Assembly (NCBI GenBank): GCA_963681505.1
Contig: OY811972.1
Span: forward strand, 12,070,279 to 12,134,278
DNA length: 64,000 nt
Source of the DNA: Eunapius fragilis
Lineage: Eukaryota > Porifera > Demospongiae > Spongillida > Spongillidae
Reading direction: 5' to 3'
The first letter of the stretch is position 1, and the number at the start of each line of letters is the position of its first letter. Position numbers and translations under genes: made by a program. Under the pieces are notes generated by a model. That model worked only from the letters and a program-made list of their open reading frames with translations, ran no database searches and was not told the origin of the DNA. This document shows, one piece after another, positions 1 to 64,000 of this stretch.

Positions 1-50
1 CACTTAGCCTGGCCACGTGCTGAAACAACCATCAGAGGGGTCCTTCCATC
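1..50 (-). CDS. Ankyrin exon, truncated by window edge
   Basis: After a CTCTTTACAG acceptor the frame reads DGRTPLMVVSARGQAK and runs off the window. Same phase and consensus as the other ankyrin exons. Confidence 0.75.
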
Positions 51-3000
51 CTGTAAAGAGAAGACAATATCACAGGGTGCACCGTACCAGGTGTGTCTCT
101 AACAGAGATGTGTGTGTGGGCAGTATAACCAAAAGGAGTCAAATGAGCAAACAACAGGGTCTGGGGAGGGGGGGGGTCCTCATAAATGACATACTAATGA
201 AAGACTAACAGGTGTGAACACTAATGAATTGGGTGACTTTGCACAAGAATGTTTTATTACCATTACATGTACACCGTACAAGCATGCACCCAACACACGC
301 ACACACACACACACACGGATACACACACACATAGATGTCCACACTGGTGTCAGTCCTGGTGAATATTATCTATGCTGATGGAAAAATATTGCAAGGTTTT
401 GTGTTTGCTACAATCGTGGGAGACGCTGAGGTGAGCTGATGTACCGATTGGCAGCATGCATCCAGCACACAAGGGGGAAGAGGACCAGTGGTAGAAAGGT
501 ATGGTTGATGAACAAACCTATACATGAAGCATGGCTGAGCAAGGGATTTATGTTGAGGAGGGTATGACCCCAATTCAGAAGTAAACTGCCAAGATGATCA
601 GGCGGTGGGAGTTTGTGGACATAAGTGAGCAATGTTGGTTGACTGGACCCAGAAGGGTGAGGATGGGGCAGAGAACTCAATGTGCTTGACGCCATGGAGA
701 TGCCAGGTGATGGATGTGAACACCTGGGTCCAGTGTTTTGCAGTGTATGCTAACATCCTATCGTGAAGACGCCTTTCAAGAGGTACAGCTCCTCACCTAC
801 ATGTCTACTATGAAGGAAGGCTTGGAGTACACTGACCTAGCGTGGGCACAATATGATTCCACATCTCAGACATCAAGCAGTCAGTGCGGGGAAAAGTGTT
901 GTCGTGTGTGCAAACCCATATATTGTTTGTTAGTGTGTTGTATATGCCATAGTTTAGGGATGTCATTGAGTGTATTCATTGCATTTCTGGACGATCACAT
1001 GTCCGAACACTCTCGTGTGCATGCTATTGTTTTGTTCTCGTGTGGTTCAATTCTGTTGTGATTTTGTCGTTCTAATCAGTTAACATCCACGTTGCTCCGT
1101 GAAAACACAACATGGTGATTTTGATTTTCAGTGCAAACCCTGAAGTCCATATAATATTGTTTGCTGGTGATTTGTGATAAGATGCGCAAGTTATATACAT
1201 GACTTGAACATAGTAATAGCAGTGGACCAATATCAGAGCAGTCAGCCTATCATCACACCTTATATATAGCTGTACTGTCTACTGATCATATCACCCATCA
1301 TGGGAGCAGGTCCATTTCTGTCCTTCCCACCCCAGCCAGGTTAAAACATACTTAACCCCCTCTATCACACACTTTCCTTTAAGTATATTAATATACATGT
1401 ACATGTACATCTACATGTACACGCATGATTAAAATCTTTCTGTCATGAGAAAGTTAGTGGGACATACATGTACATGTATATTAAACAATGACAACTGTTG
1501 ATTCTGTAACATTTCTACATTATAAACATAGGTGTGTTCCTTTCACCAAAACCTTTTATTCCAAATCATGTACGGGTACCAGTACATGAAGACCACTGAA
1601 TGGAGCAGATAATTTCATTATTCATTGTACATGTACCAACCTTAGTAGCCTGATTGATATCAGCTCCTGCTTCAATGAGTTTCTTTACTACTTCAAGGTG
1701 TCCATTGAAACATGCTATCCACAATGGACTCTGACCACCCTAATACAAGAGAATGGGTATCATCATCATCTCACCATTTTTATCTTATCATTCACTTATA
1801 AAGATGGGGAGAATTAAATTGTCATTTCAGTACAAAACAAAGATTGTTGATATAAAAGTTGCATGTGAATGTACATGAATCTAAAGACTGTAAGATTTCT
1901 ACAGTACTAAGGAGAACGATACTAGCAAATTATTACTTGGATGCCGCCCACTTAGGTGATAGTTTATCAAGACATAATTCATTAAAGTAGCTGTTTACTG
2001 TGAAATACACACCCTGCTGCCTTCTGCAATAAATGTTTCTACTATTTAGAACCCATGTATTGTCATTGAACGGTGTACCACCTTTTCGTTTCTGTGGCAT
2101 GTCATGATAATGGAGTACATCTCCACAGCAGACAAATGTACCATTGATATGTCAACTTCATGAACATTCATATGCTCTGGACATTATAGTTTCAATAGGT
2201 ACATTTATGATATCATCAGGTTGAACTAAATCATTAACCAAGCCTACATGTGCGTGTACTTTACATTAACCAATACCCTCACTTCAACCATTACTTCCTA
2301 TTACTTTGAAACAGAGTCTTGCTGCCAGAACGCAGTGCAAGTGATGTCCCATCATACACGGATGAACTCAATCCATTGAGAGTATGGTTTTGGTACAAGC
2401 TGTATGGCAAAGTGCACAGTGTTATGTATACTTATTCACTAGCTGAGTAAAAGTGTCTGTTTAAAATTTCCTCAGGTTACGAATCTGTTGTGCATATGAA
2501 TATAACATTGTTAGGTTTGTTTGTGCGTGCATAAATGGGCGAAAGGTTTGTGTATTCAGGGGGGGGCGGGGGGGGGGTCATGGAGGTGATTGAATGAGTT
2601 AGCAGTTGGAAGAATGCAATGAAGCTGCCAGACGCTAGCGGTGGTTAGGATGCGCAAGTGGCAGCTAGTTCAGTCCTTCACCAGAGAACAAGACATAAGG
2701 ACTCTGCTCGTTTAGTTTCTTTATGTGACAATGATCAGTGACCATGTGGCTGAGAGTAGCCATTGCAAAACCTGATCTTCAAGGCAATGCATTCAAAGAT
2801 GAAAAGTATTATACCCTTGCAAGGACTTCCAACCTTCCACAAAATTGCCCACTGTAATGTGTGTCATATGCAGCCGGAGAAGTTGCAAAGCAGGTGTATC
2901 ATTATACACCTGCTTTGAATCTTCCCTGACTGCCATGGCATTGTTCACTAGTCCCTCGCATGCTACATGTATCTCCTGATGGTATCCTAGCATCCTGATG

Positions 3001-6000
3001 ACAATTGGGCAGTTTTCAAGTCCTTGCAAGGCGTATAACCCTTCTCAGCTTCAAATGCCTTGACTTGAGATGGGGTTTGCTTCAGACAGCCTAGTTGTCA
3101 CTGGTTAGTCTCAAAAAGAAACTACACATATGAATGAGTACTGTCCTCCTGCCTAGTATGCCACGTTAGACACTTTTATGTAGGGCATACAAGGCATTCA
3201 GCTTGTACCAAAACCATACACCCAATAGATTGAGTTCATCCATGTATGATGGGTAAGACTAGACATCACTCACACTGCATTCAGGTAGCATTGACTCTGT
3301 ATCGAATCAAAACAAAAGTAAATGTTCTCTGAAAGCATGATCTGCCACAGAAATGAAAAGGAAGCAAGCAAAGTACAATGCACATTCCTGGAAGATGCAA
3401 GAACAGCAGTAACATGAATATAGATTTGTGCACGAACTTAAAATGTTATTTCTGATTCCCTGTGGCTACTTCGTCTAAATAGAATGTTCATGTATGGGTC
3501 CATACATTTACATGCAATTGGCTCAGGTGCACTAATGTCACCCCACATTGGAATAAAAAGCTTAGGCAAAAAACAGACAGACATGTTTAGTGCACAATCA
3601 CTTGTTGTAATATGGCAAAATGCTATGTGGTAAACAGTACCCCAGAATTACCCATCCCTCGTGGATGCACAGTTGAACAATACATGTATGTGCTCCTATC
3701 TGAATTTGTACCAGTTAGTCCAATTTTAAGTCAGCCTACATAGCTATACAAAATGTATCTCGAACATGGCTGGTAGTAACCAGCAAACAGTAAAATGCAC
3801 AAGTGATATGGAACATTCAAATAATACATTTGCTGTATGCCACAGATGGAATGTTATTTGTTCATCATATCACATGTACCTATCAGATCTCACCTTTCTC
3901 CACTTTACACCAGATGAATAAGAACATCACTTACATTAGTTGTTATATTCACTCCAGAACCAGCTCCCAACAAGGTCTGTACAAAATCAAGATGACCTTT
4001 CTGACATGCCACATACAGTGGAGTTTCATTGTCCTGAAAATAAGAGAAGGAACAAAGGCATCACAGATGCACATCAGAATTCTACATCCTGCAGGCATGC
4101 TAATCTCGCAAGCCAGACGTGCTTCGATGTACCGAACAATGACGTACACTGGCCTAGCATGGGCACAATATGATTCCACATCTCAGACATCAAGCAGCCA
4201 GTGAGGGGAAAAATGTTGTCGTGTGTGCAAACCCATATATTGTTTGTTAGTGTGTTGTATATGCCATAGTTTAGGGACATTGAGTGTATTCATTGCATTT
4301 CTGGACGATCACATGTCCGAACACTCTCGTGTGCATGCTATTGTTTTGTTCTCGTGTGGTTCAATTCTGTTGTGATTTTGTCGTTCTAATCAGTTAACAT
4401 CCACGTTGCTCCGTGAAAACACAACATGGTGATTTTGATTTTCAGTGCAAACCCTGAAGTCCATATAATATTGTTTGCTGGTGATTTGTGATAAGATGCG
4501 CAAGTTATATACATGACTTGAACATAGTAATAGCAGTGGACCAATATCAGAGCAGTCAGCCTATCATCACACCTTATATATAGCTGTACTGTCTACTGAT
4601 CATATCACCCATCATGGGAGCAGGTCCATTTCTGTCCTTCCCACCCCAGCCAGGTTAAAACATACTTAACCCCCTCTATCACACACCTTCCTTTAAGTAT
4701 ATTAATATACATGTACATGTACATCTACATGTACACGCATAATTAAAATCTTTCTGTCATGAGAAAGTTGGTGGGACATACATGTACATGTATATTAAAC
4801 AATGACAACTGTTGATTCTGTAACATTTCTACATTATAAACATAGGTGTGTTCCTTTCACCAAAACCTTTTATTCCAAATCATGTACGGGTACCAGTACA
4901 CGAAGACCACTGAATGGAGCAGAGCATTTCATTATATGTACATGTACCAACCTTAGTAGTCTGATTGATATCAGCTCCTGCTTCAATGAGTTTCTTTACT
5001 ACTTCAAGGTGTCCATTGAAACATGCTATCCACAATGGACTCTGACCACTCTAATACAAGAGAATGGGTATCATCATCATCTCACCATTTTTATCTTATC
5101 GTTCACATATAATGATGGGGAGAATTAAAATTATCATTTCAGTACAAAACAAAGATTGTTGATACAACAGTTGCATGTACATGTACATGAATCTAAAGAC
5201 TGCAAGATTTCTACAGTACTAAGGAGCAAATTATTACTTGGATGCCGCCCACTTAGGCGATAGTTTCTCAACTAATATTAAGACATAATTCATTAAAGTA
5301 GCTGTTTACTGTGAAATACACACCCTGCAACCTTCTACAATAAATGTTTCTATTATTTAGAACCCAGGCAATGGCATTGAACAGTGTTCCACCTTTTCGT
5401 TTCTGTGGCATGTCATAATAATGGAGTACATGTCCACAGCAGACAAATGTACCATTGATATGTCAACCTCATGGGCATTCATATGCTCTGGACATTGTAG
5501 TTACAATAGGTACATTTATGTGTGCATGATTGCATAGTGGATGGCCCACAGAAATATGTGAGATGTTTCCATTCTGACATGAATTTAGATTTGTCCATGT
5601 ACATGAACTTAAAATGTTATTTCAGATTCCCTGTTCCTGTGGAACTACTTCATCTAAATAGAATGTTCATGTGTGGGTCATACAATTGGCTCAGGTGCAC
5701 TAATGTCATCCCACATTGGAATAAAAAGCTTAGGCAAGAACAGACAGACATGTATAGTGCACAATCACTTGTTGTAATATGGCAAAATGCTATGAGGTAA
5801 ACAGCACCCCAGAATTACCCATCCCTCGTGGACGCACAGTTGAACAATACATGTATGTGCTCCTCTCTGAATTTGTACCAGTTAGTCCAATTTAAGTCAG
5901 CCTACATAGCTATACAAGATGTATCTCAAACATGGCTGGTAATATCCAGCAAACAGTAAAATGTACAAGTGTGATGGAACATTCAATTAATGCATTTGCT

Positions 6001-9000
6001 GTATTCCACTGCTGGAATGTTTATTTGTTCTTCGTATCACATGTACCTATCACATCTCTCCCTTTATCCACTTTACACCAGATGAATTAGAACATCACTT
6101 ACATTAGATGCTATATTCATTCCAGCACCAGCTCCCAACAAGGTCTGTACTATATCACGATGACCTTTCTGACATGCCACATACAGTGGAGTTTTATTGT
6201 TCTGAAAATAAGAGAAGGAACAAAGGCATCACAGATGCACATCAGAATTCTACATTCTGCAGGCATGCACTGTGGAGCTGTGTTGAATAATTATGTGCTG
6301 CATTCCAAATTTTGCATGAGTTATTAAAATAAAGTCTATTCTGATATAGTCTCTCTCTACACATATGCATACTTAAATGCATCACTTGGTTATACCATAG
6401 ATAGAAAAATAACTTCTATCTAGGAAATCTTCTATCTATGGTTACATCATGGCTAGGTCTCATGCACATGTACACACATGTAGATAGCATGACCATTGAA
6501 AATCTAGATGAGTAAAAGGTACAATCTCATATATAATGATTTTGACAATGGCTGTGGATTACAAAGAATTACAAATACAACACATCGTGTGACAACAAAT
6601 ATATATGCAGAAACATGCATCTATCTGTACACGTACAAATTAATAGAATCTAATATCTATGGTGGTAAGGAGGGATAGAGGTGGTGGTCTGTAGGGATAG
6701 AGGTGGTAGTCTATAGGGATAGAGGTGGTGGGTCTGTAGGGTTAGAGGTTGTGGTCTGTAGGGACAGAGGTGGTGGTCTGTACCTATGCACACAAATGGC
6801 CTTTGAATATGATGATAATAAAACATGCTAAATATAGGTGTGTTCCTTTTCCCAAAACCTTTTATTCCAAATCATGTACTAGTACATTAGCCAGTACATG
6901 AAGACCACTGAATGGAGTGGATCATTTCATTATACAAACCATATCAGCCTGATTGATATTAGCTCCTGCTTCAATGAGTTTCTTTACTACCTCAAGGTGT
7001 CCATTGTAGCTTGCTGTCCACAATGGACTCCAACCATCCTAATAGAAGAGTGATCAATGTATCTGTATCAAATTACTGTAAGATGTCTAATGTGTGTGCA
7101 TGATGTACACATGTACATAACCATGACAACCACATGTGACTATGCACACAAAGGACCAGTGAATATGATGATAGTAATTTTGAACAGTGACATACACATA
7201 AGTCAAGAACATCGATGTTGCTGGTCACTGTCCCATATTTACGATGGATTTGATGTTTGATTTAGTGGTTGTATATGTAATATAACATGTCTGAGGTTTG
7301 TTGACCATTTACTCTTGATATGGGCTTTAGGTAGAGGCTCCTGTTCAAATGTCTTAACACAGCGTCCGCGAGTAAAGTGGGTGAAAACGGCCAAAATTTG
7401 GGGGAGGTTTAAAATATAGAAGGTCCACTGATTATTACTTTTCATTTCTGACGCAGGATACTGTTACTACAACTCTTGAGACAACATTTGACCTGCATTC
7501 AGTGAGAGGACCTTTGGTCTGCCGCATGCTATCTACAAGCTGGCAAGTGACCGGTTGACATCAGTGGCATCCGATGTTTTGCTCGTCCAAAATGTTCCAG
7601 AAGTGCAAAGTATATGAACTGAAATTTGACTTTGGGATTGTCATCGGAAGTTTTGTTAGAAACTTCCATATAGGATTTGACCCCAACTATGAATGTCATT
7701 AAAAAAACGCGACCCGTCTGTAACAACACTCCCGACGATCGGATCGTGTAGCTTGTTTTAGCAATCGATCTAGAAGTCAAAAATGAGTAGTTTCGTTTTT
7801 GTTTCATGTCGCTGAACCGCGTGGTTGTTGAGAACAAGAGTGTACTGCCCGTCCTCGTACCCAGTCTCGGAACAAGGGGCGGGTCGTCTTCTCATTCTTC
7901 TTCTTCTCCTTCTTGGCAACGCATAACTCAGGACAGGAACATTTCTAAGCGATAAAAATTTCACCAATAGCTTCAGAATCGACTGGAGGACTCGCTTTTA
8001 TATAATATATGAAAAAAAAATAAAGAAAACAAGTAAATAAAAACATTCTCTACGAGAAAGTTGGTGGGATATAGGATTTGATTATGACATTGGTGGTGTA
8101 AAAAGCAAGGAAACAAGGTCTTATCAGAAGGGAAAATGTCATAGTCCTATATTTAGCACACAAACAACACATGCCCTAGAAATGTGCTAAATATAGGACT
8201 ATGACATTTTCCCTTCTGATAAGACCTTGTTTCCTTGCTTTTTACACCACCAATGTCATAATCAAATCCTATATCCCACCAACTTTCTCGTAGAGAATGT
8301 TTTTATTTACTTGTTTGTGTTGAAAATCGTTTTACAAGCAACACCGCTGTATGTATCAGGGTGGAGATGTATAGCGCTAGCGCTTGAATAGGATCGCCCA
8401 ACATGTACTTTATGTAAATCAATCCATACAATAGTGTAAAAGTCCACTAGTCACTGTACCAGTGTTGGCTGTGAATGCGCTCCTTCCCTATAGTCACTGG
8501 AGCCAGGCTAGCTGTACACAATGTTGCGAGGCAAACTATTAGCATATCGATACACACGTACATGCATGTACACCATTGATAACGATAATAAAGATTACAA
8601 AATGTTTACTTTCTCTCTGACTTTTAATTTTTAAACTACTAACTTTGCTTTTGATTGTTTTATCATGTTCCAAGGGATGTGGTGGGCATAGTGCAGCCTT
8701 GAGATTTCTCAGGGCTTCTGCAGGCTTGATTGTGGGATTACGCTCTACCAATTCTTCAAGGTGTTTAACATACTGCTTTTGTAGATTGCTTCCTCTTCCA
8801 TTTTTCATTCTCATCATGATCACTAACTGCATTGTCCTCATCACTGGCCTTCTTCCTACCAAACAACTTGGTAATTTCTACACGTTTTTCATTCTCCCCA
8901 GGTAAGGTGTAGCGACCAGGATAGAGTGACTGAAGCTCCTCTAACATAGCACATGGACTCATTTTGTCCGAGGAAACACGAGCTCCTTGATCAAACATCC

Positions 9001-12000
9001 TTTTTATGTTGTACGGTCCAACTATATGCTCGACCATACTGAGCCCCTCGCTGCGGACGCCTAGCCCAACCTTGCAATTGGTGTTTATGGTTATGATTCG
9101 ATCGTTTGTTCCTCTAGCTCTGTTGCCTTTGCTATGTCAATTCTAGCCCTTTTCGCTGCTTTTCTTTGCTCGCTGTCAGTCGATAGCCGCTTCGGACCTT
9201 CGTTGCCCAGTACTCCGAGCAAGCGCCACTCCAGGCTCTATACACCATCACAAGCACATCCACACCTTTTGCATGCGCTGCCACACAATGGCCATGAACT
9301 AACTTTGCATTTGCAACGAAGAGGCTGTTCGGAATCCATTGATCCTGTAGATTAACTATTAGTGGTTAGTTAACTGCAGTATTTGGACTGGTCCCATAAG
9401 CTTCATCACAATTGTTTGGCGAATGGGCATTTGTTTAAAGGATAAAAACGTAATTTGTATCTCTTGCAAAAGTAAGTATGTGATCGGGAAGGGTTTTAGT
9501 ATTCGTATTAGCATTCAAAATCCACTTTATACATACCTTTTTGAGTACCGAACCGCATTTGCACATCTCTTATACAACACATCCATTTGGTACAGGATAG
9601 ATACTTAGTATAATCCGATAGGTTCTTGTACTAGAATTTCATATAGTGCTTACGACTGCATTACTAGTGGACCTTTTTATTTTTTAAATGCCCCCAAATG
9701 GTGACCCAGATTACTCACGGATGCGGTGTTAATATGAAGGAACCTGTATTATACAGATGGTCACGACAGTGGTAAACATGTCTGTAGTATCCATCCTATT
9801 GCTAGCACAGCATGCGTACATACTGGAGATGAATCAGATTGCAGCACAATCTATAATTGGCTTAATGCAAAAAACAAAATCAGAAAGAAGCATAGGGATA
9901 GAGATGGTGGTATAATAGGATAGAGTTGATAGTCAGTAGGGATAGAGGTGGTGGTCTATAGGAATAGAGGTGGTGGGTCTGTAGGGTTAGAGGTTGTGGT
10001 CTCTAGGGACAGAGGTGGTGGTCTGTGGGGATAGAGGAGGTGGTCTGTGGGGACAGAGGTGGTGGTGGTAGGGATAGAGGTTGTGGTCTGTAGGGACAGA
10101 GGTGGTGGTCTGTAGGGATAGAGGTGATGGTCTGCAGGGATTGAGCTGGTAGTCTGTAGTGATAGAGGTGGTGGTCTGTAGGGGTAGATGTGGTGGTCTG
10201 TAGGGATAGAGGTTTGGTCTGTAGGGATAGAGGTGGTGGTCTGTTGGGATTGAGGTGGTGGTCTGTTTGGATCAAGCTTGTGGTCTGTGGGGATAGAGGT
10301 GGCGGTCTGTATGGATAGAGATGGTGGTCAGTGGGGATGGTTGTGGTGGTCTGTAGGGATTAAGATGGTAGTCAGTACTTCACTATGGCCAGTGAATATG
10401 ATGCTAGTAATACATGCTAAATATAGGTGTGTTCCTTTCCCCAAAACCTTTTATTCCTAAAATCATGTACTGGTACATGTGCCAGTACATGAAGACCACT
10501 AAACGAAGTGCATAATTTCATCATACAAACCTTATGAGCCTGATTGATATTAGCTCCTGCTTCAATGAGTTTCTTTACTACTTCAAGGTGTCCATTGTAG
10601 CTTGCTGCCCACAACGGACTCCCACCATCCTAATAGAAGAGTGATCAATGTATCTGTATCAAATTACTGTAAGATGTCTAATGTGTGTGCATGATATACC
10701 CATGTACATAACCATGACAAGCACATGTGACTATGCACACAAAGGACCAGTGAATATGATGATAGTAATTTTGAACAGTGACATACACATAAGTCAAGAA
10801 CATCAATGTTGCTGGTCACTGTCCCACATGTAAGATGGATTTGATTTTTGATTTAGTCGTTGGATATGTAATTAAACATGTCTGAGGTAAGTTGACCATT
10901 TACTCTTGATATGGGCTATAAATAGAGGCCCCTATTTAAATGTCTTAACATGATGGAGCCGGTACATTGTATAATACAGTTGGTCATGACAGTGGTAAAC
11001 ATGTCTGTAGTATCCATACTATTGCTAGCACAGCAAGCTTACATACTGGAGATGAATCAGATAACAGCACAATGTATAATTGGCTTAATGCAAGAAACAA
11101 AATCAGAAAGAAGCATAGGGGATAGAGATGGTTGTATATTTGGATAGAGTTGATAGTCAGTAGGGATAGAGGTGGTGGTCTGTGTGGATAGAGGTAGTGG
11201 TCTGTGGGGATAGAGGTAGTGGTCTGTGGGGATAGAGGTGGTGGTCTGTAGGGATAGAGGTGGTGGTCTGTAAGGATAGAGGTGGTGGTCTGTAGGGATA
11301 GAGGTGGTGGTCTGTGGGGATAGAGGTGGTTGTCTGTGTGGATAGAGGTGGTGGTCTGTGGGAATAGAGGTGGTTGTCTGTGGGGATAGAGGTGGTGGTC
11401 TGTACGGAATGATGGAGCTAGGAACATGGGGTCATGATCATTGGCACACACAGTCATGTCTCACCGCAGTAGTGGCATCAACATTAACCCCTCCATCAAG
11501 CAGCCTGATCACCTCCTCAGTACTGCCATCTGCTGCTGCAGCTATCAGCATCCCTTCCAGTTCCTACAGTGATATCAACATGGGTGAACAGAGAAGTTAC
11601 TACCGTACATGGACAGCCATTCTCATCATACTGCTGTTAGAGGATGTAGTGGTAAAGGCAATGTTTGCCATGTAGGGAACTGATACATTGCTGTAGTATT
11701 ATTTTAACCGCACATGCTACCAGTGGTAAGTGCAAGTTCACATTATGGCTCCACCTCACCAATTCAACATGTCACTCTACACATATCACACTCTATTGCA
11801 TAGAGATATGTCAGTAAGACACATTGGTCTGACCTTATCCTGTTGATTGGCCTGTGCACCCATATCTGACAGCAATTTAACACACTCATCATGGCCACTT
11901 GCTGTAGCATACATCAGTGGGGTCCCTCCATTCTGTAAGGAGATGGTCATATCACATTGTGTGTGCACAAATAGTAGAGGTCATTGGATTATTAATAGAT

Positions 12001-15000
12001 GTACATGGCATTGTCCAATCAGGTTACATGATTTCATTATGCTGTATTCTAATTGTGGTATTATAAATTACTGAAGAACCCACTGAACAACCTACTGAAC
12101 AACCCACTGAACAACGCACTGAACAAACCACTGAACAACCCACTGAACAACCCACTGAACAACACACTGAACAACCCACTGAACAACCCACTGAACAACC
12201 CACAGAACCCACTGAACAACCCACTGAACAACCCACTGAACAACCCACTGAACAACCCACTGAACAACCCACTGAACAACCCACTGATCAACTCCCCTGT
12301 CAGTTTAAGGCAATAACCTGCTCCTAAAGTTCCATGCAGAAATATTAATATACCTAGGCTTGTGAACTTTGTTTTGGTCAAATCCCGCCACGTTTTGAAT
12401 AATTTGTTGAAAAAGACTATTTGCCTTACCTAAGAAGCATATTTTTGTACACACCAACTAACCTTAGGCTGTTCTCCACAACTTCTCCAGTTTTTTACAC
12501 CACTTGGTTTCATACCTACAGCCAATCAAAGCTAAGCGGTTCCACCATATTTAATTAATGTCCCTGGAGGTTACCAGTACATTTTTAAAAATCCTGTTTG
12601 TATTGAATCCAAACATGTCTTTGGACTTCTCGTGAGGAACAGTAGAGAAGCCACTAGTTTTTACAGTCAAATAATGTTTATTTTCCCAAAAGTCATCCTC
12701 TGATGTTGCTAGTCTTCCCCACCACTCTACAAAGTGATCACACTATCACAGTCACCTCATCACAGAATGCAACATTTCACCAAAAGAGACATTCTTCTCT
12801 CACCTTATCCTGGTGATGGGCATGGGCACCCCAATCCAACAGCACTTCAACACACTCTACATGGCCAGCTAGTGCTGCCCAAATCAGTGGTGTCATTCCA
12901 CCCTGCAAGGAGAAGATTATATATATCACAGGCTGGGGAGGAGGAAAGGTCCCATTCAGAAAATATGCACTGCGGGAGTTCAATTATGATGAGGGGAGGG
13001 TTCAATAAGTACATATGCTAAGGGTAGGCTAGACATACACAATTAGTGACAAGAAGTGTGCTCAATTTGGAGACAGAGTAGATAGACTACACAGATAGTC
13101 CTCATAGGTCATAGGTACCAGAGCCATGGTATGAAGGATGGTGGGTATGAGGGTCCAGGTGTTAACAGTACATATGATTTTATTGCAAGAAAACTAAAAA
13201 TGACCTAACACACAAAGTATTCAGGGGTGGAAATAACAGTCAGACATTGGACACTTTCCGAACAATTCCATGTTTTGTCTGTGCAATTTCGACCTTGTGC
13301 AGACAATTTGTCTGTACAATTTATTAGTAAGGTGGTGTTTAACTGGGATTGTTTGATATTAGCCACAGTGCATATAAATTAAAGCAATTCACTTACACAC
13401 GTTAACTTCAAATTACTTAACTAGCATGTAGGACAGCTGCAAAATCATTATTAGGTGCGAGTATTGTTGATATCATGAGAAAAGAAGAAGGGTGAAGTAT
13501 GAGACATATAGTAAGTGATGATAGGGAGTGTCATGAGGCAGGAGTAAATACATGTACAAGGATATAGTTCAGGATTGTCACATTTCATCATGCTTGTGGT
13601 CAGTAATGCTTAGAAAATCATTATAAGAATGGCTGACCAACCCAGAGGTGTGGCTGACCAACCCAGGGGTGTGGCTGACCAACCCAGGGGTGTGGCTGAC
13701 CAACCCAGGGGTGTGGCTGACCAAATTTGGGAATGCTCAAAAAAATTGTCTGAACAATTGTCAAAATTTCTTATTTTCACCACAGTGAATTGCTACTATA
13801 TCATGTTGCACACAATTTACTTTACATGAAAGCAAGTTGACACGAGCATCTCACCTCATCAGTGGCATCAACATTAACCCCTCCATCAAGCAGCCTGATC
13901 ACCTCCTCAGTACTGCCACCTGCTGCTGCAGCTATTAGCATCCCTTCCAGTTCCTACAGGGATATCAACTTGGGTGAACAGATATATGGACAACTATTCT
14001 CATTAAACTGCTGTTAGAGGATGTAGTGGTAAAGGCAATGTTTGTCATGATGGACACTGATGAATTGCAGCTGCATTATTTTTAACCCCACATGCGTGAG
14101 TGCAAGTTCACATTACGGCTCCACCTCACCAACATGCCCCACCCCCAACACTGTACACAGTCTACTGCATAATACAATATGTCAGCAAGACACATTGGTC
14201 TGACCTTATCCTGTTGGTTGGCCTGTGCACCCTTATCTGACATCAATTTAACACACTCATCATGGCCAGCTGCGATAGCATACATCAGTGGGGTCACTCC
14301 ATTCTGTAAGGAGATGGTCATATCACATGGTGTGTGCACAAAAAATGGAGGTCTGGGGAGGAGGGTATTCTACTTACTACTTACATGTAGGAAATGCCAA
14401 TGATGATGGTTGAAATAATAATACCAGTAATTAGAATACAGCACAATGAAATCATGTAACCTGATTGGTCAATGCCAATTGAAGGTACATCTATTAATAG
14501 ATGCCATATCCAATGCATATTTATATCATCTCTCTATCATAGGTAGCAAAGTATCTCATTCACAAAGCACCTACATAATAACTCTATTCGTGAAAATTCA
14601 TTACAAATGGGGAGGAGGAACGGGTCTGCTAAGGCAACTGTACGTAACTTGGCCTTTTGTATATAAGCACCTCACCATAATGTAATAATGACACATCACA
14701 GGGGCAGGGGGAGGGTGTTGAGAATTGGTTGTGTAATGGTGGTGGTATGTAAGTACTTCCTTGTATGGATGGGTTGAATAAAAAATGGCAGGGCCTGTAA
14801 ACAGCATGATTTAACTTACCCCTCACTGATATAGTAATCTAGTCACGTTCCCAGACCAGCAATGTTTATCGCATAATGTATACACATGCTCGTATAGGTA
14901 ACATATAGGGTCTGGGGACGAGACTAATAGTAATCACAGTCACCTCATCAGGCAATGGAACAAAATAACATTCTTCTCTCACCTTATCCTGGTGATGGGC

Positions 15001-15931
15001 CTGGGCACCCCTACCCATCAGCACTTCAACACACTCAACATGGCCAGCTAGTGCTGCCCAAATCAGTGGTGTCATTCCACCCTGGAAGGAGGAAGGTATA
15101 ATCACAGGCTGGAAAGCCTGGGCAGGAGGGAGGGTACCACTCAGAAAATAAGCACGGACTATGATGAGGGGAAGGGTCCACTAAGAACAATCCCCTCATC
15201 ATGTTGTTATGGTACATCACGAGAAGTGTGCTCCACAACAGAGCAGATCACACAGGTAATCCTCATACTGTAGGTACCAGAGCCAACGTATGAAGGATGG
15301 TGGGTGTGATGGTGGAGTGTTCCCGGTGTTAGCAGTACAAGTGATTTTATTGCAAGAAAACTAGCTATCTAATTGCTTCAGAATAGAAATGACATACCCC
15401 TAAATGCATTGCTACTAAATCATGTTGCACACAATTTACTTTACATGAAAGCAAGTTGACACGAGCATCTCACCTCATCAGTGGCATCAACATTAACCCC
15501 TCCATCAAGCAGCCTGATCACCTCCTCAGTACTGCCGTCTCTTGCTGCAGCTATTAGCTTCCCGTCCAGTTCCTACAGTGATATACAAAAGTTGGTGACA
15601 GACACAGCGGAAGCTAAAGGTAAAACCTCCCGGGTCACTACCATATTCATATATTATATAGAGAGGTTGCAGTGTCATCCCGGGAAGAGCGGCGGCCATA
15701 TATTTTGGTGTCTCCAGTTCATGTTTCGGATTAGTTACAACCTGTAACAGAGCTGGGGACACCAAAAGCATGGCCGCCGCTCTTCCCAGGATGACACGAC
15801 CAGGTCGGTATGGGTCAATTGTCTCAACCCTTCTACGTACAGTCTTCATCATGACGTACCTCTTGGCCCACAGCAGGATGTTTGATGGCTGCTGGTGCTT
15901 CATCGAGGAGGCTGCTGGACTGTGCCTCCAT
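1..15931 (-). CDS. Ankyrin-repeat protein gene, 5' part (continues beyond window start)
   Basis: Multi-exon minus-strand gene. Exons in transcription order: 15931-15860, 15572-15474, 15081-14983, 14303-14205, 13953-13855, 12902-12804, 11932-11834, 11563-11465, 10629-10531, 7038-6940, 6201-6103, 5050-4952, 4033-3935, 1739-1641 and 50-1 (cut by the edge). Exon 1 supplies a start codon and 24 codons. Each following complete exon is exactly 99 bp, begins and ends in phase 0, has AG/GT borders and encodes one 33-residue ankyrin repeat (TPL, GH and LL hallmarks). The visible protein is about 470 residues of solenoid, expected to bind other proteins. Domains beyond the window are unknown; the related gene at 47.7-62.3 kb adds Roc-COR-Death, so this one may too (inference). 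Exon joins are read by eye and not supported by transcripts, and alternative splicing of these interchangeable exons is possible. Confidence 0.85.
1641..1739 (-). CDS. Ankyrin exon GGQ
   Basis: 33 codons starting GGQSPLWIACFNGHLEVVKK and ending INQATK before GTTGGT. It differs from the exon at 4952-5050 at only two residues. Confidence 0.85.
2311..3300. mobile_element. Non-autonomous foldback element with ~95-bp inverted ends
   Basis: Left end 2311-2406 (ACAGAGTC ... GGTACAAGCTG) is the imperfect reverse complement of 3190-3300. Further nested arms occur inside: 2806-2835 pairs with 3010-3035, and a perfect 14-bp stem 2886-2899/2904-2917 has a 4-base loop. No convincing transposase is visible. 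It occurs in only one of the two duplicated segments, so it was inserted or retained after duplication. Confidence 0.6.
3935..6201 (-). CDS. Ankyrin exons NNK, SGQ and DNE
   Basis: Exons 6201-6103 (NNKTPLYVACQKGHRDIVQ), 5050-4952 (SGQSPLWIACFNGHLEVVKK) and 4033-3935 (DNETPLYVACQKGHLDFVQ), each 33 codons in phase 0. The NNK/SGQ pair and the DNE/GGQ pair (the latter finishing at 1641) are the two copies of a duplicated two-exon segment. Confidence 0.85.
6660..6783. repeat. 22-bp minisatellite, array 1
   Basis: Several copies of GGTGGTCTGTAGGGATAGAG-type units in the intron beside the 6940 exon. The same unit forms the arrays at 9893-10375 and 11105-11405. Confidence 0.85.
6940..7038 (-). CDS. 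Ankyrin exon, LEVVKKLIEAGA type
   Basis: Starts DGWSPLWTASYNGHLEVVKK and ends INQADM at a GTTTGT donor. Flanking intron sequence on both sides matches that around the 10531-10629 exon, including a 22-bp minisatellite on the low-coordinate side. Confidence 0.85.
7440..8314 (-). mobile_element. Composite dispersed element, copy A (body plus hairpin)
   Basis: The body at about 7620-7990 matches 54530-54880 in inverted orientation, and both bodies adjoin the same hairpin (8029-8314 and 54084-54359). Both carry a short frame beginning MVKF(L/S)SLRNVPVLSYALPR, on minus here and plus in the other copy. A diverged version of this body, beginning near ATGAATGTCATTAA, also starts the elements at 36647 and 62827. 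No transposase is seen, so it is probably non-autonomous. Confidence 0.65.
8029..8314. mobile_element. Hairpin MITE, copy 1
   Basis: 286 bp bounded by ACAAGTAAATAAAAACATTC and its reverse complement. The two arms match essentially perfectly over more than 110 bp and are separated by a short loop of about 40 bp. Copies: 54084-54359 (nearly identical, one arm with a small deletion), 38944-39234 (diverged) and part at 46185-46340. Confidence 0.85.
8600..9337 (-). pseudogene. Degenerate ORF of unknown, probably transposon-related protein
   Basis: On the minus strand an ATG at 9337 opens a Cys-rich stretch (RCKCKVSSWPLCGSACKRCG) that soon meets a stop. The frame resumes downstream (GPYNIKRMFDQGARVSS ... 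YPGRYTLPGENEKRVEITKL) and, after a frame change near 8790, continues with KQYVKHLEELVERNPTIKP and a Lys-rich tail. A Cys cluster followed by repeated LPxExxIKxxVSxLK-like helices resembles proteins linked to invertebrate DNA transposons, but I cannot name the family. The stop and frame change point to a decayed copy inside an ankyrin-gene intron. Confidence 0.4.
9893..10375. repeat. 22-bp minisatellite, array 2
   Basis: About twenty degenerate copies of the 22-bp unit beside the 10531 exon. Long frames across it encode only repeated Thr/Pro/Ser/Leu and are not treated as genes. Confidence 0.85.
10531..10629 (-). CDS. Ankyrin exon, LEVVKKLIEAGA type
   Basis: 33 codons starting DGGSPLWAASYNGHLEVVKK and ending INQAHK at a GTTTGT donor. 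It is one of four near-identical exons (1641, 4952, 6940, 10531) that mark successive segment duplications. Confidence 0.85.
11105..11405. repeat. 22-bp minisatellite, array 3
   Basis: About thirteen copies of the same unit as the two other arrays. The unique sequence before it (10950-11100) also matches 9740-9890, so array and flank were duplicated together. Confidence 0.85.
11465..12902 (-). CDS. Ankyrin exon cassette, copy 2 (three exons)
   Basis: Exons 12902-12804 (GGMTPLIWAALAGHVECVE), 11932-11834 (NGGTPLMYATASGHDECVK) and 11563-11465 (ELEGMLIAAAADGSTEEVI) repeat the order and sequence of the cassette at 13855-15081. The last exon ends DATTA before its GTGAGA donor, where the other two copies end DATDE. 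The phase-0 borders keep the reading frame whichever cassette is included. Confidence 0.85.
12065..12295. repeat. 12-bp minisatellite
   Basis: About nineteen copies of CCACTGAACAAC, nearly perfect, in an ankyrin-gene intron. Open frames through it (repeats such as NNPL, LFSG, GCSV) exist on both strands only because the unit length is divisible by three. Confidence 0.9.
13629..13722. repeat. 21-bp minisatellite
   Basis: Four to five copies of GTGGCTGACCAACCCAGGG-type units, intronic. No coding signal is seen. Confidence 0.8.
13855..15572 (-). CDS. Ankyrin exon cassette, copy 1 (four exons)
   Basis: Four 99-bp exons: 15572-15474 (ELDGKLIAAARDGSTEEVI), 15081-14983 (GGMTPLIWAALAGHVECVE), 14303-14205 (NGVTPLMYAIAAGHDECVK) and 13953-13855 (ELEGMLIAAAAGGSTEEVI). 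The last three form a cassette that recurs at 11465-12902 in the same order. The ELxG exon type recurs three times and is followed each time by the same intron flank, so duplication included intron sequence. Confidence 0.85.
15670..15798. mobile_element. Short GC-rich hairpin element in intron 1 of the ankyrin gene
   Basis: Arm 15672-15713 (GTGTCATCCCGGGAAGAGCG ...) pairs with 15758-15797 around a short centre, giving a hairpin of about 125 bp. Related GC-rich sequence (GTGTCATC ... CCCGGGAAGG in reverse) occurs at 43820-43850 and 44990-45010, so it may be a small dispersed element. Confidence 0.55.
15860..15931 (-). CDS. First coding exon of the ankyrin gene
   Basis: The ATG at 15931-15929 opens 24 codons beginning MEAQSSSLLDEAPAA and ending GQE at a GTACGT donor (15859). 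The phase-0 end joins directly to the 99-bp exon at 15474-15572, which begins ELDGKLIAAA. No signal peptide is visible, so a cytoplasmic product is likely. The start was chosen because it is the only in-frame ATG upstream of a good donor and lies just below an NRF-1-like promoter motif. Confidence 0.7.
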
Positions 15932-15962
15932 CACTTGGAAAGAACGCCGCAACGTAGATGGT

Positions 15963-15974
15963 TGCGCATGCGCA
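15963..15974. promoter_or_regulatory. NRF-1-like palindrome upstream of the ankyrin gene start
   Basis: A perfect TGCGCATGCGCA lies 32 bp upstream of the proposed ATG of the minus-strand ankyrin gene. This matches the NRF-1 binding consensus, a common metazoan core-promoter-proximal element. Position and perfect match support a promoter role; occupancy is inference. Confidence 0.5.
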
Positions 15975-15999
15975 GTAAATCATTATACTAGGCTTTTAG

Positions 16000-16643
16000 A
16001 TCACTATTTCGAAACGCTTCGAGCGCTTCCAGACGAACATCAGAAACTGCGAAAAATTAAGCACAAAATTCATAATCTTTGTTGTGCAACTTAAGCAAAC
16101 AATGTTACACTTCGTTGTGCCCATGCACAATAGTTAGACCATGCGCAGTATCAAATAAAACAATAAGTAACAGTTTTTGTCCTCCGACAACGACATTAAA
16201 TCACCCGGGTTTTGCGAAAACACAAAGCAACGCCCCCATATTTCGGAGCGCGATGGAATAAACAAATAAGGTTGCTATGACAACTATTTGAATTAATTTT
16301 CGGGATCATCGAACAAAGATTTGGTATAAAGAAAAAGGCTACACGAAGTCCCCAAACAGAAAAGCGGCATGGTGTAATGTTTGAATTTGCAGAAAATTCA
16401 AATTCCAAATAAGTGTAGCCAGTCTTAACATACCTGAGTGCAAAAAAATCTTGCATGCACCGTTTAAGGTATTTCTGTGTCCATCAGGTTGGTGCGGCAT
16501 CTTGCACATTTTCCAGCAGCTATGCCGTATGCATCTAACATAAAGGCAACAAAAGAGGTATAATATGCTGCAGCAGAACCTCCTGGGCCACATTACACAC
16601 AAATTAAAGCGGTTCATTTAAAGTAGAAATTTTATAGCCCTGT

Positions 16644-16674
<31 letters not shown>

Positions 16675-18473
16675 TGGATGATCGACTTGTAAGTACCAAT
16701 TAAGTACCCATTAAGGTAATTAATTACCCTCCCCACATTCCTACAAGTATTTATGTGTAACGCTGTACGCCGGCTAGCGCGCTTATAATTACACAAAACG
16801 CACACTAGCTGATAAATACAACATTTCCACAACAGAACTGTCTCGTTGCTTTATTCGTATTCAATGTAATATTAACACTTGCTGATGTTTGAAACGTGCT
16901 TGTATAGCTGATGCCTATCAAACCTGCAATTACCAAGTAGTGACTTAATACCATACACGAGATGATTAATGATCCAACGAAATAATCACCAACCATCAGT
17001 GTGGCTAGCCTAGTTTGACTTATGCTGACTGTGACTTTGCTTCACTCAGTCAGCCGAGCACTTGTATTTAGGTACCTTTATGATGAGTAGGTGTGTATTG
17101 GCATGGTGTGCAGATGTGCAGGTGTACATGTCCTGGTGCACATTGCTATAGGGACACTGCTACGTACCATTCACATACCAAATAACGGATCTCACGTGAT
17201 GTTAGGGTATATTTCATTTTTCATGCACCTTCAACTCTGACTACATTTGTCATGTCATAGTATGTCATTCGCTAGCTGTTGTAATTTGCTGCGGTTTCTT
17301 TTAGATGTGATTTTGAACTGGAGTATGGTTTAGCTACTTTGTGCATACTGCCACACAACAAATTACAGAGACACACAACCAGATAGACAGAGGGGGGGGC
17401 CATATACAACGTTAATTTAGAGGGGTGGGCCCCCACACCCTCTGGGGAAAAACCTACATTGAGTAAAAATCCACTTGAATGAAAAACCTCAAAGCAGGAA
17501 AAAAAACCTGAGCCTAATACATTACTCTACATTAGACAACAGACACACAAAACATATAAGTTCAGGACTTCCAGCCAGTTTTAAGAGAGTGCCCAGTGGT
17601 TAAGGGAATCACGAATATTGCACCTATTGGATAGACAAACCCACTAAACACTCACACCTCCTCAACAGAAAAAAAGTTTGTAGCACGTGCTCAAAAGCTT
17701 TAAATGACACTCATACTAAGGTACCAGCCTTATAACCTCCCAACTACATAGCATGTCACATGCTATACACTCAATTACATTTGAATTGGGAGGGATCTTA
17801 GTTTCTGCCTGATTCACTATGTTCCAACGTCAGAATCTAATATATGGCTAATTATAAATTCAGTGTTTAACAACTTTATGATGGATAGAATGCATAAGGA
17901 CCATTGGATAGAAGCTATATGTAAATGAAAACATTTGAAAACTTGAAAAACTACCCTGAAGGGTGATTTTGCTGGCCACAGTCCCATATAATGGTACACA
18001 TGACCAGTGGAGTTCAGAGCACTTTGTGTCTTTGCCTGGAGTTTCCTAATAAGAATAATTTACCTATCAAATTAACTTAGTATTATATAAATCCCAATGC
18101 AATACAACTGATAACAGGTTATGTGTATGAAGTGACATGACATTTATATCTTCACCACTGATGCAATAACTGGGCCAGAGTGAACCCAGATTCAGATCTA
18201 CTGAGAGAGGGACAATGCAGGGTGTATCTTGTGCTGTGTGTACTTGTGTGTTATAAGATCAAAGTACTTATTCTGCGTGCACGTGACTAGCTCTTTGGCC
18301 ACGCAGCGTCATTGTTGTAGTGTCTAAAGTGCTGGTTTCTGAGTACAATAAAATTACAAGTAAACGTAATTTAACAGATTTATGCGAGAGGAAGCGATAT
18401 GAATCAGTTATTAGAATAAACGTTTAACAATTTGGCGGGCAGCCATTGGCGGCACATTTGATTTCATTTTTAA
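16000..18473. other. Intergenic region between divergent ankyrin and POLE genes
   Basis: No exon I can support. It holds the ankyrin-gene upstream region, a short (TA)n tract at about 16644-16668, and upstream sequence of the plus-strand POLE copy. Short frames here lack homology or splice support. Confidence 0.5.
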
Positions 18474-18740
18474 ATGTCGGCGAAGGTACAGATAGACGAA
18501 GAAACTGGGCTTCCTGTAATCAAGAGGAGGCCAGCCCACGAGAAGTAAGAGTAGCCAATAAAGTACGTTGCCTTGAACACCTTCAAACCTTCCGTCCACT
18601 TCCTTTGCAATAGAGAGGACAGTACGCCGTCAAGTCGCTACTTGAGGTCCCAGAAGTGTGACGAAATCGATGCCAAGTTCGGGTTTTCACACTACAGAGA
18701 TGCCGCAGAAAGAACGGGATGGATGATCAACATGCACCCG
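18474..18740 (+). CDS. POLE: POLE exons 1-2 (start and N-terminus)
   Basis: The ATG at 18474 begins MSAKVQIDEETGLPVIKR. A 69-bp intron (18545-18613, GTAAGA...TAG) splits a Lys codon, and exon 2 continues to the conserved GWMINMHP motif of POLE. The start is supported by the correct phase into exon 2 and by the usual short, poorly conserved POLE N-terminus. Confidence 0.8.
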
Positions 18741-19128
18741 GTGAGGCAGTTCAGTCACGTGACTATCGTCCAGCCCATACATGTAGACGCGTACTCCCCA
18801 TTGCACACATCAATACTCACCACATTCCTGCATCCCTTTATACCACCAGAAATAATATATCTCTGGTCACACACACATACAACCAGAACGCCTATTTTTG
18901 TTACGTAACCTCGCCCCCCTTTTTTAACACCAGTAATACGTACATGCATCTATCCATGCACTCATATACTTTTGAACACTATGCCCAAAAATGGTTTGCC
19001 AGGCTGATGTGCTGGATGAAAACAAGCAGCTTGTAAGTTCAGTGGACTTCTATTTCATAGAGGAAGATGGACAAAGGTTCAAAGTAGCTCTACCCTACCA
19101 ACCTTACTTCTACTTAGCTACCAAGAAG

Positions 19129-19129
19129 G

Positions 19130-19186
<57 letters not shown>

Positions 19187-19385
19187 ATGCGTATGTGTGT
19201 ATGTGTGTGTGAGGTTGTGTGTACTTCTCTATTGTAAGTGTGTGTTGGTAAGTGTGTGTGCATGTGTGTGTGTGTGCATGTGTGTGTATATGTGTCGTGT
19301 GTTGGTGTATGCACGTGTGTTGTTGTATGTGCTTGATATGTATGTGGTACATGTGTGTGTGTGTATGTATATTTGTGTTGGGTGA
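19129..19385. repeat. (TG)n microsatellite starting at a POLE splice donor
   Basis: The GTAGGTGTGTG donor of exon 3 runs directly into a long TG tract with interspersed degenerate copies. Confidence 0.9.
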
Positions 19386-19553
19386 TGTTTTGCAACTGCA
19401 TGTTCTGTCACATATACCACTGCCATGTGCACACAATGTGTAGTACAGTTCACATATCTGTACCAGTGCTATTTGTGTATGTGCAAGTACACTGCTACAT
19501 GTATGTGCACACATACTTGTACCAGTACTGTATTGTGATCACAAATTCGCCAG

Positions 19554-19646
19554 GATGCTGAAAGGTAAGTGAGCTCATACCTAAGCAGGAAGCTCTCTGG
19601 CAGGCTAGCCAGCATTGACATGGTGGAGAAGGAAGACTTGGACCTG
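19554..19646 (+). CDS. POLE: POLE exon 4 with in-frame stop
   Basis: Phase 0 at both ends, 31 codons, matching the region before the conserved EKEDLDL. Codon 5 is TAA (19566-19568) where the family has Glu. The frame is otherwise intact (VSSYLSRKLSGRLASID). The context GGTAAGTGAG also forms a strong donor consensus. Confidence 0.85.
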
Positions 19647-19780
19647 GTATGGGTGGGGCTTGGTTTAGGGCATCCCATTAGTTGATCTTTTCTCCCACCT
19701 CCAGCCTAACCACCTTGTAGGACTGAAGGGGAAGTACCTAAACCTGAGGTTCCACACAGTTGAAGATCTCATGAAAGCAA

Positions 19781-22700
19781 AGAGGTACACATGTACACTA
19801 GTGATCAGAGGTACACATGTACACTAGTGATCAGAGGTACACATGTACACTAGTGATCAGAGGTACACATGTACACTAGTGATCAGAGGTGCACATGTAC
19901 ACTAGTGATCAGAGGTACACATGTACACTAGTGATCAGAGGTGCACATGTACACTAGTGATCAGAGGTACACATGTACACTAGTGATCAGAGGTACTCAT
20001 GTACACTAGTGATCAGAGGTACACATGTACACCAGTGATCAGAGGTACACATGTACACTAGTGATCAGAGGTACACATGTAATCTAGTGATCAGAGGTAC
20101 ACATGTACACTAGTGATCAGAGGTACACATGTACACTAGTGATCAGAGGTACACATGTACACCAGTGATCAGGGGTACACATGTACACTAGTGATCAGAG
20201 GTACACATGTACACTAATGATCAGAGGTACACATGTAATCTAGTGATCAGAGGTACACATGTACACTAGTGATCAGAGGTACACATGTACACTAGTGATC
20301 AGAGGTACACATGTACACTAGTGATCAGAGGTACACATGTACACTAGTGATCAGAGGTACACATGTACACTAGTGATCAGAGGTACACATGTACACTAGT
20401 GATCAGAGGTACACATGTACACTAGTGATCAGAGGTACACATGTACACTAGTGATCAGAGGTACACATGTACACTAGTGATCAGAGGTACACATGTACAC
20501 TAGTGATCAGAGGTACACATGTACACTAGTGATCAGAGGTACACATGTACACTAGTGATCAGAGGTGCACATGTACACTAGTGATCAGAGGTACACATGT
20601 ACACTAGTGATCAGAGGTGCACATGTACACTAGTGATCAGAGGTACACATGTACACTAGTGATCAGAGGTACTCATGTACACTAGTGATCAGAGGTACAC
20701 ATGTACACCAGTGATCAGAGGTACACATGTACACTAGTGATCAGAGGTACACATGTAATCTAGTGATCAGAGGTACACATGTACACTAGTGATCAGAGGT
20801 ACACATGTACACTAGTGATCAGAGGTACACATGTACACCAGTGATCAGGGGTACACATGTACACTAGTGATCAGAGGTACACATGTACACTAATGATCAG
20901 AGGTACACATGTAATCTAGTGATCAGAGGTACACATGTACACTAGTGATCAGAGGTACACATGTACACTAGTGATCAGAGGTACACATGTACACTAGTGA
21001 TCAGAGGTACACATGTACACTAGTGATCAGAGGTACACATGTACACTAGTGATCAGAGGTACACATGTACACTAGTGATCAGAGGTACACATGTACACTA
21101 GTGATCAGAGGTACACATGTACACTAGTGATCAGAGGTACACATGTACACTAGTGATCAGAGGTACACATGTACACTAGTGATCAGAGGTACACATGTAC
21201 ACTAGTGATCAGAGGTACACATGTACACTAGTGATCAGAGGTGCACATGTACACTAGTGATCAGAGGTACACATGTACACTAGTGATCAGAGGTGCACAT
21301 GTACACTAGTGATCAGAGGTACACATGTACACTAGTGATCAGAGGTACTCATGTACACTAGTGATCAGAGGTACACATGTACACCAGTGATCAGAGGTAC
21401 ACATGTACACTAGTGATCAGAGGTACACATGTACACTGGTGATCAGAGGTACACATGTACACTAGTGATCAGAGGTACACATGTACACTAATGATCAGAG
21501 GTACACATGTAATCTAGTGATCACCACATGTACACTAGTGATCAGAGGTACACATGTACACCAGTGATCAGAGGTACACATGTACACTAGTGATCAGAGG
21601 TACACATGTACACTAGTGATCAGAGGTACACATGTACACTAGTGATCAGAGGTACACATGTACACTAGTGATCAGAGGTACACATGTACACTAGTGATCA
21701 GAGGTACACATGTACACTAGTGATCAGAGGTACACATGTACACCAGTGATCAGAGGTACACATGTACACTAGTGATCAGAGGTACACATGTACACCAGTG
21801 ATCAGAGGTACACATGTACACTAGTGATCAGAGGTACACATGTACACTAGTGATCAGAGGTACACATGTACACTAGTGATCAGAGGTACACATGTACACC
21901 AGTGATCAGAGGTACACATGTACACTAGTGATCAGAGGTACACATGTACACTAGTGATCAGAGGTACACATGTACACCAGTGATCAGAGGTACACATGTA
22001 CACTAGTGATCAGAGGTACACATGTACACCAGTGATCAGAGGTACACATGTACACTAGTGATCAGAGGTACACATGTACACTAGTGATCAGAGGTACACG
22101 TGTACACTAGTGATCAGAGGTACACATGTACACTAGTGATCAGAGGTACACGTGTACACTAGTGATCAGAGGTACACATGTACACCAATGATCAGAGGTA
22201 CACGTGTACACTAGTGATCAGAGGTACACATGTACACCAGTGATCAGAGGTACACGTGTACACTAGTGATCAGAGGTACACGTGTACACTAGTGATCAGA
22301 GGTACACATGTACACTAGTGATCAGAGGTACACATGTACACTAGTGATCAGAGGTACACATGTACACTAGTGATCAGAGGTACACATGTACACTAGTGAT
22401 CAGAGGTACACATGTACACTAGTGATCAGAGGTACACATGTACACCAGTGATCAGAGGTACACGTGTACACTAGTGATCAGAGGTACACATGTACACCAG
22501 TGATCAGAGGTACACGTGTACACTAGTGATCAGAGGTACACATGTACACTAGTGATCAGAGGTACACATGTACACTAGTGATCAGAGGTGCACATGTACA
22601 CTAGTGATCAGAGGTACACATGTACACTAGTGATCAGAGGTACACATGTACACTAGTGATCAGAGGTACACATGTACACCAGTGATCAGAGGTACACATG

Positions 22701-23725
22701 TACACCAGTGATCAGAGGTACACATGTACACTAGTGATCAGAGGTACACATGTACACTAGTGATCAGAGGTACACATGTACACCAGTGATCAGAGGTACA
22801 CATGTACACTAGTGATCAGAGGTACACATGTACACTAGTGATCAGAGGTACACATGTACACTAGTGATCAGAGGTACACATGTACACTAGTGATCAGAGG
22901 TACACATGTACACTAGTGATCAGAGGTACACATGTACACTAGTGATCAGAGGTACACATGTACACCAGTGATCAGAGGTACACATGTACACCAGTGATCA
23001 GAGGTACACATGTACACTAGTGATCAGAGGTACACATGTACACCAGTGATCAGAGGTACACATGTACACCAGTGATCAGAGGTACACATGTACACTAGTG
23101 ATCAGAGGTACACATGTACACTAGTGATCAGAGGTACACATGTACACCAGTGATCAGAGGTGCACATGTACACTAGTGATCAGAGGTACACATGTACACC
23201 AGTGATCAGAGGTACACATGTACACTAGTGATCAGAGGTACACATGTACACTAGTGATCAGAGGTACACATGTACACCAGTGATCAGAGGTACACATGTA
23301 CAGTTGTGATCAGAGGTACACATGTACACCAGTGATCAGAGGTACACATGTACACTAGTGATCAGAGGTACACATGTACACCAGTGATCAGAGGTACACA
23401 TGTACACTAGTGATCAGAGGTACACATGTACACTAGTGATCAGAGGTACACATGTACACCAGTGATCAGAGGTACACATGTACACCAGTGATCAGAGGTA
23501 CACATGTGCACTAGTGATCAGAGGTACACATGTACACTACTGATCAGAGGTACACATGTACACCAGTGATCAGAGGTACACATATACACTAGTGATCAGA
23601 GGTACACATGTACACTAGTGATCAGAGGTACACATGTACACTAGTGATCAGAGGTACACATATACACTAGTGATCAGAGGTACACATGTACACTAGTGAT
23701 CAGAGGTACACATGTACACTAGTAA
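19781..23725. repeat. 26-bp minisatellite filling POLE intron 5 (~150 copies)
   Basis: Unit AGGTACACATGTACACTAGT plus GATCAG (26 bp), nearly invariant over 3.9 kb. The first unit begins at the exon 5 donor itself (AGAG|GTACAC), so every unit carries a donor-like AG|GTACAC. Variant units (GTGCAC, GTACTC, CACCAG, GTAATCTAG, ACTAATG) recur in the same order every 676 bp (26 units) across about 19.88-21.5 kb, which is a higher-order repeat. The second half uses other variants such as CACGTGTAC. Confidence 0.95.
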
Positions 23726-23778
23726 AGGGTCCTAACTATAATGCAGTGCATGTGACTGTCACATGATCTCTCCTGCAG

Positions 23779-24521
23779 GGATGTAATGCCTGCTGTCAAG
23801 AAGAACAAGGAGAGAGAGAAGTCTCATTCAGCCTACGATCCTTCTCTGTTTACCAGGTACATATGTGTCCACTTTGGCATGTGGTGGGATTGTGTTATTA
23901 TTGGTAGTGTACAATGGTTAGGTCTAATGAGTATCTGCACGTGTCCTTTACACCCACTCATCCCCTCACACCCACTCATCCCTTTACACCCACTCATCCC
24001 CACACACCCACTCATCCCCCTCACACCCACTCATCCCCCCAGGGTCTCCAGTGAGCCTGTCCTATCTACTCACATCACTGACCAGATGGAGAATATTGTG
24101 GACATCAGAGAACATGATGTTCCCTACCACATCAGGGTTGCCATTGACAACAAGCTAAACGTGGGCCACTGGTATCGCGTGAGAGGCCATGGAAACGATC
24201 CTCCTGAAATCCTTCCAATCGCTGACGAACCAGATAGACCAGTGAGTTGTTTTAAAATACCAGCTCTGTTATCCAATAAAAGTCACTGAGCACTTTGTAA
24301 TATCACATGCATCCTGGGAAATGGTTACATGTAGCAGTGTGGGACACAAGTCATCCATCTAAGTGCATGACCTGTTTATGTCATGGATTACTTACTGTAC
24401 TGACTATTCTATTAGGAGCCCATTGTCCTCGCTTATGACATAGAGACAACCAAACTGCCTCTCAAGTTTCCTGACCCAAATTCAGACTCCATAATGATGA
24501 TATCCTACATGATCGATGGAC

Positions 24522-24605
<84 letters not shown>

Positions 24606-24890
24606 CACAAGGGATGTACAACTGTTTATAATGTCACATTCAGCACCTACATGTGTAAGTACTGCATGTTGCTGTGTTGTCATGTGTTTCTAGGGTTACC
24701 TGCTGACCAATCGGGAGGTGATAGGGGCCGACGTGGAGGACTTTGAGTACACCCCAAAGCCAGAGTATGAGGGACCCTTCACTGTGTGGAACATGTCCAA
24801 TGAGGCTGCTGTGTTGAGGAAGTTCTTTGAACACATCCTTGAGGTCAAGCCACACATCTTTGTCACTTACAATGGAGACTCTTTTGACTG
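23779..24890 (+). CDS. POLE: POLE exons 6-9, start of the exonuclease domain
   Basis: Exons 23779-23856, 24043-24241, 24416-24523 and 24694-24890. They encode the [11 protein letters not shown] and GHWYRVR segment, Exo I motif DIETT within [16 protein letters not shown], and Exo [11 protein letters not shown], with the catalytic Asp/Glu residues retained. Split Arg and Trp codons rejoin correctly. Confidence 0.85.
23950..24042. repeat. Short tandem repeat forming a POLE acceptor tract
   Basis: About five copies of CACCCACTCATCCC-type units lead directly into the AG acceptor of exon 7, so the polypyrimidine tract is itself repetitive. Confidence 0.8.
24524..24604. repeat. (TG)n microsatellite starting at the exon 8 donor
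   Basis: The donor of exon 8 is the first GT of a roughly 80-bp TG tract. Confidence 0.9.
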
Positions 24891-25244
24891 GTATGGAAGG
24901 GTGAAGAGTGGAAGTGGAGTGTGGAGGGATGGTGGGAAGTGTGGAGGGGAGGATGGTGTTTGGTGGAGAGGGGTGTGGTGGGGTGTGTGTGGATGAGAAG
25001 GTGGGTGTGGGAGAAGGTGTAGAGTGGAGTGTGGAGAGGAGGGTGGGGAGTGGTGCTGTCTGTTGAGGGAGGATAAGGGGAGGGTATGATATGTGAATGC
25101 TACTTATGGTGTTAAGAGAGGGTGGAAGTGTGAATAGAGGTGGGAACTTTGTTTTGGACTATTGTCTTGAGGGTGTTTCAATATTGTTACCTCATAGGTC
25201 TGTATTTCTCTGTCCTCCTCCCCATTCCCTCTCCTTTGGTGCAG

Positions 25245-26596
<1,352 letters not shown>

Positions 26597-27029
26597 GTAT
26601 GAGAAACATTACATAAACATTTATGTCATGATCCCACATGTACAAAAGTCATGCATAGTGGATGTAAATTTGAAGTTGTTTCATTAGGGGACAGTGTGCA
26701 TTTATATACATGTATGTACCCATTCTAAGCTTTAGTGGTCTGTAATGGCACATGAGCATGTGATGGTATAGCAGTACGTCATATAAAGTCGGTGCATGGT
26801 GGGGAGGCAGGATCGAGTTCACAGCTGGGCTGAAAAGTTACATTCTGCATGTACAGTAGGCAAATGGTGTGTAGCCAAATGACCACTAATGGCACATGGG
26901 CCTATGTGTAGGTAAATGGCCTCTAATGGTGGGCACTATAATAACATTGTGAAATGTGTCGCTTTGCAAATATGAAAGTGATCAGTGGGAAGTGGTGGTA
27001 GTTCGTTCAGTTACATATAATCACACACA

Positions 27030-27232
27030 CAGGTCCATGTGCCACTACTGGCCATGTGCCTACACACAGGTCCATGTGCCACTACTGGCCATGTGCCTAC
27101 ACACAGGTCCATGTGCCACTACTGGCCATGTGCTTACACACAGGTCCATGTGCCACTACTGGCCATGTGCCTACACACAGGTCCATGTGCCTACACACAG
27201 GTCCATGTGCCACTACAGACAATGTGCCTAGA
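27030..27232. repeat. 37-bp tandem repeat
   Basis: Five to six copies of a unit beginning GGTCCATGTGCCACTACTGG, in the intron where the missing POLE motif A exons would be expected. Confidence 0.85.
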
Positions 27233-27313
27233 CACATGTGAACATAGTGAACATGCAAAGATCTCTATTGGTAGTAGGCAGATTGTTGATCTCTTATACA
27301 TGTCCTCTATCAG

Positions 27314-27441
27314 ACTGCAGCTGGAGAGCGAGACCCTTCCCCCAGAGAACCCCGGGGGGCCCCTGCACAATTTCCACCAGCTTGGTCCAGCGGAGCAGGC
27401 TGCTATGGAGAGGAAGAGAGTAGCCGGTAAGCGCGTACACA

Positions 27442-27492
<51 letters not shown>

Positions 27493-27766
27493 TCACATTG
27501 TCCATGACTTGCTGTAGGTATATTCTTCTGTACAAACCATTCCTTGATATCACACCACTAATGTCACGTGTGCATGTATGTTCTGGGTGTACATGTGTGT
27601 AGGCTGCTTACCCAAAGCGATGGTGTACCTTCTCTGCATGGCTGTATGTGATCATGTGATGCCTCCATGTTCCCTGGTCACTACACTGTACATGTAATCA
27701 TTTGTTACTCCTCCTCCTCCTCCTCCTCCTCCTCCTCCTCCCCCTCCTCCTCCTCCTCCTCCTCCC

Positions 27767-27797
<31 letters not shown>

Positions 27798-28207
27798 TCT
27801 TCACCTCAACACACAGACTACTGCAAGAGGGCTTACAAGAGGGTACACCTGAGCAGGGAAGAGCTGAAGATGACCACCATATGTCAGAGAGAGAACTCCT
27901 TCTATGTGGACACAGTCAGGGCCTTCAGGGACAGGAGATATGAGTTCAAGGGACTGTTGAAGGTTAGTGTTGTATTCATGTGTATTCTCCACCATCAGTC
28001 CAGCCTGCACCCCACCCCCACCCCCACCCCTCCCTCCCTCTTATTAATCCTCTGGAAATAATGTTTGAACTCAATAACAGCTTGTCTTTGATTCAATTTG
28101 TACCAAATTGGTGGGCATTGTTGGGATAATACATGTTTTCTTTTGAAGGTTTGGAAGAAGAAGCTGGATGCAGCCAAACAGAAAGGAGACCCTGCTGAGA
28201 TAAAGAG
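27314..28207 (+). CDS. POLE: POLE exons 15-17, finger-region segment
   Basis: Exons 27314-27426, 27817-27962 and 28149-28207. They include the highly conserved [20 protein letters not shown] and [10 protein letters not shown] followed by [10 protein letters not shown]. The acceptor of exon 16 follows a long (TCC)n/C tract. After EIKR the expected exon with the motif B region is absent from the window. Confidence 0.85.
27714..27800. repeat. (TCC)n tract before POLE exon 16
   Basis: About 28 TCC/CCC triplets form the pyrimidine tract of the exon 16 acceptor. Confidence 0.9.
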
Positions 28208-28411
28208 GTGTGTAGGCCATAGGGCTTATAATTCAGCTGCCAGAATACGGGGGGGGGGGGGGGCCTTATGTGTGCGGACTGGATATGTGTGAAGACAATA
28301 TCTTACAGTTGGATGTCCTATCAATTGCACGTATGATCCAGTCAGCACACGAGGTCCTGTTGTTATTAAGGCTGCTGATTCATATCAATGCACGACTTTC
28401 TCCACATGTAG

Positions 28412-28501
28412 GCTAAGCTGCAGTATGACCCTGTTGAGCTAGACCCTGAAGATATGTGCAGGATGGCGTGTGAAGAGGCATGGGGACTGAGGAACCCTCA
28501 G
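28412..28501 (+). pseudogene. Displaced second copy of POLE exon 12
   Basis: After a TAG acceptor, 30 in-frame codons match exon 12 (25708-25779), starting [18 protein letters not shown], then diverge to [10 protein letters not shown] because sequence like that just after exon 12 has been read through. It lies 3' of exon 17, where this peptide does not belong. It retains the conserved Pro that exon 12 has changed to His. Confidence 0.8.
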
Positions 28502-28726
28502 GTGGGCATGGGCACTAGGGGACCATCAGGTAGGCCTGGGGACCACCTATCCACCCACAACAGCTTCATCTTCATCTAACAGTCTACCCTCAACAGCCAC
28601 TGGCAACGCTGGCACAGCAGGTAAGTAGTGCTAAAGTTTTGGGGCAATTTTAATTAATGCATCTCTTGTGCCCTACTAGTTATTCCATAACCGCTTTTCT
28701 CCCCCCTCTATTCCCTTTAGTTGCTG

Positions 28727-28759
<33 letters not shown>

Positions 28760-28792
28760 TCACACACACACACACACACACAAATCCTTCAG

Positions 28793-28932
28793 GTTCACTT
28801 ACCTTCAACTCCTGGCGTGTCTCTGCCATAGCAATCGTGGCAGTGATAGGGTCCATGATTGCACTTGTGTTTGTGTCAGTCAACATTGCGTCTTTAGCTC
28901 TTTACCTACATAGCTGGTGGGATAACACATAA
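28793..28932 (+). CDS. Possible terminal exon with a transmembrane helix
   Basis: After a CTTCAG acceptor, 46 codons run to a TAA at 28930. They contain a strongly hydrophobic stretch (IAIVAVIGSMIALVFVSVNI) between Trp-rich flanks, as in a single-pass membrane protein tail. It is not a POLE sequence. Upstream are a C-run and an AC repeat. No family is recognised, and the exon could be a chance frame. Confidence 0.3.
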
Positions 28933-29692
28933 TATTCCACACCTCCATCAACTTTATGCATGAAGTGAGGGATAACCTTGATGACCTTGATATGTACTAC
29001 TGAACAGCATGCATAAATTTGTTGCAAACGATAAACCGTATACATGTTTACCATACGCGTAATGTTGGCGCGCCAATCATATAGCAGGAGTGCGTTAATT
29101 GACATTCCAGTGTTGATTATCATCGCGTGCATGTCCACGGTTTGGTTACCCAGAGTATCCTTTTCGTTCACAACGTAATATCCGGACAGCTCTTTATTAT
29201 TCAGCTAGCTCGGTGCTGTTACGTTGGTACAGGTTGATTAGCGTCGCGTAGGCGCATTAAATTCTCATGTAGACATGCAGTGTGAACCGTAGAGCTTGGC
29301 CTTGTGATAGACCATTGGTTTAACCGCGAACGCCGCTTGTACAAGCGGCATGCATGGCGACATGTATTATATACCTCCGAATAGTCGCGTTTTACTCTTA
29401 TAATACCAAACCATATGCAAAATTTTGATGTACCATCAGAGATAATAAATAAATTAATGCGTGTGACACGTACCATATATGTTGTTCAATACACGAGTCG
29501 GGATGGACATATCCATAGATTTTTTGTTACAAATCCAGGCATGTGATTGTACTACCGGGTTTTGTAATGCAAGAAACATCACCTATCACCCTGTGTTTGT
29601 AAGTCGTGTGAAAAATTGTACGCGGGACACCATGCAGGTGCCTAACTCCTTGCGTGTGCAAGACAAATCGGAAGGCAAGTAACGATTCTGAC
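28933..29692. other. Region without recognised gene
   Basis: Between the truncated POLE and the piggyBac relic. No supported exon and no conspicuous repeat were seen. Confidence 0.4.
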
Positions 29693-31480
29693 ATGGAGGC
29701 GGAAGCGCTTGCGGCTAGACGAGGTAGTTGAAATGGCGCAGACGCTGCGCTTGAAGAGCCGATGGATGAAGGTAGTGACGATGAGTTCCACGATATGTCG
29801 GAAGAACCAGACGCTGAATAGGTACGTGCCAGCAGAAAATGACGTCGAAGTGCCTCCGTACGGCCGTAAGTACAGCTAACCACAATCATGTACACGCACA
29901 ACAATAACAAAGCAGCTGTTTCCACTGGTGACATGTGAGAGGAAATTGAGATTCAGAGCCTTAAGGGATATGGCCGTAAACCTTACATTGATTTCACCCC
30001 AGATGTAGAATCAAGATGGACTGAAATGATGACAATACCTGTTTCGATAAGAGAATATCACAGATGTTAGTGGGCCTACATTCCATATTGATCCCAACAC
30101 ACAATGTAGGTAGTATTTTCAGACACCTGTTTCCAGACCATCTATTGGAGGCAGTTGTGCAGCAGACGAATCTGTATGCATCACAAGAGATAACAGAACA
30201 AAAGTTTGCTATAAATGGGACAAGTTGACAGTTACAGAATTGAGGGCTTACTTTGGCTCTTCAAAATGATCCATATTTTCATTACCAAATTTTCATTGAG
30301 AGGAGAAAGTGGGTAGGACAGGTTCGGTAAAGTACGGCCAGTCATTGAATGTGTGCAAAATGCAATACGAGAGGCAAACATACCTTCCTGAGACATTGTG
30401 GTGGATGAGGTGATGATTCATTTTCAGGGCCGTCAAACAATTTACTGTATGCCAATGAAGCCTGTGAAGAGAGGGATAAAAGTGTGGTGTCTCGCTGACA
30501 GCACCAATGGATCTTTAGCAAATTTTGATAAGGTCACACTGGGAGCACGGGTTGTCATCTCCCGTACTAAACATCTGGAGGGAAAGAATCACCATGTATA
30601 CTGCGACAACTTTTTCACATCACCATATCTATTTTTGTAGTTACTACAGCAAGGTTTCTATGCTAATGGTACACTACATGTGTTGAAATTCAAATCTATT
30701 TTAGAGGGGGTTCTTTTGTGAGGCAAACGACAAACTGGTTGGACAATCAAGTTGTAAACACCTTATCAACAAACGTCCAACCGGATGCTGTGGGAACGAT
30801 ACAAAGGACTATGAAGGATGGGACAAAAGGAGAATCCAGATGTCCTCAACATACGAAAGGGGCGTGGCAGATAAAGAGGCATTTTTAAAAATGATTTATT
30901 CACAACTATCAATGCAGATTGCCTAATTTCCTGCTATGAATAATATTATCAAAGGGCTGGGAGGGGGGGGTTAAACCCCCAACCCCGCCCCCCCCACCCC
31001 TCCTAGATCCCCCACTGCTCAAGCTGTAATCTCATATTACCATGACATGAACGACCAGCTGCGACTGTATTACACCATCAGAATGAATAGCCGTAAATAA
31101 TACAAGTACATATTTTGGTTTGTGCTAGAACTATCATGCACCCAATGCCTTCATTTTCTATCAGGAGCAAGGTGGGCACGACATATCACTCCAGGATTTC
31201 TGACTAACAATGGCTAAAGAGTTCATTGGTAAATATTGCAGTCGCAAACTGTAAATTGGACCTTTAGTATGTGATGTTGAACAGGTGCAACACGCTATGA
31301 AGAAGTTACTGACAGCAAGAAAGGAGTCAGCAGGTGCAACCTCTGCTCATCAAAGCACATAAAAAGAGGACATATATGTTTCTGATGCTTGAACACGGTG
31401 AATGAGGCAGAAACTAAGCTCCCTCTCAAATGTGATTGGATGTATAGCATGTGACGTGCCATGTGGTTGGGAGGTTACAA
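29693..31480 (+). pseudogene. piggyBac-type transposase relic
   Basis: Successive frames with stops and shifts match the piggyBac (DDE_Tnp_1_7) family. They include an acidic N-terminus (DDEFHDMSEEPDAE), VRPVIECVQNAIREANIP, DEVMIHFQGRQ with a catalytic Asp, MPMKPVKRGIKVWCLADS, YCDNFFTSPYLF with another catalytic Asp, LLQQGFYANGT, an NDQLRLYYTIRMNSRK-like segment, and a C-terminal Cys-rich stretch RCNLCSSKHIKRGHICF. The longest clean frame is 30398-30640. Flanking TTAA targets and inverted termini were not identified. The element is inactive. Confidence 0.85.
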
Positions 31481-31714
31481 AGATGGTACCTTAGTATGAG
31501 TGTCATTCTTTCGAGCATGTGCTGCAAACTATTTTCTTTGACACAATGTCGACTGAGGAAGCACTTACCATCCTCGCCAAAGGCATGAAGCAGCTTGCAG
31601 AAGGCAAAGAACACTGTCCTGCAAGGGTGTGGCACACTGACTATTTAGCACCTTTTTGTGTATGTTTACATACGTATAGGGATCCCCTGTATGGTCCCTA
31701 TTGTGTGCAGGCCT

Positions 31715-34700
31715 ATGGCGCCCCACGAGGTAAGAGTCGTCAGTCAGAAGCTGAGAGGACTCATAGCGTCGAAACGGATGACCACACGTTCTGGTCGAGC
31801 ATATACTACGTCTAGTGGAACAATTGAGAGACAGACAGACATGGACATGGGCGAGAACGAAGCATCGTCACTAGCGGGGGTTGTGGAACTCCTGAAAGTG
31901 ATGCTGGAGGAGAGAAAGCGGAGGAACAAAGAGGGAAGAAGGCACTAGCAAGAGCGACGTGATCGTGAAGAAGGAAGGAAACGAGTAGAGGTAGAAAAGG
32001 AACAAGGGAGACACAAGCGGATGGAAGAGACCCGGCAGAAAGATGAGACCAATCGTCTAAAACAGGAGGAAGAATGGAAGCAGCGAGATAAGGAGCTACG
32101 GTTGCAGATGGAGTTGCTAGCCAAGATCACTGACGTGAAAAAGGCGGAGTCTACGGAGCCAAGCAAGACAGGTGATGATGACCTGCAGTTTGTTAAGTTT
32201 AATGATCGGGACGACGTTGAAGCCTACCTTACCACTTTCGAATGGCTGATGGGATCATACAACATCCCAGACTACACTGAAGCAAGGCAGCAGACTACCA
32301 AAGATGACCAACCTACTGGTTTCAAGCCGTCAACTAAGGATGAACAAGTGACTACTTTTCCAGGCACTAGGATAGACAGTCAATCTGGCAAGGAGGATGG
32401 GGAACCTCCACACACCAGGGACAAGCAACCTTTCAGACCACGACTGAGGCATTGAGACTTATCTACAGTAACCTGTTACAACTGTGGAAAACAGGGGCAT
32501 GTGGCTTCAAAGTGCCCTGAGAAGGTAATGTACTGTATTAAAGGACATCGTGGCAACTCTACACTTCAGAGAAAGGGGCAGGTGGAAGGAAGAGAGGTGA
32601 ATGACATTGTGCTGGATGCTGGGTGCTCTAAGACCATTGTCCATCACAACCTGGTTCCTCAAACAAAACTGTTGCCATGGGAAGCGGTCACTATACGTTG
32701 TGCACATGGAGACAATGTGCTGTACCCTCTTGCAAATGTTGACCTGGTGGTAGACGGAGTTCCACTGACTGTGGAGGCTGCAGTGTTTAAGTCACTACCT
32801 GTGTCTGTGCTCCTGGGAACTGATGTACCCGAGTTGGCAGAGTTCATTGGAGGCAATACCCATGGTGTCAGGCATCAGGTCAATGAAGCCTGGATGGTTG
32901 TGACACGAGCTGGGGCAAGGAAGCAAAAGGAAGAAGACGAAATCCTCATTCAAAAGGAGGAAGTCTCTCAAGTGTGGCCATCAAATGTGGAAACTGAGCT
33001 GGCAGAGGCACAGGCTGCATGTGCAGAGATGGAACGTACAGAGACACTGCAAGGTTGCACCTTGGATGACAATTTGTTCAGTGGTGGTCGATCTAAGGTG
33101 AAGTTGACCAGAAGCCAGAAGTGGGCTCAAAAGCAGTTGCACCAACATAAGATGGGAACTGGTGCATTGGACGTCTCAGTTGTGGAGCTACAGCTGCTGC
33201 AGCTGTGGCAGACCCACAGGCTATACAAGCTGGAGATGCAGAGATGGAGTGTGCAGAGGTAACACCAGAAGGTTACAATATGGATGACAACCTGTTCAGT
33301 GGGGGCTGATCTAGAGTGAAGTTGACCAGAAGCCAAAAGAGGGCTCAGAAGAAGCAACACCAACAGGGGGTGAGGGCTGGTGTACTGGACATCTCAGCTG
33401 AGGAGCTACAGATGTTGCAAAAAGAGGACCCATCCTTGGCCAACTTGAAGGTTGGAGCTGGAGAGCTGCAGGAAACCCACTACTACCTCTCAGATGGACT
33501 TCTATACAGGCAGTGGATACCCAGGGGACGTAATGAGGAGTTGGCTGAGGATCAGCTGGTTCTTCCTACTCAGTGTCTGAAGGGAGTGCTCCAACTGGCA
33601 CACGAGGTACCAATTGCAGGACACTTAGGCAAGCATAAGTCGTCCAAGAGGATCCTATGCAGGTTCTACTGGCCTACCCTCTACAAGGACGTAGTAGATT
33701 TCTGCAGAAGTTGCCAGGTGTGTCAGAGATTCTCGAAACAGAAAGTTGTCAAGGCTCCACTCATTCCACTACCTGTGGTGACAGAACCCTTCAGGCGCGT
33801 GGCAATGGACATTGCATGTAGTGGGCCCACTACCCAGGACCATATCGGGTAACCAATACATTCTCGTGATGTGTGATTACGCCACTCGGTACCCTGAAGT
33901 CACAGCGGTTGATGCAGAGCATATTGCAGAAGAGCTGGTCCAGTTATTTGCTCAAGTTGGCATACCTGAGGTTATGCTGACTGTTCAGGGGAGTAATTTT
34001 ACCTCATAGCTGGTGTCAGAATCTACCAGTTGCTACATGTACACCCAATATGGACATCTCCACACCGTTCCCAGACAGACGGTCTAGTTGAGCGATTTAA
34101 CAAAACTCTGAAGGTAATGCAGCAGAAGGTTGCGGCTGAGGACCAACAAAACTGGGACAAGTGGTTGCCATAAGTGCTGTTTGCGTACATGTACCTGGAA
34201 GTCCCCCAAGACTCTACTGGGTTCTCACCTTTTGAACTTCTATATGGCCGGGCAGTTAGAGGACCTTTGGACATCCTCAATGAGACGTGGAAGGAACCCA
34301 TGAAGTGTAGTGACAATGTGGTGTATTATGTGTTGGCTGTACAGCAGAAATTGGCGAGCATGTCTGACTTGGTGGGAGAGAACCTCAGTGAAGCCCAAAG
34401 GAGGCAGGTCTGGTACGACCGGAATGCACGCCAGAGGGAATTCAAGCCTGGGGACTTGGTACTAGTGTTACTCCCTACTTCAGCGGGATCTCTGACCGCA
34501 CAATGGAAGGGGCCATACCCGGCACTTCACAAGATTGGCAGTGTAAACTACTTGAGACATGCATGACACCAGGAAGCGTGAGCGGACCTTTCATGTCAAC
34601 ATGCATAAGAAGTGGAACATGCCGACGTATGGGAACTACTGGACAGAGGCTGGAGAGGATTGGATGCTAAATGGAGAGGAGGTGGTGGAGGTGACTCCAA

Positions 34701-34756
34701 GGTTGGAACTCAGCGGCGACAACTGTGCGGTGTTGGAATGCATTTTTGGAAGGTGA
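31715..34756 (+). pseudogene. Ty3/gypsy retrotransposon relic, gag-PR-IN order
   Basis: Plus-strand frames with several stops. Gag from ATG 31715 (coiled-coil-rich, DDVEAYLTTFEWLMGSYNIP), zinc knuckle CYNCGKQGHVASKC near 32477-32518, aspartic protease around 32600-32850 with IVLDAGCSKTIV and VLLGTDVPEL, and integrase from about 33580 with the HHCC domain, a core, and a C-terminal QWKGPY module followed by FHVNMHKKW. No matching gypsy RT lies between protease and integrase. In the Gmr1-like group the integrase precedes RT, which fits this order. Where RT should follow, a DIRS-type fragment appears instead. The second catalytic Asp of the integrase core is Val (MLTVQGSNF). Inactive. Confidence 0.85.
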
Positions 34757-35200
34757 TGAGTACGAGGACTTGGTGGCTATGACCTTGTTTGATCCAGGTG
34801 AATGGATGTTTTCATTTGATTTCAAGTCGGGAATACCATCACATTGATGTGGCACCTCATCAGCTTACGTACCTGGGATTTGTCTGGGAGGGGAAAATTT
34901 TCACATTTGCTGTGTTGCCATTCGGATTGTTATCAGCACCGTATGTATTTACAACAATGATGCGACCATTGGTGCGTTTATGGTGTAGCCAAAGGCTCAA
35001 ATCAGTTGTGTACCTTGATGATGGCATTTGTGCAGCACCATGTGAGACTGAAGCACTCTGTGCTAGCCGCTGGGTGAGGGAGACTGTAGCATGAGCAAAT
35101 GTCAGTATGGGCACCCACGCATAGGCTTCAGTGGAGAGGATTTGAGTTGGACTTGAAAGAAGGGTGTCATAAATCTGATTAATGCTCCTATGGCTAGACC
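34744..35200 (+). pseudogene. DIRS-type reverse transcriptase fragment
   Basis: The reading begins near WMFSFDFKSG, shifts frame, and continues YHHIDVAPHQLTYLGFVWEG, FAVLPFGLLSAPYVFTTMMR and SVVYLDDGICAA. The PFGL..AP, WEGK and YLDDG motifs fit DIRS/Ngaro RTs better than gypsy RTs. It abuts the gypsy integrase tail and ends at the long inverted repeat that starts near 35206. The junction suggests insertion or template switching between elements. Confidence 0.75.
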
Positions 35201-35205
35201 CATGG

Positions 35206-35690
35206 AGGGTCATTCCACTATGACGTTGTATGGGAGCGTGCTTCACATATTCCGATCCTGATGCATTTACTCATATTTGTTTGTCTTTGGGTGAATGTTA
35301 CTTTAACCGCTTATTAAGTTAATAACTTGAATGGTTTACGAAATATGTTGCCCTGAATAATTAATTTTTCCAGAAAATTTGCAACTTTGCAGCCTCATAA
35401 CCTTTCCATTTTTTGCCTGATAGTGACTTTTTTGGCATCAAATTGAAGCTCAATTTACGTAGAATCTGTAAATATATTTAACATTAGTAGGTGGTGAAAG
35501 GGTTAAATAAAATTTATCATCGTAGCGCAGTTTTCTAAATTGAGATGGTTTCCGGATCGATAAACAGAAAAAAAAATTTCAGGATTGAACGTACCATCAA
35601 TATTGTTGTTTTTATGAAATAAAATTTTTGTTTATAGACAAGCTCTAGGGACCGCATCGAGTTTTACGAGTGTCCGCCATCTTAAATGTT
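35206..35690. repeat. Long inverted repeat, left arm (485 bp)
   Basis: Reverse complement of 39235-39719, about 95 percent matched by eye, from AGGGTCATTCCA to the CCGCCATCTTAAATGTT end. The two arms enclose 3.5 kb of nested elements. With the inserts removed they would abut, giving another near-perfect foldback element. Confidence 0.85.
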
Positions 35691-36646
35691 ATACAGTATA
35701 TTTTAGCACTAATCTAAAGTAAGTGTTTGTTTATACGCCAAACGTGTGTTACATAAGTATCGAACCGCAGCTAAGAACACTGGCCACCAATTGCGTTCAG
35801 CTAATTAAAAATGAGTTTTTTTTTTAAGAGTGCATCATTTAGAAGAATGTAGAAATATAAATTGCTTCGTTCTTGTTGCAAGTAAAAAGCAACCAAGCAC
35901 GGCCGAAAACTCTCTTCTTCTTTAAGGCAACCCGGCAGCGATCGCATCTGTGACAGTCGCTATACAAGAACGGGTAGCGATCGAACCGTCCCCTAACTAT
36001 AACCCTGAAGGGCGTATGCATGCTGCTGATACTGCGGGTTTATTCCCGCACACAGCACGTCCAGTGCGTGGGAGCTCAAGGACAATGAAATCAGAGCCAC
36101 CATCCCCACCAATTGCATGCTGCAAGCACCAGTAACAGGCCCCACCGCCATCTCCACCAATTGCAAGTACGGGTAACAGGCCTGTTACTGGTGCTTGCAT
36201 TGGTGGGGATAGCGGTGGGGATGGTGGCTCAGGTTTCATTGTCCTTGAGCTCCCACGCACTGGACGTGCTGTGTGCGGGAGGTATCAACAGCTTTTCAGG
36301 GTTATATAGGAAGGGGACGGTTCGATCGCTACCCGTTCTCGTATAGCGACTGTCATAGATGTGATCGCTGCCGGTCGCCTTCAAGAAGTAGAGAGTTCTC
36401 GGCCGTGGCTGGTTGCTTTTTACTTGCAACAAGAACGAAGCAATTTATATTTGTACATTCATGTGTCATAGACTAGCTTACCTGCCCATTCTTCTAAATG
36501 ATGCACTCTTTAAAAAAAAACTCATTTTTAATTAGCTGAACGCAATTGGTGGCCAGTGTTCTTAGCTGCGGTTCGATACTTATGTCACACACGTGTGGGT
36601 ATATAAACAAACACTTACTTTAGATTAGTGCTAAAATATACTGTAT
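35691..36646. mobile_element. 956-bp near-spacerless palindrome
   Basis: Starts ATACAGTATATTTTAGCAC and ends with its reverse complement. The arms meet at AACAGGCCTGTT near 36176 with essentially no loop. It contains no convincing gene; ORFs on the two strands mirror each other. It is inserted precisely at the inner end of the 485-bp arm. Confidence 0.85.
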
Positions 36647-38400
36647 CTGAACCTGCGGCAGCAGGTTCAATATAGGATTGATTGAGGGTTGATGAATGTC
36701 ATTAATAAAACTTCACTAGCGTCTGGAGGGACAACGGAGAAACGGATCGCTTATCTCTTTATCGCGATGGAATGAGAGCACAACGATCTACAGTTCTACG
36801 TTTGTTCCGTGTCATAAAACGGTGTGGTTATAGAGAAACAAACAATTTCCTGTTTCTCGTGCCCAGTCCCAAAATAATTCTCCATCGTCGTCGTCTTCTT
36901 CTTAGGAAGGTATAACTCGAGCTAGGAACGGTTTTGGAGGACGGGAATAGTACCAATCGCTTCGACATTTACCGGCACGTTATCCTTACATGTCATATAG
37001 ACATACATATATCAAGTTCTATTTATTAATAATTTTAGGCAGTTATAAATTCTCTAACCTGCACTAAATTTATCCAGTTTAATATATTAGTTGTTACGTT
37101 GGCTAATAGTGAAGTTCTTTTTCTAAGAAGAGATCTAAGCAACGAGCGGAATACCTCCAAAGCAATACGAGAACAAAGCTAAAGCCCGAGCGCTCTTAGT
37201 CTACAAGGCCAATCCCAAAAAAGAGAAGGCCTCTGTACGCGACAGCTACAAGGCCGATCCCGAAATGAAGAAGGCCTCTGTACGCGACAGCTACAAGGCC
37301 GATATTGAATCTAAGCGATCTGCTAAAAGGTGGCGTTAAGAAGAGGACCCCAAGGAGAACCGTGCTGCTCAAAGGCGGCGATATGAAGAACCTCGAGGAG
37401 AACCGTGCTGCTAAAACTAAAGGCGGCGATATGAAGAGGACCTCGAGGGAAATCGTGCTGCTAATAGGGAGAAAAATCAGCTACCATTAAAGCATCTGAA
37501 AAGAGACGGTATTGAAATGATCCCGCTGTCTGATTGGCTAAATGTGCTGCCGAGAGGACGCGGTATCGCTGGGGTCACAGAACTACCACTACCACCCAAA
37601 GGTATGTTATGGTATGTTGTATTAACATTAAAAAGCTGTGCATGCAACATTTGTACAGCATAGTCGGGCGGCCCTACTACCGCGTTTGGTCGGGTTTGTC
37701 ACCCTACTACCTGTGGGTAGTAGGGCCCGCCTGACTATGTACATGCAGCACGGATCTGCACAAAACCATTCACTTTACATGTAAAGCATGCATGGTGACT
37801 CAACTGTATGTACAGTAGTGTCTATTGTTTTAATCTGATAAAGCTTCCTTATCTGAAGACTTCCTTGTCTAGCCGTGAATGTTGCAACTGTATGAATATA
37901 GTTACAGTTGCAAGGGCTGAGAACTAAATAGCTGCAACTATATCCTTTTCCCATATAGCTACTCCTTGTATAAACCCAAATCTCATGCACCAATGGAGTA
38001 TAATGGTGGTCTTGAAAAAGCTATTCTTAGGGGTAGTGATCTGCCTGTGCAGCAGTAAGTAAGATAAGCCACCATCAGGTACTTCAAGCTGCACACTCAC
38101 ATTTATGTAGTGAAATAAAAACAGACCTTCTGCCCACACTTATAAGCTGCAGACCCTGTCCACAGATAGGACCTCACCTGAGAACATATCCTTATCGATC
38201 GATCTACATGCTGCCATGTACTGCCATGTAGTTCACTTCCTTAGTTCCCACACTACCCATCTATACACTACATGTAGGATACACCTCCATGTTCATTTTT
38301 ACTGGATCAAATTTGACCAATAGAATTTTAGCACAACTGACACGCATACACCCCTTCCCTCCCTGTCATTAATATGATGGAATTGGACTAATATAATTAT
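36647..38400 (+). mobile_element. Dispersed element with basic-repeat ORF, copy 1
   Basis: Begins ATCTGAACCTGCGGCAGCAG, which folds as a short palindrome, and matches 62827-64000 along its visible length with indels. About 37150-37600 encodes, in broken frame, tandem 15-residue basic/acidic units (YKADPEMKKASVRDS) followed by RRRYEE-type repeats. Such repeats occur in mobile-element proteins of sponges (from memory, not searched). The 5' part resembles the bodies at 7.6 and 54.6 kb. Confidence 0.7.
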
Positions 38401-38560
38401 AGCACAGTCTGCACACGTATAAGGCTTTGCAGGTATAAAAGCCACTCATCCGCTAGCAAAAAGAGGTAAAAATTTAATAATACTCTATGTAGATGTGTAA
38501 AGGCTCTGCACTAAATAAAGAAGTAAAAATTTAATCATACTCTCTGTTACGTATATGTAG

Positions 38561-38866
38561 ATGGCTGACGACCTTCGCGGGTTTTTCACCAATGAGGGGT
38601 CGGAGGAGGAAGAGTACATTCATCCTCCAACTCCTCTCCCCTTCACCCCGCCACCTCCAGAAGCCCCGCTTCTGCCACCACCACCAGCAGCACTGCCCAC
38701 ACCACTACCAGCAGCTACTCCCGCCGGCACCACCAGCGCTGCCCCCACCGGCGCTCCTGCCTGCACCATCATTGCTGCCCCCACCACCAGTGCTGCCCCC
38801 ACCACCAGTGCTGCCCCCACCACCAGCAGTACTATTAAAGTTATTTGTTCTTGCATTAAGAGATAA
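38561..38866 (+). CDS. Small acidic/Pro-Ala-rich ORF of unknown function
   Basis: 101 codons starting MADDLRGFFTNEGSEEEEYI, then Pro-rich and Ala/Pro/Thr repeats. It lies between the dispersed element and a hairpin MITE. The acidic start could be the N-terminal exon of a transposase, but no domain is seen and the rest is low complexity. Confidence 0.3.
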   Translation: MADDLRGFFTNEGSEEEEYIHPPTPLPFTPPPPEAPLLPPPPAALPTPLPAATPAGTTSAAPTGAPACTIIAAPTTSAAPTTSAAPTTSSTIKVICSCIKR

Positions 38867-38943
38867 AGGGGATCATCCATCCTCTTCCTACATTTGATTA
38901 TTGACTATGATACTGCTATGACAGGATGAAAAAAACTTATGAA

Positions 38944-39234
38944 ACAAGTAAATAAAAACATTCTCTAACGAGAGAGTTGTTGGTATATAGGATTGACCAA
39001 TGGTGGTGTAAAAAGCATGGAAACAAGAGTGACAGAAATATTATTGGAAAATTGAAATAGGCCTATATTTAGCACACAATACAACACACATGCCTGAATA
39101 AAGGGCTAAATATAGGCCTATTTCAATTTTCCAATAATATTTCTGTCACTCTTGTTTCCATGCTTTTTACACCACCATTGGTCAATCCTATATACCAACA
39201 ACTCTCTCGTTAGAGAATGTTTTTATTTACTTGT
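38944..39234. mobile_element. Hairpin MITE, diverged copy
   Basis: Same ends as the 8029 copy. The arms match each other perfectly over about 115 bp, yet differ from the arms of the 8029 copy by many substitutions and indels (for example a GAGTGACAGAAATATTATTG segment absent there). Confidence 0.85.
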
Positions 39235-39719
39235 AACATTTAAGATGGCGGACACTCGTAAAACTCGATGCGGTCCCTACAGCTTGTCTATAAACAAAAA
39301 TTTTATTTCATAAAAACAACAATATTGATGGTCCGTTCAATCCTGAAAATTTATTTTTCTGTTTATCGATCCGGAAACCATCTCAATTTAGAAAACTGCG
39401 CTACGATGATAAATTTTATTTAACCCTTTCACCACCTACTAATGTTAAATATATTTACAGATTCTACGTAAATTGAGCTTCAATTTGATGCTAAAGAAGG
39501 CACTACCAGGCAAAAAATGAAAAGGTTATAAGCCTGCAAAGTTGCAAATTTTCTGGAAAAATTAATTATTCAGGGCAACATATTTCGTAAACCATTCAAG
39601 TTATTAACATAATAAGCGGTTAAAGTAACATTCACCCAAAGACAAACAAATATGAGTAAATGCATCAGGATCGGAAGATGTGAAGCACGCACTTACCCCA
39701 CTTATAATGGAATGACCCT
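39235..39719. repeat. Long inverted repeat, right arm (485 bp)
   Basis: Pairs with 35206-35690. Begins AACATTTAAGATGGCGG immediately after the MITE and ends GGAATGACCCT. Confidence 0.85.
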
Positions 39720-40018
39720 GGATATTATTTTACCCACCAGGCTTGCTATGTGCTTTGCTCAATAAGGCTGATTGGGTAGCTATAATTTGAAGGCTGGCCA
39801 TCTGTGCCCTAACCTTTTCTGGAGGTACTGAGATACTCAGGCCTTGTATACCGTTCTACAGTACAGGACCACGTGGTGTGATATGTTAGTTGTAACCTCA
39901 GAGGCTTGAGAAGAGTTGCATTTCTGGGCAGAATGCCTGGAGGTGCATAGTTGGCAGCCTATATGGTACAGCCCATCCGCAGTGAGATGTGTGTACTTGG
40001 ATGCAAGTGACACAGGTT

Positions 40019-41104
40019 AACCCCAGTGTCACAACCATGCTACCACCCCCTGTGTTGCAACCATGCTAACACCCCCTGTGTCACAACCATGCTACCACCC
40101 CCTGTGTCACAACCATGCTACCACCCTCTGTGTCACAACCATGCTACCACCCCCTGTGTCACAACCATGCTACCACCCCCTGTGTCACAACCATGCTACC
40201 ACTCCCTGTGTCACAACCATGCTACCACCCCCTGTGTCACAACCATGCTACCACCCCCTGTGTCACAACCATGCTAACACCCCCTGTGTCACAACCATGC
40301 TACCACCCCCTGTGTCACAACCATGCTACCACCCTCTGTGTCACAACCATGCTACCACCCCCTGTGTCACAACCATGCTACCACCCCCTGTGTCACAACC
40401 ATGCTACCACTCCCTGTGTCACAACCATGCTACCACCCCCTGTGTCACAACCATGCTACCACCCCCTGTGTCACAACCATGCTAACACCCCCTGTGTCAC
40501 AACCATGCTACCACCCCCTGTGTCACAACCATGCTACCACCCTCTGTGTCACAACCATGCTACCACCCCCTGTGTCACAACCATGCTACCACCCCCTGTG
40601 TCACAACCATGCTACCACCCCCTGTGTCACAACCATGCTACCACCCCCTGTGTCACAACCATGCTATCACCCCCTGTGTCACAACCATGCTACCACCCCC
40701 TGTGTCATAACCATGCTACCACCTCCTGTGTCACAACCATGCTACCACCTCCTGTGTCACAACCATGCTACCACCCCCAGTGTCACAACCATGCTACCAC
40801 CCCCTGTGTCACAACCATGCTACCACCCACTGTGTCACAACCATGCTACCACCCCCTGTGTCACAACCATGCTACCACCCCCTGTGTCACAACCATGCTA
40901 TCACCCCCTGTGTCACAACCATGCTACCACCTCCTGTGTCACAACCATGCTACCACCCTCAGTGTCACAACCATGCTACCACCCCCTGTGTCACAACCAT
41001 GCTACCACCCCCTGTGTCACAACCATGCTACCACCCCCTGTGTCACAACCATGCTACCACCCCCTGTGTCACAACCATGCTATCACCCCCTGTGTCACAA
41101 CCAT
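40019..41104. repeat. Second 26-bp minisatellite (~41 copies)
   Basis: Unit CCACCCCCTGTGTCACAACC plus ATGCTA (26 bp). Variants CACCCTCTG, CACTCCCTG and CTAACACC recur about every 208 bp (8 units) in the first half, a higher-order period. Frames up to 383 codons cross it in several registers and are repeat artefacts. Confidence 0.95.
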
Positions 41105-41139
41105 TGGCCCTTCATACTACCACTACACATACAAACACA

Positions 41140-41143
41140 CACT

Positions 41144-41227
<84 letters not shown>
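41140..41227. repeat. (AC)n microsatellite
   Basis: Long uninterrupted AC tract following the 26-bp array. Confidence 0.95.
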
Positions 41228-41228
<1 letters not shown>

Positions 41229-41229
41229 C

Positions 41230-43260
41230 AGGCCAATCTTCCTTTGGTGGCTCTAAAAAGAATTAATACAACGCAACCTTCCACACAACCCGCATGTACA
41301 AAAAGGTTCTCTTATGCTTAGTATCACTTTCAGTTACTTACTTATCAATAGGATGACGACAGCGTGCTTCACCACGTCCAGTATTGCCTCCATGTCCACC
41401 ATTGCGCTGATGAGGAAAACATGATCCAAGCGCTAGTCACCTTCCCTAGAGCGTACCACCAATTGGCTGGCATTAGCGTGTACCTGAACAACTGAATCAA
41501 TGCAATATCAAAAACGTTGAACATAGAAAAGTCGTTTCGTTCACTTACATAAGCGGTGGCTCTAAAAACTAGTCTCGTACCCAGACCCAGATTCCCAACA
41601 GCTGCTGGTGGATTACATCACCGCTACGTGGAAAGTGGATACTCACCCGTACAAGGTCCGGTGACAATTCATCACTATAACTCTCTGGATAATGAGTTTA
41701 GGTTTGTATGTATTCTAATTGTATGTATGACATTTATTCACTTAGTTGTAGTTTTTTTTTTGGAATTCAATATTACATTATTAACGTCCATAAAAAGCTA
41801 ATTCCCAACTTGCCAACATCAAATTGACTGCCGGTACTGCTTTTTGCAAGGGCCCATTTCTTGCACAAATGGGTTAGGTCTTGGTGTTACATGTGTGAAT
41901 GTGAGATCTAGCTTGTTGACTGCTGGCCAATGCATGGATGCTTTGGTACACACCATGCCATATATAATTCTCCTTCCTTTCACCCACGAAGCAATTTAAA
42001 ATGATGCCGTTTTTAAATGCCGAAAGATGTGTAATGATATCCATGGGTCATAATTTAATCTGTTGAATTGGAGGGGGGTGGGGGGATAGCTTTTGCCGTG
42101 AAGACAGTGCTACGATGGCTTATCTTTTAGCTAAATGAAGTTCATTGGATGACGTGCTAACCAGAGAGGCTAATATTTTCTTGCCCTCACAAATAGCATA
42201 TAGCAACCATTTTGGTTGGCCATAATTGCTTTAGTATCAAGCATCCATGTCAGATCTGTGCACGATAATTTACAATTATTCTATCGTATGCATCCAACAG
42301 GCCTGTAAATGATTTGACTAACCTACATAGTCTGTTGTATACATATGTTTAGTTTTTGCTTATAGTGTTCAATGTATACCTGCATGATACAGATAGATTA
42401 AGACACAACGGTTTCCATGGCTTTAAGAGCTATATAGAATTAGGCATTGTAAAAAGCCTCTATTCGTTGCCATAATACTTTCATCCATCTTTATGCCTTT
42501 GAGAAAGTGGCAATGCATTAACAGTGGCAGTAAATTAAGTGGGAAATCCATCAGGGGATTTAGAGCATCAGTGTTTAGAATGAAAATTGGCATAAAACTT
42601 TGAGGACAACAAAAATGTAAAGGGTGGCATCAAACCAACGCCATGCACTTCTGTAAACACTATACAAAATAAGTAGCAGTATGAAAAATATGTATACACT
42701 GCTACAACTTTGACTATTAAATTATGTGACGTGTTCCAGTTGCCTGTCCTCAAAGGTGAACTTCGAAATTGAGTAACCAATACTTACATCTCTATAAGCG
42801 GCTACATGCATGCAAACCAATTGGCCATGTATGCACATACCAGACAAACATTTCCATAATGATGTTATGACATGCTTGATGCATATAACCGTTTGCATGT
42901 GCACCGACACACTCATCTTCTTTGCACATGTGCACTAGTGTTGCTGTTAGTAGCATTTTAATTAATTTGGAGAGGACTTTATTCAGTATGATACATGTAT
43001 GCAGTATGTCTGTCTAAATCCTTCTCAAAACTCATAACATTTAAGTTTTTCAATGAAATAAGGTGTGCACGGAACAAAGAATACATAAAATGTCAAATGA
43101 CAATGGAGAAAAACTCAGATCTTGCACTGGATACAAATAAAGACATATCCCAATCTAAATAGGATCACAATAAAAAATGATAAACAGGAATCACACTAAA
43201 TATAAGATCTTGCATTGCATGCTAAGTACATAACAGAGGAACAAAAATGCAGTCAGCCAA
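41230..43260. other. Region without supported gene
   Basis: Unique A/T-rich sequence. 42050-42480 is homologous to 44070-44430 (part of the tandem duplication that follows). No exon with support was seen apart from a weak minus-strand candidate noted under rejected items. Confidence 0.4.
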
Positions 43261-43280
43261 TGCAAAGCCATTATTGCCCT

Positions 43281-43649
43281 TCACTGCCAATTCCATACAC
43301 TCCTTGAACTTAGAATAAAGAGGCACTGTTGATGTTCCTGCCAAAAAACGTCACTACATTTCCACTTGCAAGCACCTTCCATCTCAATACCCTCTGCAAA
43401 CAAAGCAACATTAACAAATTGTATATGACTTAACTTTCAATGTCACCTAAAAATCTGGCACAGTACGCCTGTTCCTCCAGCAATGAGTTTTGAACGTCCC
43501 CTTCCCAAAACTCAATCTTCCATATAGCCCCTATCTCATCTTGAAAATTTAAAAACATTGATTATTTAATTTTACTTACCAGCGTTCAACATACAACAAT
43601 CAGCACACACACAAAAATCTTGTAGTTGTAATGGATGCTTCTTGACCAT
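43281..43649 (-). CDS. Unknown small gene, copy 1, with 40- and 53-bp introns
   Basis: Exons 43649-43580, 43539-43447 and 43393-43281 join in exact phase (70+93+113 nt, 92 codons including stop). Introns are GTAAGT...CAAG (40 bp) and GTGACA...GCAG (53 bp). The product starts MVKKHPLQLQDF, continues DEIGAIWKIEFWEGDVQN and EEQAYCARFL, and ends with a Cys-containing tail (GACKWKCSD). No family is recognised. The ATG is preceded in frame by TAG three bases upstream, so it is either the true start or just inside an acceptor of a longer gene. The second copy at 44.6-44.8 kb keeps the protein with mainly conservative changes, which argues for real coding sequence. Confidence 0.55.
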
Positions 43650-44590
43650 TGCCTATACCTCTAAAGTTATTAAGCCAGTAATGAACTCCTTGACCTTTAT
43701 TAACCAATGATATCAGTTAAGCAAGTGCTGATTTGCTCTTTGGATTCTGCAGGTCCCTAGCTCGCATGGGCAATAGTACACCAGGAAAATATGGCAGCGA
43801 GTAAGTCAACGTATGTTGAACCTTCCCGGGCCGCGAGATGACACTGCAACTCCTGTATAGAAATCATAGTAATCATAAAATTGTGTGTAAACGCATTATA
43901 GCATCAAGGCATGCATCATTTATATATTTATTTTTTAAGCGCATCTTCAGTGCTGGATAGTGTCAATAGCCAGCTTAGTAGCTGTGCTTTCATTGTGTGT
44001 ATGTGTGTGCATGTGTTTGTGTGTGTGCATATGTGTATGTATGTGTGTGTGTGTGAATTCTTGATTGCAGCTTTAGCAGTGAAGACGATGGTTTAACTTA
44101 TAGCTGAATGAATTCATTGGATGACCAGCAAACCAGAGACTGTTAATGTTTTTCTCACAGACAGCCCATCAAGCGTTAGCCTTGTCTGTGCATTTACCAT
44201 TGCGGTTAATTGTTAAGTATTAGGCACAAAGCTCAGGTCTGTTAAACGTTAGCTTGTCTGTTCATTAACCATTGTGGTTAATTGCTTAAGTATAAAGCAT
44301 CCATGCCAGGTCTGTGCATGATAATTTACAATTATTTTATCATATGCAACCAACAGGCCTGGAAATCATTTGACCAACCTACATAGTCTGCTGTATTCCT
44401 ATGTTTTTTTTGCTTAGTGTTTAATGTATCTAATGTATTTAGTGTTTAGTATTTAATGTAAATGTATGATCTTGAGCCCATACACAATAGATTAAGACAC
44501 AACGGTAAACGTCAGTACATTTCCACTTGCATGCCCCTTCCATCGCAATACTCTCTGCAAACAAAACGACATTATCAAAATGTATATGAC

Positions 44591-44819
44591 TCAACTTTCA
44601 ATGTCATCTAAAAATTTGGCACAGTACGCCTGTTCCTCCAGCAATGAGTTTTGAATGTCCCCTTCCCAAAATTCAATCTTCCATATAGCGCCTATCTCAT
44701 CTTTAAAAAAAAGAATAAAAAATAACATTGATTAATTACTTTTACTTACCAGCGTTCAACATACAACAATCAGCATACACAGAAAAATCTTGTAGTTGTA
44801 ATGTATGCTTCTTGACCAT
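44591..44819 (-). CDS. Unknown small gene, copy 2
   Basis: Exons 44819-44750 and 44700-44591 correspond to exons 1-2 of copy 1. The exon 2 protein differs only at Val/Ile and Arg/Lys and at the last residue. The donor after FL is AT instead of GT, so translation would continue to DDIES and a TGA at 44593. A third-exon homologue (MEGACKWKCTDVY) is still visible near 44510-44570 but may no longer be spliced in. Confidence 0.5.
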
Positions 44820-45199
44820 TGCCTATACCCCTAAAGCTATTAAGCCATTAATGAACTCCTTGACCTTTATCAACCAATGATATCAGATTAAGCAAGTGCT
44901 GATTTGCCCTTTAGAGTCCCTAGCTCGCATGGGCAATAGTACACCATGCAGAATAATATGGCAGCGAGTGAATCAACGAATGTTGAACCTTCCCGGGCCA
45001 CGGGATGACAGCGCGCCCCCTCTATATAATCATAAAATTGTTTAACGCTTTATCATTTTTATAGCATCTAGGCATGCATACATTTTTACGGAGCGCATCT
45101 TCCGTGCTGGCATCATAGTGTCAGTAGCCAGCTTTGTAGCTGTGCTTTCATTGTGTGTGTATGTGTGTGTGTGTGCATGTATGTATGTGTGTGGGGGTG

Positions 45200-46184
45200 T
45201 GGGGGTGTTTGCAGCTATATATTTGGCTGTGTATCTAGTCAGGGGAGTACACGCCTGTGCATTCAGCAATGCACAGGCATGTACCATATGCACTTACAGT
45301 TTAACCAATTAATTCATCCTTTTGGCATGCACATCATCTAAGCATAAGAACATTTTTTCAAAATTGGGCCAGTGATGAAAGCACAAAGTTATACAACAGT
45401 AAAACTGGCTTAGTCTGTATTAAAAACCAGGTGTTGCCTTCCATCCTATATGCCAGCTTCCTCATGAGGATTACTGACATTGGGGAGGTTTGATGCTTTG
45501 AATATGGCACCATGTAGAAAGAATCACAAACCTGTATCTTAAAATTGTTCACACAACCTTACTTTCTGGTAGAAAATAACATTAGTAAATTAAACATAAA
45601 CACTACTAGAAAACAACATTTGCAAATTAAACATGAACATGTACATTTCCAACCATGCAGAGCAAAATTAAACATGAACATGAGTAATTTCTACCAGAAA
45701 GGCCACGTCATGCAAAATTGCAACTCAGTATAATTATAAATGGCAAGGTTGCGTGAACAATTTAAACAAAATACACACATTTTTTCCCAGTGGGCTAGTA
45801 ATTTTAATAATGGATGATGATGATTGACATATGAACCAATTGATATGCGCACCAGATTAAGGCTAGACCACATGGAGGCTTACCAGACTGCTTAACTAGC
45901 ATAGCAGCTGACCAGACTGGTTAGCATAGCAGCTTACCGTAAATGCTGATAACCATACACGTGCTTAACATTTGTTGTGCACAGAAACTGACAATATTGT
46001 GTGTGCTGTGTGTACTCAGCATAGCAAGAAGGGAAAGGAGAAAGGAAAGAAGAAATCTTCCATCAAGCCTTTGGCCAAAATGGTGTTGATTCAACAAACT
46101 CTGAAAGTAGTTCGTGGTTTGACGAATCATGACTCACAAAGAAATGCCTAAGACCGAGCACATATTTCCCAGCACATCTACATG
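45200..46184. other. Region without recognised gene
   Basis: Short direct repeats of AAATTAAACATGAACATG type occur at 45590-45690. No exon can be supported. Confidence 0.4.
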
Positions 46185-46340
46185 TAATAAGAAGGGGAAA
46201 TGTAATAGTCCTATATTTCGCACACAAACATAATGTCTCACAAATGGGCGAAATATTACATTTCCCCTTCTTATTAGACCCTTACAGTTATTGCCCTATA
46301 TGCCACCAACTTTCTCATAGAGAATGTTTTTATGACTTGT
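46185..46340. mobile_element. Hairpin MITE, partial copy
   Basis: The inner arms (GAAGGGGAAATGTAATAGTC ... and complement) and the right end (AGAATGTTTTTATGACTTGT) are present. The left outer arm is missing. Confidence 0.7.
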
Positions 46341-47719
46341 TTCATTAAGGGGCGTAGGTATTTTGATAAGTTCATCGTGGGTCGGGTAAAATCTCTTCAA
46401 ATGAAAATAAAAAACATGGAGCGAAACGACCAGAAAATTTGCACTCACTTTGTTCATAAATATCTTGATTTATGTAAAGTAAAATTCAGCGAGATCTGCA
46501 GACTCCGGTAGCAACGGGACTCCATCGGGTACCTATTAAATTTGACGTTGGAGAGACGCTCCTTCGTTTAGTTTTACGCGTTCTGAACCCTGAAGAATGC
46601 CAAACGTTGTCATGCATGGATGAATGTAAAGGTTTCATAGTGTGCAAAAATAAAATTAAATACAGATCAGATATGTCAATTGTGATGAAAATTTATTTCA
46701 TGTGGGTTTGAAATTTATGCTATTGTATACACGTTTTATTTTAAAACCCCAAAGCCCCTTTTTGTCATAAGACGCGTGTACGTCATAATTGATATTGTGT
46801 GTCAGGCACCTGAGCCTGGGGACAAGTAAGAGAGCAGTACCCATCCAGTGAAAAGACCCTGCGCATGTCTTCAAGATGACATCGTAATGTCATGCCTGGA
46901 ACACTAGGCAGGCATGGCTGATATCCATGCATCACACAATCCATAACTACATTGTTCCAGTGGACATGGAGTGGTCTGGGGGCCTGTTGTGGATTTGCCT
47001 CAGCAACCTGCAGACAGGGTGTACTGTGTGGTATGGTAAGGTGGCCGGGGTAGTACCACTGCCTGCTTGACTGTAGAAGAGACTTGTTGTCCCTAACCTC
47101 TTGGGCTGATGTGAGTACTGCCTTGGAAACCATGCATCAAAAAAGGGTCATTACCTCTTCTGTCCATGGACAGCAGGCCCTGAGGGAGGGACTGTTACTT
47201 CCTGGTCCCTTCTGGTCCCCACACCTACCCATGTACCCTCTTCTCTTGATGGCCCCCCTTGCCAACTCACCCCTTCTCACCAGGAGAATGTGGTGATGCA
47301 AGCATAGCTTGCATCACCACATTCCAAGTCCAGCTTGTTCATGCCATCCTCTTGGGTGGTGAGGGTAAGAGTTGTGAATCAGCTATACCCTCTTCCAGTC
47401 CCACACAGATGGGGTCTGTGGGGTCTCGAGAAAATTCCAACAGCTCATCTGCACAACTGGTGCATTAGCACCCCCTATATGCTTCCCTTTGCTTACTTTT
47501 ACAACTTTCATTTACTTATACCCATGCATTGCATGCCAAGTGCATGCACATATACTTGCATGAATTCTACCCAGACAAGCAAAAGGGGACCCAAATTAAA
47601 TCAACTGTGACATTTAAAGCAACATGAAGTGGATCATACATTCCAAAGAGGAAACATTGAAGATCTTACACATGTTGAATAGTGTTTCCTACTCATGAAC
47701 TAATGTTACAGTCTTCCAG
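46341..47719. other. Downstream region of the Roco gene
   Basis: Possibly its 3' UTR and beyond. A 116-codon minus-strand frame (47133-46783) has no recognisable domain. The notable structure is the perfect hairpin at 47286-47324. Confidence 0.4.
47286..47324. other. Perfect 18-bp inverted repeat with 3-base loop
   Basis: GAATGTGGTGATGCAAGC, loop ATA, then the exact reverse complement. It lies about 400 bp beyond the stop codon of the minus-strand Roco gene, so it may be in its 3' UTR or a terminator-like or mobile fragment. Confidence 0.6.
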
Positions 47720-48012
47720 CTAGCTATGTTCTTCCGCCAACTTCCTCGCCAATGCTGGGTTATTCCCTCCAACAGGGTTATGTACAGCTTTGGACAGCAA
47801 CTTCCAAGATGGCTGACCAAACCTTTGGGTATCATAGTGCTGCTGTAGCCAAGCAAGAATAACATCACTGAGACATCCACTTGGGTCTGTATGGTTTTTT
47901 GAGGAAATAGTATCCAACTCTGCTTTCTTAATTCTTAGGGCCAACCCCAGGGACATCCATCTTGCGGCTATATCCACCACAGCCAACAATACGTCCACAA
48001 GGTCATCCTCAA
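47720..48012 (-). CDS. Death domain exon, C-terminus of the Roco protein
   Basis: 97 codons plus TAG. The fold signature is clear: ARWMSLGLALRIKKAELDTI, CLSDVILAWLQQ, PSWKLLSKAV and the NPALARKL end, matching six-helix Death domains that pair with other Death domains in apoptosis or NF-kB-type signalling. It follows a 59-bp intron. Confidence 0.85.
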
Positions 48013-51000
48013 CTGGGCCAAGGGATTTGGTTTGTAAAACACAACACAGTTGCATGGGGTGGTCAACATACCAAGAGGGTCCTCGGACACACTTGAGTAA
48101 TCATCACTATCTGTACTTGGAACTGTATCAGCTGCAACCCCATATTCTCCAGTTCCTCCAACTTGTCTTCTACGTTGACTCCCACCATCTGAGTGTGGTT
48201 AATGTCTTGTTATTGCATTAAATAAAAACAGTGGTCTCAATAACGAATGATGCTGCAGGTAATACAACATATGATAATACATTGGTTGCTATGACAACAT
48301 ACTGGATAGCTGAGATAATTTCCATTGAGAGGGAAGCTCTGATACGCACATATGCTTAAACTACCTACTTACCTGCTTCCTTCATCCCAATGAGTTCCAA
48401 CAGGTGCAGCTCCACCTTCTTCCACTCACTCACTTTCACTTGCTTTTTTTTGGTTGAGTCAGCAACTGTATTCTTCTTGTTACGAACCTTCTCCTTCAAC
48501 AGCTCAAGCTCAACTGTGGCTTGTGTGTGGTCTGAGGTGGCCTCAGGTGGACATGAGATCAACTCCACCACTGAAACTGATGGACAGAACTCACCACATG
48601 CCTCTCTAATAACTTGCATAACTGATAATGCATACTGAGGGTTACTGTCTACAGAGGTGGTGACAGTGCATGACAGACATCTGAAGTCATCCATCATCTC
48701 AACAACAGTGATGACTCCTTCGTCATTCATCCAGCTAATCCCTTTACTCCATACATCACAACTTCGATTGTATTTGTCCAGTTCTGGAACCAATGACGGT
48801 TCATCAGCTAAAGCAAAGCCATCTGCAAGCCTTGTGGTGATAACATGGAGACAGCGTGGGGAGAAGGATTGATTGATGCTGGTAGTACATACATGCCAAC
48901 CAATGCTCTTTTGTGTGACGATGACATTGGAAGGTTTTTCCACACGGACACATGCGGGGAAATACAGGAGAGGACCAAGATCAGTGGAAGGTGTGTTGGG
49001 AGACCCAATAGGTGCTATGTTAGTGTTCACATTGGTCAAGGTGATGGGTACACATAGTTCAAATAACTTCAGGAACTGAACCATCATTTCAATGTTGTCT
49101 CGGAAGTGTTCTCTCAAAACAGGTATAGGAATCACTCCAGTGTTGCTGGCTATAGGGAGGTGCTCCTCGAATGATTCAGGAGCAAACAAGACTCCATTCA
49201 CCTTCTCCATCAATGCCTCAGGATGAAGAACTATCCAGCTGTTGGCCTCATCACCATGAAGGAACACAATAAGACCTTTATCAGATAGGGTTTTCAGCAA
49301 TGGTGTGACCTCAGAGGCGTCAGTTGGCAGGAACTTTGGTTCCTCTTGCCTTAGAAGGGTAAGAAGCTGGGATAGGGGTATGGCATCCAGTTGTGCAGGG
49401 ACCCTGTCATTTAAGAAGGCATACATCATGTGGCTATTCAGGGATATAGCAGGGTGCTTGGCTATAACACTGCTGTTGGTTTGGCGTAATGATGACATAA
49501 AACTCTTCATCTCCTTTCCTTGGAGATCTGTAGCATTGAGAGCAGTGAACCCAACAAAGGTGTGCTTAGTTAGGGCTTTTCTAGCAACCCTCTCTATGTC
49601 CTTTTGCAGCGATTCCAGCTTCCTCTTGTCAGCTATCCCATCGGCATGGGTTCCCATCACAATAACTGAGCAATGTTCAGAACACTTGTGACAAACATCA
49701 CCGATCATTGCAGACCAGTAGTAGAGCTGTGCAATGATGTCTTTGAGGTCCTGGAGCATGTTGACCAGCATGAGGAAGGTAGAGGGAGTGAGTGAGATGG
49801 CTTCCAGGGCAGCACAATGACTACTGTAGTACTCGCGGTGACCAGCGAGGTCAAAGAGCATCATGTTCATCTCTTCATTCTTAACCAGATGAGGGACAAT
49901 ACCAGCTGTTAAGAGCTTCACAGGACCAGGGTGGGTAACATCAGCAGCTTTACCCTGAATGTATTTCAGGTTAACATTATGAAACATTATAGAGCATAGT
50001 ATTACAAAGTACAACAGTACATACAAACCCGGTGAAGTCACTACTCACTACATGAAACATCGCCATTTTTTTTTCCTTCTCATAATGGAATTTTCCACCT
50101 TTGATTAAATGTATGAACACGCCACTTTAATAATATGAAATGGTGGATGTCAAACAGCATGAGGTACCCTGCTCTGTTTAAGGTAAGAGGGTGTGTCTCA
50201 TACTGTACTTCTAGTTGAAGTACACATTAACATATAAAGTCATCTCTTAAAGTTATGCCCTGCATCTGCATATGTATATGTACGTGTATGTGTACATGTT
50301 TGCGTATTTGTACAAGGGTATGTAGTAGTGTTAGAACTGTAGCTTAGGGCTGGGAAGTGTGTGTCCGTGCACTTGCACATATATGTATAATTTGTGGTGT
50401 TGCCATCATAACTTTACTGCTGAACTTTGACATGAAGGTGGGATGATGGTAACCGTCCAAAAGCTAGATGAGTTCACTCTTGAGCGTGAGTCACGGCGTG
50501 GTGTGGCCAACAAAATAGAAAAGGAGAGAATGGTTACCAATTTTTTTAAGTGGTAGGAAGCAAGATGCACTCCACTCTACATGACTTCTTGGCCCCTTTC
50601 AAGCATTAAGATAAGAAAGTTGGTTGATGCGTTGGCCCGCCTTTTTGAGCAAAGACCCATTTTCATAAACGAGACCAGCGGCAGGGTGAACCTATATCAC
50701 CATAGTTTTGTCTGAACTAAGAAGACTAGTGGCGTCTTGCACATTTCGCACTTTCTTGGAATAGGCACTTGGAGATTGGTTAGTGTGTGGAGTGTTGAAT
50801 GAGGCAGTGCAAATAATGGAAGCAAATTTACTCTTAGTAAGGGTTTTCAAAATAGTTCAGGAAATTGAGTCTGCAGCCTGGTTTTGTAAATAAAAGAATT
50901 CATGTGAACAGTTGACATGCCCCATAGGGAAAGTAGAAGACTCTCAGGAAAGCAGGGTAGAGAAGGTCATGCAAAGGGTCCACCGAGACACATTTCCGGC

Positions 51001-54000
51001 AATGGCAGTGTTAGCCGCTACATGAGAAGATTTTGTGCTTTAGATGTGGGAGACCTGGGCATGTATCATACAGTGTATGGGTCCTCAATGATTTTTGGTA
51101 TTTGGAAATTTCATATTCACCTATATGGCCAGACATTCACCCACAAACCATTGTTGTGCATTTTGGGTCCTAAATAGGGCATTCCAGAACTTGCTGCTGC
51201 CAGATTGCAGGGATGGCCCCTTATACTAGCAGCCTACAATTACAAGGTTGAGTTTCACCCTATACAATTAAGAAGTGGATGGTCTGTTGAGGTTGCCCCT
51301 ACCAAAAGTGATGCACTCTGATCGAGATATCAATTCATTGAATATGTTACTAATTCAAGCCTTATTGAAGCCTTATCAGGATTTGCTGTTGAAGTTCAAG
51401 TTGACACATTAATGTGTCGACTTGAGATCATTTGCTAAATCCAGTACGTGCAAGATGAGTGGCCCTCACTAGTATCAAATGAGTTGCAACCTTATTGGAT
51501 TAGGAGAAATACACTGTCAATCGAATGTAGCTGTTTATTCTGGGGAGTTCGAGTGATTATAACTTCACAGCTCCACTATCAGGGGCAGAGTTACATAGGG
51601 ACCACCCTTGAGTAGTGTAGATTAGATGCTGGCTCGAGCTTATGTTTGGTGGCCGGGGTTGGACCACAAGTTGGAGGATCTGGTAAAAGGATGCCCAATC
51701 GCATAAGTAACCAGTCACATATATACATACACCGAGCGTTGCACCCCTGCATCCTTGGGTATGGCCAACACGTCTGTGGCAAGGTTATCATGCTGATTTC
51801 GCTCGTACAATTTTGAACAGGATGTTCCACATAGTGGTGGATGCTCATTCTAAATGGCCAGGGGTGATACCTATGTCATTAACCACAGCTGTTCAGACTA
51901 TATTGAAGCCTTGAGACAGTTATATATGGTATTCCAGACCGGTTAGTTAGTGATAATGGTCCTCAATTTGTATCAGATGAATTTGCCTTGTTCTTGGAGC
52001 AGAATAGAGTCAAGCATATCTGGTGAGCCCCATACCACCCCTTTCAATGGGTTGGTAGAACGGTTTGGGCAAACCTTCAAGACGGCTGTGGCTTCCTGCT
52101 CTCTTAATATACTGCATACAACCATCAATGAGGGCCCCAAGAACAATGCTTTTGGGTCGAAGACTGCTATCCTTAAAGGATTTGTTGAGACCCAGGGTAG
52201 ATAAGACCACTAGGCTCGGCAGAAAAAAGAGCAACCAGATTCAGTGTTTGGTTGAAGAGCATGTTCTAGCTTATGATTGGACATGGAAAATAGGTGTGGT
52301 TGTGGATGGAATTGGCACAACCTCTTATATGTGGTACAAATGTGCAGTGAGGTAATGTTATTGACCACATTAAACCACTCACATTTGCATCATCATCATT
52401 GCCGCCAGTGATATCGTCACAAGCTGTTCAACAGGGTGAAACTTCCCCGTACTTGCCTGGTGTGGCAGACAAATCTGACAAGGACAAAACTGAAGGTGCC
52501 ATCACCCTGTCTGAAGCTGCACTTGATTCTGTGGTTACTTGCTGAGGTACTTGCGACAGTGTAGGCGGATCCATTGAGGCCAATGGATGGAACAGGAGGA
52601 ATTCTAACTTGACCCTCCCTTCGGTTAGATGTGTTGTGATTACTAGATACCACCATGGGTTCAGTTCCTTCTGAGTTTGAAGTTGTGCAACGAGAAAGGA
52701 ACAGCACCTTTAGTGCCTACACCTCCACACCTTTATCCAGCAAGGACTAATGACCAGTTCACAGATTCTGATCTTAAGGAATGAAGGATTATGTAGTGCA
52801 TTGGATTGTTAGAACTATACCATAGCCTAGGGCTGGGAAGTATATGTGTCAGTGCACTTGCACATATACTTTTGAGGTGTCCTCATGTGTGTAAGCTGCT
52901 GTGTTGCCATCATACCTTTACTGCTGAACTTTGACATGGGGCACTACAGTATCTATGCATGCAAGTATGTGCGTATGCATTTGTATGTATGTGTGGCATG
53001 TGTATAGTTGTGTGTGTGTATTTCGTGTGTGAGTGTGTGTGTACGGAAAAGAAACCGGGCAAGACCTGTCAAGAATTTGGAACACACTCAATTTCCTTAG
53101 TGTTCTAAAAGGTCATTCTAACTCAGTTGCAACTGTAGGTTCTGTAGAAGCATAACTGAGTATGGAATTTATAATCAGCTATACATTTGCACGGCAAGCG
53201 GCAACTAAAGTCTCAAAACATGCAGTCCAGGTGTATGTGTGTGCATGCGTGTGCATGTGTGTGTATGTATGTATGTATGTATGTATGCATGTATGTATGT
53301 ATGTATGTATGTATGTATGTATGTATGTATGTATGTATGTATGTATGTATGCATGCATGCATGCATGCATGCATGCATGTATGTATGTATGTATGTATGT
53401 ATGTATGTATGTATGTATGTATGTATGTATGTATGTATGAATGAATGAATGTATGTATGTATGTATGTATGTATGTATGTAGTATGTATGTATGTATGTA
53501 TGTATGTACGTATGTATGTATGTATGTATGTATGTATGTATGTATGTATGTATGTATGTATGTATGTATGCATGTATGCATGGATGGATGTATGTATGTA
53601 TGTATGTATGTATGTGTGTGTATGTATGTATGTATGTATGTATGTATGTATGTATGTATGTATGTATGTATGTATGTATGTATGTATGTATGTATGTATG
53701 TATGTATGTATGTATGTATGTATGTATGTATGTATGTATGTATGTATGTATGTATGTATGTATGTATGTATGTATGTATGTATGTATGTATGTATGTATG
53801 TTTGTGTGTGGCTAAACCATGTAATTTCTTTCGAAGGGGACATACAAATGTTGATGCTCGAAGCCATTCATTGAGTGTACACCATTCATTGGTGATATAG
53901 ATATAGATCAAATTCACTTCTTGTATGTGCATGTACCTATCAGCAATAGCTCTCAGGACCATGGCAGCAAATACATTTGTATGTATTACCATGTGTTTCC

Positions 54001-57000
54001 TAGAATAAAAACTAGACAGTTAAGATGCCAATGTTCCTCCCTGGCTGTCCATCTATTCTCTTCAAATTTTAGCATTATGGAACACAAGTAAATAAAAACA
54101 TTCTCTACGAGAAAGTTGGTGGGATATAGGATTTGATTATGACATTGGTGGTGTAAAACGCAAGGAAACAAGGTCTTATCAGAAGGGAAAATGTCATAGT
54201 CCTATATTTAGCACATTTCTAGGGCATGTGTTGTTTGTGTGCTAAATATAGGACTATGACATTTTCCCTTCTGATAAGACCTTGTTTCACACCACCAATG
54301 TCATAATCAAATCCTATATCCCACCAACTTTCTCGTAGAGAATGTTTTTATTTACTTGTTTTCTTAATTTTTTTTCATACCCAAGTAACCCAATGACTGT
54401 TGTATGGCTGCTTCTCCCTTTTCATTTCTTTATACACATGCCGTTTATCTTTAGATACCGTAATTAAATTATACAAGACATAGGAGGCTGATAGTCGATT
54501 GTTTATCAAAGTATTATATTATATAAAAGCGAGTCCTCCAGCCGATTCTGAAGCTATTGGTGAAATTTTCATCGCTTAGAAATGTTCCTGTCCTGAGTTA
54601 TGCGTTGCCAAGAAGAAGGAGAAGAAGACGACCCGCCCCTTGTTCCGAGACTGGGTACGAGGACGGGCAGCACACTCTTGTTCTCAACAACCACGCGGTT
54701 CAGCAACATGAAACAAAAACGAAACTACTCATTTTTGACTTCTAGATCGATTGCTAAAACAAGCTACACGATCCGATCGTCGGGAGTGTTGTTACAGACG
54801 GGTCGCGTTTTTTAATGACTTCATAGTCGTGGTCAAATCCTATATGGAAGTTTCTAACGAAACTTCCGATATGACAAAGATGAAAATTATGGGGTCATTG
54901 TGAATGAAAGAGACCTAACAGAATTATCCACTCCAAACAAGCATAACTTGTATCGATAAAGGATAAGCCACATTCCAATGCCATGCAGTTAGTAGGGTCC
55001 AGTTTAATCTTGTCCTTAAGTACTGATGAATGGAAACGAGTTCACATGAAACCTAATGTCCTAACAATTGCAATGTGAGTAGTTTTGCATGGGATATTCC
55101 ATGCTAAGCCTTCTCAAGTTTATTGAACAAACAATAAAACGGTGTATATTCCAGCTGCTTGGTTAGCTAACAAGTTGTTGTTTGGTGTGGATAAACAATT
55201 CAATAGGCAGAGAGACCTTCCCGTGCGCATTTTGTGCCTTTTAATGACATTAGTACATAGAACTCAGAGGTAAGTAACTGGCTATGGGTCCTGCTTGTTT
55301 TAAACTACGATTGTTGAGCGAACAACAACTAGTACTAATCGAGTGTGGGTGGTTACATCACAAAATGGTGCCTTTGAATACTGCTTTGTCTACTCCGCCT
55401 TTTCCTCTTTGCAAGTATCATGTCGATTCCACTGGCTTCCAAGACTTGAATATATTTTAAAAATCACTATTTCCAGTAGAAAGTTAAGGAATTGTTAGGA
55501 TAACGCTTTTACATTACTTGTGTTCATCAAGGGCAAATTGTGTTTTGTACGATCCCAATTTAAATAATTATTGGAGCCTGTAATGCCATTAAGCAAGACA
55601 TGGCGTTCCAGTGGTGGTGCACACAGATGGTAGTCCTCATTTCATGTCACAGGAATTCCAAGCATTCTCAAGGTCATGGGATTTTGTTAACACTTTTTCC
55701 TCTCCATACAACTGTCAATAAAATGGTAAGGTAGAATTTGCAGTTAAAATTGTGAAGTGACTTTTCAAGCAAAGTTTAGACCCATACCTGGCTCTTCTGG
55801 AATGGCGCAATACTACTACTCTACAACAACTACAAAAGAGGATCCTGTATTTTAACCTTTTTTCAAATACTTGATTATTGGAACCATGGTTACTTTACCC
55901 ATCGCAAACAAAAAATTTAAAAAATTGGAGATACAGAGAGCCATCAAGCTAAAGCAAAGGGGAAGACACTAGACTACTGAAAGTGGGTGATTCTGTACTA
56001 GTCATGGACCTTAATTCTAATTAAGAAGACTGAGTGGATGCAAGGATATTGTCTATTTGCATCCGTGTGTACACCTGTACACATATTGGGTAATATGTGT
56101 ACAGGGGAGCACAAATTACTTACCCTACCTTATCTTTGTAAGTAATCACATTTGTCATTCAAAAATCAATGTATTAGTACACAACAGATAATTAATTGAT
56201 GGTCACTAATAATTCAAATTATTTGATTGTTATCTGACAAATAAACCACATTAGAAAAACAAAGAAAACTGCGCATGCGACTGAGGTGTACGTGTACGCA
56301 GAGCAAGAGGATGTGTTGACAGTGGAGAGGCTCGAATAGTGGAGGTGCAAATGGTGGAGCGCGAATAGTGGAGGCGCAAGTAGAGGAGGTACGAGCACTG
56401 AAAGCTCGAATAGTGGAGGCATTAATGGTGGAGGCGCGAATAGTGGAGGCGCGAGTAGAGAAGGCACGATCGAGCACTGAAGGCTCGAATAGTGGAGGCA
56501 CAAATGGTGGAGGCGCGAATAGTGGAGGCGCAAGCACTGAAGGTGCAAATAGTGAAAGCGTGAGTAGTGGAGGCATGGTAGGGAATTCGAAGTGGCAGAG
56601 GAAGTGCAAGTAGAGGTTGAGGAAGTGCAAGTAGAGGTAGAGGAAGTGCAAGTAGAGGTAGAGGAAGTGCAAGTAGAGGTAGAGGAAGTGCAAGTGGAGG
56701 TAGAGGAAGTGCAAGTAGAGGTAGAGGAAGTGCAAGTAGGAGTGAAGGAGTAAAACCTCAAAACCTAAAGCTGCAGTCTGCCCTGAGATGGTGGAGTGAT
56801 ACTAACATGATCATTTAGCATTGTTGCTGTTTTTGATACACCAGTGATTGAATTTGCATGATTTTTTGCAATGAACATCATTTTCCTACATAGGACTAAT
56901 TTGTGTACACCTGTACACATTTTACTGCAAAACTTTCCTGATACAACTGCATGAATAATTTCATATTATATAGTTACTATATCATGCCCTCTATCACTTT

Positions 57001-60000
57001 CAATACTCATTTGAAAACAGTATACTACTAAAGTGAAGCAATGTAATATGTGTACAGGCGTACACAAATTAGAGCATATGACTGTAAAAGTGATTACCAA
57101 AAAGAAACAGCATTTGTGTGATGTACATACAAAACAAACTATGTGGATAAAATTTGACTTATTGAGAATGTTCCCATCATGTTTGTTTTAATCTCTAACT
57201 TTTACAGTGTTCTGCAGTGCTATAGATAACAGGATTAAGAGTTGTTATTGCAATTAGCCAAAATTAGCATATTCATGACACACTTAACCACAAGTTAACA
57301 CCACCATAGGGGGTATAGATTTTCACAAGTTGTGTAAAATGACCACTGCTGGTATGAGATATAATGCAGCAAAATGAAAGGAGTAATTTGTGTACCACTG
57401 TACACATTTTAGGATGCAAATAGACAATATTGTAGAGGGTCAGGTCTTGGATAGGTCTCATATGGTGGAAGTTTAATGACCAGCCTGTTATATCAAAATA
57501 GGCAGTTTTTGAAAACCTTTAAGCACCATCCATAGGAATCAGAGCTGTAAGCAATCTGTTGCTAGTTTACTCGTGTTTCTTTTGTACTTTACGATGAAAT
57601 TGTCTACAACCAGTGACCAGAGGCAGATGGGGAACCTGTAATGAGGCTACTACCTGAGTCAGTATATACATGTAATGCATTCATCACTAAGCACCAGGCA
57701 TAAAGTAAACCAATATCCACCAGAGGGAGCCACAAAGAACTCCCACAAATCCGAGATACATTGAAGTCACAGTACCTCAAGAACCAGCTGACGATAAACT
57801 ATTGAGAAGCCCTTTTGGAAAAAAAAAACTGCTGCACATAAACATAGCTTAGTAAATAAAAAAATCTAATGGATTCTTGTAATGGATACTGGGTGCCTTT
57901 CTTTAGAGGTTGTAAAGATAAAAAACATATAAGAACATCTTTTTCTATTTCAACGTATGGCAGTAAAGCTGTAGCTAATAGTAGCTAGCATATCGAAGGG
58001 TTAGGAACAGAATAGGGAATAACTCACCTTATGAATTCCTGACCTGGAACCGTAGTTGATAGCCTATAAAGAAGGCACAATTACAAAGCAAATGTAAAAT
58101 AATAACAACTGCAAAATGTTGCAATTAAAGAAATGTGACGTGAAATTTATTCTTGCAATTAAAGAAAGGCGTGGCACTGTTTTGAGAGGTGATAAGCTTC
58201 AAAGAGTGCTTACATCCCAATGATACATTCATCAATTATGTAGTTTATTGAAATTCTTTGTTAATGACCTTGGGGAAGCAAGACGTGAAGTAGTTTTGTG
58301 CCCAGACTCAAATGTACAGTGATCAGTATGACGTCGCATACAAATTATAAGCGATACTCAACATATCATGGATTTGTACATACATGTATGTTTACACAAC
58401 CAATTGGATCATGGTGTTACACTGGAAGTATAAATGAAATATAAACAACAAGTTAATGAACAGATGTAACAATATTTGACTGGTATGAATAAATTAAATG
58501 AACCAGTTATACGTTAGGTTTATACGCCTAAGGATGCTGAATTTAGATATGATAGTGACTGTAGTAAGCAAATGTTAGTAGGCAAAATTCAAATAAAATG
58601 GTCTAGGAAAGCACTATGCAACGCTTGCCATTAAGAAAGTGAAACCGTGTTACTTTAAATATATATCGTTGTAGCTATTAGTGTATGAATAGCTCCAAAT
58701 ATATCAGCGTGATGAATTTAAAACCAGACAAAAGAAGTTAAGAAGTGCGCGAATTTCATGAATAAATTGTGATATTCCTTAAATTATGGTAGCAAATGCT
58801 TAGCAGAAGGCATATACTATGTATGATGTTAACACATCAGTGCATAGGATGGGTTGGGGGTAATATTGGGTCACCCCATCACTACACGTACAAATCTCAA
58901 TCACATACATAAGTACATGTTCGTTGACATAGCATGAAGAAGGCATTGCGCTAATTAATTAATTATCAAATTGGACTGCTTGCAGGATTTTCTAGGTAGC
59001 TACACGTCCGATGGTCCTTATTTTATCAATTGCTGTCAAAGAGTGTCTGTTCTATTGTCTCAAGGTGATTTGGGCTGATGGTGTGTTCGAGTGTGCGTCA
59101 TTTAAAATGGATACTCTATGGTGGCATTCTGAACTCATTTGTTTGTTTGGTAAGTTCTCACATTAGATTTTAAATGTGTCTACATGCATCTACTATTAGG
59201 TACATGTATATTTGGCTGCTTAGAGGCCTTTTTGTGGACATGGCTTTACTGCTCCGCTAAGCACTTGCCCTGCCAGCTGCTTGGGTAGCAACTTATAGCT
59301 GAAGCTCCATTGATTTAAAGAAAGAGGTAAAATATACAGATAGAGGTAGGAGAAAACGATGTGAAGCATGGTTTAAAGGAGCACAAGGTTTGTGGCATGA
59401 GGGAGCAATAGGCTTGTGGCCTAAAATATAGGCTTGTGGCTAATGGAGCAGCAGGCTTGTCGTGTGAGGAAGTAACAGGCTTGTAGTTCGAGGGAGCAGT
59501 AGGCTTGTGGTGTGAGGGAAGCAGAAGGCTTGTAGTGTAAGGGAGCAGTAGGTTTGTGGCGTAAGGTAATAGTACGCTTGTGGTGTGAGAGAGTAGTAGG
59601 CTTGTGATGACAGGGTCAGCAAGCTTGTGGTGAGGTACAGTGTACTTGCGGTGTGCTTCCTCGATTCTATAGTCCACATATTTCTAGGCCTCCAAAGACC
59701 CCATCTCCATCTTGAAATTCCATGGCTGCAGTTTCATCAGCAGAAGCCTGACATGGATTATGATGCCCATATCAGGTAAGCGTATAGAATCTCTTACACC
59801 TCACAACCCTCGTTCTCCTCAACATAGCTACCACACTATCACTAAAATCACTTGTATTGGAAGAGAAATGCAGTGTCAGACAGCAGCGTTTTCTTATGTT
59901 TGTCATTTCGTGTATCGCACTGATAAAAGAGTTATTTATCGTACATGAATCCCGCTCGTCACATAATAGTGCCCTCTGCGTATTCAGTATAATGTTATCA

Positions 60001-62325
60001 ACCTGTAAGCAGACATAATGATATACATCTGGCAATTCTTCGGTTGGCCAAAAGCTTTTGTGCTTTGTGCTGTCACACCTCATAATTATACACCAATGTG
60101 AATAAAACCATAACCTTCATTGTAGACATCAGTGATATCAAGGTCAAAATTAAAATGAATACAAATAATGTATCATATGGATTCAACAAAATTTATACCC
60201 CAGCCCAATACATATTTCTATCAATAAAAAACATATAGTGATCACCTGAGCCAATGTGGTCTTTCCTGATCCAGTGTCCCCACAAAGAATGGCTTTACCA
60301 AATGAATGGATGGGGTAGTCCCCACAACTTATGGTATACTTCTGGAGCATTGTGAGTACTTCATACTTAGTAGCCAACTTCAGTGGTATATGACCATTGG
60401 AGCTTTGTATGTTTACATCAATCCCAGGTGTGGACAGAAGAACTTTCACACAACCAACTTTGCCATATTGTGCTGCATAATGCAATGCTGTGTTCCCATC
60501 CTATGGAGGTGACATCACCACAATTACTACTATAAAGGTTTCATCACTATTGCACTGTCCCATCAAATGGAGGTTACATAATCACCATTAAGTCACATTG
60601 TACATCATCACAATTATCACTGTCCCCAATCTATGAAGATTTCATCACTAATACACTGTCCCAATCAAATGGAGGTTATATAATCACCATTATCACTATC
60701 CCCATCCCATGAAGGTTGTATCTCCAGCATTACCCTATGGAGGTTACATCATCAGTCCCACCCTATGGAAGTTACATCATCACTATTACCTCCACACTAA
60801 TGTCGCATCTACTTGAAGGGCTCTGACAATTATATTTCAGTCCCCAAATTATAATTCACACGTAGCCATATTCTGCACCACTACACACTCAATTCCATCA
60901 CCTCTTTACAAATGCAAATAATATACAAAACTCAACTCACTTCATCCTGATGGTTGGCCAGGGCACCCCTTTCCAACAAATATTTCACACATTCAACATG
61001 GCCTTGATATGAGGCAAACATCAGTGGGGTCTGTCCATACTGTAAGGAGAAGCATTACAGCGTGTAACAGGAATGTTTATAACACTGATGTATGGATTAT
61101 ATTCAAATGTGCAAACAATGGAGGTCTGGGGAGGAGGGTGGTCATCCTTACTGCCCACCAATCACACACTATCGCTGGCCCACATAAGGGGCCAGCGAAG
61201 CCGACCAAAAGTCTGCAAGAGATCACATGTCAACAGGTGGTGCATACTGGTATTGGCACAAGGTGGGACATACTGGTATTGGCACTAGGTGGGGCATACT
61301 GGTATTGGCACTAGGTGGGGGCATACTGGTATTGGCACTACGTGGGGCATACTGGTATTGGTACTAGGTGGGGCATACTGGTATTGCCACTAGGTGGGGG
61401 CATACTGGTATTGGCACTAGGTGGGGACATACTGGTATTGGCACTAGGTGGGGTATACTGGTATTGCCACTAGGTGGGGGCATACTGGTATTGGCACTAG
61501 GTGGGGTATACTGGTATTGGTACTAGGTGGGGCATACTGGTATTGGCACTAGGTGGGGTATACTGGTATTGGCATTAGGTGGGGGGGCATACAGGTAATT
61601 TGTTTGGGCCACCAAAATAAAGGTTTGCATGTGTATCCATGAATTACATGCTCTTAAATACAACATCAACTTTCGTCTAGTTCTTTGTACTAATTGGAAT
61701 CCCCCACACTTAGCAGCAAGAACATTTGCGACCTCATATACATGTAATATAAGGACCTCATATGGTATGTTTTGGACTATTCAAAGATCTTTTCTTCCTT
61801 TATACAGGAAGAGGGGCTAAAAATGCAAGGTGTTTAAACAGTCTCACCTCATTAGTAGCATCAATGTTCACCCCAGCATCAAGCAGTGCAACGATTTCAT
61901 CAACCCTGCCACCTTCTGCAGCCTTAAGAAGCATCTCTTTTGGGGTCTAAGGAGGTCCATGCTGGTAAATGGTATGTAACACAATAACATTCATAGTGTA
62001 CATGTCAGGTGGTACAACTGTACCACTAATTGATATAGAGCTCTACTGTGATTGGTTTATGTGCCTCCTACATAGAGGTAGTCCCCATACACACCAGCCC
62101 CTACATAGAAGTACATTTTATAAGTGTATATATACAATGTAATTCGAATATTGCGTGAAATAGAAAATGTTATATACCCATACAAGAACTGGACAATGTA
62201 GCGAAATAAACCATGTTTCCACCATTTCTGTGAAAACAAATCCTCACCTCACCACTTGTTGTAAGCTGATAAAGTCTCATCATCACTTCATTTGCTCTGC
62301 CATTTCTAACTGCATCCTGTAACAC
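47720..62325 (-). CDS. ANK-Roc-COR-Death domain protein (Roco family)
   Basis: Minus-strand exons in order: 62325-62248, 61946-61848, 61039-60941, 60500-60246, 58063-58028, 49954-48373, 48188-48072 and 48012-47720 (stop TAG). Phases join exactly; together they give about 852 residues. Order: divergent ankyrin repeat, three clearer repeats, Roc GTPase (P-loop GDTGSGKTT, T..GI segment, DLAGH, G4 GTHAD), COR, a Ser/Asp-rich linker, then a C-terminal Death domain. This is the DAPK1 C-terminal architecture without a kinase, expected to be a cytoplasmic GTP-regulated dimeric signalling scaffold (family knowledge). The true first exon is unproven; a 15-bp exon at 62530-62516 (MHQPP, GTAAC donor) would fit in phase. 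The 8-kb intron is full of mobile elements. Confidence 0.85.
48072..48188 (-). CDS. Linker exon of the Roco gene
   Basis: 117 bp, phase 1 at both ends. Encodes DGGSQRRRQVGGTGEYG and a Ser/Asp/Glu-rich stretch (STDSDDYSSVSEDPL), probably a flexible linker between COR and Death domains. Confidence 0.75.
48373..49954 (-). CDS. Large exon: Roc G3-G5 and COR domain
   Basis: Begins at ATTCAG|GGTAAA with GKAADVTHPGPVKLLTAGI. It contains MLFDLAGHREYYSSH (G3), VIVMGTHADG (G4) and the COR region (FLNDRVPAQLDAIPLSQLL, LSDKGLIVFLHGDEANSWIVL, VIPIPVLREHF). It ends GMKEAG split by a GTAAGT donor. The exon is 1582 bp with no internal stop in its frame, by far the longest coding exon in the window. Confidence 0.9.
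50329..52937 (+). pseudogene. Internally deleted Ty3/gypsy element with LTR remnants
   Basis: Similar sequences at 50329-50434 and 52807-52937 (TTAGAACT ... AGGGCTGGGAAGT ... GCACTTGCACATATA ... TACTGCTGAACTTTGACATG) look like decayed LTRs in direct orientation. Between them: a gag zinc knuckle (CFRCGRPGHVS near 51036-51068), then almost at once RNase H (HKPLLCILGPK, AAARLQGWPLILAAYNYKVE at 51140-51260), integrase zinc/core (ARAYVWWPGLDHKLEDLVKG near 51620-51690; LVSDNGPQFVSDEFALF near 51945-51995; APYHP). Protease and RT are deleted and stops are frequent. It lies in the long Roco-gene intron, opposite to that gene. Confidence 0.75.
53255..53802. repeat. (ATGT)n microsatellite, ~550 bp
   Basis: Tetranucleotide array, mostly ATGT with short ATGC and ATGA interruptions. 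Frames up to 259 codons (THIY or MYVC repeats) are artefacts of the array. Confidence 0.95.
54084..54880 (+). mobile_element. Composite dispersed element, copy B (hairpin plus body)
   Basis: Hairpin 54084-54359 followed by about 170 bp not present in copy A, then the body 54530-54880 with the frame MVKFSSLRNVPVLSYALPRR. It is the inverted counterpart of 7440-8314, and the loop and body orientation agree, so hairpin and body move as one unit. Confidence 0.65.
55050..56040 (+). pseudogene. Ty3/gypsy integrase relic
   Basis: Frames with stops read VVHTDGGPHFMSQEFQAFSR, WDFVNTFSSPYNCQ, KVEFAVKIVK and LALLEWRNTTT, matching the integrase core after the second catalytic Asp and the YNQSNGKVE region. 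Upstream parts are too decayed to assign. It is a different lineage from the 31.7-kb and 50.3-kb elements. Confidence 0.7.
56044..57432. mobile_element. Non-autonomous TIR element with internal minisatellites
   Basis: Left end 56044-56118 (GGATATTGTCTATTTGCATCC ... TATGTGTACAGGGGAGCACAAATTAC, partly quoted) is the reverse complement of 57383-57432. A second inverted pair of the same TGTACAGGTGTACACAAATT-like motif lies at 56898-56920 and 57049-57072. No transposase is present. Confidence 0.6.
56340..56750. repeat. Minisatellites inside the TIR element
   Basis: GTGGAGGCGCGAATA-type short units (56340-56570) followed by seven copies of a 21-bp unit GAAGTGCAAGTAGAGGTAGA (56598-56745). ORFs of 173-180 codons on the minus strand (YLHFL, SSTST repeats) follow from the 3n unit length. 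Confidence 0.85.
58028..58063 (-). CDS. 36-bp micro-exon inside the Roc domain
   Basis: TATAG acceptor, 12 codons AINYGSRSGIHK, GTGAGT donor, phase 0. It sits between the G1 and G2/G3 exons, where Roc domains have a variable loop. Splice signals and phase fit, but length makes chance possible. Confidence 0.55.
59372..59660. repeat. 24-bp degenerate minisatellite
   Basis: About twelve degenerate copies of AGGCTTGTGGTGTGAGGGAG-type units. Confidence 0.8.
60246..60500 (-). CDS. Exon joining the last ankyrin repeat to the Roc P-loop
   Basis: 85 codons: DGNTALHYAAQYGKVGCVKV ... (ankyrin), a second short repeat (NGHIPLKLA), then AILCGDTGSGKTTLAQ, a Walker A/G1 motif, ending in phase 0 at a GTGATC donor. 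Confidence 0.85.
60941..62325 (-). CDS. Ankyrin exons of the Roco gene
   Basis: 62325-62248 (78 bp, VLQDAVRNGRANEVMMRLYQ), 61946-61848 (99 bp, TPKEMLLKAAEGGRVDEIVA) and 61039-60941 (99 bp, YGQTPLMFASYQGHVECVKY). All are phase 0. The second and third resemble the ELxG and PLMY exon types of the gene at 0-16 kb, linking the two genes. Confidence 0.8.
61240..61590. repeat. Third 26-bp minisatellite (~13 copies)
   Basis: Unit TACTGGTATTGGCACTAGGT plus GGGGCA (26 bp, one extra G in some), in an intron between two ankyrin exons of the Roco gene. Its sequence is unrelated to the other two 26-bp arrays. Confidence 0.9.
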
Positions 62326-62826
62326 CTACAGTTAAGACACAACATATTTACATTTACATGTACGGTAGAGAAGTAACCTGCAAGGAGTAGGGTCTGGGAA
62401 CTTGTCAATACCAAAGTTGTGTTTGTAGATATTCTATGTTTGTATGATTTCATGAACCACAAAACCATACTTCCATGTGCATCTTATCAACACATAGTCA
62501 CGTGATTTTTGTTACTGGTGGCTGATGCATAGTTTGCTTTTAAAAACAAAAATAGACGTACAGGACTGGTGACAAGGCATCAAGCATGAACATCTCTCAG
62601 TCTGGATAAATTGCTAATCCAAGTTTCGCCATCAAATTATACTATTTAGTATACCAACCAGATGCCCATTGTAGCTCTGCATGCATGTTTCGTATCTGTA
62701 TATCACCATTAATATTAATGCACATACAAAGACTTTTTGGTTTACATGAACATTAACTATTGGAATTCGCAAAACGTGCAGTTGAAAAAAGTAAGCCTGT
62801 CACTGTCTGCGCATTGTAGAAAAATC

Positions 62827-64000
62827 ATCTGAACCTGCGGCAGCAGGTTCAATATAGGATTGATTGAGGGTTGATGAATGTCATTAATAAAACTTCACTA
62901 GCGTCTGGAGGGACAACGGAGAAACGGATCGCTTATCTCTTTATCGCGATGGAATGAGAGCACAACGATCTACAGTTCTACGTTGGTTCCGTGTCATAAA
63001 ACGGTGTGGTTATAGAGAAACGACCAATTTCCTGTTTCTCGTGCCCAGTCCCAAAATAATTCTTTGTCGTCGTCTTAGGAAGGTATAACTCGAGCTACGA
63101 ACGGTTTTGAAGAACGGCAATAGTACCCATCGCTTCAAAATTTACCGGCACGTTATCCTTACATGTCATATAGACACATGTATATCAAGTTCTGTTTAAT
63201 AATGATAAATAATAGATTTTTATTAATAATTTTAGGCAGTATAAATACTCTAACCTGCACTAAATTTATTGATGTTCCTATCGCAGTTTAATAGTTGTTA
63301 CATTGGCCATAGATATTAGAGTAGATTAATATCTATGATTAAATGGCCTCTGACAACTACAACCCACTAACTAACGCGAGGAGAACCGTGCTGCTAAAAG
63401 GCGGCGATATGAAGAGGACCTCGAGGGAAACCGCGCTGCTAACAGGCAGAAATACGAGGACAATTCAGCTGCCATTAAAGCGTCTAAAAGGAGCCGGTAT
63501 TGGAATGACCCCGCTGTCCGATTGGCTAAATGAGCTTCCGAGAGGACACGGTACCGCAGAGGTCACAGAACTACCACTACCACCCAAAGGTATGTTATGG
63601 CATGTTGTATTAAAAAGCTGTGCATGCAACATTTGTACAGCTTAGTCGGGCCACGTTTGGTCGGGCTTGTCGCCCTGCGACCTGACCAAACGCGGTAGTA
63701 GGGCCCGCCCGACTATGTACAGCACGGATCTGCACAAAACCATTCACTTCACATGTAAAGCATGCATGGTGACTCAACTGTGTGTACACTATTGTCTATT
63801 GTTTTAATCTGATAAGGCTTCCTTACTTATCGATCTACACTGAGCCATGTAGTTCACTCCCACACTATCCATCTATTGCATGTAGGCTGCACCTCCATGT
63901 TTAGATGGGTGCATTTTTACTGGATCAAATTTAGATTTTTAGCACAACTGACACACATACACCCCTTCCCTCCCTGTCAATTTTATGATGGAATTGGACC
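62827..64000 (+). mobile_element. Dispersed element with basic-repeat ORF, copy 2 (runs off window)
   Basis: Matches 36647-38400 from ATCTGAACCTGCGGCAGCAG onward. It lacks part of the 15-residue repeats but keeps a basic frame (63343-63645; in another register NRAANRQKYED and KRSRYWND motifs). Both copies share a GGGCCCGCC(C/T)GACTATGTAC hairpin-like stretch near their 3' halves (37665-37740, 63645-63720). Confidence 0.7.

Follow-up and report, generated by a model that had tools for sequence, protein, structure and literature searches.

The giant hairpins described here are the 3' termini of Helitron-type elements in the sponge Eunapius fragilis; their two arms evolve as mirror images of each other, and the loop between them has been inverted recurrently. 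Three such elements lie in the window, i.e. the whole stretch of 64,000 nt analysed here (GenBank assembly GCA_963681505.1, contig OY811972.1, positions 12,070,279 to 12,134,278).

Hairpin-ended elements in the window

Element I (7644-8313, forward strand) is a non-autonomous Helitron of body type B with a conserved body flank; it runs from 5' TC to 3' CTTG and is inserted between A and T. It starts with a short 5'-terminal hairpin (7644-7667, 9-bp stem with one mismatch) and ends with a giant 3'-terminal hairpin of 284 nt (8030-8313), whose arms (8027-8160 and 8183-8316, matching flank bases included) are 134 nt long and 100% complementary. Element II (36646-39233, forward strand), a longer Helitron derivative of body type C, retains, ahead of its hairpin, a stretch (~37,160-37,390) that resembles the beginning of the RepHel open frame, and has a 5'-terminal hairpin at 36646-36669 with the stem TGAACCTGC/GCAGGTTCA. 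Its 3'-terminal giant hairpin of 289 nt (38945-39233), our main object of study, is evident both from arm pairing (38939-39073 with 39105-39239, 135 nt, 99% complementary) and from the fold of 38943-39235 as single-stranded DNA (-153 kcal/mol, z = -35.65). Element III (54085-54869, reverse strand), whose ends were also located, is a non-autonomous Helitron of body type D, and comparison of the arms of its 3'-terminal hairpin (54085-54358) shows a one-sided deletion in one of them. All three elements extend beyond their hairpins. The longest exact arm within the window measures 134 nt, vs 12-16 nt in five mononucleotide shuffles.

An earlier note on this DNA had read matching arms within the copies at 8029 and 38944, symmetric substitutions and indels between these two, and a one-sided deletion in the copy at 54084, all of which our comparison bears out. 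The copies at 8029 and 38944 belong to different subfamilies, and the 20 substitution and 15 gap columns at which the arms of the two consensuses differ are without exception mirrored in both arms (first 160 alignment columns). The hairpin at 54085-54358 is of the same subfamily as the copy at 8029. In the subfamily of element II there is a fixed arm mismatch on the loop side, one in each of L001-L008. The strong divergence between copies that the note had also reported holds between subfamilies but not within one, where copies are near-identical.

Several other features surround these elements. Element II adjoins a long imperfect palindrome at 35691-36645 (arms 92-97% in pieces, ends TACAGT...ACTGTA), which in our view resembles a mariner-type MITE and whose arms, unlike those of the Helitron hairpin, are not homogenised. 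The nested insertions are flanked by inverted copies (35301-35689 vs 39236-39625, 378 of 390 alignment positions), so that element II interrupts an older, large palindrome at its centre. Tandem arrays of two different 26-bp units are found at 19781-23723 (about 152 copies, 96% matches) and, downstream of element II, at 40021-41104 (about 42 copies). Two open frames gave weak matches below the cut-off, namely 32501-33262 (forward strand) to gag-asp_proteas (aspartyl-protease), probably a retroelement fragment, and 48365-50041 (reverse strand, 558 aa) to COR-B.

The hairpins are Helitron 3' termini

The genome comprises 219 Mb in 24 contigs. Its two strands carry 1,755 and 1,772 occurrences of the 21-base hairpin end, and none of the same pattern reversed as a control. 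A hairpin is typically 283-295 nt long, with arms of about 131-140 nt and a loop of about 22-31 nt, and extends to the terminus of the element. Its 3' end reads CTTG in the three window copies and in most others, a few having point changes; the host base that follows (CTTG|T) is T in 91 of 93 distinct insertions, and the base before the hairpin is A in 90 of them. At the 5' end, A precedes the TC in all three window copies and in 15/15 aligned copies of type A, which start with TCGGAAG and carry a 5' hairpin. With these neighbouring bases, and with no target-site duplication seen by eye in the aligned copies, the elements insert between A and T in the manner of Helitrons. The TC is followed by a 9-bp stem in the autonomous element and in those subfamilies whose 5' end was reached. 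Moreover, throughout the first 38 loci (8 plus 30 of the 40 places scored by similarity to the window copies) one flank of the hairpin is common to other loci while the opposite flank is different, L019 and L020 being mutual duplicates.

A profile search of the genome for the Helitron Rep domain (PF14214) matched 91 places, some with long open frames. The autonomous element (L049, L094, L119, L120) has an open frame of 1,977 aa with Pfam matches to Helitron_like_N, REP_ORF2-G2P, PIF1 and OTU (pieces L049 and L094), and a second frame of 182 aa with no Pfam match. It begins with TC and a 9-bp hairpin and ends in a giant hairpin with 131-nt arms that are 100% complementary; element II resembles it at the 5' end, in a repeated region close to where the open frame begins, and in the hairpin. 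Among the 40 of 1,365 candidates scored, a hairpin of the autonomous type was found 5.1-6.7 kb (computed by hand) downstream of nine Rep matches, that of L094 included. No giant hairpin was present in the 1,101 and 1,001 bases examined downstream of two further RepHel matches (L109 and L110), nor in the downstream stretch examined for L095, a member of the stronger Rep class, so the hairpin is established for the RepHel group of L094 only. This stronger class, the second among the Helitron Rep domains (L039-L043, 218-220 bits), showed no hairpin end in the stretches examined.

Taken together, the single conserved flank, the A|T insertion, the 5' TC with its 9-bp hairpin and the RepHel element with a homologous hairpin identify the hairpins as Helitron 3' termini. 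RepHel in full-length members, A|T insertion without target-site duplication and 5' TC are features of the Helitron superfamily, and the 5'-terminal hairpin is one of Helitron2. Two features of canonical Helitron1 are lacking: the 3' end is CTTG instead of CTRR, and instead of a short subterminal hairpin 10-12 nt from the end there is one that reaches the terminus. No short asymmetric terminal inverted repeat of the Helitron2 kind was seen by eye upstream of the 3' hairpin; a 5' inner motif recurs in both arms. This motif, just inside the 5' end, consists of ATATAGG and subfamily-specific bases (ATTTGA, TTTTG, ATTGA, AATC), and in all five subfamilies for which the 5' end could be reached, the hairpin arms repeat the variant of their own subfamily; in L064, a C replaces the first T. 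The motif is plausibly a recognition site of the transposase.

As inverted repeats of ~135 bp present in some two thousand copies, the hairpins could pass for an ordinary MITE family in which every subfamily stems from a fresh inverted duplication, and the earlier note had indeed called them MITEs. A MITE is short, stands alone, and has terminal inverted repeats and a target duplication, whereas in the copies aligned here the element includes one of the flanks and no duplication of the target is seen; the ends are Helitron-like, and RepHel partners share the same hairpin. In addition, the arms of different subfamilies align over their full length with shared blocks and were thus not built afresh from unrelated sequence. 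We therefore rejected this origin, which we regard as extremely improbable.

Mirrored evolution of the hairpin arms

The 93 distinct insertions were drawn from three sources: copies resembling those of the window, copies close to the hairpin of the autonomous element, and a set of 44 hairpins that the end 21-mer picked out in the initial 5 Mb of contig C1. Here, 11 of 53 loci were left out of the counts because they had no distinct paired hairpin, and later picks required both ends to be exact, which biases the C1 sample toward intact copies. Four duplicates were removed from the arm set, among them the two window copies that correspond to L001 and L016. Of the 178 alignment columns, the arm counts use columns 1-160, away from the loop side.

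Within a copy, the distance between the arms has a median of 0 and a mean of 0.0096 (93 insertions), compared to a median of 0.177 between clusters, and 58 of the 93 insertions show no substitution between their arms at all. The C1 sample alone gives a within-copy median of 0.008 and a mean of 0.017, vs 0.16. Arm divergence within copies comparable to that between them, which the earlier note had named as evidence against its reading, is rare: among the 44 C1 hairpins the arm distance equals or exceeds that to the nearest other subfamily consensus in only 4.

Seven subfamilies have at least two copies (86 copies in all). In each of them the left consensus arm equals the right one, and within the 160 columns there is not a single unpaired position. 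Comparing the 21 subfamily pairs, which are not independent of each other, we found 350 of 350 substitution and 252 of 252 gap columns to be mirrored; counted as distinct variable columns among the seven consensuses, these amount to 35 for substitutions, with at least 49 changes, and 30 for gaps, again all mirrored. The same applies to the three arm sites at which a sister of the autonomous subfamily (L111, L112, L117) differs from it, with one further one-sided change each in L114 and L116. In a tree of the arms (up to four copies per cluster), left and right arms group by subfamily, the exceptions to nearest-neighbour pairing being the two arms of L060, L066, L081 and L113. Genome-wide, a diagnostic base pair near the loop is concordant in 1,988 cores (1,391 + 597) and discordant in 7. 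Near the loop, outside the counted columns, the agreement of the arms is lower (0.72-0.85 in five columns).

Mirrored changes might also accumulate if the arms mutated independently and compensatory changes were retained because an RNA or a single-stranded DNA is selected to fold perfectly. The fold is extremely stable, the short 5' stems differ symmetrically between subfamilies as well, the hairpin of Helraiser is described as a termination signal (PMC4778049), and compensatory change is reported for two Helitron2 elements (PMC3627910). However, all 30 gap columns between subfamilies are mirrored, and selection on a small-RNA precursor alone does not readily explain mirrored indels; compensatory change would leave mismatches in some subfamilies, whose consensuses are fully paired in the counted columns, and it leaves the loop inversion unexplained. 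We thus consider it very unlikely.

Inherited and private changes

Among the 86 copies, 49 of the 55 private substitutions (found in one insertion only) are one-sided and 6 are mirrored. Private gap columns are one-sided in 19 of 28 cases, and eight of the nine mirrored ones represent one 8-nt insertion in L097. Nine substitution variants are shared between insertions: six are mirrored in every copy, one (column 120) is mirrored in three of four copies and one-sided in the other, and two (columns 145 and 140, two insertions each) are one-sided. Nine shared gap columns are likewise one-sided, in two insertions, on opposite arms. L113, in which only the left arm is changed at column 120, may be an intermediate; the outgroups have a gap there. 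Inherited changes being mostly mirrored and private ones mostly one-sided, symmetry would arise in the spreading lineage, and the shared one-sided variants suggest that templating was absent in some cycles. As far as these sequence patterns go, symmetry thus seems to be made often, but not in every cycle. The private one-sided substitutions, 26 on the right and 23 on the left, do not single out either arm as the template.

The private changes also bear on the idea that one arm was copied onto the other during assembly or polishing, where reads of one arm could map to the opposite arm. It is hardly credible, as 49 private one-sided substitutions survive and the differences between subfamilies are consistent across many separate insertions.

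The main rival explanation is homogenisation of the arms within the chromosome, independent of transposition, by gene conversion, cruciform processing or template switching during replication. For other palindromes, concerted evolution of the arms is discussed along with template switching (PMC6649704), the six private mirrored substitutions in single copies would fit such a process, and recombination between arms would invert the loop, too. On the other hand, some resident copies have strongly diverged arms (14 mismatches in L060, 11 in L069_3157, 9 in L018_372 and 7 in L074), and private substitutions are one-sided in 49 cases vs 6 mirrored. A further argument against it comes from an internal palindrome in the body of the same elements, known from 19 copies, which keeps a one-sided deletion: of these copies, 12-13 lack a 9-nt stretch in the left arm and 0-1 lack it in the right arm, and one has lost part of it on both sides. 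That this inherited deletion was not homogenised suggests that homogenisation favours the 3'-terminal hairpin, and it may even be specific to the 3' end, a conclusion drawn from a single deletion in a palindrome that is possibly younger. On this evidence we regard homogenisation in the chromosome as possible, if on balance unlikely.

The internal palindrome itself (L009, L011, L014 and 16 other loci) is near-perfect, about 125-150 bp long, and ends ~40 bases before the hairpin. It is bounded by TGTCTTGT on both sides in 18 of 19 copies and probably represents a hAT-like MITE within type A Helitrons.

Loop inversion and a probable templating of the arms

With the body set to the left, two subfamilies show the rarer exact orientation of the loop in part of their copies (8 of 45 and 2 of 5, respectively), and a third is split 4 and 5 among its nine copies. 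The loop is thus inverted in 15 of 59 copies of three subfamilies, and in 0 of 27 in the four others, where it is uniform (9, 8, 7 and 3 copies). The copies linked to RepHel show both orientations as well, four as in L094 (three on C1, one on C3) and five opposite (C22, C13 and three on C9), these nine being counted singly although some may duplicate one locus. A loop that may face either way with respect to the body, a feature of rolling-hairpin replication, is expected from arm-to-arm exchange or copying of the folded hairpin. Small loop inversions also arise by ordinary recombination between repeats.

We think the hairpins are probably best explained as Helitron ends whose folding during the transposition cycle templates one arm on the other and in which exchange flips the loop. 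According to this model, the displaced or terminal strand would fold back during the cycle, and mismatches between the arms would be repaired, or the 3' arm would be cut back and synthesised anew with the 5' arm as template; either way, the arms of the next copy would match. A crossover or template switch within the folded structure would invert the loop, and the hairpin would serve as 3' end and termination signal. The step of the cycle at which templating would act is our inference. Arm-to-arm templating as such, put forward in the earlier note, is strongly supported by the mirrored inherited changes, the one-sided private ones and the loop inversion. A self-priming 3' hairpin, with the terminal arm resynthesised on its partner and the hairpin copied as flip and flop in a parvovirus-like end mechanism, is conceivable but rather improbable.

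Comparison with known systems

Little is understood of the way in which Helitrons terminate and rebuild their 3' end. If the arms are copied from each other during spread, as they seem to be, these elements offer a rare view of how Helitron ends are handled: with their built-in arm mismatches and the two states of their loop, some two thousand copies constitute a natural record of the end over many cycles, which makes end templating directly testable. They are also a warning that hairpin-ended Helitron families may be mistaken for MITEs.

Like these elements, parvoviruses have a terminal hairpin in flip and flop forms, with the loop in two orientations, and an HUH initiator. They differ in being viruses that bear hairpins at both genome ends and replicate by the rolling-hairpin mode.

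In the literature searched, with most subscription papers and Repbase outside its scope, we found no Helitron 3' hairpin near this size. Helitrons as such are a known class; one whose giant terminal hairpin undergoes concerted evolution and flipping is, as far as this literature goes, a new form of it. Outside the Helitrons, Galileo and foldback-like elements are described with repeats that are 98-100% identical within a copy, diverged subfamilies and a proposed role of conversion; unlike the elements studied here, Galileo is P-element-like, has 7-bp target duplications and carries its repeats on the flanks of the whole element (PMC3573991). Nematomorph mitochondria, as portrayed in PMC6649704, share perfect inverted repeats of up to 284 bp with concerted arms, for which template switching is proposed, but these palindromes lie in mitochondrial coding sequence and at no transposon end.

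With Helitron1 and Helraiser our elements have in common 5' TC, A-T insertion, RepHel and a 3' hairpin, while those elements, as described, end in CTRR and ours in CTTG with a 5' hairpin in addition (PMC4778049, PMC5876387). The 3' hairpin of Helitron1 is short (PMC5148889); that of Helraiser, a palindrome of 19 bp, lies 11 nt before the end (PMC4778049), compared to the giant, terminal one found here. In Helraiser, the 3' hairpin is reported to act as termination signal and the plus strand to be transposed, with circular intermediates (PMC4778049, PMC5876387). Helitron2, with hairpins at both ends (PMC3627910), and the Helentrons share RepHel, the hairpins at both ends, a short terminal 5' hairpin and sequence common to the 5' end and the 3' region (PMC3627910, PMC5148889, PMC4067079). 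Their 3' palindromes, however, are small and subterminal in the accounts given there, measuring 5-10 bp in the HINE elements of mites (PMC4067079), whereas in E. fragilis arms of 131-140 nt reach the very terminus of the element.
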